From: Humidesulfovibrio mexicanus
GTDB lineage: Bacteria; Desulfobacterota; Desulfovibrionia; Desulfovibrionales; Desulfovibrionaceae
NCBI RefSeq assembly: GCF_900188225.1
Contig: NZ_FZOC01000002.1
Coordinates: forward strand, 492,310 to 556,309
Direction of reading: 5' to 3'
DNA length: 64,000 nucleotides
Shown in pieces: positions 1 through 64,000 of this stretch. A model generated the notes under the pieces. That model was not told the DNA's origin, ran no database searches, and saw nothing but the letters and a program-made list of their open reading frames with translations. The first letter of the stretch is position 1; every line of letters begins with the position of its first letter. A program made the translations under genes and the position numbers.

Positions 1-279
1 AATGGTGGGGTCATGCCGCCCCCGCCGCCTGCTGGCGAGCAGGGCGTGAGCGGCGCGGCTTCGAGTATGGACAGCACCGCGATGGACGCCATGATGCAGA
101 GCATGTTCAGCACGGGAACGGGGGTGAGCGGGAGCGGAGACTCCAGCACCACCACGGCCACGCTGCAGGAATTCCTGCTGCGGCAGAAGGCCAGCAGTGC
201 GTATCAGAGCGTTGACAACCTCATCGCCGGGCTTTTCTCCGGCGGTGCGGATTCCCGGTCGGTTTCCCTGGACGCGTAA
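1..279 (+). CDS. Hypothetical protein, 3' end only (5' partial)
   Basis: The reading frame is open from the first base and ends at a TAA at 277-279, giving 92 visible residues. An ATG at 13 is available, but the residues before it are in frame, so the gene probably begins outside the window. The visible part has a run of five prolines, then a Ser/Thr/Gly-rich stretch with many methionines, and a C-terminal segment (LQEFLLRQKASSAYQSV) that could be a short helix. I recognise no domain. It is followed by a hairpin that looks like a terminator, so it is probably the last gene of its unit and not part of the sigma-factor operon. Confidence 0.5.
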   Translation, partial: NGGVMPPPPPAGEQGVSGAASSMDSTAMDAMMQSMFSTGTGVSGSGDSSTTTATLQEFLLRQKASSAYQSVDNLIAGLFSGGADSRSVSLDA

Positions 280-305
280 GCGTCTCGGCCGATCGTGGCC
301 CTCCC

Positions 306-339
306 GGGGGTCGGTCTGGTCAACCGGCCCCCCACTTTT
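306..339 (+). terminator. Probable Rho-independent terminator
   Basis: GGGGGTCGGT at 306-315 pairs with ACCGGCCCCC at 323-332 (one G-T wobble) around a 7-nt loop, followed by CACTTTT. The T-tract is short. It sits between the partial first gene and the sigma-factor operon. Confidence 0.5.
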
Positions 340-367
340 GACAGGGGCGGCGACAAGGGGCTACATG
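338..367 (+). promoter_or_regulatory. Candidate sigma-70 promoter for the ECF sigma operon
   Basis: A consensus -35 hexamer TTGACA lies at 338-343. At a 17-18 bp spacing there is only a weak -10 (CTACAT or TACATG at 361-367). It is about 50 bp upstream of the sigma gene start. I see no GGAACTT-type ECF -35 here, so autoregulation by the ECF factor is not evident. Confidence 0.35.
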
Positions 368-418
368 CAAAATGGTGTGGGGCGGTTGGCGTGCGGGTAA
401 CGCCGCAGAGATGAAGGA

Positions 419-982
419 ATGAACGACGCCGAAATTGTGCGCCGGGTGCTTGATGGCGATGTGAACGCCTACGCGTTGCTTGTCGATGCGCATTCCGCGC
501 AGATCATGGGCATCGCCGCCAGGCATGTGCCGCCGGACCGCGCCGCAGAGGTTGCTCACGACACGTTTGTGCGCGCCTTTGAGCGTCTTGCCACGTACAA
601 GGGCGAGAGCCCTTTCGTGCATTGGCTGACGCGCATAGCGTTGCGCCGGTGCGCGGATTTTTGGCGCGGTCGTGCCAGGAGCCGTGAGACGCCCTTCAGC
701 GCGTTGGGCACAGGGGCGCGCGAGTGGATTGAAAGCATTCCCGACTCCGCCGCCGAGGACGTGGATGCGCACGCCGAGCGAAACGAGGCCGGGGTCATTC
801 TTGACTGGGCGCTCGCGCAGCTTACGCCGGACGACAGGCAGGTGCTCGTGATGACCCATATGGATGGACAGGCCTTGAACGATGTGGCGGAGTTGATGGG
901 ATGGAGTCTTTCCAAGGTCAAGGTGCGCTCGCACAGGGCGCGGCGGAAGCTGCGCGATGTGCTGGGACGTATGCTCGACTGA
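419..982 (+). CDS. ECF-subfamily RNA polymerase sigma factor
   Basis: This 187-residue protein has the two domains of a minimal ECF sigma factor. Region 2, about residues 46-85, includes AHDTFVRAFERL and the GESPFVHWLTRIALRR segment typical of core and -10 contacts. Region 4, about residues 134-185, ends in a helix-turn-helix (LMGWSLSKVKVRSHRARRKL). The start is fixed because the frame is closed by TAA at 398-400 and ATG 419 is the first start after it; AAGGA directly abuts the ATG, so the ribosome site is unusually placed. The next two genes follow within 20 bp and look like its regulator and sensor, as in CnrH-type metal or envelope-stress systems. The signal sensed is not evident from sequence. 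Confidence 0.9.
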   Translation: MNDAEIVRRVLDGDVNAYALLVDAHSAQIMGIAARHVPPDRAAEVAHDTFVRAFERLATYKGESPFVHWLTRIALRRCADFWRGRARSRETPFSALGTGAREWIESIPDSAAEDVDAHAERNEAGVILDWALAQLTPDDRQVLVMTHMDGQALNDVAELMGWSLSKVKVRSHRARRKLRDVLGRMLD

Positions 983-1000
983 ACCGCAGGGGGTGCGATC

Positions 1001-1309
1001 ATGGACGATGGCAGACTCGACAGACTGGAGCAGGCGCTCATGCGCGCCGGACGCGCCCGCCGGGGCGTGGTCGCGGATGATTTCACGGCAGGGGTCATGC
1101 GTGCTGTGCGCAACCTTCCGTCGCGCCGTCTCGCGTTTGGGGACCTCTTTGGATTGGCGGCCCGGCGTTTTGCGCCGGTGGGAGCGATCGCCGCGACCGC
1201 GACCTTCGGGTATGCCCAGATAATGGAGCGTGTGTTCAACCAGGCCCTTGTGTCCCTGTCCCTGCATGGCGGCTCCAGCGCCCTCAGCCTGGCCGGGCTG
1301 ATGCCTTAG
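1001..1309 (+). CDS. Small putative anti-sigma factor
   Basis: A 102-residue protein begins 18 bp after the sigma gene with a GGGGG ribosome site. The N-terminal half is charged and helical (LDRLEQALMRAG, DDFTAGVMRAVRNLP), and the C-terminal half has a moderately hydrophobic stretch around residues 58-95 that may be one membrane segment. Position and size match the short membrane-anchored anti-sigma proteins that hold ECF factors inactive. No conserved zinc-binding anti-sigma motif (HxxxCxxC) is present, so the role rests on context. Confidence 0.5.
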   Translation: MDDGRLDRLEQALMRAGRARRGVVADDFTAGVMRAVRNLPSRRLAFGDLFGLAARRFAPVGAIAATATFGYAQIMERVFNQALVSLSLHGGSSALSLAGLMP

Positions 1310-1323
1310 ACGGAGCGCGGCAT

Positions 1324-1809
1324 ATGAAGTCCTGGAAGGCCTGGCTCCTGGTGGCCGTCATTTTTCTCACCGGCGCGATGGCGGGAGCCTACGCCATGCG
1401 CGTCTACATGGTCCGGAATCTGCCGGAGCTCCTTGAACATACGCGCCAGCGTTTGGAGGAGCATTTTCTCGACGTTATCGACAGGGAAGTGGGATTGCGC
1501 CCTGAACAGAAGGAACGCATTTTGCCTATCTTGCGGGAGTCCGTGCTCAAGGGCGACCGCATCCACGCTTCGGTTCGCGAGCAGATGGACGCCGTGCGCA
1601 AGGAGGCTGACGAGCGCATCGCCAATGAGTTGGATGCGGACCAGCGCGTGAAGTTCGACGAGTTCCGCGTCCGCATGGAGAAGCTGGCCCGTCAAGGGCC
1701 GCGACCCGGAGGCCCGCCGCCTCCAGGATTTTCACCTCCGCCCGGCCCTCCCCCGGAGGGGGATCCCCGTGGCTTTCCGGCAACGAAGGAAATGCAGCCG
1801 CACCAGTAG
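1324..1809 (+). CDS. Periplasmic heavy-metal-sensor-like (Spy/CnrR/ZraP type) protein
   Basis: The 161-residue product starts with a clear membrane anchor or signal (about residues 5-25, LLVAVIFLTGAMAGAYA). It continues as a helical domain with LRPEQKERILPILRE, resembling the LTxxQ-type helical repeats of Spy/CpxP/CnrR proteins, and ends in a Pro/Gly/Phe-rich tail of about 40 residues. It lies 14 bp after the putative anti-sigma gene. In CnrYXH-type systems such a protein faces the periplasm and tells the anti-sigma when metal or misfolded protein is present; that role is inferred. The proline-rich tail is unusual for the family and is probably disordered. Confidence 0.65.
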   Translation: MKSWKAWLLVAVIFLTGAMAGAYAMRVYMVRNLPELLEHTRQRLEEHFLDVIDREVGLRPEQKERILPILRESVLKGDRIHASVREQMDAVRKEADERIANELDADQRVKFDEFRVRMEKLARQGPRPGGPPPPGFSPPPGPPPEGDPRGFPATKEMQPHQ

Positions 1810-1823
1810 ACAGGAGGACGAAC

Positions 1824-1883
1824 ATGGCCGTGCCTGCAACGGAACGGACCCGCCACGCGCGGGTCCGGGAGGATTCGTGTTGA
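1824..1883 (+). CDS. 19-codon leader ORF coupled to the next gene
   Basis: ATG 1824 follows a perfect AGGAGG ribosome site (1812-1817) at a 6-nt spacing. The product is 19 residues (MAVPATERTRHARVREDSC), arginine-rich. Its TGA stop at 1881-1883 overlaps a TTG at 1880 that can start the following gene, a TTGA coupling arrangement. A 9-bp hairpin (1845-1867) lies inside it. The arrangement suggests an upstream regulatory peptide or a ribosome-loading device; I know no family for it. Confidence 0.45.
   Translation: MAVPATERTRHARVREDSC
1845..1867 (+). promoter_or_regulatory. Hairpin inside the leader ORF, next to the downstream ribosome site
   Basis: CGGACCCGC at 1845-1853 pairs perfectly with GCGGGTCCG at 1859-1867 (5-nt loop). 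The last paired base is the first base of the GGGAGGA ribosome site of the next gene (1867-1873). No T-tract follows, so a translational switch fits better than a terminator. Confidence 0.45.
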
Positions 1884-2314
1884 CTTCGTTCGGGGAGATT
1901 TTCCCCGGCAGGGTGGTGATGCTTGACGCCAACCTCTTCGATGTTGTTGCGTGCGCCACCGGCAGCCCGTCCATTCGCTCGCACTATTGCGCCTGCCTGG
2001 AGCTTGGCCCCCGGCGCATATGCTGGCTTCCGGTGAACTCCGGCGCCAGCCCGGGACGCCTGCCCATCTTTCGCGAGGAGAAGCGCGGCCACCCCAACTG
2101 GGTGAACAACCCCAAGAAGCGCAGCGCACAGGGGGTGAGCTACTACCATCCCACCCAGGTTTGGGCGCTGACACCCGAAACATCCGTGCTGGCCTCGCGC
2201 CATGACCTCTCCACACTGGCTTCGCCGAACCTCATCGTTCCCGGCTGCCTTGCCCGCATCCTTTCCGATTGCGCCCGTGCGGTCGAGATGTCGCACGCGC
2301 TGGCGCCGGTATAG
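1880..2314 (+). CDS. Conserved-looking hypothetical protein
   Basis: The frame is open further upstream. The best ribosome site (GGGAGGA, 1867-1873) points to TTG 1880 (7-nt spacing) or GTG 1877; ATG 1919 is a fallback. From TTG the protein has 144 residues. It begins with a short beta-like segment (GEIFPGRVVMLDANLFDVVA) and contains scattered cysteines and tryptophans (HYCACLEL, RICWLPV) and an NPKKRSAQGVSYYHPTQVW segment. No signal peptide, membrane segment or known catalytic motif is visible. Translation is probably coupled to the 19-codon leader. Function unknown. Confidence 0.6.
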   Translation: MTSFGEIFPGRVVMLDANLFDVVACATGSPSIRSHYCACLELGPRRICWLPVNSGASPGRLPIFREEKRGHPNWVNNPKKRSAQGVSYYHPTQVWALTPETSVLASRHDLSTLASPNLIVPGCLARILSDCARAVEMSHALAPV

Positions 2315-2342
2315 CCGAGCGCCGCGGTTCTTCTTTCTGCGT

Positions 2343-2371
2343 TTGACCAGCGGGGCGCTTTGGCCTATGTT
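2343..2371 (+). promoter_or_regulatory. Sigma-70 promoter of glnS
   Basis: TTGACC at 2343-2348, a 17-bp spacer, then TATGTT at 2366-2371. Both hexamers are close to consensus and the site is 77 bp upstream of the glnS start. Confidence 0.6.
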
Positions 2372-2376
2372 TCCAG

Positions 2377-2418
2377 GTTCGGGGGAGTCGGGCAGCCCGG
2401 CTTCTCCCGGCCCCGAAC
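2377..2418 (+). promoter_or_regulatory. Structured 5' leader of glnS
   Basis: GTTCGGGG at 2377-2384 pairs with CCCCGAAC at 2411-2418, enclosing GGGAG/CTCCC and CGGG/CCCG pairings. It would be transcribed at the very start of the glnS mRNA. No run of T follows, so it is more likely an mRNA-stabilising or translational element than an attenuator. Confidence 0.4.
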
Positions 2419-2447
2419 GCTGAATCCTCAGAGAAAGGATACCCCGC

Positions 2448-4151
<1,704 letters not shown>

Positions 4152-4173
4152 TCCGCTGACCATTGTCCTTTGG

Positions 4174-4206
4174 GGCCGTTTCGGATGATCCGGGGCGGCC
4201 TTTTTT
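4174..4206 (+). terminator. Rho-independent terminator of glnS
   Basis: GGCCG (4174-4178) pairs with CGGCC (4196-4200), with an inner CGGA/TCCG pairing, followed by six T. Confidence 0.8.
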
Positions 4207-4211
4207 ATTTC

Positions 4212-4249
4212 TTGACGGCGAAGCTTCATCTTGTTAGTTGTGCATACAA
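4212..4249 (+). promoter_or_regulatory. marR-type promoter with operator TTGTGCATACAA
   Basis: A -35 TTGACG lies at 4212-4217 and a weak -10 (TTAGTT or TAGTTG) around 4234-4240. Overlapping the -10 is TTGTGCATACAA (4238-4249), an inverted repeat of TTGT/ACAA with a 4-bp centre. The same TTGT-N4-ACAA pattern occurs at 4756-4767 before the flavin reductase gene, so this is probably the operator through which the MarR protein represses itself. Confidence 0.5.
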
Positions 4250-4277
4250 GTCAAAGGCGTGAGCTAGGGAAGAGTGA

Positions 4278-4715
4278 ATGAAGAAGTCCCATGAAATGGT
4301 GCACCATTGTCTGTATTTCACAGCCAACTCCCTGGGCCGCGCCATGACGCGCCTGGCGGAGGAGGCCTTTCGTCCGACGGGGCTTTCGCCTTCGCACGCC
4401 TTCGTACTCATGCTTGCGGCGGAGGAACCTGGCATAGGTCCCGGCGAACTTGCGGAGCGGCTGGCGCTGGCTCCGTCAACGGTAACGCGTTTCGTGGACG
4501 CGCTGGTGCTCAAAGGGCTGCTGTCGCGCACGGCAGAGGGCCGCGCGGCGCGGCTTGCGGCGACTCCGGCGGGCTTGGCCCTGCTCAAGGGCGTGGAGCA
4601 GGCCTGGAAACGGCTGCACGCCGCCTATCTTGACGTGCTTGGCCCGGAATCAGACCGTTTGGCGCGAGAGCTTGACGAGGCCTGTCGCAAGTTGGAGGGC
4701 AGGGCAGAGGCATAG
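4278..4715 (+). CDS. MarR-family transcriptional regulator
   Basis: A 145-residue winged-helix regulator. The N-terminal dimerisation helix is followed by a DNA-binding domain of about residues 35-100 containing GPGELAERLALAPSTVTRFVDALVLKGLLSR as recognition helix region and the wing (AEGRAARLAATPAG), then long C-terminal helices. MarR proteins bind as dimers to inverted repeats and leave DNA when a ligand binds or a cysteine is oxidised; the only cysteines here are near the N-terminus (HHCLYF) and in the last helix (EACRKL). A TTGT-N4-ACAA site lies in its own promoter and another in front of the downstream flavin reductase gene, so it probably controls both. Confidence 0.88.
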   Translation: MKKSHEMVHHCLYFTANSLGRAMTRLAEEAFRPTGLSPSHAFVLMLAAEEPGIGPGELAERLALAPSTVTRFVDALVLKGLLSRTAEGRAARLAATPAGLALLKGVEQAWKRLHAAYLDVLGPESDRLARELDEACRKLEGRAEA

Positions 4716-4755
4716 GCGTCCCAGGCGGGCCGCTGCGAAAAATTGTTATTTTTGT

Positions 4756-4767
4756 TTGTACACACAA
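4756..4767 (+). promoter_or_regulatory. Probable MarR operator before flavin reductase
   Basis: TTGTACACACAA fits the same TTGT-N4-ACAA pattern seen at 4238-4249. It lies immediately before the AAGGAG ribosome site of the flavin reductase gene. Confidence 0.5.
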
Positions 4768-4780
4768 AGAAGGAGCGAAC

Positions 4781-5356
4781 ATGAAGCGGAACCTTGGGCC
4801 CGTCAACGCCCTGTACCCCTCCTTGACCACCATAATCGGAACCGTGGTGGACGGCCGGGCGAATTTCCTGGCCGTGGCCCATGTGGGCATCATGAACCAT
4901 GGGCAGCCGCAGTATCTGTCGTTTGGCATCAACACTGCGCACTATTCCGGCCAGGGCATCCACAAGCATCGTGAGTTCAGCGTGTGCATTCCCAGCGAGG
5001 ACATGGTGAGGGAGACGGATTATGTGGGGCTTGTGAGCGGGAAAAACACCGACAAATCCAGCTTGTTCGAGCTGTTTCGTGGAGAACTTGCACATGCTCC
5101 CCTGATCAGGCGTTGCCCTGTGTGCATGGAGTGTCGTCTGGACCGCGTGCTTGACTTCGGAAAGCATGAGGTGTTTGTCGGCGAGATCGTCGCGACCCAC
5201 GTAGACGAGGACGTGCTGCGCCAGGATGGAAAGATCGACATCGCCCGTGTGCGTCCGCTGCTCTTTGATTTCTCCAGCGTTACGTACTGGGGCCTCGGAG
5301 ACGAGGTGGCGGAATGCTGGAGCGTCGGCAAAACGCTCAAGGGACGGCCCGCGTAG
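4781..5356 (+). CDS. Flavin reductase / flavoredoxin-like FMN-binding protein
   Basis: The 191-residue product matches the flavin-reductase-like split-barrel family: N-terminal NALYPSLTTIIGTVVDGRANFLAVAHVG, the central FGINTAHYSGQGIHKHREFSVCIPSEDM, and the ETDYVGLVSGKNTDKSS segment that lines the FMN site. Three cysteines cluster at about residues 111-118 (RRCPVCMECRL). Members bind FMN and pass electrons to small acceptors; in sulfate reducers flavoredoxin-type proteins act in low-potential transfer. The partner here is unknown. It lies 65 bp after the MarR gene with a shared operator motif. A good AAGGAG precedes ATG 4781. Confidence 0.82.
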   Translation: MKRNLGPVNALYPSLTTIIGTVVDGRANFLAVAHVGIMNHGQPQYLSFGINTAHYSGQGIHKHREFSVCIPSEDMVRETDYVGLVSGKNTDKSSLFELFRGELAHAPLIRRCPVCMECRLDRVLDFGKHEVFVGEIVATHVDEDVLRQDGKIDIARVRPLLFDFSSVTYWGLGDEVAECWSVGKTLKGRPA

Positions 5357-5365
5357 GCTGCACAG

Positions 5366-8175
<2,810 letters not shown>

Positions 8176-8242
8176 GAATTCTGCGGGAGTCTGCCATAGT
8201 TGAACCGGCGGTTTGCGCCGTCCATCAAGCGCGGAGGGCGCG

Positions 8243-10786
8243 GTGTCCGACGAGCAGTCCAACCATACCGGTCAGGCGGCCCCCCCTGCGGGAGTCGTGT
8301 TCACGTGCGCCTCTTGCGGGCATGTCCAGCCGCTCCCAGCGAGGTTTGGCGGCCGCAAGGCCCGCTGTCCCAAGTGCAAAACGCCCGGCGTTGTCGGCGC
8401 TTTGCCTGTTGCCGAGCCTGGCGTCGATGATGTGAAGCTCGACGATCTGGTCGCCGAGGAGTCGATCGCAGAGCCCGCTCCTGCTCTGGCAGAACCTGTG
8501 GCCATTGAGTCCGAACCGTCCGCCAGCATGGCCGATGTTTCGGATGCCAGGCGCATGTTTTTGAGGAATCCTGGTGTGAATCTGCTGGCTGGCGTCGTCG
8601 GCGGGGGGCATCTGCTGCTCTCCTGCCTCGCGTTGGCGATGCTCACGCTGTCTCCTGGGCCGGGCGGGCTTTTCGTCGGTCATGCCCTTGCGTTGACCCT
8701 TGCCCCGGCCGTGTTCGGCTCCTTGCTTCTTGCCCTGCGCGGACGCTTTCCCGTGGCTCTCGCCGGGCCGGATCCCTCTGCCACGCTGTGCGTCTTTCTC
8801 CTTTTGGCCGCCGTGTCGTCCGATCTTTCGGGCCGGGTTCCCCCCGCAGTTTTGGCCGCCACATGTTTTGCCGCCCTGCCTGCCGCCGCATTTGTTTCCG
8901 GTGCGCTGGGGGGGCTGCTTTCGCGTCTGCGGTTCGCTGACCGTGTGCGATTTTTGCCCGGAGAGGTGCTGGGCGGTATGATCGCAGGGTTCGGTCTGCT
9001 GCTGGTCAAGGCCTGGGTTCCGGTCCTGGCCGCAACCGACCCCGCGTTGGCAGCGTTGCACGCCTTGCCGCTGGACGAATTCCTTCCGGGGCTGGGGCGC
9101 ACCGTTTCCGCCTGGGGGCCGACAGTGGGGTTCGGACTGGCGCTTTTCGCCATCAGGCTCGCCACTCGGAGCCTCTTGTGGCCGCTCCTGCTCGCCGTAT
9201 TTGCCTTAGGGCTCTGGAACCTGCTGGCCCTGCATTCCGGCTTGGTCCCGGACTGGACCGCGCCAGCAGCGGCCCTGGCGGCCTCCCAGAGGTCCCTGCC
9301 CGCCATGCTCGACCTTGATTCCGCCTTAAGGCTTTTGGAACCCGGCTTGTTCCAGTCCGTGGACTGGACTGCGCTGGTTTCTCGGACGGATTATTTCGCA
9401 GCCGTGGCTGCCGTCGTCATCCTTCCGTCCCTTGTCCGCACGCCCATCCTGGAATCCGTTTCGGCCTGCGACGCGCAGCCTGATGCGCAGATGCGCACCC
9501 TTGGCGCGGCGACCATACTGTCTGGGGCGACCGGCGGCTTGCCTTGCTCCCTGTCCCTTTCCGGCAGCCTGAGCCTGCGTTTGCTGGGCGCCAACGGACC
9601 GCTTGCGGGGCTGGCGGCGGCGCTGACCTGTTTTGCGGCCTGGATGTATGGCGGGCCGCTGCTGCGCCATGTCCCGCTGTTCATTCCGTTGGGTGCGCTG
9701 CTGGCCACGGCGCTGGCCATGCCGGTCTCCTGGCTGTTGGGCGATGCCCGCAACCCGCTTTCACGCAAGGAGGATCTTCGCGCAGCCTGGGCGTCCTGCT
9801 TGTTGGTGGCCCTGTTCGGCCCCGTGCTTGGGGTGTTCGTCACCTTGGGCCTTGGCGCAATGCTGAGCCTGTCCCGCGCTGTCTCCGGCGGAGGCGTGCG
9901 CTTGGCCCAGTCGGGAGATGTGTTCCACAGCAATGTGGACCGTTCGCCGATGGAAAAGCGCGTGCTGCGCGAGCAGGGCGGACGCATTCTCGTGCTGCGA
10001 CTGCACGGGTACCTGTTCCTTGGGACGCTCTACGGCGTGCTGCGCATGGTGCAGAACAGCTTGCGGACACAGCCGCTGCGCTTCGTGCTCCTTGATTTCG
10101 GCGCGGTGACCGGTCTGGGGTCCTCGGCCGCCATCGGTTTTCGAAGGCTGGAATCCTTGGCCGCGGCGCAGGGGATGCACATCTACTTCACCAGCGTGCC
10201 CTTGGAATTGGAGCAGCACCTGGAAGGACTTGGGTACCACATGGACGACCAGGCTGGCGTGTGCCGGGTGGCGCTCAACCTGGATTACGCCATGGAGTTT
10301 TGTGAGGATGCGCTGCTTTCCGAGGCCGGGCTTTTGGAGCGGCATACGGAGAGCCTGGAAGGGCTGCTCCTGGCCGGGTTTCCAGAGCCGGACCTGGTGC
10401 CGCTGTTGCTCAAGTGCCTGGAACGGGTGGAGGCTCCACGAAATGCCGTGATGATTCGCCAGGGCGATGCTTCGGACTGCATGTACTTCCTGGAGTCAGG
10501 AAGGGTGCGCGTCGAGCTCGCCTTGCCGGGCGGTCGGCTTCTGCGCCTGAAGAAGATGGGGCCGGGCACCGTGTTCGGGGAGATGGGACTGTATACCAAC
10601 GCCCCCCGTTCGGCCTCGGTCATCGCTTCCGAACCCTGCGTGGCGTTCAGGCTTTCCGCGGAGCGTTTCGCCTTGGTCCAGCGCAAGGTGCCGCAGCTTG
10701 CCGCTGCGGTGAACCGCTTCGTGGTGGGACTGCTGGCGGAGCGGGTGGCCGAGGAGAACGCCAAGAACCGCGCTGCCCAGCTTTAG
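8243..10786 (+). CDS. SulP-family transporter with zinc-ribbon, STAS and cyclic-nucleotide-binding domains
   Basis: GGAGG at 8233-8237 selects GTG 8243 (847 residues). Residues 22-45 form a CxxC-x16-CxxC zinc ribbon. Residues about 115-550 hold a dozen hydrophobic segments of the SulP/SLC26 anion transporter fold. A STAS domain follows at about 555-660 (LRLHGYLFLGTLYGVL, VLLDFGAVTGLGSSA). The C-terminus, about 718-840, is a cNMP-binding domain with IRQGDASDCMYFLESGRV and GTVFGEMGLYTNAPRSASV. SulP proteins move sulfate, bicarbonate or carboxylates; the substrate cannot be told. The domain set suggests that transport is gated by a cytoplasmic nucleotide signal. Its stop overlaps the stop of the convergent thioesterase gene. 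Confidence 0.85.
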   Translation: MSDEQSNHTGQAAPPAGVVFTCASCGHVQPLPARFGGRKARCPKCKTPGVVGALPVAEPGVDDVKLDDLVAEESIAEPAPALAEPVAIESEPSASMADVSDARRMFLRNPGVNLLAGVVGGGHLLLSCLALAMLTLSPGPGGLFVGHALALTLAPAVFGSLLLALRGRFPVALAGPDPSATLCVFLLLAAVSSDLSGRVPPAVLAATCFAALPAAAFVSGALGGLLSRLRFADRVRFLPGEVLGGMIAGFGLLLVKAWVPVLAATDPALAALHALPLDEFLPGLGRTVSAWGPTVGFGLALFAIRLATRSLLWPLLLAVFALGLWNLLALHSGLVPDWTAPAAALAASQRSLPAMLDLDSALRLLEPGLFQSVDWTALVSRTDYFAAVAAVVILPSLVRTPILESVSACDAQPDAQMRTLGAATILSGATGGLPCSLSLSGSLSLRLLGANGPLAGLAAALTCFAAWMYGGPLLRHVPLFIPLGALLATALAMPVSWLLGDARNPLSRKEDLRAAWASCLLVALFGPVLGVFVTLGLGAMLSLSRAVSGGGVRLAQSGDVFHSNVDRSPMEKRVLREQGGRILVLRLHGYLFLGTLYGVLRMVQNSLRTQPLRFVLLDFGAVTGLGSSAAIGFRRLESLAAAQGMHIYFTSVPLELEQHLEGLGYHMDDQAGVCRVALNLDYAMEFCEDALLSEAGLLERHTESLEGLLLAGFPEPDLVPLLLKCLERVEAPRNAVMIRQGDASDCMYFLESGRVRVELALPGGRLLRLKKMGPGTVFGEMGLYTNAPRSASVIASEPCVAFRLSAERFALVQRKVPQLAAAVNRFVVGLLAERVAEENAKNRAAQL

Positions 10787-11268
10787 CGGCGCGGCGGAGC
10801 CTGTTTGTCCTCGCCCCAGGCCGAAAGGTCCAGGTGTTCGCGCTTGCGGTAGGCCGTTCCCTGGAAGGTGGCGATGGTCTCGCCCTCGCCGTTTTTCACT
10901 TCCACTACATATGTCGCCAGCGGTCCGGCCACGGCGGTCTCCCGCGCCTGCGCGACGAGCGTTGCTCCCAGTGGGGCGGATTTGGTGTAGGCGATCGAGG
11001 TGTTGACGCCGAGCGCCAAGGTTCCGTGGGAATTCGCGGCAGCCCCGAAGGCCAGATCGGCGAGGGTGAAGATGGCCCCGCCCTGGGCCACGTCGGCCCC
11101 GTTCAAGTGCAGTTCCTCGACGGTCATGGCGGTTTCCGCCCAGCCCAGGCCGATGGCCGTCACCCGGACGCCCAGGCAGGCGCAGAGCCTGTCGCGGCTG
11201 TTGAAGAAGCGCTTGAGGCGGGCGAAACGATCGGCGCGTTCGGCATCGGTGATGTTCGGGGCGGTCAT
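10783..11268 (-). CDS. PaaI-like hotdog-fold thioesterase
   Basis: With the ATG at 11268, backed by GGAGG, the protein has 161 residues. The hotdog signature is LHLNGADVAQGGAIFTLADLAFGAAAN, where NGADVAQGGAIFTLAD matches the active-site helix of PaaI-type acyl-CoA thioesterases (N, G and D conserved). A second block is GVNTSIAYTKSAPLG. The enzyme probably hydrolyses aromatic or medium-chain acyl-CoA in the cytoplasm; the substrate is not evident. It is the last gene of a leftward unit after tatD (19-bp gap). Its stop codon overlaps that of the convergent SulP gene by four bases (TTAG), leaving no room for a terminator between them. Confidence 0.82.
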   Translation of the reverse strand: MTAPNITDAERADRFARLKRFFNSRDRLCACLGVRVTAIGLGWAETAMTVEELHLNGADVAQGGAIFTLADLAFGAAANSHGTLALGVNTSIAYTKSAPLGATLVAQARETAVAGPLATYVVEVKNGEGETIATFQGTAYRKREHLDLSAWGEDKQAPPRR

Positions 11269-11287
11269 GCGTCCTCCGTGTTCACAA

Positions 11288-12136
11288 CTATCGCTTGAGA
11301 TTGAAGAAATGTCTTGCATTCTCGCCGGTGGCGCGCCAGATGTCCGCAACGCTTACGCCCTTCAGTCCGGCGATGCAGGCCGCGGTGAAGCCGACCAGCG
11401 CCGGATGGTTGCGTTTGCCGCGCCACGGCTCTGCAGCAAGGTACGGGCAGTCGGTTTCTATGAGCAGGCGCTCCAGGGGAATGGCGGCCACCGCTTCGCG
11501 CAGGGCGTCGTTGCGGGCGTAGCTTACCGGCCCGGGGACGCTGAGATGCCAACCCCGCTTGAGCAACCGCTCGGCCTGGGCGGCGTCGCCGCCGAAGCAG
11601 TGCCACAGGAGCGGACGTCCAGAGCATCCCGCCTCATCCAGAATGCGCAGGCTGTCCTCGAAGGCGTCTTGGCTGTCGGCCTTGTCGCGGCAGTGGATGA
11701 CGGGCGGCAGGCCGAGGTCCAGCGCGAGGTCCAGTTGTGCGCGGAAGGCGTGTTGCTGCATCTCGCGCGGGTGGTTGTCCCAGTAGTAGTCCAGGCCGAT
11801 CTCGCCCACGGCCTTCAGGCGCGGGTCCGTGGCGAAGGCGTTGCGCATGGCCGCAAGGGCCGCCGGGGTGCAGGTGTCGGCGTTTCCGGGGTGGATGCCC
11901 AGGATGAAGAACACCTCGGGCCGGGCCTCGAAGAGCAGGCGGTTGCGCAAGTATGCGTCTGGGCCGAGGAATACGTTGCCTATGCAGGCAACGCCGCAGG
12001 CCCGCGCGCGGTCCAGGATTTCGTCGCGGTCGGCGTCGAATTCGGGCAGGTCCAGATGCGCGTGGGAGTCCGCGCCGACCAGCGGCAAGGCCAGGGTTTC
12101 CGGCTCTTGCCGGGGATGCTTGTGTTTTTTTGACAT
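11288..12136 (-). CDS. tatD: TatD-family metal-dependent hydrolase (DNase)
   Basis: A 282-residue TIM-barrel metallohydrolase. Metal ligands are visible as DSHAHLD near residue 23, VGEIGLDYYWD (Glu ligand), VIHCRDK (His), LWHCFGG (His) and LLIETDCPYL (Asp). TatD proteins are 3'-5' exonucleases on single-stranded DNA and RNA and take part in quality control. The length is slightly over the usual 260 because of a basic N-terminal extension (MSKKHKHPRQ). It lies between a glycosyltransferase and a thioesterase gene in a leftward operon; no functional link to them is evident. Confidence 0.93.
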   Translation of the reverse strand: MSKKHKHPRQEPETLALPLVGADSHAHLDLPEFDADRDEILDRARACGVACIGNVFLGPDAYLRNRLLFEARPEVFFILGIHPGNADTCTPAALAAMRNAFATDPRLKAVGEIGLDYYWDNHPREMQQHAFRAQLDLALDLGLPPVIHCRDKADSQDAFEDSLRILDEAGCSGRPLLWHCFGGDAAQAERLLKRGWHLSVPGPVSYARNDALREAVAAIPLERLLIETDCPYLAAEPWRGKRNHPALVGFTAACIAGLKGVSVADIWRATGENARHFFNLKR

Positions 12137-12148
12137 GTCGGGGCTGTC

Positions 12149-13192
12149 TCAGGCCGTTTCGAGCCGGGTCCAGAGCTCCAGCACGTTCTGGCGCTGGGAC
12201 TCAAGGGAATAGGCGGTTGCGGTGGCGTGGCAATTGGCCAGGGTTGCGCTCAGGTGTTCGGCATCTGCCGTGGTGGCGGAAAGGAACCATCGCGCCGCGT
12301 GCGCAAGGTGCAGGGCCGCGCCAAGGATGTCGGCGTCGGCGCTCCACAACCCGTTGCCGCTCCAGGGAACGTGACGAAGCGGCCACCAGGGGGCGAAGGG
12401 CGCGGGATCGTTGTGCGGGGGCAGGGCCTGGCGCATGTAGTCGGCCCCGCCAAAGCCCATGTACCCCACCGGCAGGCAGCCGCAGGCCATGGCTTCAAGC
12501 GGCGGCAGGGGGCAGCCCTCGGGAAAACCCGTGGCCAGGAATATGTGCGCGGACCCTAGTGTCTGGGCCACGCCGGTGGCCGGAAGCCCCGCGATCTCGA
12601 TCCATTGGCAGCGTGCGGCGAGGGCTTCGTCCAGACTGTGGAAGGTCTCCTGGATCTGCCTTCCAAGGGCCTTGTTTTTGCGAGGCATCCAGGCGATGCG
12701 CACGCCGTCGGTCGGCTCGGGCTTGGCCGCAGGCGCGCGGAAGAGCGAGAGGTCGATGCCGGGCCGCAGCACCGGGGCGTCCCGTCCCGTTGTGGCGGCC
12801 ACGAATTGCGCCACCGGGTCGGACACGGCCAGAAATTCCGCGGGCAGTTTGCGCCAGGTCACGCCCTCGGGCAGGGCGGAGAGCAGATAGGCCCAGTTCT
12901 GCACATACACCAGGCAGCGCGCCCCGGAGCTGAGGCCCGGCGCCAGCGCGTTGACCCAGCCTTCGGGCACGATCCAGAGGTCGTTGCTGGTCAGATCCAG
13001 CGACTCCCAGGGAACCACTGGCGCGTCCACCCAGGCCTCCGAGGGAGCCCAGCCCGGACCCTGGTCGGGCAGTTCGCGCGGGACAAGAAAGGCCTCGCGC
13101 CCTGCGGCGGCGAGGAAGGCGGCCATGCGCCGGATGACAGTGACGCCCCCTGCGGCTTGGCGCACTGGCGGAAGGAAGAAGTAGCTCCGCAT
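12149..13192 (-). CDS. Glycosyltransferase, GT-B fold (group 1-like)
   Basis: I take ATG 13192 (347 residues, MRSYFFLPPVRQAAGGVTVI) as start; a TTG at 13228 is possible but has no ribosome site. The N-terminal GGVTVIRRMAAFLAAAGREAFLVP is the acceptor-side Rossmann beginning. VSDPVAQFVAATTGRDAPVLRPGIDLSLF is the interdomain region, and FLATGFPEGCPLPPLEAMACGCLPVG is the EGxxLxxLEAMAxG nucleotide-sugar motif of GT4-like enzymes. It follows rfbB and rfbD, so transfer of rhamnose or a related deoxysugar to a surface glycan is a reasonable inference. Confidence 0.82.
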   Translation of the reverse strand: MRSYFFLPPVRQAAGGVTVIRRMAAFLAAAGREAFLVPRELPDQGPGWAPSEAWVDAPVVPWESLDLTSNDLWIVPEGWVNALAPGLSSGARCLVYVQNWAYLLSALPEGVTWRKLPAEFLAVSDPVAQFVAATTGRDAPVLRPGIDLSLFRAPAAKPEPTDGVRIAWMPRKNKALGRQIQETFHSLDEALAARCQWIEIAGLPATGVAQTLGSAHIFLATGFPEGCPLPPLEAMACGCLPVGYMGFGGADYMRQALPPHNDPAPFAPWWPLRHVPWSGNGLWSADADILGAALHLAHAARWFLSATTADAEHLSATLANCHATATAYSLESQRQNVLELWTRLETA

Positions 13193-13235
13193 GGGCACTG
13201 GCAAAGCACAATCGCCGGGCTTTGGCAAGCCGGGA

Positions 13236-14156
13236 TCAGCCCGCCTGGGCGGCCAGTTCCGCCAGGGCCAGGGGGACGTATTCGGCCAGGGCCTCTTGCC
13301 AGGGCCGTGGGGAATAGCCCGCCAGCCGGACCGTATCCGAAAGGTCCAGCACGGAGCAGGGAGGGCGCTTGGCCTTGGTGGGGTAGCCGCTGGTGGGGAT
13401 GGGCTTCACCACGCAGGGCCGTTCGGCAAGCGTCACGGCGGCGGAGGCCAGTTCGTGCCAACTGGCCCGGCCGGAGTTCGCCGCGTGCAGCACGCCCGCC
13501 GCCCCGGCCCGCACCAGCGCCACGCTGAGGGCGGCAAGGTCCGGGGTGTAGCTGGGCGAACCGAACTGGTCGTCCACCACGGATAACTCCCCACGCTGCG
13601 AGCCAAGCTCCAGCATCCGCTTGACGAAGTTGTTTTTTCCAGGCCCGAAGAGCCATGCCGTGCGCAGGATGAGCAGTCCTGCAATGTCCAGGGCGAGGAG
13701 GGCCTCTTCCCCGGCCAGCTTGGACGCTCCGTAAACCGAAAGCGGATTCGTGGCGTCGTTGGGCAGGTAGGGCGCGCCCTTTGCCCCGTCAAAAACGAAA
13801 TCCGTGGAGAAGTGCAGCAGCCGGTGGCCGCGTTCCTCGGCCAGGACGCCAAGCAGGGCCGGGAAGGCTGCGTTCAGTCTGTACGCCTCTTCAGCCTGGT
13901 CCTCGGCCTGGTCCACTTGCGTGTAGGCCACGGCGTTCACCAGGCAGAGGCCGGAGCCGTCGTCGTCTTCCTGGCCGTCCTCGACGGTGTCGTAACGGTC
14001 CAGGAATTCGTCCAGGGCGTCGGCGTCGAAGTAGTCGACATCGCTGGCGGCCACGGGGATGGTCTCCACGCCAGCCGCCGTGAGGGCTGCGACCAGCGCA
14101 CGTCCCAACAGGCCGTTTTTGCCGCCGAAGACAATGGCGATGCGCGGCAGGCTCAT
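13236..14156 (-). CDS. rfbD: dTDP-4-dehydrorhamnose reductase
   Basis: This short-chain dehydrogenase makes dTDP-L-rhamnose from dTDP-4-dehydro-L-rhamnose with NAD(P)H. The start is ATG 14156 (306 residues, MSLPRIAIVFGG), whose first bases overlap the rfbB stop (ATGA). The nucleotide-binding GGKNGLLGRAL, the TDFVFDGAKGAPY substrate loop and the catalytic YGASKLAGE (Tyr-x3-Lys) are present. Compared with typical RfbD, an acidic insert (DTVEDGQEDDDGSG) sits before the LVNAVAYT strand. Enzymes for the first and epimerase steps (rfbA, rfbC) are not in the window. Confidence 0.9.
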   Translation of the reverse strand: MSLPRIAIVFGGKNGLLGRALVAALTAAGVETIPVAASDVDYFDADALDEFLDRYDTVEDGQEDDDGSGLCLVNAVAYTQVDQAEDQAEEAYRLNAAFPALLGVLAEERGHRLLHFSTDFVFDGAKGAPYLPNDATNPLSVYGASKLAGEEALLALDIAGLLILRTAWLFGPGKNNFVKRMLELGSQRGELSVVDDQFGSPSYTPDLAALSVALVRAGAAGVLHAANSGRASWHELASAAVTLAERPCVVKPIPTSGYPTKAKRPPCSVLDLSDTVRLAGYSPRPWQEALAEYVPLALAELAAQAG

Positions 14157-15172
14157 GTGCGCTCCTTGTACCAGCGGTCCATGAACGTGAGGTAGGCCCC
14201 GCTCTGCACTTCGTCCAGCCACACGGAGTTGGCCTGATACCAGGCGATGGTGCGCTCCATGCCCTGGGCGAAGCTGACCGAGGGGGCGAAGCCGAGTTCC
14301 TTGGCCGCAAGGTCGAAGTTCATGGCGTAGCGCTTGTCGTGTCCGGGCCTGTCCGCCACGAAGCGGATGAGGTTCTCGTCCTGCCCGGTGAGCCGCAAGA
14401 TGGTGCGCACGACATCGATGTTCTTCATCTCAGATGCGCCGCCGAAGTTGTACACAGCCCCCGCGCGGCCCTTCAAAAGTGCAAGCTCAACGCCCCGGCA
14501 GTGGTCATCCACAAAGATCCAGTCGCGCACGTTCTGGCCGTCGCCGTACACGGGCAGGGACTCACCCTTGGTCGCCTTGGCGTACATGAGGGGGATGAGC
14601 TTTTCCGGAAACTGGAACGGCCCGTAGTTGTTGGAGCAGCGGGTGACCACAATGTCCTGTCCATAGGTCTCGTGGCAGGCGCGGGCGAGCAGGTCCGCCC
14701 CGGCCTTGGAGGCCGAATAGGGACTGTTGGGCGCAAGGGGGGTCGATTCGTGGAACTGGCCCGTGGGGCCGAGGCTGCCGTACACCTCGTCGGTGGACAC
14801 ATGCACTACGCGGCCGACCTTGGCGCGTCGGGCGCAGTCCAGGATGTTCTGCGCACCCAGCACGTTCGTCACCACAAAGGGGGACGGGTCGTCGATGGAG
14901 CGGTCCACGTGGCTTTCGGCCGCGAAGTTCACCACCGCATTGATCTTGTGGTCGTTCAGGATCGCGGTGACACACTTTCGGTCGCAGATGTCGCCGTGGG
15001 CGAAGACGTAGCGGTCGCCCGCCTCGTTCTCCAGGGCGCGCAGGCTGCCGGGGTTGCCCGCGTAGGTCAGCTTGTCCAGGTTCACCAGCAGCCAGTCCGG
15101 GTGGCGCTGGCGCATGGCATAGAGGAAATTGGCTCCGATGAATCCGCAGCCGCCGGTGACGAGCAGGCGCAT
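14153..15172 (-). CDS. rfbB: dTDP-glucose 4,6-dehydratase
   Basis: The enzyme converts dTDP-glucose to dTDP-4-keto-6-deoxyglucose with bound NAD, the second step to dTDP-rhamnose. The 339-residue protein starts at ATG 15172 after AAGGAG. It shows the glycine motif GGCGFIGANF, the active-site HVSTDEVYGSLG, the YSASKAGAD (Tyr-x3-Lys) and RCSNNYGPFQFPEKLIP typical of RmlB. It heads a leftward run of rfbB, rfbD, glycosyltransferase, tatD and thioesterase. Confidence 0.96.
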   Translation of the reverse strand: MRLLVTGGCGFIGANFLYAMRQRHPDWLLVNLDKLTYAGNPGSLRALENEAGDRYVFAHGDICDRKCVTAILNDHKINAVVNFAAESHVDRSIDDPSPFVVTNVLGAQNILDCARRAKVGRVVHVSTDEVYGSLGPTGQFHESTPLAPNSPYSASKAGADLLARACHETYGQDIVVTRCSNNYGPFQFPEKLIPLMYAKATKGESLPVYGDGQNVRDWIFVDDHCRGVELALLKGRAGAVYNFGGASEMKNIDVVRTILRLTGQDENLIRFVADRPGHDKRYAMNFDLAAKELGFAPSVSFAQGMERTIAWYQANSVWLDEVQSGAYLTFMDRWYKERT

Positions 15173-15254
15173 GGTGGCTCCTTGGTGCGATTGGCGTTCG
15201 AGGCAGTAGTACCCGCTGACCGTCATGGGCGCAAGGGCGGCCGGCGGCTCCGGT

Positions 15255-15725
15255 TCAAGCCATGGGGGCAAGGCCGCCGGTCTGTCGCAAGGCCTCGTAG
15301 AGCAGAATTCCGGCGGCGGTGGAAAGGTTCAGGCTCCGCACGGTGTCGAAGGTGGGGATGCGCACGCGCAAGGGGCAGAGGTCGAAAACGTTTTCCGGCA
15401 GGCCGCGCGTCTCCGGGCCAAGCACTATTGCATCGCCTGGCTCGAAGTGGAATTGGTGGTGCGCAACGCCGCCGCGTGCGCTGGTGAGCACGATGCGTGA
15501 GCACTCGCCCGAGCAGGCCAGGGCGGCCTCGAAGGCGGCCCAGTGCGGATGGACCGAGAGGGTGACGTTCTTCCAGTAGTCCAGTCCCGCGCGCTTGAGG
15601 TGCTTGTCGTCGATTGTGAAGCCAAGGGGTTCGATGAGGTGCAGCGGGGTTCGGGTGGCCGCGCACAGCCGGGCGATGTTGCCGGTGTTGGGCGGAATCT
15701 CCGGCTGGAAGAGCACGATGCGCAT
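15255..15725 (-). CDS. trmL: tRNA (cytidine(34)-2'-O)-methyltransferase
   Basis: The SPOUT-class enzyme methylates the ribose at wobble position 34 of tRNA-Leu isoacceptors using S-adenosylmethionine. Length 156 from ATG 15725 is exactly family size. Diagnostic segments are FQPEIPPNTGNIARLCAAT at the N-terminus, LGPETRGLPENVF (cofactor knot) and IPTFDTVRSLNLSTAAGILLYEALRQ at the C-terminus. It sits just downstream of the terminator of tRNA-Val on the same strand. Confidence 0.93.
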   Translation of the reverse strand: MRIVLFQPEIPPNTGNIARLCAATRTPLHLIEPLGFTIDDKHLKRAGLDYWKNVTLSVHPHWAAFEAALACSGECSRIVLTSARGGVAHHQFHFEPGDAIVLGPETRGLPENVFDLCPLRVRIPTFDTVRSLNLSTAAGILLYEALRQTGGLAPMA

Positions 15726-15754
15726 GGGGAGGTCCTGTGGTTGTTGCGGAAACG

Positions 15755-15779
15755 AAAAAGGCCCCGACGTGGCGGGGCC
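15755..15779 (-). terminator. Terminator of tRNA-Val
   Basis: Read on the minus strand, GGCCCCG (from 15779) pairs with CGGGGCC (to 15760) around a 6-nt loop and is followed by five T and then CGTTT. It ends the tRNA-Val transcript just before trmL. Confidence 0.8.
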
Positions 15780-15789
15780 GATTTCTCGA

Positions 15790-15865
15790 TGGTGGGCGAT
15801 CCGGGATTTGAACTCGGGACTTCCACCGTGTGAAGGTGGCACTCTAACCGCTGAGTTAATCGCCC
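15790..15865 (-). tRNA. tRNA-Val (anticodon CAC)
   Basis: The 76-nt minus-strand gene begins GGGCGAT and ends ATCGCCCACCA, so the acceptor stem pairs fully and CCA is encoded. The anticodon stem CCACC/GGTGG holds the loop TTCACAC, giving anticodon CAC for the GUG codon. The D arm (ACTCAGCGGTTAGAGT) and the T loop (GTTCAAAT) are present. The T stem has one A-C mismatch. A possible promoter (TTGCCA, 18 bp, TAAAGA) lies upstream at 15878-15907. Confidence 0.93.
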
Positions 15866-15944
15866 GTTGGGAAGGACTCTTTACGGCAAGCCCCAGTCGC
15901 TTGGCAAGCATTTTTTTGTGGGGCCTTGAAAAAAAATGAGCGGA

Positions 15945-16038
15945 TGGCGGAAGCGTATAGGAGTCGAACCTACCTGACGCCTCTCGACGTCACACCAGAT
16001 TTGAAGTCTGGGCGCCACACCGGTGACGATACGCTTCC
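15945..16038 (-). tRNA. selC: tRNA-Sec (selenocysteine, anticodon TCA)
   Basis: The 94-nt minus-strand gene begins GGAAGCGTATCG and ends ATACGCTTCCGCCA, so an extended acceptor stem of 8 pairs is formed, as in bacterial selC. The anticodon stem-loop CAGACTTCAAATCTG carries UCA, which reads UGA. A long variable arm (GTGACGTCGAGAGGCGTCA) and the T loop GTTCGACTC follow. Its presence means the host inserts selenocysteine, as expected for organisms with selenium-containing formate dehydrogenases or hydrogenases. None of those genes or selA/B/D is in the window. Confidence 0.95.
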
Positions 16039-16062
16039 GCGTCTCCCACAGCCGGGATGGCA

Positions 16063-16091
16063 TCCATACCCGCTTTGCCAGTGCCGCGCAA
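16063..16091 (-). promoter_or_regulatory. Promoter of tRNA-Sec
   Basis: On the minus strand, TTGCGC (16086-16091), a 17-bp spacer, then TATGGA (16063-16068), about 25 bp before the tRNA 5' end. Confidence 0.55.
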
Positions 16092-16147
16092 GGGCGGGGT
16101 GGGCCTTTTTCCAGATGAACCGGCGGGGAGGGGCGGTTGTTGGCCCC

Positions 16148-16175
16148 TTGCATTTTCGCACGTATGGCTTATCTT
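16148..16175 (+). promoter_or_regulatory. Candidate promoter of the ftsH operon
   Basis: TTGCAT at 16148-16153, a 16-bp spacer and TATCTT at 16170-16175, about 100 bp before the ftsH start. An alternative pair (TTGGCC with TATGGC) overlaps it. Confidence 0.35.
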
Positions 16176-16277
16176 GCAGTCCATTGGCAGGCCCATGGAC
16201 CGGTGGCGGACAGACCGCAACGGTTTCCGGGCCGACACCGACCCACATGCGCGAGTCCGCCACCGGAGGTCCACCTC

Positions 16278-18313
<2,036 letters not shown>

Positions 18314-18317
<4 letters not shown>

Positions 18318-19186
18318 TCGGCGGAGCGCAATGGACCATAGCGGGGGGCAGGGTGCTTGGCCCTGCCCCCTTTCTGCTGGCGGGCATCATCAATGCCACG
18401 CCGGATTCCTTCTACGACGGCGGGCGGCATCTTGCTCCCGCCGCCGCTGTTTCGCAGGGCGTCAGGCTGGCGGGCGACGGCGCGCACATTCTGGATGTGG
18501 GCGGTGAAAGCACCCGTCCCGGCGCGGCCGAGGTTCCCCTTGAAGGGGAACTGCAACGCGTGGTCCCCGTGGTGCGCGAACTGGCCGCCATCTCTGGCCG
18601 CCAGGTGGATGGCCTTGCCGGAACGTTTCCGGTCGTCGCCGTGGACACGTACAAGGCAGGCGTGGCCGCAGCCGCTCTTGAGGCAGGGGCGCTGATCGTC
18701 AACGACGTGTCCGCCTGCCGCTTCGACCCGGCCCTGCTTGACGTTGTTGCGCAGCTGAAGCCGGGGTATGTGCTCATGCACAGCCAGGGCGAACCGCGCA
18801 CCATGCAGAATGATCCTCGTTATGGCGACGTGGTGGACGACATCTGCGCGTTTTTTGATGAGCGCCTGGCTGTCCTTGTCCGGGCCGGATTGCCTGAGGA
18901 CCGCATTGTGCTTGACCCCGGCATCGGGTTCGGCAAGGTGCTGGAGCATAATCTTGCGGTGCTGCAATCTATTGAACGGTTCGGGAAATTTGGCCGCCCC
19001 CTATATATGGGCTTGTCGAACAAGTCGCTCTGGGGCACACTGCTGGGCCTGGGGCCACAGGAACGGCTGCAGGCTACGGCTGTGGCCACGGCGCTTCTGG
19101 TGGCGCGCGGGGTTCTTGTGCACCGTGTGCATGAGGTGGCTCCAGCATTGCAGGCGGCCCGTGTGGCAATGGCGATGACGGCATAA
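18314..19186 (+). CDS. folP: Dihydropteroate synthase
   Basis: FolP joins p-aminobenzoate to hydroxymethyl-dihydropterin diphosphate in folate synthesis and is the sulfonamide target. The 290-residue protein starts with GTG 18314 overlapping the ftsH stop. Family signatures are [25 protein letters not shown] (pterin and pABA contacts), the DTYKAGVA strand and LDPGIGFGK. The GLSNKSLWG segment occupies the place of the usual GxSRKS loop, with Asn for Arg, which is common in this protein group. It is translationally coupled to ftsH, an old gene pairing in these bacteria. Confidence 0.96.
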
Positions 19187-19196
19187 GGCGAGGCGC

Positions 19197-19946
19197 ATGG
19201 AGTATCTCATCGGGTTCAATGTGGCCTGGCGCGAGGCCTTGGACATCCTTCTGGTGACAGGCATCTACGCCTACATCATCCATTTGGTGCGCGGCACGCG
19301 CGCCGTGGCGGTGATCTACGGGCTGGTGCTGGTGCTGCTGGTCTACTGGCTCTCCAACGAACTCGGACTTTACTCCCTCAACTGGCTTTTGACCAATTTC
19401 CTCGGCTCGATCGTGCTCATCGTCATCATCCTGTTCCAAGGCGACCTGCGCCGCGCCCTGGCCCAGATGGGGGCCGGTCGGTTCTGGAAGAAGGCGCAGC
19501 TCTCCGACGCCATTGTGGACGAGCTGGCCCAGGCGGTGATGAGCTTGGCCAAGGCCAAGGTGGGCGCGCTCATCGTCATTGAGCGCTACGAGCCCCTGGG
19601 CGATGTGGCCGAACGCGGCGTGCCGCTGGATGCCATCATCACCGCATCGCTCTTGTCCACAATCTTTCAGGTGGGCACCCCCCTGCACGATGGCGCGGTG
19701 ATCATCCGCAGAGGGCGCATCGCCGCCGCAGGCTGCATCCTGCCCCTGTCCTCCAAGCTCAAGGCCCAGAGCCTTTTCGGCACGCGCCACCGCGCGGCGC
19801 TGGGCATCAGCGAGGAGTCCGACTCCCTGGCCATCGTCGTTTCCGAGGAGCGCGGCACGGTGTCCGTGGCCCTGAGCGGACGGCTCACCACCTCCCTCAC
19901 CGACCAGCGCCTGCGCCGGGTCATCAAGAACGCCTTGGAGCGATAG
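19197..19946 (+). CDS. cdaA: Diadenylate cyclase (c-di-AMP synthase)
   Basis: CdaA makes cyclic di-AMP from two ATP. The 249-residue protein has three N-terminal membrane segments (roughly residues 10-75) followed by the DAC domain. The catalytic DGA motif is in VGTPLHDGAVIIRRG and the RHR motif in FGTRHRAALGISEESD, both intact. The next gene encodes its regulator CdaR and the one after it GlmM, the same cdaA-cdaR-glmM order known from Firmicutes. That order couples c-di-AMP to cell-wall precursor synthesis and potassium or osmotic control. Confidence 0.96.
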   Translation: MEYLIGFNVAWREALDILLVTGIYAYIIHLVRGTRAVAVIYGLVLVLLVYWLSNELGLYSLNWLLTNFLGSIVLIVIILFQGDLRRALAQMGAGRFWKKAQLSDAIVDELAQAVMSLAKAKVGALIVIERYEPLGDVAERGVPLDAIITASLLSTIFQVGTPLHDGAVIIRRGRIAAAGCILPLSSKLKAQSLFGTRHRAALGISEESDSLAIVVSEERGTVSVALSGRLTTSLTDQRLRRVIKNALER

Positions 19947-19948
19947 CC

Positions 19949-20857
19949 GTGCTGAAGAACTGGAAGGACATCGCCATCGCCCTGGCTTTAGCCATCCTCA
20001 CCTGGTACCTGCTTACCGGGCGTGAAAAGGTCGAAGCCTGGGTGGACATGAGCGTGGAGATGAGCAACGCGCCCGAAGGGCTTACCATCCGCAAGGGGCT
20101 GGTGAGCAAGATCGAGGTGCGGGTGCGCGGGCCAAAAGGGCTGGTGCGCTCTCTTGATCGTCGCAAGTGGACCTATTCGCTGGATGTTTCCCGCCTCAAG
20201 GTGGGCGAGAACCTTGTGGACATCGACCGCGAACGCATTCCGCTTTCCATGGCCTACGAGGTGGTGGAGGTCAAGCCCTCGCGGCTTATTCTCACCGTGG
20301 ACCGCATCGCCAAGAAGGAAGTCCCCGTCATCGCGGAATGGCGCGGAAACCTTCCGCACGACTACCGCCTTGTGGAGATAGCCGTGCAGCCGGAGACCGT
20401 TGAGGTGCGCGGGGCCGAACGACAGGTGAAGCAGATGACCCAGGTGCGCATGGCCTTGAACATGGATTTCGACGACCCGCCCTCCCAATGGTCGGAGGAT
20501 GTGCCCATCAAGCTGGCCGAAGGCGTCGAGGCCAACCCCGGCCAGGTCAAGGTGACCTTGCGCTTTGGCCCGGAAGTGAAGACCGCCTGGGTGCGGGTTC
20601 CCGTGCGGCTCGAGACTTCGGGCGAGGTGAAGGCCCAAAGTGCGCAGAAACACGTCCGTGTGCAGGTGGAGGCCCCGGTGGCAATGCTGCGCGAGGCTGA
20701 AATGGGACGCGAGATAGAGGATCTTTTCGCACAGGTGGTGCTGCCGGACGGCCTCAAGCCGGGGCGGCATCCCGTGCGCTATGAGTTGAAGACCCCGGAG
20801 GGCCTGCGCGTGCTTTCCCGGCAGTCGGACACCATTGACGTGACCATCCGCAAGTAG
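19949..20857 (+). CDS. cdaR: YbbR-domain regulator of diadenylate cyclase
   Basis: The 302-residue protein starts with GTG 19949, two bases after the cdaA stop. A single N-terminal membrane anchor ([17 protein letters not shown], about residues 7-23) is followed by repeated YbbR-type beta domains facing the periplasm, recognisable by recurring V-V-x-V-R-G and P-x-x-V-x-V-G-like strands (for example [17 protein letters not shown]). CdaR proteins bind CdaA in the membrane and tune c-di-AMP production. Coupling to cdaA supports this. Confidence 0.88.
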
Positions 20858-20888
20858 GCGCCCAGGGCGCAAGGAGCATTTTCCCTTC

Positions 20889-22244
20889 ATGCGAGAGAAG
20901 CTTTTCGGCACAGACGGTCTGCGCGGCCGCGTCAACCAGTATCCCATGACCCCGGAGATCGCCCTGCGCCTGGGCTTGGCCGCTGGGCAGAAGTTCAGAA
21001 ACGGCAAGCGTCGCCACAAGGTCATCATCGGCAAGGACACGCGCCTGTCCGGCTACGTGTTCGAGACCGCGCTGACCAGCGGCTTTTGTGCTGTGGGCAT
21101 GGACGTTTTCCTGGTGGGTCCCATGCCCACACCCGCCATCAGCTTCCTCACGCGCAACCTGCGCGCGGACCTGGGCGTGGTCATCTCCGCTTCGCACAAT
21201 CCGTTCCACGACAACGGCATAAAGTTCTTCGACCACGAAGGGTTCAAGCTGCCCGACGAGGTGGAGAGCGAGATCGCCGCGCTTGTGCTGGCCGAGGATC
21301 CCGCCTGGGATTTCCCCGCGCCGGAGCGCGTTGGCCGCGCCAAGCGCATCGTGGATTCCTGGGGCCGCTACATCGTGTATTTGCAGCACACCTTCCCGCG
21401 CGAGATGACGCTTTCCGGCATGAAGATCGTGCTGGACTGCGCGCATGGCGCGGCATACGGCGGCGCGCCGCAGGTTTTCGAGGAATTGGGCGCGGAGGTC
21501 GTGACCATGGGCGTTTCGCCAAATGGCGTGAACATCAATGATGGCTGCGGCTCCCTGTACCCGGACCAGCTTGCCGCCAAGGTGCGGGAGGTAGGAGCCG
21601 ACATCGGCCTGGCGCTTGATGGGGACGCCGACAGGCTCATCGTGGTGGATGAACAGGGCCGCGTGCTCGACGGCGATCAGATCATGGCCTTGTGCGCCCA
21701 GGACATGCTGGAGCAGGGCACCCTGGCCGGGGGCACGCTGGTGGCAACGGTCATGAGCAACATGGCCCTTGAAATGTTCATGCGCGAGCGGGGCGGCAGG
21801 CTTTTGCGCACCCCCGTTGGCGACCGCTACGTGGTGGAGGCCATGCGGCGCGAGGGCGCCACCCTGGGCGGAGAGCAGTCCGGCCACCTCATCTTCATGG
21901 AGTATTCCACCACCGGCGATGGCACCTTGGCCGCGCTGCAGCTGCTGCGCATCATGTGCAAGAAGAACCTGCCGCTTTCGCTTTTGGCACATTTGCTGGA
22001 GCCCTTCCCCCAGGTCATGGTCAATGTGCGGGTGCAGAAGAAGGTTCCCTTCGCCGACTTGCCAGAGGTGGGCCGGGCCATCGCCTGCGTTGAGGCCGAC
22101 CTATGCGGACGGGGCAGAGTGCTTTTGCGCTATTCCGGCACGGAGCCCAAGGCCCGCGTCATGGTGGAGGGCGAGGACAAGACCCGCGTGGAGACCTACG
22201 CCAACGATATCGCCATGCTGCTTGAACGCTGCCTGCGTTCCTGA
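20889..22244 (+). CDS. glmM: Phosphoglucosamine mutase
   Basis: GlmM converts glucosamine-6-phosphate to glucosamine-1-phosphate on the way to UDP-GlcNAc, for peptidoglycan and LPS. The 451-residue size is standard. The active-site serine lies in [17 protein letters not shown], the metal loop is [11 protein letters not shown], the substrate loop [10 protein letters not shown] and the phosphate loop [12 protein letters not shown]. It is fourth in the ftsH-folP-cdaA-cdaR-glmM-galU run; the CdaA-CdaR-GlmM proteins form a complex in other bacteria. Confidence 0.97.
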
Positions 22245-22272
22245 GTATCGCCGCGTGGACAGGAGGGAGCCC

Positions 22273-23148
22273 ATGGATGTTCGAAAGGTCGTCATTCCGG
22301 TCGCTGGCTGGGGAACCCGCTCGCTTCCCGCAACCAAGAACATCCCCAAGGAGATGCTGCCCATCTTCAAGAAGCCTGTGGTGCAGTACGTGGTGGAGGA
22401 GGCGCAGGCCTCGGGCATCGATACCGTGGTGCTCATCACCAGTCAGAACAAGACCATCATCGAAGACCACTTCGACCACAACCTGACCCTTGAGAACCTG
22501 CTGGAGCGCAAGGGCAAGGCCGGGCAGTTGGCCGAGATACGCGATGTGGCCAACATGGTGGACATCATCTCCGTGCGCCAGAAGATCCAGCTGGGCCTGG
22601 GGCACGCCGTTCTCTGCGCGCGCGAGGTCTGCAAGAACGAACCTTTTGCCGTCATGGTGGGCGACGACCTCATGTTCGGCATGGTGCCCGGCATCAAGCA
22701 ACTGCTTGACGTGGCCAAGAGCGAGAACATGGCCGTGGTCGGCGTCATCGAGGTGCCCGAAAGCAAGGTGGACCGCTACGGCATCATCGAAGGCGAGGAG
22801 TTTCGGCCAGGCGTGTACCGCGTGCGTAGCCTGGTGGAGAAACCCGCCGTGGGCGCGGCGCCGTCCCGCCTGGCCATCGTGGGCCGCTATGTGCTCACCC
22901 CGGACATCTTCGACTATCTGGAGAAGCTGGAGCCCGGCGTGGGGGGCGAGTTGCAGCTTACCGACGCCTTGCAGGGCCTTGCAGCAAAGAATCGACTGCT
23001 GGCGGTGAAGCTGCGCGGCCAGCGTTTCGACGCCGGGGACTGGGTGGAGTACCTTACCGCCAACATCTATTTCGCCCTGCACGATGAGGACCTGCACGAC
23101 GACCTCGTGCGCCGCATCCAGGAACTTGTGCCCTGCAAGGGCAAATAA
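22273..23148 (+). CDS. galU: UTP--glucose-1-phosphate uridylyltransferase
   Basis: GalU makes UDP-glucose from UTP and glucose-1-phosphate for surface glycans. AGGAGGG precedes ATG 22273, giving 291 residues. The nucleotidyltransferase signature appears as PVAGWGTRSLPATKNIPKEM followed by PIFKKPVVQYVVEEA. Further landmarks are MVGDDLMF, RSLVEKPAVG and GGELQLTDALQ. It follows glmM by 28 bp in the same operon. Confidence 0.95.
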   Translation: MDVRKVVIPVAGWGTRSLPATKNIPKEMLPIFKKPVVQYVVEEAQASGIDTVVLITSQNKTIIEDHFDHNLTLENLLERKGKAGQLAEIRDVANMVDIISVRQKIQLGLGHAVLCAREVCKNEPFAVMVGDDLMFGMVPGIKQLLDVAKSENMAVVGVIEVPESKVDRYGIIEGEEFRPGVYRVRSLVEKPAVGAAPSRLAIVGRYVLTPDIFDYLEKLEPGVGGELQLTDALQGLAAKNRLLAVKLRGQRFDAGDWVEYLTANIYFALHDEDLHDDLVRRIQELVPCKGK

Positions 23149-23176
23149 GGCCCATCGGGCCTTTGCTGGAGACGTT

Positions 23177-25540
23177 GTGAGCCGCATCTGGCAGGTCTGG
23201 CTGGCCAGCCCGCCCTATGCCACGCTTTCCTACCTGTGGCCGGACTGGCTTTCGGACCCTGTACCGGGCTTGCGCGTGCTGGTTCCCCTCGGCCGGGGAT
23301 TTCGCGTCGGCCTACTGGAACAGCCGTCCGAGGCCGCTCCGGAGGGCGTGGAGCTCAAAGCTCTGCTGTGGCCTCTGGAACGCACGCCCGTCCTCGACCC
23401 TGTGACCCTTGAGCTTGTGCGGGATCTCGCTTCGCGTCACATGGCCCATCCCGGCCGGGTGCTGGAGCTTGTGCTGCCCAAGGGACTGCGCACCGCGCAA
23501 TTGCGCTTCGATGTCGAGCACAGGGATTTCGCCCGCAGTCTGTCCACCAAGGCCCTTGCGGCCATGCCACCGGAGCGCCTGTCCGCCCTGGCCGAAGTTT
23601 GGGCCCAGGGGCGGATGCGCGTACGCCTGAGTCAGAAACGCCAAGCCGAGGAAGTCTACGCCTGTCTGTGCGCCGATCCTCCTTGGCCAGTTCGGCCCAA
23701 CGCGGTGAACCAGCTCCGCCTGCTGGAGCGGCTCTTCGAGTCCGGCCCCATGAGTCTGGGCGTGCTCAAGGCCGCCTTTGGTGATTCCGGCCAGCAGGCC
23801 CTCAAGCGTCTTGCCCAGGCCGGGCTGGTGCGCCTGGGCGATCCTGACCCCCAACTTTCCGGCGACGACGATGCCCCGCTTGTGACGCCAGACCCGCCGG
23901 ACTGCGTCCCGGCCCAGGGACTCGTCGCCACCGAGGAGCAGCGCGCGGCTTTGGAGCGGCTTTTGCCCGCGCTTGAAAGCGGTGAGGCGCACATGTCGCT
24001 GGTGCATGGCGTCACAGGCAGCGGCAAGACCCATGTGTTTCTGGAGCTTGCGCGGCGCTGCCTGGAACGTGGCCGCAGTGCGCTTCTGCTGGCGCCGGAG
24101 GTGGCCCTCGCCAGCCAATTGTGGCGGCAGGCGCGCGCGGCCCTGCCGGACGCAGAGGCCTATTTCTCCCACGGGTACCAAACGCCCGCGCGGCGCGAGG
24201 AGACGTTTTCCCGCGTTGCGGCGGCAAGGGGGCCGGTGCTTGTGGTGGGGACTCGTTCCTCGCTGTTTTTGCCCCTGCGCGATCTGGGGCTTGTGGTGCT
24301 TGATGAGGAACACGACGAGTCCTACAAGCAGGAGGAGCGTCTGCCCTACCACGCCAAGGAACTGGCCTTCACCCGCACACGCCGCTCCGGCGCGCTTCTA
24401 GTGCTGGGCAGCGCCACTCCGGATGTGAAAACCTTCCACGCCGCGCAGTGTGGGCAGCTGCCCTGCGAGAGCATGGCCCGGCGGGTCGGCTGTCGGCCCA
24501 TGCCGGAGGTGCGCCTTGCCGACATCTCCGGTCTCAAGGCCGACGAGCCCTTTGCCCCGGAGACCCTGAACGCCGTGCGCGGGGCCCTGGCCGGGGGCGA
24601 ACAGGTCATCGTCATGCTGAACCGCAGGGGCTACGCACCGGTGATGTACTGCACGGTTTGCGAAGAGGTGCCCAAGTGTCCGGACTGCCAGGTCGGCCTC
24701 ACCTACCACAAGTTGCGCGAGCGCCTGGTGTGTCACTATTGCGGGTTCACCCATCCGTACCCCATGCCCTGCTCCAAGTGCGGCGGGACAGTGTTTGTCC
24801 CCATGGGCGACGGCACCGAGCGTCTTGAGGAATACCTCCACCGGACTTTGGGACATGACGTGCGCGTGTTGCGCATGGACCGCGACAGCGCACGGAGGCA
24901 GGAACGGCTGGACGAGATTCTGCGCCGCTTTTCCGCAGGCGAGGCGCAGGTGCTGGTGGGGACCCAGATGCTGTCCAAGGGGCACCACTTTCCCGGAGTC
25001 ACGCTGGTGGTCGTCGCCAACGCGGACATGGGTCTCAACCTGCCGGACTACCGCGCCGCCGAACGCACCTTCCAGCTGTTGGTGCAGGTTTCCGGCCGGG
25101 CGGGCAGGGGCGACAAGCCTGGCCATGTGCTCATCCAGACGCGCAACCCGGCGCATCCGTTCTGGCGGTTCGTGCTCACTGCCGATTATGTCGGCTTCTA
25201 CGAACGGGAGATCGCCCAGCGGAAGCGGTTTCGGTATCCGCCGTTTTCTCGGCTGGCGCTTTTGCGTCTATCCTGCCCTGCCGATGCGCCCCACAGCCAG
25301 GAAATCATGTCTGCCTTCGCCAAGACCCTGCGGGATCTGGCCCGGCCCCTCGGGGTGGACGTGCTCGGCCCCGCTCCGGCTCCGCTGACGCAGCTCAGGG
25401 GGCGCAGACGGTTCAACTGCCTGCTCAAATGCGGGGGCTGGCAGCCCATCCGTTCCCTGTTCGCAGCGGCGGCTCAGGTCGGCAACGCTCCGGAGGGGTT
25501 CCGGCTGGAGCTGGATCAGGACCCAGTGAACATGCTGTGA
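23177..25540 (+). CDS. priA: Primosomal protein N' (replication restart helicase PriA)
   Basis: PriA recognises stalled forks and D-loops and reloads the replicative helicase. GGAG selects GTG 23177, giving 787 residues. An N-terminal fork-binding domain is followed by helicase motifs: Walker A GVTGSGKT near residue 278, LDEEHDESYKQ (DEEH), and GSATPDVKTFHA. The zinc module has eight cysteines in CTVCEEVPKCPDCQ and CHYCGFTHPYPMPCSKC. Motifs V-VI appear as VGTQMLSKGHHFPGV and QVSGRAGRGDKPG. All catalytic parts are intact. Confidence 0.97.
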   Translation: MSRIWQVWLASPPYATLSYLWPDWLSDPVPGLRVLVPLGRGFRVGLLEQPSEAAPEGVELKALLWPLERTPVLDPVTLELVRDLASRHMAHPGRVLELVLPKGLRTAQLRFDVEHRDFARSLSTKALAAMPPERLSALAEVWAQGRMRVRLSQKRQAEEVYACLCADPPWPVRPNAVNQLRLLERLFESGPMSLGVLKAAFGDSGQQALKRLAQAGLVRLGDPDPQLSGDDDAPLVTPDPPDCVPAQGLVATEEQRAALERLLPALESGEAHMSLVHGVTGSGKTHVFLELARRCLERGRSALLLAPEVALASQLWRQARAALPDAEAYFSHGYQTPARREETFSRVAAARGPVLVVGTRSSLFLPLRDLGLVVLDEEHDESYKQEERLPYHAKELAFTRTRRSGALLVLGSATPDVKTFHAAQCGQLPCESMARRVGCRPMPEVRLADISGLKADEPFAPETLNAVRGALAGGEQVIVMLNRRGYAPVMYCTVCEEVPKCPDCQVGLTYHKLRERLVCHYCGFTHPYPMPCSKCGGTVFVPMGDGTERLEEYLHRTLGHDVRVLRMDRDSARRQERLDEILRRFSAGEAQVLVGTQMLSKGHHFPGVTLVVVANADMGLNLPDYRAAERTFQLLVQVSGRAGRGDKPGHVLIQTRNPAHPFWRFVLTADYVGFYEREIAQRKRFRYPPFSRLALLRLSCPADAPHSQEIMSAFAKTLRDLARPLGVDVLGPAPAPLTQLRGRRRFNCLLKCGGWQPIRSLFAAAAQVGNAPEGFRLELDQDPVNML

Positions 25541-25569
25541 GCGCCAGCCTCGACAAGCGGTCCTGCCCC

Positions 25570-26100
25570 ATGTATCTCACTGCCATGAAGTATTGCGCAT
25601 TGCTTCCCCTGCTGTTCCTGATTCTTGTAGCGCTTGCCCCAAGGACCGCCTGGGCGCAGCAGAAGATCGGTTTCGTGGACCCGCAGCGCGTGGTGAACGG
25701 AACCCGGTTGGGGCAGACAGCAAAGGCCGACCTCGCCCGCTATGTGGCGGAGAAGAAGCGCCGCGCCAGCGAGAGTGCGGCCCAGGTGGCCGCATTGCGC
25801 AAGGAGGCCGAGGCTGTTGCGCTTTCCGCCGCAGAGCGGGTCCGGCGCGACGAGGCCTATCACCGCAAGAGCCGACAGCACGAGTTGCTGCTGCAGGAGA
25901 ATGCCCGGGACATCAAGGCCGAGGAGGCCAAGCTGCTGCAGTACGTCATGCGCCGCGCCGATGCCGTGCTGGAAGAAATCGGCAAAAAGGGCGGCTACGC
26001 CATCATCATCACCGATCCCTCCGCCGTGGGCTACGTGGACACGTCCACTGCGGACCTTACCGAGCGCGTGGCGCGCGAACTGGACGCAAGGAGCAAATGA
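25570..26100 (+). CDS. OmpH/Skp-family periplasmic chaperone
   Basis: From ATG 25570 the product has 176 residues; ATG 25585 (MKYCALLPL) is an equally good start, and neither has a clear ribosome site. A signal peptide ends at TAWA-QQ. The mature part opens with KIGFVDPQRVVNGTRLGQ, the conserved Skp/OmpH N-terminal strand. It continues as a long charged coiled coil rich in Ala, Glu, Arg and Lys, ending in YAIIITDPSAVGYVDTSTADLTERV. Skp proteins form trimeric jellyfish-like clamps that carry outer-membrane proteins. The stop overlaps the start of the next gene (ATGA). Confidence 0.85.
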   Translation: MYLTAMKYCALLPLLFLILVALAPRTAWAQQKIGFVDPQRVVNGTRLGQTAKADLARYVAEKKRRASESAAQVAALRKEAEAVALSAAERVRRDEAYHRKSRQHELLLQENARDIKAEEAKLLQYVMRRADAVLEEIGKKGGYAIIITDPSAVGYVDTSTADLTERVARELDARSK

Positions 26101-27311
26101 CCGTGCGCGGACTGCTGCGCGTTTTCCGCTCGGGCTGCTTGTGTCTGCTCCTTTTGTTGAGCGTGGCCTCGTTGCCCCAGGCAGCAGAACCGGGCGGTGG
26201 AAGCACCTATCTTGTGACCGGCGGCGTGCCGCTGCACGAATCTCCCTCCGATTCGTCGCCTCGTGCGCGGCTGCTCAAGGCCGGCCAGCGGGTGCGAGTG
26301 GGGTCCCTGTCCGCCGGGTGGGTCGCGGTTTTCGGACTTGGGGCGCAGGACCGCCAGGAGCCCAAGGCCTGGGGGTATGTGCGGCTTGATGTGCTCAAGG
26401 CCAACGCCGCGCTTGATTTGCCTCTGCCCTCGCCCTTGCCGGGATTGGCCAAGGACGCGGCGGCCCATCAGCCCAAGGCGGCCGCAGGCGCCCAGGCAGG
26501 GATGCCTCAGGCGAAGCCGGGCGCGGCTGAGCCCGCAGAAACCCGCGCCGCTTCCCCCGCCAAGCTTCAGCCGGTAAAGGCCGAGCAGGCCAGGACGCCT
26601 GCGAACGGTCGGCCAGCCACTTCGGTTGTCGAGGCCGTGTCCGCAAAGGCCGAGTCCGTCGCGCCGCAACCTGCCACGGCCGTATCGTCAAAACTGCAGC
26701 CAGCAAAGCTTGACTCGGCAACGAAAGCAAAAGATTTCGGTGAAGTACGCGTCCCGGACCGCAACCTCGCCGTGCGCGCCGAGCGCAGCGCGGAGTCCGA
26801 GTTCCGCAGGCTGCTGCACCCAGGCCAGCGTGTCCGGGTCGGGCTCTGGGAGGACGGCTGGTTCGCCGTGTTCGACCCGGCCGAGAAGAAGCTGGATCCT
26901 GGTCGGGCCTGGGGCTTCAGCCGCGACAAGTATCTGGTTCTCGAATCCGCCTACGCCGGACCGCCCCCGGACGCGCCAGGCGAGGCGTCTTCGGCCCGGA
27001 GCAAGGCCGACGATGAGGCCCAGGTGGCCTATACTGTTCTGGGCCGTGCGAGCGAGCGCCGCAAATCCCCGGTGACCGTTTTGCGTGTCCGCCTGGACAT
27101 GGTCAGGCCGCCTTCTGTCGAAACGTTGCGAAGCATCGCCCAGGCTGTCTGGCGGGCCGAGCGCCGCGGAGACGAGAACCTGGAGCTTGAACTGTTTTTG
27201 AACGGCATGGATCCCAAGGGGCTTTCGTACGCCAGCGCCCGCTTTCACGCCAATGGGCGTTTGCGGGAGTTCTGGTGGCGGGACGTGGTGTTGGGCGCGC
27301 CGCGCAAATAG
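26097..27311 (+). CDS. Exported protein with two SH3-like domains
   Basis: ATG 26097 overlaps the skp-like stop. The 404-residue product has a signal peptide (CLCLLLLLSVASLPQAAE). Two related SH3-like units follow: VPLHESPSDSSPRARLLKAGQRVRVG-type at about residues 42-95, and NLAVRAERSAESEFRRLLHPGQRVRVG-type at about 220-280. They are separated by an Ala/Pro/Lys-rich linker of about 110 residues. The C-terminal 100 residues (VAYTVLGRASERRKSPVTVLRVRLD onwards) form another small domain I cannot name. Bacterial SH3 repeats bind peptidoglycan or protein ligands, so a periplasmic wall-associated role coupled to the Skp-like chaperone is likely. Confidence 0.7.
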   Translation: MTVRGLLRVFRSGCLCLLLLLSVASLPQAAEPGGGSTYLVTGGVPLHESPSDSSPRARLLKAGQRVRVGSLSAGWVAVFGLGAQDRQEPKAWGYVRLDVLKANAALDLPLPSPLPGLAKDAAAHQPKAAAGAQAGMPQAKPGAAEPAETRAASPAKLQPVKAEQARTPANGRPATSVVEAVSAKAESVAPQPATAVSSKLQPAKLDSATKAKDFGEVRVPDRNLAVRAERSAESEFRRLLHPGQRVRVGLWEDGWFAVFDPAEKKLDPGRAWGFSRDKYLVLESAYAGPPPDAPGEASSARSKADDEAQVAYTVLGRASERRKSPVTVLRVRLDMVRPPSVETLRSIAQAVWRAERRGDENLELELFLNGMDPKGLSYASARFHANGRLREFWWRDVVLGAPRK

Positions 27312-27334
27312 GCTGCGCACTGTTGGAAACGGCA

Positions 27335-27367
27335 AGGGGCCGGAAGCTGGTCAGACTTCCGGCCCCT
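27335..27367. terminator. Bidirectional terminator hairpin between convergent genes
   Basis: A perfect 12-bp inverted repeat, AGGGGCCGGAAG (27335-27346) and CTTCCGGCCCCT (27356-27367), lies between two converging genes. T-tracts are lacking on both sides, so it may act with Rho or mainly protect 3' ends. Confidence 0.6.
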
Positions 27368-27391
27368 CTGGCGTGCGGGGAAATTCGCGGC

Positions 27392-27832
27392 CTATTTGCC
27401 GAACAGGGGAATGGGCGGGCGGGGCGCTGCTGTCGAAACATGGGTCGCGAGGCCCCTGCGGGCGACCGTCTCCTTGACGGCCTTGGCGTCCACAAAGATG
27501 TTGCCGCAGCAATGGCATTTCCAGTGGCGCTGCTGCTTTTGCAGGCGCATGAGCAGCCCATCGCGGTCGTAGCACAGCTGGCAGTACGGCCCCTTGTTGC
27601 GCAGGTCGTCCGTCAGCCAGTACTTCTGTCCGTCGAACTCCATGCATTCGGCCATGTCCAGCACCTGCGCCACCTCTATGATCTGGTCCTTCAAGGCGTC
27701 GTTCTCCTCGACCAGCGCGATGTATTCGTGTTGGAGGGCCTTGAGCAGGGCTCGGGCCTCTTCCTGCCTGTTTTCGAGGATGAGCTGATGGATTCGTCCG
27801 AATCCCGTGGCGTGCAGAAGCTTCTTGGACAT
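27392..27832 (-). CDS. Coiled-coil zinc-ribbon protein of unknown function
   Basis: ATG 27832, preceded by AAGGAAG, gives 146 residues. The N-terminal half is a helical, probably coiled-coil segment (ILENRQEEARALLKALQHEYIALVEENDALKDQIIEV). The C-terminal half has a four-cysteine zinc ribbon: CQLCYDRDG then HWKCHCCGNIF, with the basic, aromatic character typical of nucleic-acid or protein-binding ribbons. The C-terminal tail is Pro-rich. There is no signal peptide, so it is cytoplasmic. I do not know its function; it stands alone between hairpins. Confidence 0.7.
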   Translation of the reverse strand: MSKKLLHATGFGRIHQLILENRQEEARALLKALQHEYIALVEENDALKDQIIEVAQVLDMAECMEFDGQKYWLTDDLRNKGPYCQLCYDRDGLLMRLQKQQRHWKCHCCGNIFVDAKAVKETVARRGLATHVSTAAPRPPIPLFGK

Positions 27833-27958
27833 GACGCACTTCCTTGTGTCGTTCCAGAGTTTAGCGTTCCGGCGTGTTGGCGTACCGGCGTTGACGCCCC
27901 TCTTATCGGCGAGGGCCCACAAGGACTTTAGGGATTGGTTCGGACGGCGAAATGCGGA

Positions 27959-27990
27959 AGAGGCGTCCGCCTGTGGTGGCGGGCGCCTCT
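27959..27990. terminator. Terminator hairpin downstream of the M48 protease operon
   Basis: A 13-bp stem (27959-27971 with 27978-27990, one G-T pair) surrounds a 6-nt loop. TTTT follows on the plus strand; on the minus strand, the direction of the M48 gene, the tail is weaker (CTTCCGCATTT). Confidence 0.6.
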
Positions 27991-28012
27991 TTTGGGCGTG
28001 CGGGTCGTGAGG

Positions 28013-28879
28013 CTATTTCGTCTGCGCCGCGAACCTGTCCGGCAGGACGGCCAGGGTGGCGGCGTCCGGGTACTGGCGCATTGCCGCCTGGTTCTTGGCG
28101 ATGCGCGAGGGCAGGGGCGGGTGGGTGGAGAACCAGGAGCCCTTTTTCGTGGACTTGGCCTCCAGCTTCTGGAGCGCCTGCAGGGTCTCGGTTATGCCTG
28201 CAGGGGTGTAGCCCGTGCGGTAGGCGGTCTGCATGGCGCTGGCGTCCGCCTCGTATTCCATGTTCTGATCCAGGCCCTTGTCGAAGAGCACGTTCTGCAG
28301 GTCGTTGATCATGTTTTCGAACTGTGCGCCCTTGTCGCCCTTCATGGTCGCCGCGGTGATTTTTCCGACCCCGCTGAAGAACTGGGCCCGTTGGATGCTT
28401 TTCAAGGCGTGCCGCAGGGACACATGGCCCACCTCGTGTGCAAGTATGCCCGCCAACTGGGCTTCTGTGGTCATGGTCCCCACTAGCGCCTGGGTGACGA
28501 AGATGATGCCGCCGGGGCAGGCGAAGGCGTTCTGGACCTCGCTGTCCACCACCACGAAGCGGTAGGGGATGTTGGGGCGGGGCGAGTTGACGGCGACGGC
28601 CATGCCAACGAGGTTGACGTAGTGCTGAAGGCCCTTGTTCTGCACGGGCATTCCGTAGCGGCGCAAGCCCTCCACGGCCAGGCGTTCGCCGATGAGCCGC
28701 TCGTTCTTGTAGTCCATCTGCTGTGTGCTGGAAAGCACGCTCACTGCGCCGGAAAGGAGTTTGCTCTCCTTGGAGGCAGGGTCCATTATGGAGTCGAGGA
28801 AGCCGGCCATGGCCGAGCCGGGCAGGGCCGCAGGCAGCGCCGTGGCGGCAAGTCCCAGGATGAATGCGCGTCTGTTCAT
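28013..28879 (-). CDS. M48-family periplasmic metalloprotease
   Basis: ATG 28879 after a GGGAGGGGG site gives 288 residues. The N-terminus NRRAFILGLAATALPAALPGSAMA is a signal sequence with a twin arginine, though a Sec signal is also possible. The zinc site is HEVGH in LAGILAHEVGHVSLRHAL, with the third ligand glutamate in NMEYEADASAMQTAYRTGY. STHPPLPSRIAKNQ is the usual M48 end motif. Like BepA or LoiP it probably degrades misfolded envelope proteins. It lies 10 bp after an SH3-domain gene whose product likely works with it. Confidence 0.9.
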   Translation of the reverse strand: MNRRAFILGLAATALPAALPGSAMAGFLDSIMDPASKESKLLSGAVSVLSSTQQMDYKNERLIGERLAVEGLRRYGMPVQNKGLQHYVNLVGMAVAVNSPRPNIPYRFVVVDSEVQNAFACPGGIIFVTQALVGTMTTEAQLAGILAHEVGHVSLRHALKSIQRAQFFSGVGKITAATMKGDKGAQFENMINDLQNVLFDKGLDQNMEYEADASAMQTAYRTGYTPAGITETLQALQKLEAKSTKKGSWFSTHPPLPSRIAKNQAAMRQYPDAATLAVLPDRFAAQTK

Positions 28880-28889
28880 GTCCCCCTCC

Positions 28890-29408
28890 CTACTTGGCGT
28901 ATTCGCCGATGCGCCCGGCCTTGAGAAAGCTTTCCAACTCCTTCTTGTCCACCTTCTGGGCCAGCACGGCATCCAGAGCGTGCTGGTAGTCGGACAAGGG
29001 CCTGGGCGCGCGTCCGGCCTCCTTGGCGGCCTGCTGTTCGCTGGCGTTCAGCCCGCGCATACTGCGCGCGCTGTCGGCCTCGCTGACCATGATGGTGCTG
29101 GCTCCGGCGGAGCCGAAAAGGTTGTCGCCGCCCTGCTTGGATGCTTCCGGTGGGCTGGCAGCAACCTTGCCACGGTAGATCCAGCCGCTGTGGCCGCCGG
29201 TGGAGACCTTGTACCAGCTGTCCTCCTGGCCTTGGACCGTGAGGGGCGTGCCCACGGGTAGTTCGGCCACGGTATCCGAGGAGGCGCTTTTGTCCGCCTT
29301 GAGCTTGGCCCCTTCGGAGGCCACGAAGAGCCTGTCCTGGGCCAGCGCGGGCGCCGCCAGGAGCAGCGCTCCGCCCAATGCCGCCAGCAGAGGTGTTCCT
29401 TTGTTCAT
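28890..29408 (-). CDS. Exported bacterial SH3-domain protein
   Basis: The 172-residue protein has a signal peptide (LLAALGGALLLAAPALA-QD). One SH3_3 domain follows at about residues 26-85, with the typical LKADKSASSDTVAELPVGTPLTV and WYKVSTGGHSGWIYRGKV strands. The C-terminal half is helical and charged and ends in ELESFLKAGRIGEYAK. The M48 protease gene follows by 10 bp, so the two make a periplasmic protease/SH3 unit; the SH3 part may tether the complex to peptidoglycan. Confidence 0.82.
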   Translation of the reverse strand: MNKGTPLLAALGGALLLAAPALAQDRLFVASEGAKLKADKSASSDTVAELPVGTPLTVQGQEDSWYKVSTGGHSGWIYRGKVAASPPEASKQGGDNLFGSAGASTIMVSEADSARSMRGLNASEQQAAKEAGRAPRPLSDYQHALDAVLAQKVDKKELESFLKAGRIGEYAK

Positions 29409-29497
29409 GCTGTGCCCCCCAGTGTTTCGGGTTCATGCCATGCTGCGCATAGTGCGACATCCGCCGGGCGAAGGCAAGGCCGTCTGCGTCGGGCCGG

Positions 29498-30052
29498 TCA
29501 GGCCAGTCCCACGTCCTTGGCCACCCCTGCCACGGCCGCGATGGCCAGGGTGAAGAACTCCGCCTGCTCCAGACCCAGCTTCTGGCACTCGCCAATGGTC
29601 TCGCGGTTGACGCTGGCTGCGAAGGCCTTGTCCTTCATCTTTTTCTTGAGGCTTTTGGCGTCCATGCCCTCCATGCGCGCGGGGCGCACAAGGGCGTTGG
29701 TGTGGATGAGTCCGGTGACGGTCTCGCCGCAGCGCAGGGCGAAGTCCAGGGGCGTGGCGGGCGCGAAGCCCGTGTGCTCGGCGTTGTGGGCGCGGATTGC
29801 CGCAAGGGCGTCCTCGGACAGCAGTCCGGCCAGCAGTTCGGCGGAATCGAGCCCATGACGCGCCGGGGCGTCCTTGGTGGTGGCGTAGTCCAGGTCGTGC
29901 AGCAGGCCGGTGATGCCCCAAAGCTCGGCATCCTGGCCCAGACGCATAGCCAGGGCGCGCAGTACGGCCTCGGATTCCAGGCAGTGGGCGCGCAGGGCCG
30001 GGTCCGGCACATGCGTGGCAAGCAGGGTGAACGCATCGTCGCGGGAAAGCAT
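29498..30052 (-). CDS. HD-domain hydrolase
   Basis: AAGGAGG precedes ATG 30052, giving 184 residues. The HD motif is ITGLLHDLDYATTKD with an upstream histidine in RAHCLESEAVLRALAMRLG and downstream IRAHNAEHTG, giving the H...HD...D metal set. Small HD proteins are phosphohydrolases of nucleotides or other phosphoesters; the substrate is unknown. The C-terminus has a basic patch (SLKKKMKDKAF). It is the last gene of a leftward unit with a flavodoxin-fold reductase and the oligopeptide ABC ATPases; gaps are short, but the link may be only transcriptional. Confidence 0.8.
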   Translation of the reverse strand: MLSRDDAFTLLATHVPDPALRAHCLESEAVLRALAMRLGQDAELWGITGLLHDLDYATTKDAPARHGLDSAELLAGLLSEDALAAIRAHNAEHTGFAPATPLDFALRCGETVTGLIHTNALVRPARMEGMDAKSLKKKMKDKAFAASVNRETIGECQKLGLEQAEFFTLAIAAVAGVAKDVGLA

Positions 30053-30080
30053 GGGGAAAGCCTCCTTGTGTGGCTGTGTG

Positions 30081-30686
30081 TCAGGCTGCGGCCGTGGGAG
30101 AAAACTCCCGGCGCACGTTTTCTGATACTTCGGAAAGCCAAGCGGCGCGCTGTTCCGGGGTGCTGGTGCAGATGACGCTGAACATGCGTCGCGTAACCGC
30201 CCGCACACCGCAAAAGCAGAGCACGCAGTCGCGCCAGAGGCGTTCCAGCGGGTCGCCGAACACATCCTGCTCGCGCTGGGTGGGCGTGTTGGAGGTGTTG
30301 AACACCATGGCGCGCATGGGCTTGAGCAGGCCCACGGGCACGCCCTCGCCTCCATCGCCTGGAAGGAAGGCGTAGGCCACTCCCGGCCGCAGCACCCGGT
30401 CTATCCAGCCCTTCATGACGGCCGGGGGCATACCCCACCAATTGGGATGCACGATGATGAGCCCGTCCGCCTCGCGGATCTCGCGACAATGCTGCTCCAC
30501 CAGCGGGGAAAGAACGGCGTCGCGGGCTGTCTCCGTCGCAGGCAGCACGGGGTCGAAGCCTTCGGCGCAGAGGTCGTGCAGCCGCGCCTCGCAGCCCATA
30601 TCGAGCAGCGTCCGCTGGGCGATGGCGGCGATGGCGTGGTTGAAGCTTTGCGGGTCAGGGTGGCCGAGGATGATGGAGACGATCAT
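30081..30686 (-). CDS. NAD(P)H-dependent flavin oxidoreductase (flavodoxin fold)
   Basis: The 201-residue protein belongs to the quinone-reductase/KefF-like flavodoxin-fold family. It shows LGHPDPQSFNHAIA, where HP-x-SFN is the FMN phosphate loop, HPNWWGMPPAVMKGWIDRVLRPG as the flavin-stacking loop, and VFNTSNTP. Such enzymes reduce quinones or nitroaromatics by two electrons. An AAGGAAG site precedes ATG 30686, and the gene starts 9 bp after the OppF-type ATPase gene. Confidence 0.87.
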   Translation of the reverse strand: MIVSIILGHPDPQSFNHAIAAIAQRTLLDMGCEARLHDLCAEGFDPVLPATETARDAVLSPLVEQHCREIREADGLIIVHPNWWGMPPAVMKGWIDRVLRPGVAYAFLPGDGGEGVPVGLLKPMRAMVFNTSNTPTQREQDVFGDPLERLWRDCVLCFCGVRAVTRRMFSVICTSTPEQRAAWLSEVSENVRREFSPTAAA

Positions 30687-30695
30687 AGGCTTCCT

Positions 30696-31682
30696 TCAGG
30701 TTTGTGGCGCGTGCAGCCAGCAGTGGGCGAAACGCGGGCCGTCGCCGGGCTGTGCGGGGTCTGCGGTGTCGAAGGCCGGGGGGAATTCTTTGGCGCAGCG
30801 TTTCATGGCCTTGGGACAGCGAGGGTGGAACGGGCAGCCTGTCGGCGGGTCGAGCGGACTGGGCGGTTCGCCCGCGAGATGCTGCCGTTCGGGCCTGCGG
30901 CCGGGGTCGGGCACGGGCACGGCGGAGAGCAGGGCGGCCGTGTACGGGTGCCTGGGCCCATTGATCAGGGCCAGGGCCGGGGCGGCCTCCACCACGCGGC
31001 CCAGGTACATGACGGCGATGCGGTCGCACACCTGGCCCACCACGGCCAGATCGTGGGAGATGAACAGGTAAGTGAGGCCCAACTTTTCGCGCAGGTCCTG
31101 GAGCAGGAGCAGCACCTGGGCCTGGATGGACACGTCCAGGGCGCTCACGGGTTCGTCGCAGACCACCAGGGCCGGGTTCAGCGCCAGTGCGCGCGCCACG
31201 GCCACGCGTTGCCGCTGTCCGCCGGAGAGCTGATGCGGGTAGCGCCCGGCCATGGAATCCGGCAGGCCCACGAGGCGCAGCAGTTCCAGCACCCGTGACT
31301 TCCGCTCCGCTTTGTTCCCGATGTTGTGGATGTCCAGCGGTTCGGCCACAATGGCGCCGATGCGCATACGCGGATTCAGGGACGAATACGGATCCTGGAA
31401 GATCATTTGCATTTGTCTGCGCAGATCCTTTTCCGGCCAGGCGCGGATGTCGCGGTCCTGGAATGCGACGCGGCCGCCTGAAAGCGGCTCCAGACCCATG
31501 GCGCAGCGGGCCAGGGTGGACTTGCCGCACCCGCTTTCGCCCACCAAGCCCAGGCTTTCTCCTTGGCGCACGGCCAGGCTCACTCCGTCCACTGCGCGCA
31601 CCTGGCCGTGATGCAGGCCAAGCAGGCCCCGGCTGGCGACATAGGTCCGCGAGACCTCGAAAAGCTCCAGCAGGGCGCTCAT
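30696..31682 (-). CDS. Oligopeptide/dipeptide ABC transporter ATP-binding protein (OppF/DppF type)
   Basis: The start ATG 31682 overlaps the stop of the OppD-type gene (ATGA). The 328 residues hold Walker [11 protein letters not shown]-loop [11 protein letters not shown], signature [15 protein letters not shown], Walker [13 protein letters not shown] and the switch His in FISHDL. The C-terminal peptide-transporter extension has the cysteine motif [15 protein letters not shown] that can hold a 4Fe-4S cluster in DppD/OppF proteins. No permease or binding-protein gene is in this cluster, so those parts must be elsewhere. Confidence 0.93.
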
Positions 31683-32719
31683 GCCGGGCCTCGGGCACCG
31701 GCTGCTGCGCCGGAGGACTCGCAGAGCCAGCAACGGGCGGCGCTTCCCGTCCCGGTGGGGAAGAGCGGCGGGATTTCCTGGCAGCGCGCATGGGCGTGGG
31801 CGCAGCGCGGGCGAAAGCGGCAGCCTGCGGGCAGGTCGAAGATGCCTGGCACCATGCCGGGAATGGGGGCCAGCGTGCGCCGTACGCCAAGGCGCGGCAC
31901 GGAGGCCATGAGCCCCTGGGTATACGGGTGCGCCGGATGTGCGAAGAGGTCGGCCGCCGGGGCTTCCTCCACCACCTGTCCGGCGTACATCACGGCCACG
32001 CGGTGCGCTGTTTCCGCAACCACGCCCAGATCGTGGGTGATGAGCATGACGCCGGAGCCTTTCTCGGCCTGCAGGCGGCGCATGAGGTCGAGGATCTGCG
32101 CCTGGATGGTGACATCAAGCGCCGTTGTGGGTTCGTCGGCGAAAAGCAGTTCCGGGTCGTTGACGAGGGCCATGGCGATCATCACCCGCTGGCGCATTCC
32201 GCCGGAAAGCTCGTGTGGATAGCTGTTTGCGCGCTCTCGCGGATTGGGAATGCCCACCAGGCCGAGCATCTCCACGGCGCGTTCGTGGGCCTCGGCGCGG
32301 GTGGCGCGTTTGTGCAGACGGTAGCCCTCGGCCACCTGCTCGCCCACGCGGAACACCGGATTGAGCGAGGTCATGGGCTCCTGAAAGATCATGGCCATGT
32401 GCTCGCCGCGCACGCCTTGCAACTGGGCCTCGTCCATGGCCAGCAGGTCTTGGCCGTGAAAGAGCGCCTCGCCTCCGATGACGCGGCCCGGCGGATCGGG
32501 GATGAGCCCCAGCACCGAGAGGGCCAGCACGGTCTTGCCGCAGCCGCTCTCGCCCACCACGGCCAGGGTTTCGCCTTGCCGAACGGTCAGGCTCACGGTA
32601 TCAACCGCCCTGGCGACGGCTGCGGCCCCACTGCCGCCCGACTGGCGGGCGAAGGCCGTGGTCAGCCCCCGGATATCGAGGAGGGGGACGGAGGATGTGT
32701 CGCCGGACTGCTGGTTCAT
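31679..32719 (-). CDS. Oligopeptide/dipeptide ABC transporter ATP-binding protein (OppD/DppD type)
   Basis: The 346-residue ATPase has Walker [11 protein letters not shown]-loop [11 protein letters not shown], signature [15 protein letters not shown], Walker [13 protein letters not shown] and switch LITHDLGVV. The C-terminal extension [15 protein letters not shown] resembles that of DppD. Together with the next gene it makes the heterodimeric motor of a peptide or nickel-type importer. It is divergent from trmFO with a 56-bp gap that must hold both promoters. Confidence 0.93.
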
Positions 32720-32775
32720 GCGCCGCGCCGTGGGTTGGGGTGCCTGGACAAACTTTTGCGAGGATAGCGGAAATC

Positions 32776-34143
32776 ATGCCGGATAACAACGATTCGCGGA
32801 CTGGGGAAAAGAGGGTCGCCGTCATTGGCGGCGGATTGGCCGGGTGCGAGTGCGCGCTGGCTCTGGCCCGGGCAGGCGTTTTTGTGCGCCTGTTCGAGAT
32901 GCGGCCGGACAAGAACACTCCGGCTCATACCGGCGGCGATCTGGCCGAGCTGGTGTGCTCCAATTCCTTGCGCTCCGACGAACTCACCACGGCCATCGGC
33001 TGTCTGAAACTTGAGATGCGCGAGCTGGACAGCCTGGTCATGCGGGCCGCGGACGCCACGCGCATTCCGGCGGGCAAGGCGCTGGCCGTGGACCGGGACG
33101 CCTTTGCCCGCTTCGTCACCAGCGCCATCGAGGCCGAACCCGGCATCGAGCTTGTGCGCGCCGAGGTGCAAAGCCTGGACGCCCCGGAACTTGTCGGATT
33201 CGACGCCGTTGTGCTGGCGGCCGGGCCGCTGACCAGCGATGCCTTGGCCCGGAGCCTGGCCCGCGAAACCGATGCCGAAGGCGGGCAGCGCCTGTATTTC
33301 TACGATGCCATAGCACCCATCGTGAGCCGCGAGAGTGTCAATCTGGACATCGCCTTCTGGGGCAGCCGCTATCGGCCAGAGGAGGACGACTACCTCAACT
33401 GCCCCATGACCGAGGAGCAGTACGACGCCTTCCTTGCCGCCCTGCTCGCGGCGGAAAAGGTCGCGCCCCACGGCTTCGAGGAGCATATCCACTTCGAGGG
33501 CTGCTTGCCCGTTGAAGAAATGGCCGAGCGAGGACGCCTCACCCTCTGCTTCGGGCCGCTCAAGCCCGTTGGCCTGCCCAACCCGCGCACCGGTGAGGAA
33601 GCCTTCGCCGTGGTTCAGTTGCGCGCGGAGAACGCGGACAAGACCGCTTTCAACCTCGTGGGTTTTCAGACAAAGCTCAAGTATCCGGAGCAGAGCCGCG
33701 TGTTCCGCCTGATCCCCGGCCTGGAGAATGCCGAGTTTTTGCGCTTGGGCAGCATCCACCGCAACACCTACGTCGATGCGCCCGCCGTGCTCGATGCCGA
33801 ACTCGCCCTCAAGTCGCGGCCGGGCGTGCACTTGGCCGGGCAGATCACCGGGGTGGAGGGATACCTGGAGTCCGCCGCCTGCGGGCTATGGGTAGGCATC
33901 GCCCTGGGTGAAAAACTGAAGCGCGGGGCTTGGCCTGCGTCGCCGCCGGTCACCAGCGCCCTTGGCGCGCTTTTGAACCACCTGCGCGCAACGCCGCCCA
34001 AACGTTTTCAGCCTTCCAACGCGCACTTCGGCCTCATGCCGGAACTGGGTCGCCGCGCAGGAAAGAAGATCCGCAAGGAACTCTATGGCCAGCGCGCGCG
34101 GGAAAGCTTCGCCGCCTGGCTGGCGGAGCACGGCCGGGCGTGA
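32776..34143 (+). CDS. trmFO: Folate-dependent tRNA-uridine(54) C5-methyltransferase
   Basis: TrmFO makes ribothymidine at tRNA position 54 using methylenetetrahydrofolate and FAD rather than S-adenosylmethionine. From ATG 32776 the length is 455, normal for the family. FAD-binding VIGGGLAGCECALALARAG opens the protein. The conserved CSNSLRSDELTTAIGCLKLEMRELDSL follows, with the catalytic cysteines in the FEGCLPVEEMAERG and GVEGYLESAACG blocks. It is common in Firmicutes and in some delta and alpha groups. Confidence 0.96.
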   Translation: MPDNNDSRTGEKRVAVIGGGLAGCECALALARAGVFVRLFEMRPDKNTPAHTGGDLAELVCSNSLRSDELTTAIGCLKLEMRELDSLVMRAADATRIPAGKALAVDRDAFARFVTSAIEAEPGIELVRAEVQSLDAPELVGFDAVVLAAGPLTSDALARSLARETDAEGGQRLYFYDAIAPIVSRESVNLDIAFWGSRYRPEEDDYLNCPMTEEQYDAFLAALLAAEKVAPHGFEEHIHFEGCLPVEEMAERGRLTLCFGPLKPVGLPNPRTGEEAFAVVQLRAENADKTAFNLVGFQTKLKYPEQSRVFRLIPGLENAEFLRLGSIHRNTYVDAPAVLDAELALKSRPGVHLAGQITGVEGYLESAACGLWVGIALGEKLKRGAWPASPPVTSALGALLNHLRATPPKRFQPSNAHFGLMPELGRRAGKKIRKELYGQRARESFAAWLAEHGRA

Positions 34144-34253
34144 TGCCGTTCCCCCGGCTGGCGTGGTGGTGTGACGCTTCGCAGGGGGAAAACGACGTTT
34201 GAACTGCGCAGTGAGAAAATTTGCGTTTCTTTGTGGTTTTTCAGTGGAATTGC

Positions 34254-34364
34254 TTTACATTTTGCCTGGGTGCATGTAGGCAGACCTATCTGGACATGGG
34301 CCGGAGGCTATTTGCTCAAGCGTGATGGGCGACAATTTTTACAGAATTTCAGGAGCTTACGTTT
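34254..34364 (+). promoter_or_regulatory. Promoter and conserved leader of the first RRM gene
   Basis: TTTACA at 34254-34259, a 17-bp spacer and TAGGCA at 34277-34282 make a candidate promoter. The leader from about 34303 contains TTTGCTCAAGCGT and GGGCGACAAT before TTTCAGGAG. The same order of blocks recurs before the second RRM gene (34998-35052). A long shared leader is typical of cold-inducible RNA-binding protein mRNAs, but cold control here is inference. Confidence 0.5.
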
Positions 34365-34634
34365 ATGTCCAAGTCTATCTATGTCGGCAACATCGCCTTC
34401 AGCACCTCCGAAGACGAGCTGCGCAATGTGTTTGGTCAGTACGGCGAAGTCCTGTCCGTGAAGTTCATCAATGACCGCGAGACCGGCCGCTTCCGTGGCT
34501 TCGGCTTCGTGGAGATGAACGACGCCGATGCCTTGGAGGCCATCCAGGCCCTGAATGGCAAGGACGTTGGCGGCCGTGCCCTGAAGGTCAACGAGGCTCA
34601 GGCCCGCGAGACCCGTCCTCCCCGTCGCTACTAG
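34365..34634 (+). CDS. RRM-type RNA-binding protein (cold-inducible type), copy 1
   Basis: The 89-residue protein is a single RNA-recognition motif. RNP2 is IYVGNI at residues 5-10 and RNP1 is RGFGFVEM around residue 44, each with the aromatic residues that stack on RNA. A short Arg/Pro tail (ARETRPPRRY) follows. Bacterial members of this family bind single-stranded RNA and often rise at low temperature. It is a close paralogue of the gene at 35062, with a near-identical core. Confidence 0.93.
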   Translation: MSKSIYVGNIAFSTSEDELRNVFGQYGEVLSVKFINDRETGRFRGFGFVEMNDADALEAIQALNGKDVGGRALKVNEAQARETRPPRRY

Positions 34635-34656
34635 ACCATACCCAAGCACCTTTCGG

Positions 34657-34697
34657 TCAGCCCCGTCCCGCATCAGCAGGGCGGGGCTGATCTTTTT
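34657..34697 (+). terminator. Rho-independent terminator of the first RRM gene
   Basis: TCAGCCCCGTCCC (34657-34669) pairs with GGGCGGGGCTGA (34679-34690) with one bulged T, followed by TCTTTTT. Confidence 0.85.
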
Positions 34698-34946
34698 CAT
34701 GTCTCGCCGTGTCTGTACGGACGGCAGCAATATGGGCTGCGGTGTCGAACTGGCGCTGTCAGTGGGGTGGAGGCGTCCTTGAATATGATCGGGGTGGGGG
34801 GGTAGTGAAAAATAATCTCGTCCTGGAAGAAACAGCCGCGCCATGCATAGACCATATTGCGCCATAATGTCAGGGCGATGGAGTGGCCAGAGGTGTGGAT
34901 GGACGACTTGAAGCAAAAGTATATTGGGTATTCTGGATAATTTTGC
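34698..34946. other. AT-richer intergenic stretch without a recognised gene
   Basis: Between the terminator of the first RRM gene and the promoter of the second, this segment is richer in A and T than its surroundings. Both strands have open frames under about 100 codons without ribosome sites or family resemblance. I see no RNA gene or strong repeat in it. Confidence 0.5.
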
Positions 34947-35061
34947 TTTACATGCCTGATGCCGGAGCCTAGGGTTTTTGCATCCGCCGCCGTGTGCGGA
35001 AGCTTTTTGCTCAAGCGTACTGGGTGACAATGTCTAGCAGTTTATTCAGGAGTTTCATCGC
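34947..35061 (+). promoter_or_regulatory. Promoter and conserved leader of the second RRM gene
   Basis: TTTACA at 34947-34952, a 17-bp spacer and TAGGGT at 34970-34975 repeat the arrangement of the first copy. The leader carries TTTGCTCAAGCGT (35011 on), GGGTGACAAT and TTCAGGAG (35045-35052) in the same order and similar spacing. Confidence 0.5.
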
Positions 35062-35325
35062 ATGTCCAAGTCCATCTACGTCGGTAACATTTCCTTCAGC
35101 ACCTCCGAGGACGAGATCCGCAACCTGTTCGCCCAGTTTGGCGAAGTCAATTCCGTGAAGTTCATCATGGACCGCGAGACCGGCCGCTTCCGCGGCTTCG
35201 GCTTCGTGGAGATGGACGACATGGCCGCTCGTGAGGCTGTGCAGTCTCTGAACGGTCGGGAAGTGGGCGGCCGTTCGCTGAAGGTGAACGAGGCCCAGGA
35301 GCGCGAGCAGCGCCCCCGCTACTAG
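35062..35325 (+). CDS. RRM-type RNA-binding protein, copy 2
   Basis: The 87-residue single-RRM protein has RNP2 IYVGNI and RNP1 RGFGFVEM, like its neighbour 430 bp upstream. It differs from copy 1 mostly in the second half (DDMAAREAVQSLNG against DADALEAIQALNG) and has the tail EREQRPRY. Each copy has its own promoter, leader and terminator, so they are separate transcription units derived by tandem duplication. Confidence 0.93.
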   Translation: MSKSIYVGNISFSTSEDEIRNLFAQFGEVNSVKFIMDRETGRFRGFGFVEMDDMAAREAVQSLNGREVGGRSLKVNEAQEREQRPRY

Positions 35326-35348
35326 GCCCGATTTCGACGATATGATTA

Positions 35349-35384
35349 GCCCCGGTCTGCGCAAGCAGGCCGGGGCCTTTTTTT
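35349..35384 (+). terminator. Rho-independent terminator of the second RRM gene
   Basis: GCCCCGGTCTGC (35349-35360) pairs with GCAGGCCGGGGC (35365-35376) around a GCAA tetraloop, followed by seven T. Confidence 0.88.
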
Positions 35385-35466
35385 CGTTGGAGAGTGATTT
35401 TGTTGTGGCGAGAAGTGAGTGTGAGCGTTTCCATTCAGCAAGCTGTGGTTGCCCCGATTGTGGTTG

Positions 35467-35799
35467 CTACCACACTATCTTCTCCACCGGCCTTCTCTCA
35501 GGCACCACGACCTTTTCAATCGTCCCCTCGATCCAGCCTTTGCTGACATACAGCCCGCAGAAGCACGCGCCGAATTCAGCCACGTCCGCCTCGCGGTACT
35601 CGCAGGGGCATACGATATCCCGGTCGGCCTCGAGGGTGCCGTTTGCCAAACGGCAGGGGCAAGCCATGTAGCCCAGCCGGTCCTTGTTCACCAGCAGGCT
35701 TTCCATAAGCGGCATGGTCATGCTCATGTCCGGGTTGAAGAAATAGCCTTTGGGCTCCTGCAACTTCTTCAACTGCGCGTAGAGTTGCTCCGCGTTCAT
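35467..35799 (-). CDS. Ferredoxin:thioredoxin reductase catalytic (beta) chain-like protein
   Basis: The 110-residue protein carries the FTR signature: CPCRLANG, then CPCEYREADVAEFGACFCGLYV. The seven cysteines include the four that hold the 4Fe-4S cluster and the redox-active pair. Plant-type FTR reduces thioredoxin with electrons from ferredoxin; in anaerobes homologues work without the variable alpha chain. Its ATG overlaps the stop of a glutaredoxin gene (ATGA), so that small redoxin is the probable partner. Confidence 0.93.
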   Translation of the reverse strand: MNAEQLYAQLKKLQEPKGYFFNPDMSMTMPLMESLLVNKDRLGYMACPCRLANGTLEADRDIVCPCEYREADVAEFGACFCGLYVSKGWIEGTIEKVVVPERRPVEKIVW

Positions 35800-36047
35800 C
35801 CCTTGAGCGCCTCGTCGATCTTGTCCTGGCTGAAGCCCACGATGGTCTGTCCGTTGATGATGATGGTGGGGAACGAGACGGAAGGATTGACCTTCTTGAC
35901 CTCTTCCACCATGTCCTTGCGCTCCTGTCCGGTGAGCAGGTCCACATGCACGCAGTCATATTTCACGCCGCACTGGTCCAGGTATTCTTTGGCCTTTTTG
36001 CAATGGATGCAGGTGGACAGCGCGTAGACTTTCACTTGCGGGGCCAT
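35796..36047 (-). CDS. Glutaredoxin/NrdH-like redoxin
   Basis: AAGGAG precedes ATG 36047, giving 83 residues. The thioredoxin fold has the redox motif CIHC in VYALSTCIHCKKAKEYLD and the cis-proline and C-terminal SFPTIIINGQTIVGFSQDKIDEAL. A third cysteine pair (QCGVKYDC) follows the first strand-helix. It is coupled to the FTR-type gene, suggesting that ferredoxin electrons reach this redoxin through the FTR protein rather than through glutathione. Confidence 0.9.
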   Translation of the reverse strand: MAPQVKVYALSTCIHCKKAKEYLDQCGVKYDCVHVDLLTGQERKDMVEEVKKVNPSVSFPTIIINGQTIVGFSQDKIDEALKG

Positions 36048-36107
36048 GGGCGCTCCTTGTGGTTGCGGCCCGTATGCACGCGCGCGGGGCCATTGAATGG
36101 TGCCTGT

Positions 36108-36136
36108 ACTATGCGCAAAATGCGCCAGCCTGTCAA
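36108..36136 (-). promoter_or_regulatory. Promoter of the glutaredoxin-FTR operon
   Basis: On the minus strand, TTGACA (36131-36136), a 17-bp spacer and CATAGT (36108-36113). The -35 overlaps the last bases of the upstream ABC permease gene. Confidence 0.6.
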
Positions 36137-37095
36137 AGCCCGGCAGTACAGGCCGATGCCGCGCCCTGGCGCTGTCCGCCGCCGCGGTCCGAGCGCGCGA
36201 GCCGCGCCTCCAGCCGCCGCGCCACAAGGGAGCAGGGCAGCCCGAGCGCCAGATACAGCAGAAACACCAGCGTCCAGACCTCAAAGGCGAGGGAGGTGGC
36301 GTTCACCAGCTCCTGGGCCTGAAAGGTGAGCTCTGGTATGGAGATGACGGACACGATGGCGGAGTCCTTGACCGTGGACACGAACTGCCCGGTGAGCGGC
36401 GGCACCATGCGGCGAAAAGCCTGGGGCAGGATGACATGCGCCAGCGTGCGCCAGCGCGGGAAGCCCAGGGCCTTTGCTGCGTCCCATTGCCCGCTTTCCA
36501 CGCTTTGCACCCCGGCGCGCACGATTTCCGCCACATAGGCCCCCTCGATGACGCCCAGGGTGATTACCGCTGTGAGAAAGCTTGGGATCTGTCTGGCCGG
36601 GCCGCAGAGGAATTCCGCCACGGGAAGCAGGGCGGGCGGCAGCGATGCAATGGCGCTGTCCAGCCCGGTGGCGGCGATGAGCTGCCCGGACAGGAAGTAG
36701 GTGAACAGGAAGATGAGCACCAGCGGTGGCGTGTTGCGGATGGACAGCACGTAGGCCCCGCCGCACAGCCGCCAGAACAGCCGGGGGCTTACCCGCATGA
36801 GCCCGGCCAGGGTGCCGAGGACAAGGGCCAGCCCGCCGGAGAGCACGCTTAAGCGGATGGTGGCCAGAAGGCCGGAAAGGAGCCGCCCGGCGCGCAACTC
36901 GCCCGTGGCCGTGTCGGCGTAGACGAGGAACTGCGGCAAGGCCGCCCAGTTCCAGCGATAGTGCAGGCGGTCCGCCGCGCCCTGGGCCAGCCAGTAGATT
37001 GCGCCCCCCACGCAAGCCAGCACGGCCAGATCAAGCAGCCAGGCGCTGGCCGTTCGCCTGCCGCTCCTGGGCGGACTGGTGCGTGGGCCGGCCAC
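36133..37095 (-). CDS. Polar amino-acid ABC transporter permease
   Basis: The 320-residue inner-membrane protein starts with GTG 37095. Membrane segments include LAVLACVGGAIYWLAQ, IRLSVLSGGLALVLGTLAG and PPLVLIFLFTYFL. The HisMQ-type coupling loop is [28 protein letters not shown], the EAA motif that contacts the ATPase. It follows the binding-protein gene by 6 bp and is the second permease of the system; a matching ATPase is not present in this cluster. Confidence 0.9.
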   Translation of the reverse strand: MAGPRTSPPRSGRRTASAWLLDLAVLACVGGAIYWLAQGAADRLHYRWNWAALPQFLVYADTATGELRAGRLLSGLLATIRLSVLSGGLALVLGTLAGLMRVSPRLFWRLCGGAYVLSIRNTPPLVLIFLFTYFLSGQLIAATGLDSAIASLPPALLPVAEFLCGPARQIPSFLTAVITLGVIEGAYVAEIVRAGVQSVESGQWDAAKALGFPRWRTLAHVILPQAFRRMVPPLTGQFVSTVKDSAIVSVISIPELTFQAQELVNATSLAFEVWTLVFLLYLALGLPCSLVARRLEARLARSDRGGGQRQGAASACTAGL

Positions 37096-37101
37096 GGGCC
37101 G

Positions 37102-37932
37102 CTACTCCACCCGTGACTTCCATTGGTCTGTGCGGAACCAGTAGCGATGCCGCTCCGCCAGCCAGCCCTCGTCGTTGACCATGCGAATCCAGCCGTCCAG
37201 GAAGTTCACGAAGTCCGGGTCGCCCTTGCGCACGGCAAAGGCGATGGGTTCTTTTGTAAAGGGCTCGGCGAGAGGTAAAACGAGTTTGTCCGGGTACTTG
37301 AGAGCCTGGAAAGCCGGGAAGGGGTCCGAGGCCACCACGGCGTGCGCGCGGCCGCTCAGCACTTCCTGAATGGTTTGCGCCTCCTGCTCGAAGAGCCGCA
37401 CCTGGGCCTTGGGCATGTGCTTCTTCGCGGCATCCACGGCCGTGGTGCCCTGCCGGATGGCGAGAACCACGTCGGGCCGGTCGAAGTCGGCCAGGGTCTT
37501 GTGACCGCCAGCCTTGGCCTTGTCCGCAACAAGGGACATGCCGGAATACTCGTAGGGAATGGTGAAGTTCACCTTGAGGCCTCGCTGGGGCTGTATGCCC
37601 ATGCCCCCGATGATGATGTCGAACTTGCTGGACAAGAGCGCCGGAATGATGCCCGACCATTGGGTGGGCTCGAACTGGACCTGGACGCCCATGTCCTTGG
37701 CCAGGCGGCGCGCAACGTCTATCTCGAAGCCGATGAATTCGCCCTGCTTGTCCTGCATGGCCCATGGCACGAAGGTGGAGAAGCCCACGCGCAGCACTCC
37801 GCGCTTGAGGATCTGCTCCACCGTTCCGTCTTTGGCGGGGATGGCGTCGGCGGTTTGTTCCGTCTTGGAGCAGCCGGGGGCGGTCATGAGCAGCAGGACC
37901 AGAAGCAGTGCGTTCAGCCGGTTGGCGAGCAT
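37102..37932 (-). CDS. Amino-acid ABC transporter substrate-binding lipoprotein
   Basis: AAGGAGG precedes ATG 37932. The 276-residue precursor has a lipoprotein signal ending in MTAPGC, so the mature cysteine is near residue 22. The SBP family 3 fold shows LRVGFSTFVPWAMQDKQGEFIGFEIDVARRLA near the N-terminus, followed by DIIIGGMGIQPQRGLKVNFTIPY. An arginine that would hold the ligand carboxylate lies in LAIRQGTTAVDAA. It probably binds a polar or aromatic amino acid; specificity is not evident. Confidence 0.92.
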   Translation of the reverse strand: MLANRLNALLLVLLLMTAPGCSKTEQTADAIPAKDGTVEQILKRGVLRVGFSTFVPWAMQDKQGEFIGFEIDVARRLAKDMGVQVQFEPTQWSGIIPALLSSKFDIIIGGMGIQPQRGLKVNFTIPYEYSGMSLVADKAKAGGHKTLADFDRPDVVLAIRQGTTAVDAAKKHMPKAQVRLFEQEAQTIQEVLSGRAHAVVASDPFPAFQALKYPDKLVLPLAEPFTKEPIAFAVRKGDPDFVNFLDGWIRMVNDEGWLAERHRYWFRTDQWKSRVE

Positions 37933-37951
37933 GTGCAACCTCCTTGGGCGA

Positions 37952-38746
37952 TCAGGTGGGATGCGCCAGCCTGCGCTCCAGCCCGGAGGCCAGGGCGGAG
38001 AAGCCGGTGGTGACGATCCAGTACAGCGCCGCAACCGTAAACCAAATTTCGAAACTGAGGAAGGTCTCGGCCACAATTTCCCCGCCACGCAGGGTGAGCT
38101 CCGCTATGGCGATGACGCTGGCCAGGGAGCTGTCCTTGACGAGGGAAACGCCTTGGCTGGCCAGCGGGGGCAGCACGCGGCGCACGGCCTGGGGCAGAAT
38201 GACGAGGCGGTAGGCTTGTGCGCACGTCATGCCCAGGCTGCGGGCGGCATCCCACTGGCCATGCTCGATGGCTTGGACGCCCGCGCGGAGGATTTCCGCC
38301 ACATAGGCCCCCTCAAAAAGCGCGAGGCCCAACACCGCGCAGGCCAGGGCGTCAAGGCCCAGCACCGGGCCGATGACGAAGTAGAGGAAAATCAGCTGGA
38401 TGATGAGCGGCGTGTTGCGGATGGCCTCCACGTAGGCCCTGGAGAGCCAGCGTCCGGCCAGGGATCCGGACAGCGCCAGCGTGGCGGCGAGTGCGCCCAG
38501 GCCCAGGGCGCCCAGGGCTGAGAACACTGCCAGTGTGACGGTGACGGCGAGCCCCTGGAGCAGAGGCCCGGGCGAGCCCGCCGGAGTGATGAGAAAGGGT
38601 GGGACGCGATACCATTGCCAGTTGTAGCCGAGGCTTTCCGCGCCGCGTGCGAGAAGCCACAGCGCCGCCGCCGCCGCAAGCAGGAAGCCGAGCCAGTCCT
38701 TGACGGCTGCCCAGGGCGGTCCTGCTGCGGGGGCGGGGTCAGACAT
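37952..38746 (-). CDS. Polar amino-acid ABC transporter permease
   Basis: The 264-residue HisMQ-family permease has several membrane segments (for example [14 protein letters not shown] and [18 protein letters not shown]). The EAA loop is [28 protein letters not shown], very like the other permease of the cluster. Two permeases and one binding protein form a typical polar amino-acid importer. Its start overlaps the end of tmk by 8 bp. Confidence 0.9.
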
Positions 38747-39374
38747 TCAGACGCGCCTCCACCAGTTCCCGAATGTGCAGGGCGATGTCTTCCGGGGTTC
38801 CTTTGGCCTCCACAAGCCGTATGCGCTGCGGGAAGCGCGCGGCCCAGGCTGCGTAGCCTTCACGTACGCGCTGGTGGAAGGCCAGGCTCTCGGCCTCGAA
38901 ACGTCCTTCGGCCACGGTTTTGCCTTCGGCTGCGTTGCGGGCCATGGCGCGCTCCAAACCCGTGCGCGGGTCAATGTCCAGCAGGATGGTGAGATCCGGC
39001 CAGGTTCCGGCCACGGCCAACTCATTGAGCGAGTGCAGCAGATCGGCGTCCAGTCCGCGGCCAAAGGCCTGGTAGGCCACTGTGGAATCGGCGAAACGGT
39101 CGCAGAGCACCACCTGGCCCGCTTGCAAGGCCGGGCGCACCACCTGCGCCACATGCTGGGCGCGGTCGGCCAGATACAGAAAGAGCTCAGCCCTGGCGCA
39201 GAGGTCGCTGTTCTCCAGGGAGAGCAGCACGCGCCGGAGCTCCCGCCCGATGCGGCTGCCGCCAGGTTCGCAGGTGACAAGAACGCTTCGGCCCAGCGTT
39301 TCCAAATGCGCCTTGAGCAAGGTGATCTGCGTGGACTTGCCCGTGCCCTCGATGCCTTCGAAGGTGATGAACAT
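38739..39374 (-). CDS. tmk: Thymidylate kinase
   Basis: Tmk phosphorylates dTMP to dTDP. The 211-residue protein has the P-loop [11 protein letters not shown] at residues 5-15, the DR-x motif in [19 protein letters not shown], and the LID-type arginine region [18 protein letters not shown]. Size and motifs fit the E. coli-like class. It lies 3 bp after an HD/OB nuclease gene and overlaps the next permease gene. Confidence 0.95.
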
Positions 39375-39377
39375 GGG

Positions 39378-40451
39378 CTAGTCCGACCCCAGGGGCAGCA
39401 GCAGGAAGCGGTCGTCGACCTTTTCCGTGTCGGATTTCCGTGCCTCCGGCCGGTTGTCCTTACGGCCCTCTAGTCGGCCGAAGGGCTCCGGTTCCGGGGT
39501 GTGCGGAGCGCGGTACAAATAGCGGTCCAGATAGCGTTGGAACGGCGTCCAGGACTGGTTGGCGCCCTCAAGCTCGGCGTAGGCCCCGGCCATGGTGTTC
39601 ATCTTGGCGTCGATGTTGTCGGCGAAGTGCAGGATGAAGGCCTCCGGCGTCTTGGGACGCTTGGGAGCGCCGAACTCGTATTCGCCGTGGTGGCTGATGA
39701 TGAGGTGTTTCAGGTGCAGGATGAGCCCCTGGTCCAGGTCCTTGGCCTTGGCCAGAAAGGGCTCCAGCTTGGAGAGTCCGAGCTGGATGTGCCCCAGCAG
39801 GCGGCCTTCGTCGGTGTATTCGCAGGCCAGCCCGCTGGTGAGCTCCCAGGCTTTGCCCAGGTCGTGCAGCAGGGCCGCCACCAGCAGGATTTGACGGTCC
39901 AGGGCGGGGTAGAGGTCGCTGAGCGCCATGCAGGTGCGGGCCACGGCCAGGGTGTGTTCGAGCAGCCCCCCGGCGTAGGCGTGGTGCACGGCCTTGGCTC
40001 CTGTGGCGGGCAGGAGCCGATCCCGCACTTCGGGATCGGTGAAGATCTTCTTCATGAGCGCGCGCCACGGCTTGTGGGGAAGTTCACGGCGGCACAGCTC
40101 CTCAATTTCCGCCAGCAAGGCCGCGGGGTCCACCGGGCTTGGCGGAAGATAGTCTGAAAGCTGGACCTGCGAAGCGTCGACTAGCTCGATCTGGTCGATG
40201 GTGAGCTGGCACTTGTCGCGATAGGTGGCGGCCTGGGCGCGCACCAGAACGATTTGTCCGGCGGCCAGATCCGGGTGCGCCTGGGAGAGCGGACTCCAGA
40301 CCTTGGCCTCCATCTGTCCGCTCAAGTCCTGCAGCACAAGGCTCCAGTACGGCCCATTGCGCGACTGGCCCGTGCGGGCCTCGGCCAAAAGAAAGGAATC
40401 CTGTATGGTTTGCCCTGGGCTAATATCCCGTATGTACACGGCTTTCGTCAT
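39378..40451 (-). CDS. OB-fold plus HD-domain protein (YhaM-type 3'-5' exoribonuclease)
   Basis: ATG 40451 gives 357 residues. An N-terminal OB-fold, residues about 10-95 (SRNGPYWSLVLQDLSGQMEAKVWSP), is followed by an HD domain: HHAYAGGLLEHTLAVARTC, then VAALLHDLGKAWELT, then HLIISHHGEYEFGAPKRPKTPEAFILHFADNIDAKMN. This domain order and these motifs match the YhaM family, manganese-dependent 3'-5' exoribonucleases. The C-terminal 50 residues are charged and probably disordered. Confidence 0.87.
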   Translation of the reverse strand: MTKAVYIRDISPGQTIQDSFLLAEARTGQSRNGPYWSLVLQDLSGQMEAKVWSPLSQAHPDLAAGQIVLVRAQAATYRDKCQLTIDQIELVDASQVQLSDYLPPSPVDPAALLAEIEELCRRELPHKPWRALMKKIFTDPEVRDRLLPATGAKAVHHAYAGGLLEHTLAVARTCMALSDLYPALDRQILLVAALLHDLGKAWELTSGLACEYTDEGRLLGHIQLGLSKLEPFLAKAKDLDQGLILHLKHLIISHHGEYEFGAPKRPKTPEAFILHFADNIDAKMNTMAGAYAELEGANQSWTPFQRYLDRYLYRAPHTPEPEPFGRLEGRKDNRPEARKSDTEKVDDRFLLLPLGSD

Positions 40452-40622
40452 CACGGCCTTGCCAACTCCCTCATGTTGGGGTACTGCGCCTGTACCGCGC
40501 CGTGCGGCGGGCAGGGCGTCCCTTGTGACCCAGTATTTGCCCTCAAGCGACGCGCCTTGTCAAACCGTTCCAGAAGCAAGCCTAGGGCCGCCATAAGGCG
40601 CGCGTTCGGGCTGGAGTGTGCC

Positions 40623-41387
40623 ATGCGCATCCTGCTTACCAACGACGACGGCATCCAGGCCGTGGGCCTGCGCGCCATGCACGCGGCCTTGGTTGCCGCC
40701 GGGCACGAGGTTCACGTGGTGGCCCCGGTGACGGAACAGTCCGCAGTGGGACACGCCATCACTCTGGCCGCTCCTCTGCGGGTGAAAGAGTTCCGCGACG
40801 AGGGCTTTTTCGGCCTGGGCGTCACCGGCACCCCGGCCGACTGCGTGAAACTGGCCCTTTCCACGTTGGTGAAGGAAAAGCCGGACATGGTCATCTCCGG
40901 CATCAACGCCGGGGCCAACGTGGGCGTGGACATCCTGTATTCCGGCACGGTTTCCGCCGCAACGGAGGGTGCGCTCATGGGCTGCGCGGCCATGGCCGTG
41001 TCCATGGATGACTTCAACCCCCGCGATCTTTCAAGCCAGGCAGCCTACGCCGTTGCGCTGCTGCCGCGCCTGCCCCTGGACCGCCTGCCGGAAAAGTGCG
41101 TGCTGAATTTGAACTTTCCCGTCCGTCCGGTGGAGGAGATGCTGGGCCTCAGGCTGTGCCCGCATACCCGCGTGGCTTACGAGGACTGGTTCGAGGAGCG
41201 GCTTGATCCGCGCGGGCGGCCCTACTACTGGATGTGCGGGGAGCTCAAGGCCGACCGCATCAGCCAGGGGCGCGACCGCAGGCTGCTCACAGAGGGGTGG
41301 GCCACCCTCACCCCACTCAAGTTCGACTTCACCGACCACGAGATGCTTGGAGTGCTGGAACCCATGCTTTCCGGCACACCGTGTTGA
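40623..41387 (+). CDS. surE: 5'/3'-nucleotidase SurE
   Basis: SurE dephosphorylates nucleoside monophosphates and exopolyphosphate. The 254-residue protein begins MRILLTNDDGIQAVGLRAM, with the NDDG metal motif at residues 7-10. It continues with TGTPADCVKLAL and VISGINAGANVGVDILYSGTVSAATEGALMG, the conserved N-x-G-N loop. ATG 40623 is the family start. A TTGACA (41384-41389) overlaps its stop and may be the -35 of the fba unit. Confidence 0.96.
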   Translation: MRILLTNDDGIQAVGLRAMHAALVAAGHEVHVVAPVTEQSAVGHAITLAAPLRVKEFRDEGFFGLGVTGTPADCVKLALSTLVKEKPDMVISGINAGANVGVDILYSGTVSAATEGALMGCAAMAVSMDDFNPRDLSSQAAYAVALLPRLPLDRLPEKCVLNLNFPVRPVEEMLGLRLCPHTRVAYEDWFEERLDPRGRPYYWMCGELKADRISQGRDRRLLTEGWATLTPLKFDFTDHEMLGVLEPMLSGTPC

Positions 41388-41471
41388 CAGGCCCCCTGTT
41401 GCGTGACATGACATATTCGGTTTGAGTCAGGAGCCGCAGGGCCCCATTTCATGACCGCCAAGGAGGATTCC

Positions 41472-42395
41472 ATGCCCCTCGTATCACCCAAGGACATGTT
41501 CGCTAAAGCCTACGCCGGGGGCTATGCCATCGGCGCGTTCAACGTCAACAACATGGAGATCGTCCAGGGCATCATGGAGGCGGGCAAGGCGGAGAACGCG
41601 CCGCTCATCCTGCAGGTGTCCGCCGGGGCGCGCAAGTACGCCGGACAGAACTACATCATCAAGCTCATGGAGGCCGCCCTCCAGGACACGGACCTCCCCG
41701 TGGTGCTGCACCTGGACCATGGCCCGAATTTCGAGCTCTGCAAGGACGTCATTGACGGCGGCTTTACTTCCGTCATGTACGATGGTTCGCACTTGCCCTA
41801 TGAGGAGAACATCGAGCAGACCAAGCGCGTGGTGGAGTACGCCCACGCGCGCGGCGTGTGGGTCGAGGCCGAGCTTGGCCGCCTGGCCGGCGTGGAGGAG
41901 GATGTCAAGAGCGACGAGCACATCTACACCGACCCGGACCAGGCCAAGGACTTCGTGACCCGCACCGGTTGCGATTCGCTGGCCATCGCCATCGGCACCA
42001 GCCACGGGGCCTACAAGTTCAAGGGCGAGCCCAAACTCGATTTCGACCGTCTGGACAAGGTCGCCCAGCTTCTGCCCGGAGTGCCCATCGTGCTGCACGG
42101 GGCCTCCAGCGTGCCGCAGGAATTCGTGGAGATGTGCAACACATACGGCGGGCATGTGCCCGGCGCGCGCGGCGTGCCCGAAGATCTGCTGCGCCGTGCC
42201 GCCAGCAAGGCCGTGTGCAAGATCAACATCGACACCGACATCCGCCTGGCCATGACCGCCACCATCCGCAAGCACATGGCCGAGAATCCTGCGGATTTTG
42301 ACCCCCGCCAGTACCTTACCCCGGCCCGTACGGCGGTCAAGGAAATGGTTCAGCGCAAGATCAAGAACGTCCTGGGCTGCTCCGGCAAGGCCTAG
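41472..42395 (+). CDS. fba: Class II fructose-bisphosphate aldolase
   Basis: The zinc enzyme cleaves fructose-1,6-bisphosphate to glyceraldehyde-3-phosphate and dihydroxyacetone phosphate, or the reverse in gluconeogenesis. AAGGAGG selects ATG 41472 (307 residues). Zinc and catalytic motifs are VVLHLDHG, EAELGRLAGVEEDV, IGTSHGAYK, VLHGASSVP and NIDTDIRLA. It opens a glycolytic cluster fba-gap-GAF-gap-pgk. Confidence 0.96.
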   Translation: MPLVSPKDMFAKAYAGGYAIGAFNVNNMEIVQGIMEAGKAENAPLILQVSAGARKYAGQNYIIKLMEAALQDTDLPVVLHLDHGPNFELCKDVIDGGFTSVMYDGSHLPYEENIEQTKRVVEYAHARGVWVEAELGRLAGVEEDVKSDEHIYTDPDQAKDFVTRTGCDSLAIAIGTSHGAYKFKGEPKLDFDRLDKVAQLLPGVPIVLHGASSVPQEFVEMCNTYGGHVPGARGVPEDLLRRAASKAVCKINIDTDIRLAMTATIRKHMAENPADFDPRQYLTPARTAVKEMVQRKIKNVLGCSGKA

Positions 42396-42427
42396 GTGCA
42401 AGAATCCCCGCGAAGGAGTTGGAGAAC

Positions 42428-43411
42428 ATGGCGACGAGAATCGGCATCAACGGGTTTGGGCGCATTGGCCGCTACCTGACCAGGCTTCTGGCCGACCAGC
42501 CTGACCTTGAGCTTGCGGCCATCAACGCACGGGCCACGAACAGGGACCTGGCGCATTTGCTGAAATACGACTCGGTGCATGGGGTCTTCCCCCGTGTCGA
42601 GGGCAACGAGCAAGGCTTCCTCCTTGACGGCAGGCAAGTGCTTGTGACCCGCTTCGCCACCGGCGAGTGGAGCTGGAAGGACATGGGCTGCGACATCGTT
42701 GTGGAGTCCACCGGCAAGCTCAATGACCGGGCCGGGTGTACCACGCATTTGTCCTGCGGGGCCAAGCGGGTGGTGCTTTCCGCTCCCGGCAAGGAGATGG
42801 ACTGTTCCATCGTGGTGGGCGTGAACGATGCCGACCTGAAGCCTGAGCACAAGATCATTTCCAGCGCCTCCTGCACCACCAATTGTCTGGCCCCGGCCGC
42901 TAAGGCGCTGAACGATGCTTTTGGCATCAAGCACGGGCTCATGACCACCATACATTCCTATACCATGGACCAGCGCCTGCACGACGGCTCCCACAAGGAC
43001 ATTCGCCGCGCCCGCGCCGCAGCCCTGAACATGGTGCCCACCACCACGGGCGCGGCCCGCGCCCTGTCGCTGGTCATCCCCGCCCTCAAGGGCAGGCTCG
43101 ACGGCTTCGCCATCCGCGTGCCCACTCCGGACGTGTCCATAGTGGACCTGACCTGCGAGCTTGACCGCGCCACCAGCAAGGAAGAGGTCAACGCCGTGAT
43201 GAAGGCCGCGGCCAATGAAAGCTTCGGCTACTGCGAGGAGCCGCTCGTGAGCTCTGATTTCGTGGGCAGCACGTTCGGCGGCGTGCTCGACGCCGGCCTC
43301 ACCACCGTCATGGACGGCACCCAGGTGAAGCTCATCGTGTGGTACGACAACGAGGCCGGCTTCACCAACCAGTTGGTGCGCCTCATCCGCAAGGTGGCCC
43401 AGCTGGGCTAG
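42428..43411 (+). CDS. Glyceraldehyde-3-phosphate dehydrogenase, GapB-like paralogue
   Basis: The 327-residue GAPDH-family protein starts at ATG 42428 after AAGGAG. The catalytic cysteine is C149 in [11 protein letters not shown]. After the second beta strand the sequence is AAINARATN, so the aspartate that usually holds the NAD ribose is Ala34 and Arg35 follows. This pattern is that of NADP-using or erythrose-4-phosphate enzymes (GapB, Epd) rather than glycolytic GapA. The second paralogue at 44159 keeps the aspartate. This copy may thus serve the gluconeogenic direction or pyridoxal phosphate synthesis. A strong terminator follows. Confidence 0.9.
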   Translation: MATRIGINGFGRIGRYLTRLLADQPDLELAAINARATNRDLAHLLKYDSVHGVFPRVEGNEQGFLLDGRQVLVTRFATGEWSWKDMGCDIVVESTGKLNDRAGCTTHLSCGAKRVVLSAPGKEMDCSIVVGVNDADLKPEHKIISSASCTTNCLAPAAKALNDAFGIKHGLMTTIHSYTMDQRLHDGSHKDIRRARAAALNMVPTTTGAARALSLVIPALKGRLDGFAIRVPTPDVSIVDLTCELDRATSKEEVNAVMKAAANESFGYCEEPLVSSDFVGSTFGGVLDAGLTTVMDGTQVKLIVWYDNEAGFTNQLVRLIRKVAQLG

Positions 43412-43435
43412 ATGTACGGCGACTTCGATCACCAG

Positions 43436-43461
43436 GGGGGGCTTTGGCCCCCTCTTTTTTT
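43436..43461 (+). terminator. Rho-independent terminator after the first gap gene
   Basis: GGGGGC (43437-43442) pairs with GCCCCC (43447-43452) around TTTG, then CTTTTTTT. Confidence 0.85.
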
Positions 43462-43573
43462 GCCAGAGTTGCCGACAGTGTCACGGGAAGAGCGTATTTC
43501 ATGTGCTGGTGCATATTTTTGATGACTTTCAGAACGCCTGAAGGTAAGCATCCCGATAACCTAGGAGGTTGTC

Positions 43574-44146
43574 ATGACGAAAACTCCTGATCGTTTTGAA
43601 AGATATTTCCGCACCCTGGCCGATGTTGCCCGCGTGGTGAACTCCAGCCTTGAGAGCGCCAACGTGCTGGCCGCCGTCACCGAGCAGACCACCAAGGCCG
43701 TGCGCGCCAAGGGCTGCACCCTGCGCCTGTTGGACCGCTCTCGTACGCGGCTGCTGCCCAGCGCCGCCTTCGGCCTGTCCAAGGACTACTTCCGCAAGGG
43801 CTCCGTGGAGCTGGCGCACAGCGAGGTGGACCGCGAGGTCATTTCCGGCAAGACCATCCTTATTCCCAACGCGCAGAGCGACCCTCGCTTCCAGTACGGC
43901 GAGGCCGCCAAGAAGGAAGGCATCGTCACCGTTCTGGTGGCGCCGCTGATGGTTGACGGCAAGGCCATCGGCGTCATGCGCATCTACACGACCACCGAGC
44001 GCAGCTTCGACGAGGCCTCCATGGAGTTTTTGCAAGCCGTTGCCGACCTCTCCGCCATGGCCATTGAAAACGCCCGCCTGCACCAGGCCCTCAAAACCGA
44101 CTACGAGATGCTGGCCTCCTACGAGCACCGCATCTTTGAAGACTAG
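43574..44146 (+). CDS. GAF-domain protein
   Basis: The 190-residue protein is essentially one GAF domain, residues about 25-170. It opens with the family's LADVARVVNSSLESANVLAAVTEQ helix, has VRAKGCTLRLLDRSRTRLLPSAAFGL and PLMVDGKAIGVMRIYT strands, and closes with FLQAVADLSAMAIENARL. GAF domains sense small molecules or redox state. There is no output domain, so it may act on a partner protein. AGGAGG precedes its start, and it is 12 bp before the second gap gene, so a role tied to glycolysis is plausible. Confidence 0.85.
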   Translation: MTKTPDRFERYFRTLADVARVVNSSLESANVLAAVTEQTTKAVRAKGCTLRLLDRSRTRLLPSAAFGLSKDYFRKGSVELAHSEVDREVISGKTILIPNAQSDPRFQYGEAAKKEGIVTVLVAPLMVDGKAIGVMRIYTTTERSFDEASMEFLQAVADLSAMAIENARLHQALKTDYEMLASYEHRIFED

Positions 44147-44158
44147 GAGGTCGACACC

Positions 44159-45172
44159 ATGTTGCGCGTCGGGATCAACGGCTTTGGCCGCATCGGCAGG
44201 CAGGTTCTGAAGGCCCTGTATGACAACCACAAGGACGTGGCCACCGTGGTGGCCCTGAACGACCTCTACGATGTGGGCACCAGCGCCCACCTGTTGGAGT
44301 TCGACTCCACCTATGGCCGCTCGCCCCACGCTGTGGCCGTCACCGAGGGCGGAAACATCAAATACGGGGACTGGGAAATCGCCTGCCACGCGGAGCGTGA
44401 TCCCCGAAACCTGCCCTGGGGCGAGCTGGGCGTGGACGTGGTCATCGAGTCCACAGGCCTCTTCACCACTGGGCCCAAGGCCCAGGCGCACCGCGACGCC
44501 GGGGCCAAAAAGGTCATCATCAGCGCCCCGGCCAAGGAAGAGGACATCACCGTGGTCCTTGGCGTCAATGAGCACCTGTACGACCCCGAAAAGCACCATA
44601 TCGTTTCCAACGCCAGTTGCACCACCAACTGCCTGGCTCCGGCGGTCAAGGTCGTGCACGAGGCCTTCGGCGTGGTCAACGGCCTCATGTGCACCATTCA
44701 CAGCTACACCAACGACCAGCGCATCCTGGACCTGCCCCACCGCGACCTTAGGCGCGCCCGCGCGGCCGCGCTGAACATCGTTCCTACGTCCACCGGCGCG
44801 GCCAAGGCCGTGGCCCTGGTCATTCCGGAGCTCAAGGGCAAGGTGGACGGCTACAGCCTTCGTGTTCCCACGCCCACTGTATCCATTGTGGATTTTGCGT
44901 GCACCCTGGCCAAGCCCACGGATACCGCGACCTTGCGCGCCACCATCAAGGCGGCCAGCGAAGGCCCGCTCAAAGGCATTCTCGGCTTCTCCGAACGGCC
45001 GCTGGTCTCCACGGACTTCCGCGGCGATTCCCGCTCAAGCATTGTCGACGCCGAGTACACCGTTGTTTCCGGCTCCGGGCTGGCAAAGATCGTCACCTGG
45101 TACGACAACGAATGGGGCTACTCCTGCCGCGTGGCGGACCTCATCAAGCTCATGGCCGACAAGGGCCTCTAG
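44159..45172 (+). CDS. gap: NAD-type glyceraldehyde-3-phosphate dehydrogenase
   Basis: The 337-residue enzyme oxidises glyceraldehyde-3-phosphate to 1,3-bisphosphoglycerate. [11 protein letters not shown] opens the Rossmann fold. VALNDLYD has the NAD-selective aspartate (D35). The catalytic cysteine is C154 in [11 protein letters not shown]. The rest ([32 protein letters not shown]) is standard. It is followed 10 bp later by pgk, the next glycolytic step. Confidence 0.96.
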
Positions 45173-45182
45173 GATTACGATC

Positions 45183-46382
45183 ATGTTGTACCTCAAGGAC
45201 ATCGACGTTACAGGAAAAAAGGCGCTCATCCGCGTGGACTACAACGTGCCGCTGGATGGCACGCGCGTCACCGACGACACGCGCATCCGCGAAAGCCTGC
45301 CCACCCTGCGGCACATTTTGGAAAAGGGCGGGGCGGCGGTCATCTGCTGCCACCTGGGCCAGCCCAAGGGCGAGGTGAAGCCGGAGTTCGGCCTGGCGCC
45401 CGTGGCCGCGCATCTTGCCGGGCTCCTGGGGGTCAGCGTGCCGCTGGCTGGAGATTGCATCGGTGCGGAGGTGCGCGCCAAGGTGGAGGCGTTGCGGCCC
45501 GGCGAGGTGCTGATGCTGGAGAACCTGCGCTTCCACAAGGCCGAAACCAGCAAGGACGCCGCCGAGCGCATGGCCTTCGCCAGGGAGCTGGTGGCCGGGC
45601 TCGACCTCTACGTGAGCGACGCCTTTGGCGTGTCGCATCGGCCCAACGCCTCGGTGACCGAGGCCCCGCTTGCCGCTCCCAAGGCTTGTGCGGGCTTCCT
45701 TATGGAAAAGGAGTGGCAATACCTGAACGGTGCGCTCTCCAGCCCCAGGCGGCCGTTCATCGCCGTGTCCGGAGGCAGCAAGGTCTCCAGCAAGCTCGGC
45801 ATCTTGAAGAATCTGCTGGGCAAGGTGGACCACCTGATCATCGGCGGAGCCATGGCCAACACCTTCCGGCTCGCCCAGGGCATCGACATGGGCGACTCGT
45901 TGGTGGAGCGCGATCTCGTCGAAGAGGCCAAGACCATCCTCAACACCGCTGCGGACATGCGCACCCACATCCATCTGCCCGTGGATTTCGTGCTGGCCAA
46001 AAGCTTCAAGGACGGCGCAGCCGAGGTGGGCTCGCATACCGGCCCCGTGCCCGCCGGGCTCATGGCCCTGGATATCGGCCCCAAGAGCGTGCTCGCGTTC
46101 GCCGACATCATGAAGGGGGCGGGCACCATCGTGTGGAACGGCCCCATGGGCGCCTTCGAGAATCCGGCCTTTGCGGGCGGGTCCATTGGCGTGGCCAAGG
46201 CCATAGTCGACTCGGGCGCGCTGTCCATCGTGGGCGGCGGCGACACCGACGCCGTGGTCCACGCCGCGCACCTGGGCGAGAAGTTCAGCTTCATCTCCAC
46301 CGGTGGCGGTTCCTTCCTGGAATTCCTGGAGGGCAAGCAGCTTCCCGGCTTCAAGGCCCTGGAAGACGCGGCCGCGCGCTGA
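45183..46382 (+). CDS. pgk: Phosphoglycerate kinase
   Basis: Pgk transfers the acyl phosphate of 1,3-bisphosphoglycerate to ADP. The 399-residue length is standard. Seen are RVDYNVPLD, HLGQPKGE, MLENLRFHKAE, the hinge SGGSKVSSKLG, LIIGGAMANTF, WNGPMGAFE and the C-terminal VGGGDTDAVVHAA. ATG 45183 is chosen because translation starts directly with the family's N-terminus. Confidence 0.96.
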   Translation: MLYLKDIDVTGKKALIRVDYNVPLDGTRVTDDTRIRESLPTLRHILEKGGAAVICCHLGQPKGEVKPEFGLAPVAAHLAGLLGVSVPLAGDCIGAEVRAKVEALRPGEVLMLENLRFHKAETSKDAAERMAFARELVAGLDLYVSDAFGVSHRPNASVTEAPLAAPKACAGFLMEKEWQYLNGALSSPRRPFIAVSGGSKVSSKLGILKNLLGKVDHLIIGGAMANTFRLAQGIDMGDSLVERDLVEEAKTILNTAADMRTHIHLPVDFVLAKSFKDGAAEVGSHTGPVPAGLMALDIGPKSVLAFADIMKGAGTIVWNGPMGAFENPAFAGGSIGVAKAIVDSGALSIVGGGDTDAVVHAAHLGEKFSFISTGGGSFLEFLEGKQLPGFKALEDAAAR

Positions 46383-46406
46383 CGCATCGAACGCGAATCG
46401 CAGAAC

Positions 46407-46442
46407 AAAAGCCCCTGCCGGGATTGCCTGGCAGGGGCTTTT
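46407..46442. terminator. Bidirectional terminator between pgk and the amidohydrolase gene
   Basis: AAAAGCCCCTGCC (46407-46419) pairs with GGCAGGGGCTTTT (46430-46442). The A-tract and T-tract serve both directions. Confidence 0.88.
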
Positions 46443-46463
46443 GCATGGGACGATGCGGGGCGG

Positions 46464-47261
46464 TCAGGGTTTGCGCGCTGGGAACAGGGCTGTCCCGGCC
46501 TCCAGGATGGTCCGGGCCTTGACGCCCAGCGGCGCGATGCGGCGCTCCACCAGGGCGATCTCGTCGGCCGGGTCGAAAAGGGGATAGTCGCTGCCGAAGA
46601 GCAGGTGGTCGGCCGGATGCCTGGCGATGAGTTCACGCAAGGTGTCGTCGTCGATGAAGGACAGCGAACTCGACGTGTCGAAAAAGACATCCATCCCGGC
46701 CAAGTGCTCCACGCTGTATTTCCAGTGGCTGAATCCGCCAAGGTGGGCGGCGATGAGGCGCGGGCCAGGAAAGGCGCGACGCAGGGCGGCCATTTTGCGC
46801 GGACAGGAAGGGTTCTTGTCCGGTGGCAGGGTGTCGCCCACGTGGACCATGAGGGTCCATTCGCTGCCGATCATTTCCATGAGCGCATAGAACTTGGGGT
46901 CATTAAGGAAAAATCCCTGAAAGTCCGGGTGGAACTTGAGGCCGGTAATGCCCGCCGCGCGCAGCCGCGCGAGCTCCTTTTCCGGTTCGGCGTAATCGGG
47001 GTGCAGGGTGCCGAAGGCCGTGACGCGCTCCGACTGGCGCTCCATGTCCATGGCCCAGTTGTTGGCCGGGATCACCTGCGCGGGGTCGGTGGCGGCGGTG
47101 TGCACCACAACATGGTCGATGCCAGCGCGGTCGGCGCGGGCAAGCAGGTCGTCAAGCACGCCTGTGCCCTGTGGGTGGATGCCGTAATGGCTGTGCAGCT
47201 GGTTGATGGCCTTTTCAGCGATTTTAGGATGGAAAACGTGGGTATGGGCGTCTGTGAACAC
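46464..47261 (-). CDS. Amidohydrolase-family (TIM-barrel) metal hydrolase
   Basis: AGGAG at 8 nt before GTG 47261 supports a 265-residue protein; a GTG at 47294 without a good site is the alternative. Metal-site motifs are DAHTHVFHPK near the N-terminus, GLKFHPDFQGF, MVHVGDTLP, IAAHLGGFSHW and LLFGSDYPLFDP. This is the Amidohydro_2 pattern, with decarboxylases and lactonases among known members. It is the last gene of the leftward hom unit; the substrate is unknown. Confidence 0.82.
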   Translation of the reverse strand: MFTDAHTHVFHPKIAEKAINQLHSHYGIHPQGTGVLDDLLARADRAGIDHVVVHTAATDPAQVIPANNWAMDMERQSERVTAFGTLHPDYAEPEKELARLRAAGITGLKFHPDFQGFFLNDPKFYALMEMIGSEWTLMVHVGDTLPPDKNPSCPRKMAALRRAFPGPRLIAAHLGGFSHWKYSVEHLAGMDVFFDTSSSLSFIDDDTLRELIARHPADHLLFGSDYPLFDPADEIALVERRIAPLGVKARTILEAGTALFPARKP

Positions 47262-47342
47262 GGCAAGAACTCCTGCTTGGGTGGCGGTGTTCACATACGC
47301 CCGGCACCAAGGGGGGGCAAGAAAAACAAGGCGTGCGAGTGC

Positions 47343-47792
47343 TTACGCTTGCAGGGAGGAGGGGGTGGGCCTGCTCTCGCACAGTTCCTTGAACCAGTCG
47401 GGCACGGGTACGGGCTTGCCTTCCCGGTTCACGGTGGGGTGCACGGTGTAGCCCTGGGCCGTGAGGGTGGACTTGTCTTCGGTGCGGCACTCGTAGACGA
47501 TGGTGATGCTGGCGCGGCCCCATTGCGCCACGCCGCTATGCACCCACAAGAGGTCGTCGTAGCGGGCGGGGACGCGGTACCTGCACCAGGCCTCGCGCAC
47601 GGGCAGGATGATGCCGCGCTCCTCCACCACGTTGTAGCTCATGCCGCGTTCGCGCAGGAACTGGCCGCGGGCACGTTCGAAAATGTGCAGGTATTCCCCA
47701 TAGTACAGCACGCCCATGGCGTCGGTCTCGCCGTAGGACACGCGGTGCCCGTACCAACAGTCGAAGGCAGGGAAGACCTTGGGAAAATCCAT
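47343..47792 (-). CDS. YbgC/4HBT-type acyl-CoA thioesterase
   Basis: AGGAG precedes ATG 47792, giving 149 residues. The hotdog-fold signature is VSYGETDAMGVLYYGEYLHIFERARGQFL, with the catalytic aspartate in ETDAMGVLYYG. A single 4HBT domain fills the protein. It probably hydrolyses short acyl-CoA. It lies 8 bp after the apgM-like gene. Confidence 0.88.
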   Translation of the reverse strand: MDFPKVFPAFDCWYGHRVSYGETDAMGVLYYGEYLHIFERARGQFLRERGMSYNVVEERGIILPVREAWCRYRVPARYDDLLWVHSGVAQWGRASITIVYECRTEDKSTLTAQGYTVHPTVNREGKPVPVPDWFKELCESRPTPSSLQA

Positions 47793-47800
47793 GGCGGCTC

Positions 47801-49000
47801 CTAGGCTTTCTCCGCGCGCAACTGGCGCAGGATCCAGGGTAGCAGTTCGTGCCCGCTTTCGATGACGAGTCCGGTCCCGCGCGCCTGAACCTCGGAAAAG
47901 GCGGACAGCCCGTTGGGCTCGCCGTTCTTGCGCCACAGCAGGAAAGGGACCGGGTCCGGGGTGTGGGTTTTTTCGACGATGGGCGTGAAGTGGTCGCAGG
48001 TGACGAGGAAAGCCACGTCCTGGTCGGCCAGCGCCCGTCTTAAGGGAGCCACCACCCGCGCGTCAAAGCGAGAGATGGCCTCGGCCTTCTGGGCGGCGTC
48101 GCCCGCGTGGCCGCATTCATCCGGGCCTTCCAGATGCACGAAGGCGAAGTCGCCATGCTCCAGGAATGCAAGCGCCGCCTCCACCTTGCCCTCGTAGTTG
48201 GTGTCGATGAGGCCGGTGGCGCCAGGAACCTGGACGACCTCCATGCCCGCCGCGCGGCCAAGGCCACGCACCAGGTCCACGGCGGAGATCACCGCGCCCT
48301 TGAGGGCGTAGCTTTGGGCGAATCCCGGCAGGAGAAGCGGCCGTCCCTGGCCCCAGGGCCATATGGAGCGCGCTTTGGTGTGACCGGCGGTCTCCCGCAG
48401 GCGCTCCTCGGCCAAGAAAAGCAGATCCCACATGCGCGGGCAGCGGGAAAACTCGCGCATGTCGGCGCGGATGGGCTTGTCCGTGATGTCGTGGGGCGGG
48501 TTGATGTGCAGGGACGCCTCGGGTTCGCTCGCGCCGCCCTTGTGCACCAGCAGGTGCCGATACTGTACGCCGGGGATGAAGCGGAAGGTCTCGTCGCCCA
48601 GATGGGCCTGAAGATCTTCCACAAGCGGGGCGGAGACCTCGGTGGCGATGTGTCCGGAGGAGTAGTCGAGCATGGTGCCGGAGGGCGAAAGCTCGGTCAG
48701 GTTCACCAGGTTCATGCGCCACACCAGATCATCAGGGTCAAGGGCGATACCCTGTGCTGCGGCCTCAATGGGGCCGCGTCCGGTGTGGTGTCTGGCCGGG
48801 TCGAAGCCCAAAAGCGACATGTTGGCCACGTCGGAGCCGGGGGGCATTCCTTCGGGGACAGTGCGGCAGACGCCCACCACGCCGGTGCTGGCCATTTCGT
48901 CCATGACTGGCGTGTGCGCGGCCTCAAGGCAGGTTTTGCCGCCGGGGTGTTCGTCGGCCCAGCCGCCCATGCCGTCGGCGATGAGGAAGAGAAGCTTCAT
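47801..49000 (-). CDS. Phosphoglycerate-mutase-like (ApgM family) protein, probable homoserine kinase
   Basis: The 399-residue protein belongs to the cofactor-independent (archaeal-type) phosphoglycerate mutase family within the alkaline phosphatase superfamily. Metal and nucleophile motifs are LIADGMGGWADE, GSDVANMSLLGFDPARHHTGRGPIEA, LEGPDECGHAGD, VTCDHFTP and EKTHTPDPVPF. A bacterial subgroup of this family is proposed to be a non-orthologous homoserine kinase when it sits next to homoserine dehydrogenase, and here hom ends 24 bp upstream in the same operon. The kinase role is therefore my preferred reading; glycolytic mutase is the alternative, since a pgk cluster lies nearby on the other strand. 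Confidence 0.8.
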   Translation of the reverse strand: MKLLFLIADGMGGWADEHPGGKTCLEAAHTPVMDEMASTGVVGVCRTVPEGMPPGSDVANMSLLGFDPARHHTGRGPIEAAAQGIALDPDDLVWRMNLVNLTELSPSGTMLDYSSGHIATEVSAPLVEDLQAHLGDETFRFIPGVQYRHLLVHKGGASEPEASLHINPPHDITDKPIRADMREFSRCPRMWDLLFLAEERLRETAGHTKARSIWPWGQGRPLLLPGFAQSYALKGAVISAVDLVRGLGRAAGMEVVQVPGATGLIDTNYEGKVEAALAFLEHGDFAFVHLEGPDECGHAGDAAQKAEAISRFDARVVAPLRRALADQDVAFLVTCDHFTPIVEKTHTPDPVPFLLWRKNGEPNGLSAFSEVQARGTGLVIESGHELLPWILRQLRAEKA

Positions 49001-49024
49001 GCGTCGTGTCCGCCTTGTGCGTGG

Positions 49025-50320
49025 CTACAGGATGGGGAAATGCACCGTGGGCCTGAGGGCGAAGGGCATGGCGTCGATGGCGCGGATGGTCTTGGCCACG
49101 GCGCTGGCGCGCGCGCAGTGCGTAAGGAACACGATGGGCACGTCGGCGGCTTGCTGGTCGCCCTTCTGCACGGCCTGGGCGATGGATATCTCGTGCTCGG
49201 CCATGGTCTTGGCGATGGCGGCGAGCACGCCGGGGCGGTCGGAGACGGTGAAGCGGAAGTAGTGCATGGCCACGCCTTCGCTTGCGGGCAGGATGTCCGC
49301 CTCTGGGAGGGGCCTGTTGCCAAAGCCGGTGTTGTCGAAGCTGGCGCAGGGGGCGGCAAGGCCCCGGCACAGGGCCATGATGTCGGCCATGACGGCGCTT
49401 CCCGTGGGCAGCGACCCCGCACCCTGGCCGTGGAGCATGATGGGGCCCACGGCGTTGCCCTCCACGCGCACGGCGTTGTAGTTGCCGCCCACGCGCGCCA
49501 GCAGGAAGGTGTGCTTGACCAGCGTGGGCTCCACCTTGGCCTCGATGCGGCCGTCCACTTCACGGGCTTGCGCCAGCAGCTTGATGCGGTAGCCGAACTC
49601 GCGGGCGAACTCGATGTCCTGACCGGTGACCTGAGTGATGCCGCGCACGGGCAGCTTGGCGAGCGGAAAGTCCCTCCCGTAGGCCAGGCGGATGAGCACG
49701 ACAAGTTTGTGCGCGGTGTCGAAGCCCTCGATGTCCAGCGTGGGATCTGCCTCCGCGTAGCCCAGGTCTTGCGCCTGCTTGAGGGCCGTGGCGAAGTCCA
49801 GGTGGCTGGTGGTCATCTCGGAGAGGATGTAGTTGGCCGTGCCGTTCAGGATGCCTGTGAGCCGCTCGATGCGGTTGGCGCCCAGGCCCTCGCGCAGGGT
49901 CTGCACGATGGGGATGCCCCCGGCCACGCTGGCCTCATAAAAGAGGCCGAGGCCTTTGCGCGCGGCCAGGGCCGAAAGCTCCGGTCCGTGCAGGGCCAGC
50001 AGGTGCTTGTTCGCCGTCACCACGTGTTTGCCTGCGTCCAGCGCGCGCGTGATGAGGCTTCTGGCCGCGTCCACCCCGCCCATGAGTTCGACCACGACAT
50101 CGACATCAGGACCGAGCAGATCGTCGGCGTTGGCGGTGAACCGCGTCTCGGGGCCGGTCTGAACGGCGCGCTTCTTGGACAGATCGCGCACGAGCACGGT
50201 GGTGATGGCGATGTCGCGCCCCGTGCGGGCGAGAATGATCTCGCGGTTCTCGTGCAGAATCTGGGCAAGCCCTGAGCCGACCGTGCCGAACCCGGCGAGA
50301 CCGAGGCGCAGTGTTTCCAT
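49025..50320 (-). CDS. hom: Homoserine dehydrogenase
   Basis: The enzyme reduces aspartate semialdehyde to homoserine, the branch to threonine and methionine. The 431 residues show the dinucleotide motif GLAGFGTVGSGLA, the conserved ASVAGGIPIVQTLREGL and GILNGTANYILSEMT, and the catalytic-domain block YAEADPTLDIEGFDTAHKL. A C-terminal ACT domain (about residues 345-425, FRFTVSDRPGVLAAIAKTM) suggests feedback control by threonine. It is 9 bp after the aminotransferase gene. Confidence 0.97.
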   Translation of the reverse strand: METLRLGLAGFGTVGSGLAQILHENREIILARTGRDIAITTVLVRDLSKKRAVQTGPETRFTANADDLLGPDVDVVVELMGGVDAARSLITRALDAGKHVVTANKHLLALHGPELSALAARKGLGLFYEASVAGGIPIVQTLREGLGANRIERLTGILNGTANYILSEMTTSHLDFATALKQAQDLGYAEADPTLDIEGFDTAHKLVVLIRLAYGRDFPLAKLPVRGITQVTGQDIEFAREFGYRIKLLAQAREVDGRIEAKVEPTLVKHTFLLARVGGNYNAVRVEGNAVGPIMLHGQGAGSLPTGSAVMADIMALCRGLAAPCASFDNTGFGNRPLPEADILPASEGVAMHYFRFTVSDRPGVLAAIAKTMAEHEISIAQAVQKGDQQAADVPIVFLTHCARASAVAKTIRAIDAMPFALRPTVHFPIL

Positions 50321-50329
50321 GCTGTCGTC

Positions 50330-51502
50330 CTATTTCCCGAAGAATTTCTTGAGGTTTCTCGTGGCCTGGTTGATGCGGTGGCGGTTTTCCACCAGGGCGA
50401 AGCGCACATGGTCGTCGCCGTAGTTGCCGAAGCCAAGGCCTGGGCTCACGGCCACCTCCGCCTCGCGCAGGAGCAGCTTGGAGAATTCCACACTGCCGAG
50501 ATGCTTGAATTCATCTGGAATTTCCGCCCATACGAACATGGTGGCCTTGGGCGGTTCCACCTCCCAGCCGGCGCGGTGCAATCCCTCGATGAGGGCGTCG
50601 CGGCGGTCCTGGTGCACGTCCATGATCTCGCGCACGCATTCCTGCGGGCCGTTCAGCGCGGTGCACGCGGCGATTTGGATGGGCTGGAAGATGCCGTAGT
50701 CCAGGTAACTCTTGATGCGGGTAAGGGCCTGGACCATGTCGCGGTTGCCCACGCAGAAGCCCACGCGCCAGCCTGCCATGGAATAGCTTTTGGTGAGCGA
50801 GAAGAACTCGACGGCAACGTCCTTGGCGCCTTTGGCCTGCATGAAGCTGGGAGCCACGTAGCCGTCGAAGGTGAAGTCTGCGTACGCCAGGTCGTTTATG
50901 ACGTACATGCCGTTTTCCTTGGCGAAGTCCACGATCTTCTGGAAATAGGGCACATCCGCGCAAATTGTGGTGGGGTTGTGCGGATAGTTGACCACAAGGA
51001 GCTTGGGCTTGGGCCAGGTCTGCTTTACGGCGATTTGGAGATCCTCAAGAAAATCACGGCCCTTACCCATGGGGATGCGGCGCACGTCGGCGCCTGCGAT
51101 GATGGCCGCATAGGGGTGGATGGGGTAGGAGGGGTCCGGAGCAAACACCACGTCGCCGGGGGAAAGCATGACCAGCGCCAAATGGGCCAAGCCTTCCTTG
51201 GCGCCCATGGTGACCACCACTTCCTGGTCGTGGTCAAGCTCCACGCCGAAACGGCGCAGATACCAGTTGGCGATGGCGAGCCTGAGGCCCTTGATGCCTT
51301 TGGACGCGCTGTAGCGGTGGTTGGCGGGCTTTTGCGCCGCCTCAAGCAGCTTCTCCACGATGTGCTGGGGGGTGGGCAGGTCGGGGTTGCCCATGCCAAG
51401 ATCGACGATGTCCGCGCCCTGGTGGCGCATTTTCATTTTGAGTTCGTTGACCTGGGCGAACACATACGGCGGTAGTCTGTGGACTCTGGGAAACTGCTCC
51501 AT
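50330..51502 (-). CDS. AlaC-type pyridoxal-phosphate aminotransferase
   Basis: AAGGAG precedes ATG 51502, giving 390 residues. This is a fold-type I class I/II aminotransferase. PLP is held by Lys in [15 protein letters not shown], with [22 protein letters not shown] and the substrate arginine in [11 protein letters not shown]. Closest known types are AlaC/YfdZ alanine transaminases. The position before hom suggests it may supply aspartate or another amino acid for the same pathway. Confidence 0.88.
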
Positions 51503-51561
51503 GATGCGCTCCTTGCTCCCCCATGAGTTGCCGGAGGATTTTATTCTGTAGTCCAGAAGCA

Positions 51562-51589
51562 TATATGCCACAGGCCATGTCTGTCAAAA
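51562..51589 (-). promoter_or_regulatory. Promoter of the aminotransferase-hom operon
   Basis: On the minus strand, TTGACA (51584-51589), a 16-bp spacer and TATATG (51562-51567), 60 bp before the start. Confidence 0.65.
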
Positions 51590-51617
51590 GCAATGATGCT
51601 GGAATTCGGCCATGATG

Positions 51618-51646
51618 TTGCCTGTTTTGGGACCTGATGCTATAGC
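51618..51646 (+). promoter_or_regulatory. Promoter of the deaminase gene
   Basis: TTGCCT (51618-51623), a 17-bp spacer and TATAGC (51641-51646), 27 bp before ATG 51674. Confidence 0.6.
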
Positions 51647-51673
51647 TGGAGCAGAACCTGTCGGAGGATTGCG

Positions 51674-52126
51674 ATGGACGGACGCGAATGCGAACGGATG
51701 CTCTCCGTGGCTTTGGAAGAGGCGCGCGCGGGGCGAGCCGAAGGGGGCGTGCCCATCGGAGCGGCGCTGTTCGGCCCTGGTGGCGAGCTGTGGGGACGCG
51801 GGCACAACCGTCGGGTGCAGGACGGCGATCCGTCCCTGCACGCGGAAACCGCGGCCTTTCGCGCCGCGGGCAGGAGGAGAAGCTATCGCGACACGGTCAT
51901 GGTCACCACGTTGGCTCCTTGCTGGTATTGCTCCGGACTCATCCGGCAGTTCGGCATCGGGACGGTGGTGGTGGGCGAAAGCGCCACGTTCCAGGGGGGC
52001 ATCGCCTGGCTCAGGCGCAACGGAATCAAGGTAGTGGACATGAAGAGCGCCGAGTGCCGTGAGCTGCTTGAATCGTTCATCAAGGCCAGGCCGGAGGTTT
52101 GGAACGAGGACATCGGCGTGGAATAG
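51674..52126 (+). CDS. Nucleoside/cytosine deaminase family protein
   Basis: The 150-residue zinc enzyme of the cytidine deaminase fold has HAETAAFRAAG (HAE, zinc ligand and catalytic Glu) and LAPCWYCSGLIRQFGI (PCxxC, two zinc ligands). Small size and the APCWYCSG loop place it near yeast-type cytosine deaminases rather than TadA, whose loop is EPCxMC. The C-terminal VVVGESATFQGGIAWLRRNGIKV and the final acidic helix also match that group. AGGA precedes the start. It stands alone between divergent genes. Confidence 0.88.
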   Translation: MDGRECERMLSVALEEARAGRAEGGVPIGAALFGPGGELWGRGHNRRVQDGDPSLHAETAAFRAAGRRRSYRDTVMVTTLAPCWYCSGLIRQFGIGTVVVGESATFQGGIAWLRRNGIKVVDMKSAECRELLESFIKARPEVWNEDIGVE

Positions 52127-52223
52127 AAGGGGCGCGCTTCCCGTCTTTTCCCTTGTCCGGCGTCATGACCTTGGGCAGTATACGTATGTTCCTCTCCCCC
52201 GCGCGAACGTTTTGGAGGCTCCG

Positions 52224-55200
52224 TTGAGGAAAGCTGGATTTGCGGTCCTCGTCTTCGCGACCCTCGTCGTTTCCAGTCTGGCGGGCCTGTCCTTGGCCGG
52301 GCAGGGGATATCCTCTGCACTCGATTTGAGCCCTGAGGAGCGGCAGTGGCTCGACGACAACCGCAATTCCATAGTGCTTTGCTACGATGCGGCTTTCCCG
52401 CCCATCGAATTTCGTGACGAGAAAGGCCGTTTTGCGGGCATGGGGGCGGATATCGTTTCCCATATCGAAGCCCTTCTGGGCGTCACTTTTGTAAAGAAGC
52501 CCACTGAGGACTGGAACGCTTTTCTCAAAGATCTGGAAAGCGGCCGCGTGCACCTGAACGCGGGCATGGCCAGCACGCCTGAACGCGATGTCTACGCCGC
52601 CTGCACCGCGCCCTATATCAAGTTGCCGCTGGCCATCATCACCTCGGCAAAAGGATTTGGCGGCGGACCGGTTGATTGGCGGGGGCTCAAGGGCCGCCGG
52701 GTGGCCGTGGTATCCGGCTACATGACCGAGAGCTATGTGCGCCGCAACTCCGCAGGGCAGTTCGATGTGATCGCGGTGGGCAGCGTGGCCGATGGGCTGC
52801 GCGACGTGTCCTTCGGCGTTGTGGACGCCTTTGTGGACAATCTGGCTACGGCGTCATTTTACATCGAGCGTGACGCCCTGACCAACCTCCGCGTGGCAGG
52901 CGACCTCGACGCCGTCTTCCCCATGAGCATCTGCGTCAGTCGCAAATATCCGTTGCTGTTGAGCGCGTTGGAAAAAGCCCTCGCCCGGGTTCCGCCGGAG
53001 GCCGTAGAGGCGTCCCGCAAGCGCTGGATTCCCATAGCGGACCGGGGCGCGTTGAGCAGAGAAGCCGTACGGATGTTGGGGCTGGGCGGGCTGTTCGTCG
53101 GTCTTTTGCTTGTAGGCTTGGTTGGTGTGAGCTTTTTCCTCAAGCGAAGCTTGAAGGAAAAGATGCGTGTTCTGAATGCGGCCCAACTGGAGCTTGCGAC
53201 ACAGACGGAGCGCCTGAACCTCGCCATTGACGCGACCGGGTCCGGAGTGTGGGAGTACCACCCGCTTACAGGGGAGCATTACTATTCCGAACAGTGGTAT
53301 TCCATGCTTGGCCGCAAGGCCGGTACGCTGGGAACCTCCCTCGAAGGCTGGAAGAGCCTTCTGCATCCCGAGGACTGCGACGCGGCTGTGAGGGCCTTTG
53401 AAGGCTATTGCGCCTCTGATGGGCACGGCTTGTACGAAGCCGAATTCCGCTTGAGGTGTGGCGACGGCGACTGGCGTTGGGTGTTGGGCAAGGGCCGCGC
53501 TGTGGCCTGGGACGCCGATGGCCGCCCCAGCCGCATCATCGGACTGAACATGGACATCCAGAAGCTCAAGGGCGTGCAGGAGGATCTTCGCCGCAGCGAG
53601 GCGCTGGTCAAGGGCGCCTTCGATCAGACTTTTCAGCTATGCGCTCTCTTGGACGCCCAGGGGGCCGTGGTGCAGCTCAACCGCAGCGCCACGGCGTTCA
53701 CGGGAGTCAGCTTCGAAGAAGTGGCCGGGCGGCCGTTTTGGGCCGCTCGTTTCTGGCCGGATGCCACCGAGGCCGAAAACATGTTGCGCCGGGCCATGGA
53801 TGTGGCCCGCGCAGGCGGGGTGGCTCGGCACGAGGTCAGCAATTACGACCGCCACGGGCGTGTGGCCCTGATTGACTTCTCCCTTTCCCCGCTGCTGGGC
53901 GATGACGGCAATGTGCGCTTCTTTATTGTCGAAGGACGCGACGTGTCCGACATACGGCGCGCAGAGGCCGCGCTCAAGGCCAGCGAAGCCAAGTTCAAGG
54001 CGATTTTCAATAATGCTCCCGTGGGTATCTTCCGCACCACGTATTCCGGAAGGCTTTTGGAGGCGAATCTGCGTCTGGCGAAGATCCATGGCTACGCCAG
54101 CCAGTCTGAAATGCTGGCCGAATGCAAGGACGTGCGGGCAGAAATTTACGCCAACCACAAGGAGAGGGAAGCGTTCCTTGCGGTGCTTGCGGCAGCGCCT
54201 AACGGCTTGCGCATGGAGCTGCGCCTCCGGCGGCGAAACGGAGAGGCCTTCCCGGCCATCATCAACGCCTCGCTGCAGCATGACGCAGAGGGCGTGCCCT
54301 CATTCATCGATGGTGTTGTGGAGGACATCACCGACCGCAAGCGAGCCGAGGGAGCCTTGCGTGAAAAATCGGCCTTGCTGGAGGCCCAACTCAACGCGAG
54401 CCTCGACGGCATTTTGGTGTTGGACGAGGCGGGGCGCAGACTGCTGACCAACAGCCGCTTCATGGAAATGTTCCACATGCCGCAACGGATTTTGGATGAT
54501 CCAGACGGGGGCTCGCTTCTGACTGGCTTGGCGAAGTTGGCCAAGAACCCTGAAGGGTTCTTGGCCCGCGTGGGCGAATTGCACGCAACCCCGGAAGCCG
54601 TGGTCCGAGATGAGATTGAAATGGCCGATGGGAGGCTTGTGGACCGCTTTTCCGGTCCAGTTTCAGGGGATGACGGCAGTCGTTATGGGCGTATCTGGAC
54701 GTTTCGCGACATAACCGAACGTGTGCGTCTTGAGCGTCGGTTGGCCGATCAGCTTGGTTTCCAGCAGGCGCTTTTGGACACGCTGCCCTATGCTGTGTTT
54801 TACAAAGGTCCGGATACGCGCTTTGTGGGCTGCAACCGTGCCTACGAGCAGGCCTTCGGCGTGCAGCGGGAGCATTTCATCGGCAAGCGCGTGCTTGATC
54901 TGGAATATCTGCCCCTGGAGGACCGTTTGGCTTTCCAGGCCGAGGATGAGGCCACCATCGCCAGCATCGGGCTTGTACGGAGGGAGAAGCCCATTCCCTT
55001 CCAGGACGGCACGTTGCACCAGACCTTGTATTCCGTGAGCGGTTTCCGGCAGACCGACGGCTCCCCAGGCGGCCTCATCGGCGTCATCGTGGACATCACC
55101 GACCGCAAGATGGCCGAGGAGCGTTTCTCCCTCATCTTTGAAATGGCTCCAGAGTGCATTTTTTTCGTGCGCACAGCGGATTTGGTCCTCCTCGACACCA

Positions 55201-56279
55201 ACGCCGCCTTCGAGGTCATATCCGGATACCGGCGCGAAGAGGCTGTGGGCAGGGACATGCCTTCGCTGGGCCTGTGGGACGATTTGGCGGAGCGCACCGA
55301 GTTCTACCTTCATCTTGACGCTGATGGCGAAGTGAAGAATTTCGAGTTCATGTTGCGCCGCAAGGACGGCAGTTTGCGCCGTGCGCTTAATTCGTCCCGC
55401 ACCGTCACCATCGCGGGGCAGGCCTGCTACATAAGCATTATTCACGACATTACTGACGAACGCCGTATGCAGGAACTGCTGATCCAATCCGAAAAAATGA
55501 TGTCCGTGGGCAGCCTCGCCGCAGGCATCGCACACGAAATCAACAATCCGTTGGGCATCGTGCACCAGGCCGTGCAAAACCTTATGCAGCGCACCAATCC
55601 GGAATTGAAACGGAATATCGAGGCGGCGCAGGCCATCGGGCTGGATATGGATTTGCTGCAGCAATACCTGAAGGCCCGCAAGCTCGATTTGTTTTTGCAG
55701 GATATTCAGGCTGCGGCCATGCGAGCTTCTGGGATTATCCGGAACATGCTCAATTTCAGCCGCCGCAGCGAGTCCAAGCGGGGCGTCTGCGATCTGCACA
55801 ACATTGTGGAGCAGGCCGTATTCCTGGCTTCGTCCGATTACGACCTGAAGAAGTCCTATGACTTCAAGCGGATCGAGATTGTCTTGGATCTGGCTAAGGA
55901 CGTGCCCGCCTGCATGTGTACGGAAACCGAGCTTGAGCAAGTCCTGTTGAATCTGTTGCGCAATTCGGCTCAAGCCATGGCGACGGCAGGTTCGCCCGAC
56001 CCGCGCATCACCATCCGCTTGCGATCCGTGGAGGGAGCGGTACGCATTGAGGTGGCCGACAATGGTCCGGGCATGAGCGCTGAGGTGCAGCACAAGGTCT
56101 TTGAACCGTTTTTCACCACCAAGCCGCCGGGGGTGGGCACGGGCCTGGGCCTGTCCGTGTCGTATTTCATCGTAACCAGGGGGCATGGCGGCCGCATGTG
56201 GGTGGAGTCCGCTCCAGGCGAGGGGGCGTGCTTTGTTCTGGAATTGCCTGCCAAGCAGGACGGAGGCGCGCATGGCTGA
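52224..56279 (+). CDS. Multi-PAS hybrid-sensor histidine kinase with periplasmic SBP3 domain
   Basis: GGAGG (52214-52218) selects TTG 52224, giving 1351 residues. A signal/anchor opens the protein. An SBP_bac_3 domain spans about 47-269 (IVLCYDAAFPPIEFRDEKG), followed by a membrane segment at about 285-305. Six PAS domains follow, starting near 330, 462, 589, 717, 845 and 965. The kinase core has HisKA with the phospho-accepting H1104 in AAGIAHEINNPLG, the N box LEQVLLNLLRNSAQAM and G boxes DNGPGM and GTGLGLSV. The SBP domain probably binds an amino acid or similar ligand. The response-regulator gene overlaps its end by 8 bp. Confidence 0.93.
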   Translation: MRKAGFAVLVFATLVVSSLAGLSLAGQGISSALDLSPEERQWLDDNRNSIVLCYDAAFPPIEFRDEKGRFAGMGADIVSHIEALLGVTFVKKPTEDWNAFLKDLESGRVHLNAGMASTPERDVYAACTAPYIKLPLAIITSAKGFGGGPVDWRGLKGRRVAVVSGYMTESYVRRNSAGQFDVIAVGSVADGLRDVSFGVVDAFVDNLATASFYIERDALTNLRVAGDLDAVFPMSICVSRKYPLLLSALEKALARVPPEAVEASRKRWIPIADRGALSREAVRMLGLGGLFVGLLLVGLVGVSFFLKRSLKEKMRVLNAAQLELATQTERLNLAIDATGSGVWEYHPLTGEHYYSEQWYSMLGRKAGTLGTSLEGWKSLLHPEDCDAAVRAFEGYCASDGHGLYEAEFRLRCGDGDWRWVLGKGRAVAWDADGRPSRIIGLNMDIQKLKGVQEDLRRSEALVKGAFDQTFQLCALLDAQGAVVQLNRSATAFTGVSFEEVAGRPFWAARFWPDATEAENMLRRAMDVARAGGVARHEVSNYDRHGRVALIDFSLSPLLGDDGNVRFFIVEGRDVSDIRRAEAALKASEAKFKAIFNNAPVGIFRTTYSGRLLEANLRLAKIHGYASQSEMLAECKDVRAEIYANHKEREAFLAVLAAAPNGLRMELRLRRRNGEAFPAIINASLQHDAEGVPSFIDGVVEDITDRKRAEGALREKSALLEAQLNASLDGILVLDEAGRRLLTNSRFMEMFHMPQRILDDPDGGSLLTGLAKLAKNPEGFLARVGELHATPEAVVRDEIEMADGRLVDRFSGPVSGDDGSRYGRIWTFRDITERVRLERRLADQLGFQQALLDTLPYAVFYKGPDTRFVGCNRAYEQAFGVQREHFIGKRVLDLEYLPLEDRLAFQAEDEATIASIGLVRREKPIPFQDGTLHQTLYSVSGFRQTDGSPGGLIGVIVDITDRKMAEERFSLIFEMAPECIFFVRTADLVLLDTNAAFEVISGYRREEAVGRDMPSLGLWDDLAERTEFYLHLDADGEVKNFEFMLRRKDGSLRRALNSSRTVTIAGQACYISIIHDITDERRMQELLIQSEKMMSVGSLAAGIAHEINNPLGIVHQAVQNLMQRTNPELKRNIEAAQAIGLDMDLLQQYLKARKLDLFLQDIQAAAMRASGIIRNMLNFSRRSESKRGVCDLHNIVEQAVFLASSDYDLKKSYDFKRIEIVLDLAKDVPACMCTETELEQVLLNLLRNSAQAMATAGSPDPRITIRLRSVEGAVRIEVADNGPGMSAEVQHKVFEPFFTTKPPGVGTGLGLSVSYFIVTRGHGGRMWVESAPGEGACFVLELPAKQDGGAHG

Positions 56280-56652
56280 CGAGCGCCCCTGTGTGTTGGT
56301 TTTGGATGATGAAGACCGCGTGCGCGAGTTGCTCATCGAATTTTTCGATGAATACGACGAGTTTGATTTGGTTGGGGCGTCCTCTGGCGAAGAGGCCCTT
56401 GAGGTCTTGTCCGAGCGATGCGCGGACGTCTGTGTTGTGGATATGCGGTTGCCGGGCATTGACGGTGCGCGTTTCATCGAGCTTGCCGCTGCGCGTGGGC
56501 TGTGCCGCCGTTTTCTCGTACATACGGGCTCTGTGGACTTCAACCTTCCCCAAAGCCTGCTGGATCTCGGTCTGGTCCCGGCGGACGTCTTTTATAAGCC
56601 GGTGAACGCGAGCGAACTGGCCGACAGGATGCGCCAGTTGCTCAGAAGCTGA
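56272..56652 (+). CDS. Single-domain response regulator
   Basis: The 126-residue receiver has the acidic pair D12-D13, phospho-acceptor D57 in VVDMRLPG, the switch threonine T85 and K109-P110. There is no output domain, so it must act through another protein or pass phosphate on. ATG 56272 overlaps the kinase stop, so the two are coupled and are very probably a cognate pair. Confidence 0.92.
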   Translation: MADERPCVLVLDDEDRVRELLIEFFDEYDEFDLVGASSGEEALEVLSERCADVCVVDMRLPGIDGARFIELAAARGLCRRFLVHTGSVDFNLPQSLLDLGLVPADVFYKPVNASELADRMRQLLRS

Positions 56653-56730
56653 CCACTGCATCGGCAGCAGCCCGAGCAAGCGCGTAGGCAGTGAACCGGA
56701 TACAGCGGCGCGTTTGCGGCGCAACGAAAA

Positions 56731-56756
56731 AGGGGTCATCGTTTCCGATGACCCCT
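56731..56756 (-). terminator. Terminator of the tRNA-Pro gene (minus strand)
   Basis: AGGGGTCATCG (56731-56741) pairs with CGATGACCCCT (56746-56756) around TTTC. The T-tract (TTTTTCG) lies on the minus strand, 12 bp after the tRNA-Pro 3' end. It may also slow plus-strand transcription from the response regulator. Confidence 0.8.
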
Positions 56757-56768
56757 TGGCTCGTCGAG

Positions 56769-56817
56769 TGGTCGGGATGAGAGGAGTTGAACCTCCGGCC
56801 CCCTGAACCCCATTCAG
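56769..56817 (-). tRNA. 3' fragment of tRNA-Pro(GGG), attachment site (attL)
   Basis: The minus strand reads CTGAATGGGGTTCAGG, a proline anticodon arm with anticodon GGG, then the variable loop, T arm (GGAGGTTCAACTCC) and CATCCCGACCA. The matching 5' acceptor CGGGATG and D arm are absent upstream. Instead the sequence before CTGAATG is unrelated and AT-rich. This is the remnant left when an element integrates into the 3' half of a tRNA gene; the reconstituted gene should be at the other end. Confidence 0.85.
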
Positions 56818-56860
56818 TTATGATAGCCTTCACGCAAAATCACCAAGCATACATAAAGTA

Positions 56861-56889
56861 TTGACAGGCAATGATCTGATAGCTAGTGT
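56861..56889 (+). promoter_or_regulatory. Promoter of the integrase gene
   Basis: TTGACA (56861-56866), a 17-bp spacer and TAGTGT (56884-56889). An AGGAGG follows at 56898 but no start codon is near it. Confidence 0.55.
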
Positions 56890-56930
56890 ACTTCACAGGA
56901 GGTCACGGCAAAACGTTCAATTTCACCTGA

Positions 56931-56952
56931 AAAAGTGGCACAAAAGTGGCAC
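56931..56952 (+). repeat. Tandem 11-bp repeat before the integrase
   Basis: AAAAGTGGCAC occurs twice in direct tandem (56931-56941 and 56942-56952). Its place between attL and the integrase gene fits an arm-type binding site for integrase or excisionase. Confidence 0.6.
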
Positions 56953-56973
56953 AAACTTCCTGGGGGAAGTGAA

Positions 56974-58191
56974 ATGGCCGAGAAATGGACCCGCGTTGAA
57001 AAGGGCATCCGCTACCGGGAGCACCCCACGCGGAAGCATGGCGTTGCCCCAGACAAGTATTTCGTGCTGCGTTTCACCGTTGACGGCCAGAAGAGGCAAG
57101 AGCCATTGGGCTGGGCATCCGAGGGCATTACCTTGGACAAGGCCCGTATAGAGCTTTCAAAGCTACGCGAAGCAAAGCGGACAGGCGCGGGAGAGCGCAC
57201 CTTGTCCGAGCGCCGGGCCAAGCATGAAGCCGAGCGTCAGGCGAAAGAGGCTGCCAAACTGGAAGCCGAGCGCACCGCTATGACCGTGGGTCAGTTCTGG
57301 CAGGAACGCTACTGGCCCGCACAGGATTACAAGGCCAAGGGCAGCCGCGTGACGGAACAGGGGCTTTGGCGCTTGTGGATTGCTCCGGCCATGCAGGACA
57401 AGCCGCTGGCGCAGTTGAGCGCCTTTGACGTTGAGCGCGTGAAGTCCGCCATGCTCAAGGCGGGAAGGGCCGCTGCCTCCGTCAAGTATGCCCTGGCCGT
57501 GGTGGGCCAAATCTGGACCCTGGCCGTGCGAGACGGCTTCGCATCCGGCCCTTGCCCGGCCAAGCTTGTGACGCTGCCCAAGAAAGACAACCGCCGCCAA
57601 CGCTACCTGTCTGCCGAGGAATCGCACTTGCTGTTGGCGGAACTCAAGAAACGCACTCCGACTTCTCACGATATGGCCCTGTGCGCCCTGGATATGGGCC
57701 TACGCTTCGGAGAGATCGCTGGGCTCACATGGCAGGACGTTGACCTTGAGCGCAAGCAAATCCTTATCCGCGACCCCAAGGCCCGGACCAACCGCGTAGC
57801 CTTTCTGACTGCCCGCACCCTGCGCATGTTGAAGAAGCGCAAGGCGGATGCCACAGGGCAACTTGTGTTCCCTGGCCGAGGCGGCGTCCTTATGGACCGC
57901 ATTTCCCATGTGTTCCGGCACGTGGCGGATGAGCTTTTCAACCAAGGCGTGAATGACCCTAGGCAGCGCGTGTGCTTCCACACGCTGCGCCATACTTTTG
58001 CAAGTTGGCTGGTGGAAGCCGGGACAAGCCTGTACGCCGTCAAGGAACTCATGGGCCATGCAGACTTTGATATGACGCAACGCTACTCGCATCTTTCGCC
58101 GGAAGGTCTGCGGGCTGCAATCGGGGTGCTTGAGCAACATGCCACGCCCGTTGAGTCTGCCAAGGTGGTGCATCTGCGGGGGGCGGAGTAG
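56974..58191 (+). CDS. Tyrosine-recombinase integrase
   Basis: GGGGGAAG supports ATG 56974 (405 residues); a GTG at 56935 is in frame but unsupported. An N-terminal arm-binding region (YFVLRFTVDGQKRQEPLG) and a charged linker precede the SAM-like core-binding domain (about 100-190). The catalytic domain has R244 in GLRFGEI, H336 and R339 in HTLRHTF, H362 in LMGHADF and nucleophile Y371 in RYSHL, all intact. It is oriented away from the tRNA-Pro remnant and should catalyse integration there. Confidence 0.95.
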   Translation: MAEKWTRVEKGIRYREHPTRKHGVAPDKYFVLRFTVDGQKRQEPLGWASEGITLDKARIELSKLREAKRTGAGERTLSERRAKHEAERQAKEAAKLEAERTAMTVGQFWQERYWPAQDYKAKGSRVTEQGLWRLWIAPAMQDKPLAQLSAFDVERVKSAMLKAGRAAASVKYALAVVGQIWTLAVRDGFASGPCPAKLVTLPKKDNRRQRYLSAEESHLLLAELKKRTPTSHDMALCALDMGLRFGEIAGLTWQDVDLERKQILIRDPKARTNRVAFLTARTLRMLKKRKADATGQLVFPGRGGVLMDRISHVFRHVADELFNQGVNDPRQRVCFHTLRHTFASWLVEAGTSLYAVKELMGHADFDMTQRYSHLSPEGLRAAIGVLEQHATPVESAKVVHLRGAE

Positions 58192-58236
58192 CCACGAACC
58201 CCGGCCTGTGTGGCTAGGCAAATTTTCCAGGGCCTA

Positions 58237-58259
58237 GGGGCGGCCTAATTACCCGCCCC
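58237..58259 (+). terminator. Hairpin after the integrase
   Basis: GGGGCGG (58237-58243) pairs with CCGCCCC (58253-58259) around a 9-nt AT-rich loop. Only GAAAAG follows, so termination would be Rho-assisted or weak. Confidence 0.4.
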
Positions 58260-58324
58260 GAAAAGCCGCTACCCTGGCGGCCTGGCCCTGGACTCTACCA
58301 GGGGCAAGCGAAGGGGGCTTGAGC

Positions 58325-59620
58325 ATGGATGCTGCGACAATGGACGGTAAAGCTGTTCTTGAAAAGTACTCCATTTCTATAGGCGAACTCGTGAAGGCCA
58401 TTCTCGGCGGGCTCCCGGCATATGACGCGGTTACTGGTAAGCGAGTCATTGACCAGGACTCTTTGGTTGCCCGCCCAAAGTACCAGACAGAGGAACAAGC
58501 GGCAAAAGTTGTTGACCTGATCGACTTGAGCAATGCCGTAAGGCAGACAAGGCGCGGGGAGAAGCCATTTCGCACCTATGCACCGGGGGGAGCATCAGGG
58601 ATTGATGAGATTGTGCGCCGCAACAAAACACAGCTTCTCATGAAGGATACGAAAGTCTATGAATTTCCAGCAGGACAGGAGAGCCCACAGGAACCGTGGG
58701 GAGTTTTCCCGTTGCGCTATGACACGTTTCACCGGGAGTATTCGGAGCCTGTAATGCTCGGATTTCACGGTGAAGGCGAGAGCGTCCAAGGGTTGTATCA
58801 AAAGCTCATTGGAGCAATGCGTTTCCCTGTGGCATTTGTGGAGGCTCGATTCGGAAGCACAACTACGGGAAAAACATTGGATATACGCCATGTGCCGCTT
58901 ACGCCGGGCCAAGACTGGCTTGGGAACCTGGACCCTCTTCTGAACCGAAAGCAGATAGCCCGAACCATCTCTGTCTTTGAACTGCTTTCCAGGTGGGCGG
59001 GTGCATCTGGCGAAAGCATGGGCGCACTCTCTGAAAGGCTTGTGCGATTCCTCAAGCATGGCACTCTGCATCTGTTTGAGCCCCATGAAGCGGGGGCGCG
59101 TGTTCTGTATGCCCCTTCAACAATAGGCGCGGCAAAAATCGAGATTGATTGTGCCGTAGCTTCGCTTGGCGGGTGGGCTTCTGGACTTGCAGAGGTTGAA
59201 ACTCTCTCTGCTCTCAGCGTTGACATGGTGGAAGTCGAGGCCATTGAAGCAGAAGAGTATAACGCGTCCTTGAAGCCTGTTGCCTCAAACGCCAGCGGCC
59301 TAGAGCCCGAACAGGTTGCGCCGATGGGGGGCGGGGAAGCCGAAGATGTACAAGGTAAGATCGAAGTGATGGTGCCTCAATCACTATTTGCAGGAAAAAC
59401 GCCACAGGCAGTACGCAATTCACTCAAGGAAGGAGGTTTCGATGAGCATATCATTGCGTACGTGCTACATAAGATTTTAAAAAAGAATAAAACCGAGGTG
59501 GGCCGTTTGCTAATGGCTGGCAAGTCAAAAGATGGACTGACTCCCGCCGACTCTACCTGTCTGCGTCACACAAATGGTCTCTTGGAAACTGCCGCAGGTA
59601 ATAAGATCGTCATAAGCTGA
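58325..59620 (+). CDS. Unrecognised 431-residue element protein
   Basis: An AGGGGG site precedes ATG 58325. The protein has 431 residues, no signal peptide and no clear membrane segment. An N-terminal region (SISIGELVKAILGGLPAYDAVTGKRV) is followed by a middle domain with FPLRYDTFHREY and DIRHVPLTPGQDWLG. An acidic linker lies around residues 290-345. The C-terminal domain (SLFAGKTPQAVRNSLKEGGF, then KKNKTEVGRLLMAGKSKDG) looks like a helical nucleic-acid-binding module. Codon use is more AT-rich than in neighbours, most of all in the last 250 bp. It stands between the integrase and the regulator, the usual cargo slot. I do not know its function. Confidence 0.75.
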   Translation: MDAATMDGKAVLEKYSISIGELVKAILGGLPAYDAVTGKRVIDQDSLVARPKYQTEEQAAKVVDLIDLSNAVRQTRRGEKPFRTYAPGGASGIDEIVRRNKTQLLMKDTKVYEFPAGQESPQEPWGVFPLRYDTFHREYSEPVMLGFHGEGESVQGLYQKLIGAMRFPVAFVEARFGSTTTGKTLDIRHVPLTPGQDWLGNLDPLLNRKQIARTISVFELLSRWAGASGESMGALSERLVRFLKHGTLHLFEPHEAGARVLYAPSTIGAAKIEIDCAVASLGGWASGLAEVETLSALSVDMVEVEAIEAEEYNASLKPVASNASGLEPEQVAPMGGGEAEDVQGKIEVMVPQSLFAGKTPQAVRNSLKEGGFDEHIIAYVLHKILKKNKTEVGRLLMAGKSKDGLTPADSTCLRHTNGLLETAAGNKIVIS

Positions 59621-59627
59621 CGGCGAA

Positions 59628-59686
59628 ACGCCTGTTTTTCTGCAATATGATGGAAAGACGCCTGTAGAATGCTGTCTCAACGCCTG
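59628..59686 (+). repeat. Three direct repeats ACGCCTG upstream of the AlpA-like gene
   Basis: ACGCCTG starts at 59628, 59658 and 59680, with spacing of 30 and 22 bp, each preceded by an A-rich base pair or two. Iteron-like sites of this kind bind excisionases or replication initiators. Confidence 0.45.
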
Positions 59687-59708
59687 CCAGTCTAGCTGAA
59701 AATGTTCC

Positions 59709-59770
59709 CATAAGCCCACAGGTGAAGCCGAGTGCGGATTGTCCGTGCGAGCGCGACCACAGGGCTTATG
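59709..59770 (+). repeat. Inverted repeat with internal hairpin before the AlpA-like gene
   Basis: CATAAGCCC (59709-59717) is exactly complementary to GGGCTTATG (59762-59770). The 44 nt between contain a CGGA/TCCG hairpin. The right arm abuts the AAGGAG ribosome site (59771-59776), so pairing could affect translation. Confidence 0.5.
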
Positions 59771-59780
59771 AAGGAGCAAG

Positions 59781-60011
59781 ATGCACGTTGACGCCTACGC
59801 CGATCTTGAAAAGACCCTGCCCCCGATTCTCTCCCGTACCGAAGTTCCAAAGCTCACAGGCGGGCTAATCTCCGCTGGACGCCTTGCTAATCTTGACTGT
59901 GAGGGCAAAGGCCCGCGCCGCATTACCTTGGGCCGCAAGGTGGGCTACACCCGCGCCGATTTCATTGCGTGGATGCGCTCACGTGGCGGACAGTCCGAGG
60001 CGGAAGGGTAG
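59781..60011 (+). CDS. AlpA-like helix-turn-helix regulator/excisionase
   Basis: AAGGAG precedes ATG 59781. The 76-residue protein has a compact winged-helix pattern: LSRTEVPKLTGGLISAGRLANLD as the HTH and GPRRITLGRKVGYTRADFIAWMRSRG as the wing and last helix. This matches small AlpA/excisionase-type proteins in which ...GRKVGY...FIxW is typical. They activate integrase or excision and regulate replication genes. The repeats just upstream may be its targets. Confidence 0.75.
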   Translation: MHVDAYADLEKTLPPILSRTEVPKLTGGLISAGRLANLDCEGKGPRRITLGRKVGYTRADFIAWMRSRGGQSEAEG

Positions 60012-60015
60012 CGCC

Positions 60016-60225
60016 ATGCAGAAAACAGAAAACCCCGCTGGCGGGCGGGGCTCTGTGCTGGTGCTGAAAGGATTCGTTTGCGTTGAATCCCTTCTATACC
60101 GGGCGGGCCTCGCCGTCAAACTGTGGACCCTGCGCTGGCTGCGCACCTTCACCTCTGAAATGGGCATGGCCTGTAGCCGCTGGACGGACAGGCTCACCAT
60201 TGCGCTTGAAGAGGTGGGCAAATGA
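60016..60225 (+). CDS. Small coupled ORF, unknown
   Basis: ATG 60016 lies 4 bp after the regulator's stop, and the TGA overlaps the next ATG (ATGA). The 69-residue product has a Gly/Arg-rich start (NPAGGRGSVLVLKGF), a moderately hydrophobic middle (ESLLYRAGLAVKLWTLRWLRTF) and an amphipathic C-terminal helix. The coupling on both sides argues that it is translated. No family recognised. Confidence 0.6.
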   Translation: MQKTENPAGGRGSVLVLKGFVCVESLLYRAGLAVKLWTLRWLRTFTSEMGMACSRWTDRLTIALEEVGK

Positions 60226-62624
60226 CATATGCCATTTCCACCTTCCGCGCCGTCATCGAGGCGGCGGGCCTGCGCCCCGGCGAGATCATGGCGGACGGGA
60301 CATTGCACCGCTGCCCGGTGGACGGCAAGCCCAACGCCAAAGACGGGGCCTATGTGCTCCATGTGGACGCCCCGGCCTCCGGCTGGTGGCAGAACTACCG
60401 CACAGGCGATGCGGACACCTGGACCGCCAAGGAAGAGCGGAGATTGAGCCCTGCGGAGCGGCAAGCACTCCAGGCGCGTATCGAGGAGGACCGCCGCGCC
60501 CGTGAAGCCGAGACTGTCACGCGCCATGCCGAGGCCCGCAAAAAGGCCCTGTACGTGCTCGCCAAGGCCCAGGATTGCACGGCGCACCCCTATCTTGAGC
60601 GCAAAGGCGCACGTGCCTGCCACGGCCTCAAGGTGGGCGAGGATGGCCGCTTGCTTGTGCCCGTGCTTTCGCCTGCGGACGGCAAGGCCATGAGCCTGCA
60701 AACCATCGCGGCGGACGGCGGCAAGTTGTTCCTCTCTGGTGGATGCACCAAGGGCGGCTACTTCGCTATTAAGGGCAACGCAGGACCGCTCTACATTGCC
60801 GAGGGATTGGCAACGGGCTTGAGCATCCATGAAGCCACGAAGCAAACGGTCCTCTGCGCCTTTAACGCCGGGAACCTTGAAGCTGTGGCGACTCATGCCC
60901 GCCAGAAGTACCCGGACCGGGAACTAGTGCTTTGCGCAGACGATGATCACGCCACGCCCGGCAACCCCGGCTTGAGCAAGGCGACTGCGGCGGCCCTGGA
61001 CGTGGGGGCATTTCTGGCCGTGCCGAGTTTCAAGGAACCTGCCGGGCGTACCGACTTCAACGATCTGCACCAAGCCGAGGGCCTGGACGTGGTGCGGGCT
61101 CAACTGGCCGGAGCATCCAAGCCTGTGGCCGTGGCAGAGGCCCCCATAGAGCCTGTGAGCTTCGATGCGCTGAATGTGCCGGACGTTGACCCTGCCTTGC
61201 TGCCCCCGATCTTGGGGGAGTTCTGCGGAGCTGTTGCCGAGGGCCTGCAAGTGCCCTTTGAGTTGGTGCTTATCAATGCCTTGTCCTGTGTGGCCGTGGC
61301 TGGGCAGCGCAAGTTCAAGGTGCAGGTGCGCCCGGACTACACGGAGCCCGTCAACATTTATGCCCTGGCGGCATTGCCCCCTGGCGAACGCAAGAGCGCC
61401 ACGGCGGAAGCCTGCAAGCGCCCGCTCATTGATTGGGAGACAGAAGCCCAGGAAGAGGCGCGGGAGAGCATCCGAAACACCCTGAGCGAACGCAAGACGC
61501 TGGAAAAGGCCATTGAAGCCAAGCGGGCCAAAGCAGGCAACGCCAAGACGGCAGAGGACCGCCGCGCCCTTATAGATGAAATCAGGGCGCTTGAAGCGGA
61601 GTTGCCCGAAGTGCCAGCCGCGCCCCGACTGCTGATTGATGACGTGACGCCGGAAGCAATCCCGGCATTCATGGAACGCCAGCAAGAGCGGGCGGGCATC
61701 ATCGAAGCCGAGGGCGGTCTGTTCGACATTCTGGCTGGGCGCTATTCCAAGGGAGTGCCGAACCTGGACGCCGTGCTGAAACTCTGGTCCGGCGAAGCGG
61801 TTCACGTTGACCGCCGGAGCGGGCAAAACATCGTGCTCCATGACCCAGCGTTGACCATCTGCCTTTCCCCTCAGCCGGACATTGTGCGGGGCCTGGCGGA
61901 CAAGCCGGGATTCCGGGGCCGTGGCCTCTTGGGGCGCTTCCTGTTCCTGTTGCCCAAAAGCCGCGTAGGTAGCCGAGAGGTGGAGCCCCAGCCCATTTCC
62001 CAGGCCGTGCAAGCCCGATACGCGGCCAAGGTGCGCGGGCTTCTGGCCCTGCCGTGGGCGCTGGGCTCTGACGGCAAGCCCGTGCCCTACCTCTTGCAGA
62101 TTGCGCCGGATGCCTACCGGGAGTGGGCGGACTTCCATCGTGACGTTGAAGCGGAACTGCGCCCCGGTGGAGAGCTTGAGCTGATTGCCGATTGGGGCGG
62201 CAAGTTGCACGGGGCCGCTGCCCGGCTTGTTGGGCTTCTGCATCTTGTGGAGCATGACGCCCCGCACCTGCACCCTATCGGCCTGGGCACCATGCAACAG
62301 GCGCTTGGCCTCGCGGCGGTCCTCACGGAACACGCCAAGGCTGCTTTTGCCCTCATGGGGGCGGACCCGGACATTGAATGCGCAAAGCATATCCTGGCCT
62401 GGATTGTGGACCGACACGTTGACGCATTCCAGGCACGGGAAGCCTTCCAGGCGGTGAAGGGCCGCTACTCCAAAATGGAGTTGGTCAAGGCTGGGCTCTC
62501 CATCTTGGAGGAACGGGCGTACATCTTCCCGGCCCAGGTGCCAGCGCGTGAACCGGGCAAGGCTGGCCGCTCCCCTTCACCTGGCTACAGCGTCAACCCC
62601 CTGGCCTTCGGGGGTGCCCAATGA
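60222..62624 (+). CDS. Toprim/DUF3987 primase-helicase-like replication protein
   Basis: The 800-residue protein opens with a short domain around HRCPVDGKPNAKDGAYVLH that resembles the degenerate zinc-binding part of element primases. A Toprim domain follows at about residues 185-285: LYIAEGLATGLSIHEAT gives the acidic residue, VLCADDDH the DxD and TDFNDLHQ the C-terminal part. Residues about 315-750 match DUF3987 proteins, a helicase-like family of satellites and integrative elements, including LPPGERKSAT, a P-loop-like position with Arg-Lys-Ser. Its probable task is priming and unwinding for autonomous element replication. Confidence 0.85.
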   Translation: MTYAISTFRAVIEAAGLRPGEIMADGTLHRCPVDGKPNAKDGAYVLHVDAPASGWWQNYRTGDADTWTAKEERRLSPAERQALQARIEEDRRAREAETVTRHAEARKKALYVLAKAQDCTAHPYLERKGARACHGLKVGEDGRLLVPVLSPADGKAMSLQTIAADGGKLFLSGGCTKGGYFAIKGNAGPLYIAEGLATGLSIHEATKQTVLCAFNAGNLEAVATHARQKYPDRELVLCADDDHATPGNPGLSKATAAALDVGAFLAVPSFKEPAGRTDFNDLHQAEGLDVVRAQLAGASKPVAVAEAPIEPVSFDALNVPDVDPALLPPILGEFCGAVAEGLQVPFELVLINALSCVAVAGQRKFKVQVRPDYTEPVNIYALAALPPGERKSATAEACKRPLIDWETEAQEEARESIRNTLSERKTLEKAIEAKRAKAGNAKTAEDRRALIDEIRALEAELPEVPAAPRLLIDDVTPEAIPAFMERQQERAGIIEAEGGLFDILAGRYSKGVPNLDAVLKLWSGEAVHVDRRSGQNIVLHDPALTICLSPQPDIVRGLADKPGFRGRGLLGRFLFLLPKSRVGSREVEPQPISQAVQARYAAKVRGLLALPWALGSDGKPVPYLLQIAPDAYREWADFHRDVEAELRPGGELELIADWGGKLHGAAARLVGLLHLVEHDAPHLHPIGLGTMQQALGLAAVLTEHAKAAFALMGADPDIECAKHILAWIVDRHVDAFQAREAFQAVKGRYSKMELVKAGLSILEERAYIFPAQVPAREPGKAGRSPSPGYSVNPLAFGGAQ

Positions 62625-63025
62625 GCTTGGCCGCCAAGTGGAAGAACAGAGCCAGCGGAGGCACTTGTGGGGATGAAGTTGTAAGCTCAATATTCCCAAT
62701 ATCCTCAAAATACCCCCTCAAGCCTAATTCTGAGGATTGTGGGAATATTGAGCATAAGAATCCAACCCCAGGCTTGAGCATAGCCGGGGGGCCTTGGGGC
62801 CTCCCCTGGCCGAAGCCGGAAGCCTTCCCTTTGGTGGTGCGGTCCGTGCCGTGGAAGTACGCCTGCCTTTGGGCAATCGTCTCCCACTTCGGCGCTGCGC
62901 TCACCAGAGATGCCGGGGGCGGACTTACCCTTACCTGTCCGGCCACGATGCCCCAGGAAGCCGCACAGGCGGCAAGAGACGGCCTTGCGGAGTTGGCCGG
63001 GTACATCGGGGGGCGGCTGCAATGA
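62621..63025 (+). CDS. Unknown 134-residue protein of the replication block
   Basis: ATG 62621 overlaps the primase stop (ATGA) and its own TGA overlaps the next ATG, so it is translated in a chain. The first 50 residues (SSIFPISSKYPLKPNSEDCGNIEHK) are encoded by AT-rich DNA that forms a long inverted repeat. The last 80 (VPWKYACLWAIVSHFGAALTRD onwards) are GC-rich and host-like. The N-terminal part may be shaped more by the DNA structure than by protein function. No family recognised. Confidence 0.6.
   Translation: MSLAAKWKNRASGGTCGDEVVSSIFPISSKYPLKPNSEDCGNIEHKNPTPGLSIAGGPWGLPWPKPEAFPLVVRSVPWKYACLWAIVSHFGAALTRDAGGGLTLTCPATMPQEAAQAARDGLAELAGYIGGRLQ
62685..62753 (+). repeat. Large AT-rich inverted repeat inside the 134-residue gene
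   Basis: The arm 62685-62707 is complementary to 62731-62753 over 23 positions with about three mismatches around the middle; GCTCAATATTCCCA is exact. The 23-nt loop is CT-rich. It is the strongest hairpin in the element and lies 60 bp after the primase gene. Confidence 0.75.
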
Positions 63026-63492
63026 AGATCATCTGCGACAGCCGCGAACAACTGGCCTTCACCTTTGGCGGCTATGGCTGCGAGGTGCAGGCCGGGACGC
63101 TCACCACGGGCGACTACTCCCTTGCCGGGCTTGAGGACCGCTGCGCGGTGGAGCGCAAGAGCCTGGACGATCTGCTAGGCTGCCTAATTGGCGAAGGCAG
63201 GGAGCGTTTCGAGCGTGAGCTTGCCCGCGCCGCTGGCCTGGAATGCTTCGCCGTGGTGGTGGAAGCGTCCATGCAGGACATGGCAGAGGGCCGCTACCGT
63301 TCGCGCATGAAGCCCCACGCGGCGCTTCAATCGGTGCTGGCCTTCCAAGTACGCCACGGCTGCCCGTTTCTCTGGTGCGGCAATCGGACCGGGGCAGAGT
63401 ACGCAACCTATCACTTCCTGCGGCATTACCTGCGGGAGGCGTCCACCAGATACAAAAGCATCCTTGAGGCCCACGGGCCGCAGGCAGCATAG
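63022..63492 (+). CDS. ERCC4-type nuclease domain protein
   Basis: ATG 63022 overlaps the preceding stop. The 156-residue protein is a lone ERCC4 (XPF-type) nuclease fold: CDSREQ at the N-terminus, TTGDYSLAG with the catalytic Asp, and AVERKSLDDLLGCL, the ERK-x3-D signature. Such single-domain nucleases occur in phages and satellites and cut branched or flap DNA. Its place in a primase block suggests processing of replication or recombination intermediates. Confidence 0.88.
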   Translation: MKIICDSREQLAFTFGGYGCEVQAGTLTTGDYSLAGLEDRCAVERKSLDDLLGCLIGEGRERFERELARAAGLECFAVVVEASMQDMAEGRYRSRMKPHAALQSVLAFQVRHGCPFLWCGNRTGAEYATYHFLRHYLREASTRYKSILEAHGPQAA

Positions 63493-63503
63493 GAGCTACT
63501 GAC

Positions 63504-64000
63504 ATGGCGAAACGTAAGGCAAAAGAAAAGCCCACGGACAAGGCCCCGGTGAAGATGCGGGAAATGACCCCGGCGGAACAGGCCCGATATGAGGCGTACA
63601 AGGTGCGGAAGGCTGCAACACCTGAGCCCTTGAAGTATGAGGAGGGAGAAACACGGGACGGGGTGCGGCAGTTGGTCAACCGCCAAGACTATCCTGTTGG
63701 CTTTGAGGTGTCTGCCATGATGGCGGCAACTGGCACCGTGGACCTTGGGGCGGGTACGGGCCTGATTAATCAGGCAGGCAATGCCGTGCCCACGTATAGC
63801 GACCCGGTGAACCACGGGAACGATATCATTGCCAGAATGACAGACATAGCCCCTAGTGACGGCCTGGAAGGGATGCTAGCCGCCCAAATGGTGACATGCC
63901 ACAACGCTGCAATGGAGTGTATGCGCCGGGCTCACGTAGGTGGGCAGACCCCTGAGGGCCGCAAGCTCAATCTCACTTTTTGCGGACCGTTTTCTGCGCA
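63504..64000 (+). CDS. Element protein of unknown function (3' truncated by window edge)
   Basis: AGGAG precedes ATG 63504 and the frame stays open to the edge, 165 codons. The N-terminus is Lys-rich (AKRKAKEKPTDKAP). A middle part has an alanine-rich MMAATGTVDLGAG stretch, and then LAAQMVTCHNAAMECMRRAHVGGQTPEGRKLNL. The last segment resembles a family of small phage or integrated-element proteins of unknown role with an AAQMV-HN-AMEC-RRA helix; I make this link from memory only. Confidence 0.6.
   Translation, partial: MAKRKAKEKPTDKAPVKMREMTPAEQARYEAYKVRKAATPEPLKYEEGETRDGVRQLVNRQDYPVGFEVSAMMAATGTVDLGAGTGLINQAGNAVPTYSDPVNHGNDIIARMTDIAPSDGLEGMLAAQMVTCHNAAMECMRRAHVGGQTPEGRKLNLTFCGPFSA

Follow-up and report, generated by a model that had tools for sequence, protein, structure and literature searches.

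The window analysed here is a stretch of 64,000 nucleotides from the genome of the sulphate-reducing bacterium Humidesulfovibrio mexicanus (G000:C2:492310-556309), and its right-hand part is occupied by an integrated element inserted at tRNA-Pro(GGG), whose genes follow each other in the order integrase (int), slot gene, alpA, small ORF, Toprim/DUF3987 primase, orf6, ERCC4 nuclease, a frameshifted orf8 and, last, a gene carrying a short TerS-like motif. An RNA of the Rfam family RF02996 (int-alpA RNA), absent from the initial annotation of this DNA, lies between the integrase, which ends at 58191, and alpA, which starts at 59781. The features are as follows (positions refer to the window unless the contig, C2, is given):

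56729..56757, no strand assigned: host terminator hairpin, still beside the displaced tRNA 3′ fragment (sequence AAAAAGGGGTCATCGTTTCCGATGACCCCTT)
56769..56817, minus strand: attachment-site repeat, the 3′ 49 nt of tRNA-Pro(GGG), with its exact partner at C2:556909-556957
56935..56955, plus strand: GTGGCACAAA direct-repeat pair, putative integrase arm sites
56974..58191, plus strand: tyrosine integrase of 405 aa, oriented inward (PF00589, E 9.5e-27; phrog_1)
58227..58304, plus strand: int-alpA RNA (RF02996; 55.0 bits against a gathering threshold of 35.8), its ends being the Rfam model boundaries
58246..58251, plus strand: palindrome UAAUUA in the apical loop of P2
58265..58281, plus strand: P3 hairpin, GCCGC-UACCCUG-GCGGC, whose loop is complementary to copy 1 and to the Shine-Dalgarno (SD) region
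58299..58303, plus strand: copy 1 (CAGGG), which is complementary to the P3 loop and lies in the 3′ tail of the Rfam model
58305..58321, plus strand: P4 hairpin, CAAGC-GAAGGGG-GCUUG, which holds the SD, or copy 2 (SD 58311-58317), as seen from the fold and from arm covariation in relatives
58325..59620, plus strand: slot gene, 431 aa, the first gene past the leader RNA, without known domain
59781..60011, plus strand: AlpA-like regulator/excisionase, 76 aa (phrog_66, E 0.0048)
60016..60225, plus strand: small ORF, 69 aa, in ATGA overlap with the primase gene (homologues in loci L038 and L045)
60222..62624, plus strand: primase-helicase with Toprim_3 and DUF3987, 800 aa (PF13362, E 6.7e-14; PF13148, E 9.8e-98)
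62621..63025, plus strand: orf6, 134 aa, with ATGA overlaps (homologues in L036, L040 and L047)
63022..63492, plus strand: ERCC4-type nuclease, 156 aa (PF02732, E 1.6e-12; phrog_3490, E 8e-25)
63504..64000, plus strand: orf8, running past the window end, with a single base inserted into a run of T
C2:556442-556750: last gene, 102 aa, with a TerS-like motif (phrog_1889, E 2e-7 over 32 residues)

Integration at tRNA-Pro(GGG), proposed in the initial annotation from the tRNA fragment, is borne out by several observations. The second copy of the 49-bp segment, expected to the right, is found 601 bp past the window end, where it makes up the last 49 nt, at the 3′ end, of a complete tRNA-Pro(GGG) gene on the minus strand (Rfam tRNA, 60 bits). 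The identity between the two copies has sharp edges (extension 0 bp to the left and 49 bp to the right), which gives an element of 7,831 bp plus one repeat. Finally, when the two host flanks of the element were joined and used as a query for the empty site, they matched a congener as one piece (G269:C35:19129-20047, query positions 37-949, 69%), in a region that has an intact tRNA-Pro and, as here, is bordered by the response-regulator and glycosyltransferase genes. The site in G269 is therefore empty, and both checks proposed with the initial annotation, for a second copy and for the site in a relative, came out in favour of integration. The intact tRNA-Pro now ends at a terminator supplied by the element, while the host terminator has stayed with the displaced fragment, as had been noticed. 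Near the right end of the element there is a second GTGGCACAAA pair (window-equivalent 64523-64543), and both pairs lie inside the element ends. A second congener, G219, has a related element at the tRNA-Pro site, with the att fragment beside a 96% identical integrase on one contig, and the element's last gene together with an intact tRNA-Pro on another.

Further observations concern tRNA genes as such. In the congener G250, 44 bp of the tRNA-Pro 3′ fragment recur exactly (G250:C139:3683-3726, L178), with no recognisable relative of the element's genes nearby, and the site may thus be used by other elements too. G269 carries a relative of the element at tRNA-Phe (L159, 10300-11352), whose terminator closely resembles the one brought here to tRNA-Pro. 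Elsewhere in the window a tRNA-SeC gene adjoins tRNA-Val (15945-16038), from which it follows that the host decodes selenocysteine.

As regards the genes, the inward-reading integrase and the compact replication block with Toprim/DUF3987 primase and ERCC4 nuclease, both read earlier from the letters alone, are matched by Pfam profiles, and the proposed chain of ATGA-coupled genes is present in the sequence as three overlaps, at 60222, 62621 and 63022. The AlpA-like gene itself has no Pfam match and only a weak PHROG excisionase match (E about 0.005), but PF05930 (Phage_AlpA) is matched by 21 of 42 positional homologues. A PADLOC search with every gene of the element gave no match. The frame of orf8 is broken by an extra base in a T run (+1), and a programmed frameshift was set aside because two relatives without the extra base read a single open frame; the base is either a sequencing error or a true mutation, the two being indistinguishable here. 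About 160 nt are shared, in different frames, by orf8 and the gene with the TerS-like motif (L004 8286-8748, window-equivalent 63976-64438), and the same overlap occurs in the relatives L156 and L159.

The earlier proposal of a satellite or an integrative plasmid fits this gene content now that the whole element has been read to its right end. All ORFs of the 7.8 kb were read and a complete virion gene set is absent: capsid, portal, tail and conjugation genes are lacking across the whole element, in agreement with what had been stated for the first 7 kb, although the last gene adds a TerS-like motif to that picture. Instead of a phage satellite, the element could be an integrative plasmid or what is left of a decayed prophage. 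This appears the less likely reading; it draws on the lack of any packaging or capsid-redirection gene beyond the 32-residue TerS-like motif, on the frameshifted gene, and on the viral contigs searched, which yielded no close relative (best 34-35% identity). On the other hand, the int/alpA/primase/ERCC4 block is compact and intact, as are the att sites, and exact att repeats at tRNA genes delimit elements of 7.4-14.8 kb at 11 int-alpA loci, so that relatives of this kind sit at many tRNAs. A possible helper is present in the same genome, a Mu-like prophage (G000:C5:5000-44800; L315, L316) in which terminase, portal, protease and tail genes are found. From its gene content, the element is most likely a phage satellite.

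The RNA between int and alpA is widespread. It is found in 65 of the 297 genomes of the order and in 47 of 297 genomes sampled across the phylum. For 55 loci of the order, taken with large flanks and with their genes mapped, an integrase lies upstream of the RNA in 50, with a spacing of 6 to 3,213 bp, and alpA is found 0.5-2 kb downstream in 41; most often a single gene of 126-431 aa separates RNA and alpA. An ORF of at least 90 aa begins 8-30 nt past the RNA in 88 of 100 loci (order and phylum together), compared with 12.8% at random positions. This near-fixed distance, in contrast to the widely varying spacing from int, makes the RNA the leader of the slot gene, whatever it might additionally do in trans. 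No promoter was detected in the gap from int to the RNA, which counts against the leader model proposed below. Many relatives, such as L121, L124 and L134, carry one to three extra genes between int and the RNA, and the true cargo position may be this gap rather than the slot after the RNA.

The slot gene had been described as an unknown cargo-slot gene, and its role as cargo was not borne out. The 47 slot proteins examined are very diverse and mosaic, with no Pfam, PHROGs or NCBIfam family common to them; weak matches occur in a few (phrog_270, a replication initiator, in two and HTH_36 in three). The AlphaFold model of the window slot protein has a pLDDT of 42, with the C-terminal 70 residues alone being moderately confident, and a Foldseek search with this model returned nothing at E 0.001 or better. 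It could be argued that the slot holds a defence or toxin gene as ordinary cargo and that the RNA merely flags a cargo hotspot, given the high diversity of the slot genes and the fact that P4-like and PICI elements are known to carry defence genes in hotspots. This seems unlikely, since there is usually one gene at a constant distance after the RNA and since PADLOC gave no convincing defence match in any of the 47 slot proteins (best E 6e-4); a role as defence cargo was rejected, the matches among the 47 being all of sub-threshold quality. The fixed spacing, the lack of a defence match and the position as first gene of the alpA-primase stretch are better accounted for by a regulated early gene, which, judging from sequence, the slot gene probably is.

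The Rfam consensus of RF02996 consists of P1, P2, P3 and an unpaired tail. The window RNA folds with P1, P2, P3 and, in addition, P4, its stability being only mildly better than that of shuffled sequences (z -1.4) and the P3 loop being reduced to CCC in the MFE fold. Across relatives, the P3 loop, copy 1 and copy 2 (the SD region of the slot gene) change together. Among 82 unique RNAs, complementarity of the P3 loop to copy 1 scores 1085 against 819 after permutation (sd 18), and to copy 2 1084.5 against 896 (sd 16.5), values reached in 0 of 2000 permutations in both cases, while control windows score 672-686; in 30 loci thinned across the phylum the excess is retained (z 8.2 for copy 1 and 6.9 for copy 2), the permutations and the thinning reducing the effect of shared ancestry without wholly removing it. 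The pairing is kept even where the sequences depart from the SD consensus, as in L220 (CCGCA/TGCGG/TGCGG), L236 (UCCCGCA/TGCGGGA/GCGGGA) and L212 (CCUAC/GTAGG/GTAGG). As a negative control, the P3 loop shows no excess of complementarity to the alpA start (302.5 vs 299.0; 706 of 2000 permutations equally good). The arms of P4 also covary (1132 vs 867, sd 21; 0 of 1000 permutations). A P3 loop complementary to the first gene's ribosome-binding region is thus a property of int-alpA RNAs as a class (82 RNAs and the thinned set), the P3-SD match in the window RNA itself being short (CCCU/AGGG).

A second feature is found in P2. In RNAs of the long-P2 type the 9-nt loop is usually centred on a 6-nt palindrome, of which five are seen (UAAUUA, UCAUGA, UAGCUA, UGAUCA and UCGCGA). 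Such a palindrome occurs in 14 of 48 distinct P2 loops, against a mean of 2.3 and a maximum of 7 in 2000 shuffles. Since the two central bases of a palindrome are unable to pair inside one loop, intermolecular pairing is the simplest reading, which suggests RNA dimerisation. The short-P2 RNAs are mixed, many having AGCU, GGCC, CGCG or GCGC and others GACG or AGCA, without a palindrome, and the dimerisation reading is correspondingly weaker for them.

The conserved sequence might instead act as DNA, as a recombination or binding site for slot-gene exchange in which the palindrome is a protein site, and the diverse, mosaic slot proteins do indicate that exchange beside the RNA occurs. We consider this very improbable, because five different palindromes and a covarying loop and SD are unexpected for one binding site, because the hairpin arms covary too, and because the alpA start has no match to the loop (see above).

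The position of the leader and its covarying pairings are thus direct observations, as are the integration and the gene content, and what they may mean for the life of the element is as follows. We regard it as probable, with room for doubt, that the locus is a 7.8-kb int-alpA-primase integrative element, most likely a phage satellite, in which the int-alpA RNA leader serves as an antisense-type off-switch of the slot gene and of alpA-primase. The integrase and AlpA would excise the element, and the primase-helicase together with the ERCC4 nuclease would replicate it. The leader would fold as a three-way junction (closing stem P1, P2 and P3) followed by the P4 hairpin with the SD, and the P3 loop would have two mutually exclusive partners, copy 1 in the tail and copy 2, the SD region. 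Since one of the two is the ribosome-binding site of the gene that opens the alpA-primase stretch, a translational off-switch is the simplest reading. Whether the RNA acts in cis or a processed copy of it acts in trans, pairing of P3 with the SD would shut the slot gene in the integrated state, and alpA and the primase would also be off by polarity from it, whereas the other state would be the one with P3 paired to copy 1. Through their palindromic P2 loops two such RNAs could pair with each other, which would provide self-recognition. Repression, polarity, dimerisation and dependence on a helper phage are steps that we infer.

A switch of opposite sign can also be envisaged, in which a P3-loop pseudoknot opens the SD hairpin and sets the level of the early protein, as in RepZ-based control of plasmid copy number. 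Two alternative partners of the P3 loop suit a switch of either sign, and the weak replication-initiator and HTH matches in a few slot proteins would be in keeping with such a control; activation is nevertheless quite improbable, given that the P3 loop pairs with the SD bases themselves and not with the strand masking them, which should block ribosomes, and that the arms of P4 are distinct from copy 2. Returning to the off-switch, a more far-reaching form of it, which is put forward tentatively and with less than even confidence, is that with int-alpA RNAs there is a second class of satellite immunity RNA, unrelated to the first, in which the P3 loop masks the SD of the first early gene, copy 1 releases it and self-pairing of P2 sets immunity groups, the RNA taking the role of the repressor that is missing in satellites with AlpA but without a protein repressor.

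The silencing of AlpA-type satellites, which this leader model addresses, is an open problem: the global repressor of PICIs has been called unclear (PMC6092414), and how the helper activates the early regulon of PICMI has been posed as a question (PMC10803314). If the model is true, the leader would be the element's likely off-switch, closing the slot gene's ribosome-binding site; the uncharacterised family RF02996 would gain a concrete, testable mechanism, and the gene that recurs between int and alpA would be a regulated early gene instead of cargo.

Among the known systems, the phage-inducible chromosomal minimalist islands (PICMI) of Vibrionaceae are close in layout, with int, one gene before alpA, alpA, a small gene, a DUF3987-type primase and no capsid genes (PMC10803314), and colocalised int, alpA and DUF3987/DUF5906 primase, a trait of PICMI, are found here as well. 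In PICMI, alpA is the key activator, and the gene between int and alpA (iolg/icg) comprises 13 families whose function is not known, iolg being needed for excision (PMC10803314); by position, the slot gene is closest to iolg/icg. The two differ in that the PICMI prototype lies downstream of fis and the element here at tRNA-Pro, that iolg often overlaps int whereas here a structured RNA precedes the slot gene, and that the element here also has an ERCC4 nuclease and a last gene bearing a TerS-like motif. The order int, alpA, primase is also that of the Gram-negative PICI EcCICFT073 (PMC6092414), PICIs being helper-phage satellites, a lifestyle that the element here may share. This proven E. coli PICI gave no match to RF02996 or to C4 at E up to 1, and the RNA switch is therefore not general to PICIs. 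On present sequence evidence, PICI/PICMI-like is the best reading of the element.

Rfam types RF02996 as an sRNA gene, and both the P3-loop pairing and the SD hairpin are missing from its consensus line; the pairings are thus new relative to that consensus, with an earlier notice of some of them in the motif's original description being possible. A functional parallel is the P4 CI/P1 C4 immunity RNA (RF01695), likewise a three-stem leader upstream of a replication operon with a UCCU-type P3 loop; the loops a′ and b′ of C4 bind their targets (PMC5320573). C4 acts in trans after processing by RNase P, a mode that the int-alpA RNA may share. The phage P4 CI RNA is matched by the C4 model, and in phage P4 (L243) the stretch 8615-8705 (minus), upstream of CI, is matched by both the isrK and the c4-a1b1 model of Rfam, so that overlapping sequence carries two names. 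RF01695 gave no match to the int-alpA RNA here at E up to 10, nor did RF02996 match phage P4. Unlike P4 CI/C4, the int-alpA RNA has both partner copies downstream and a palindromic P2 loop. By analogy, the int-alpA RNA would work in outline like P4 CI/C4, from outside the RF01695 family.
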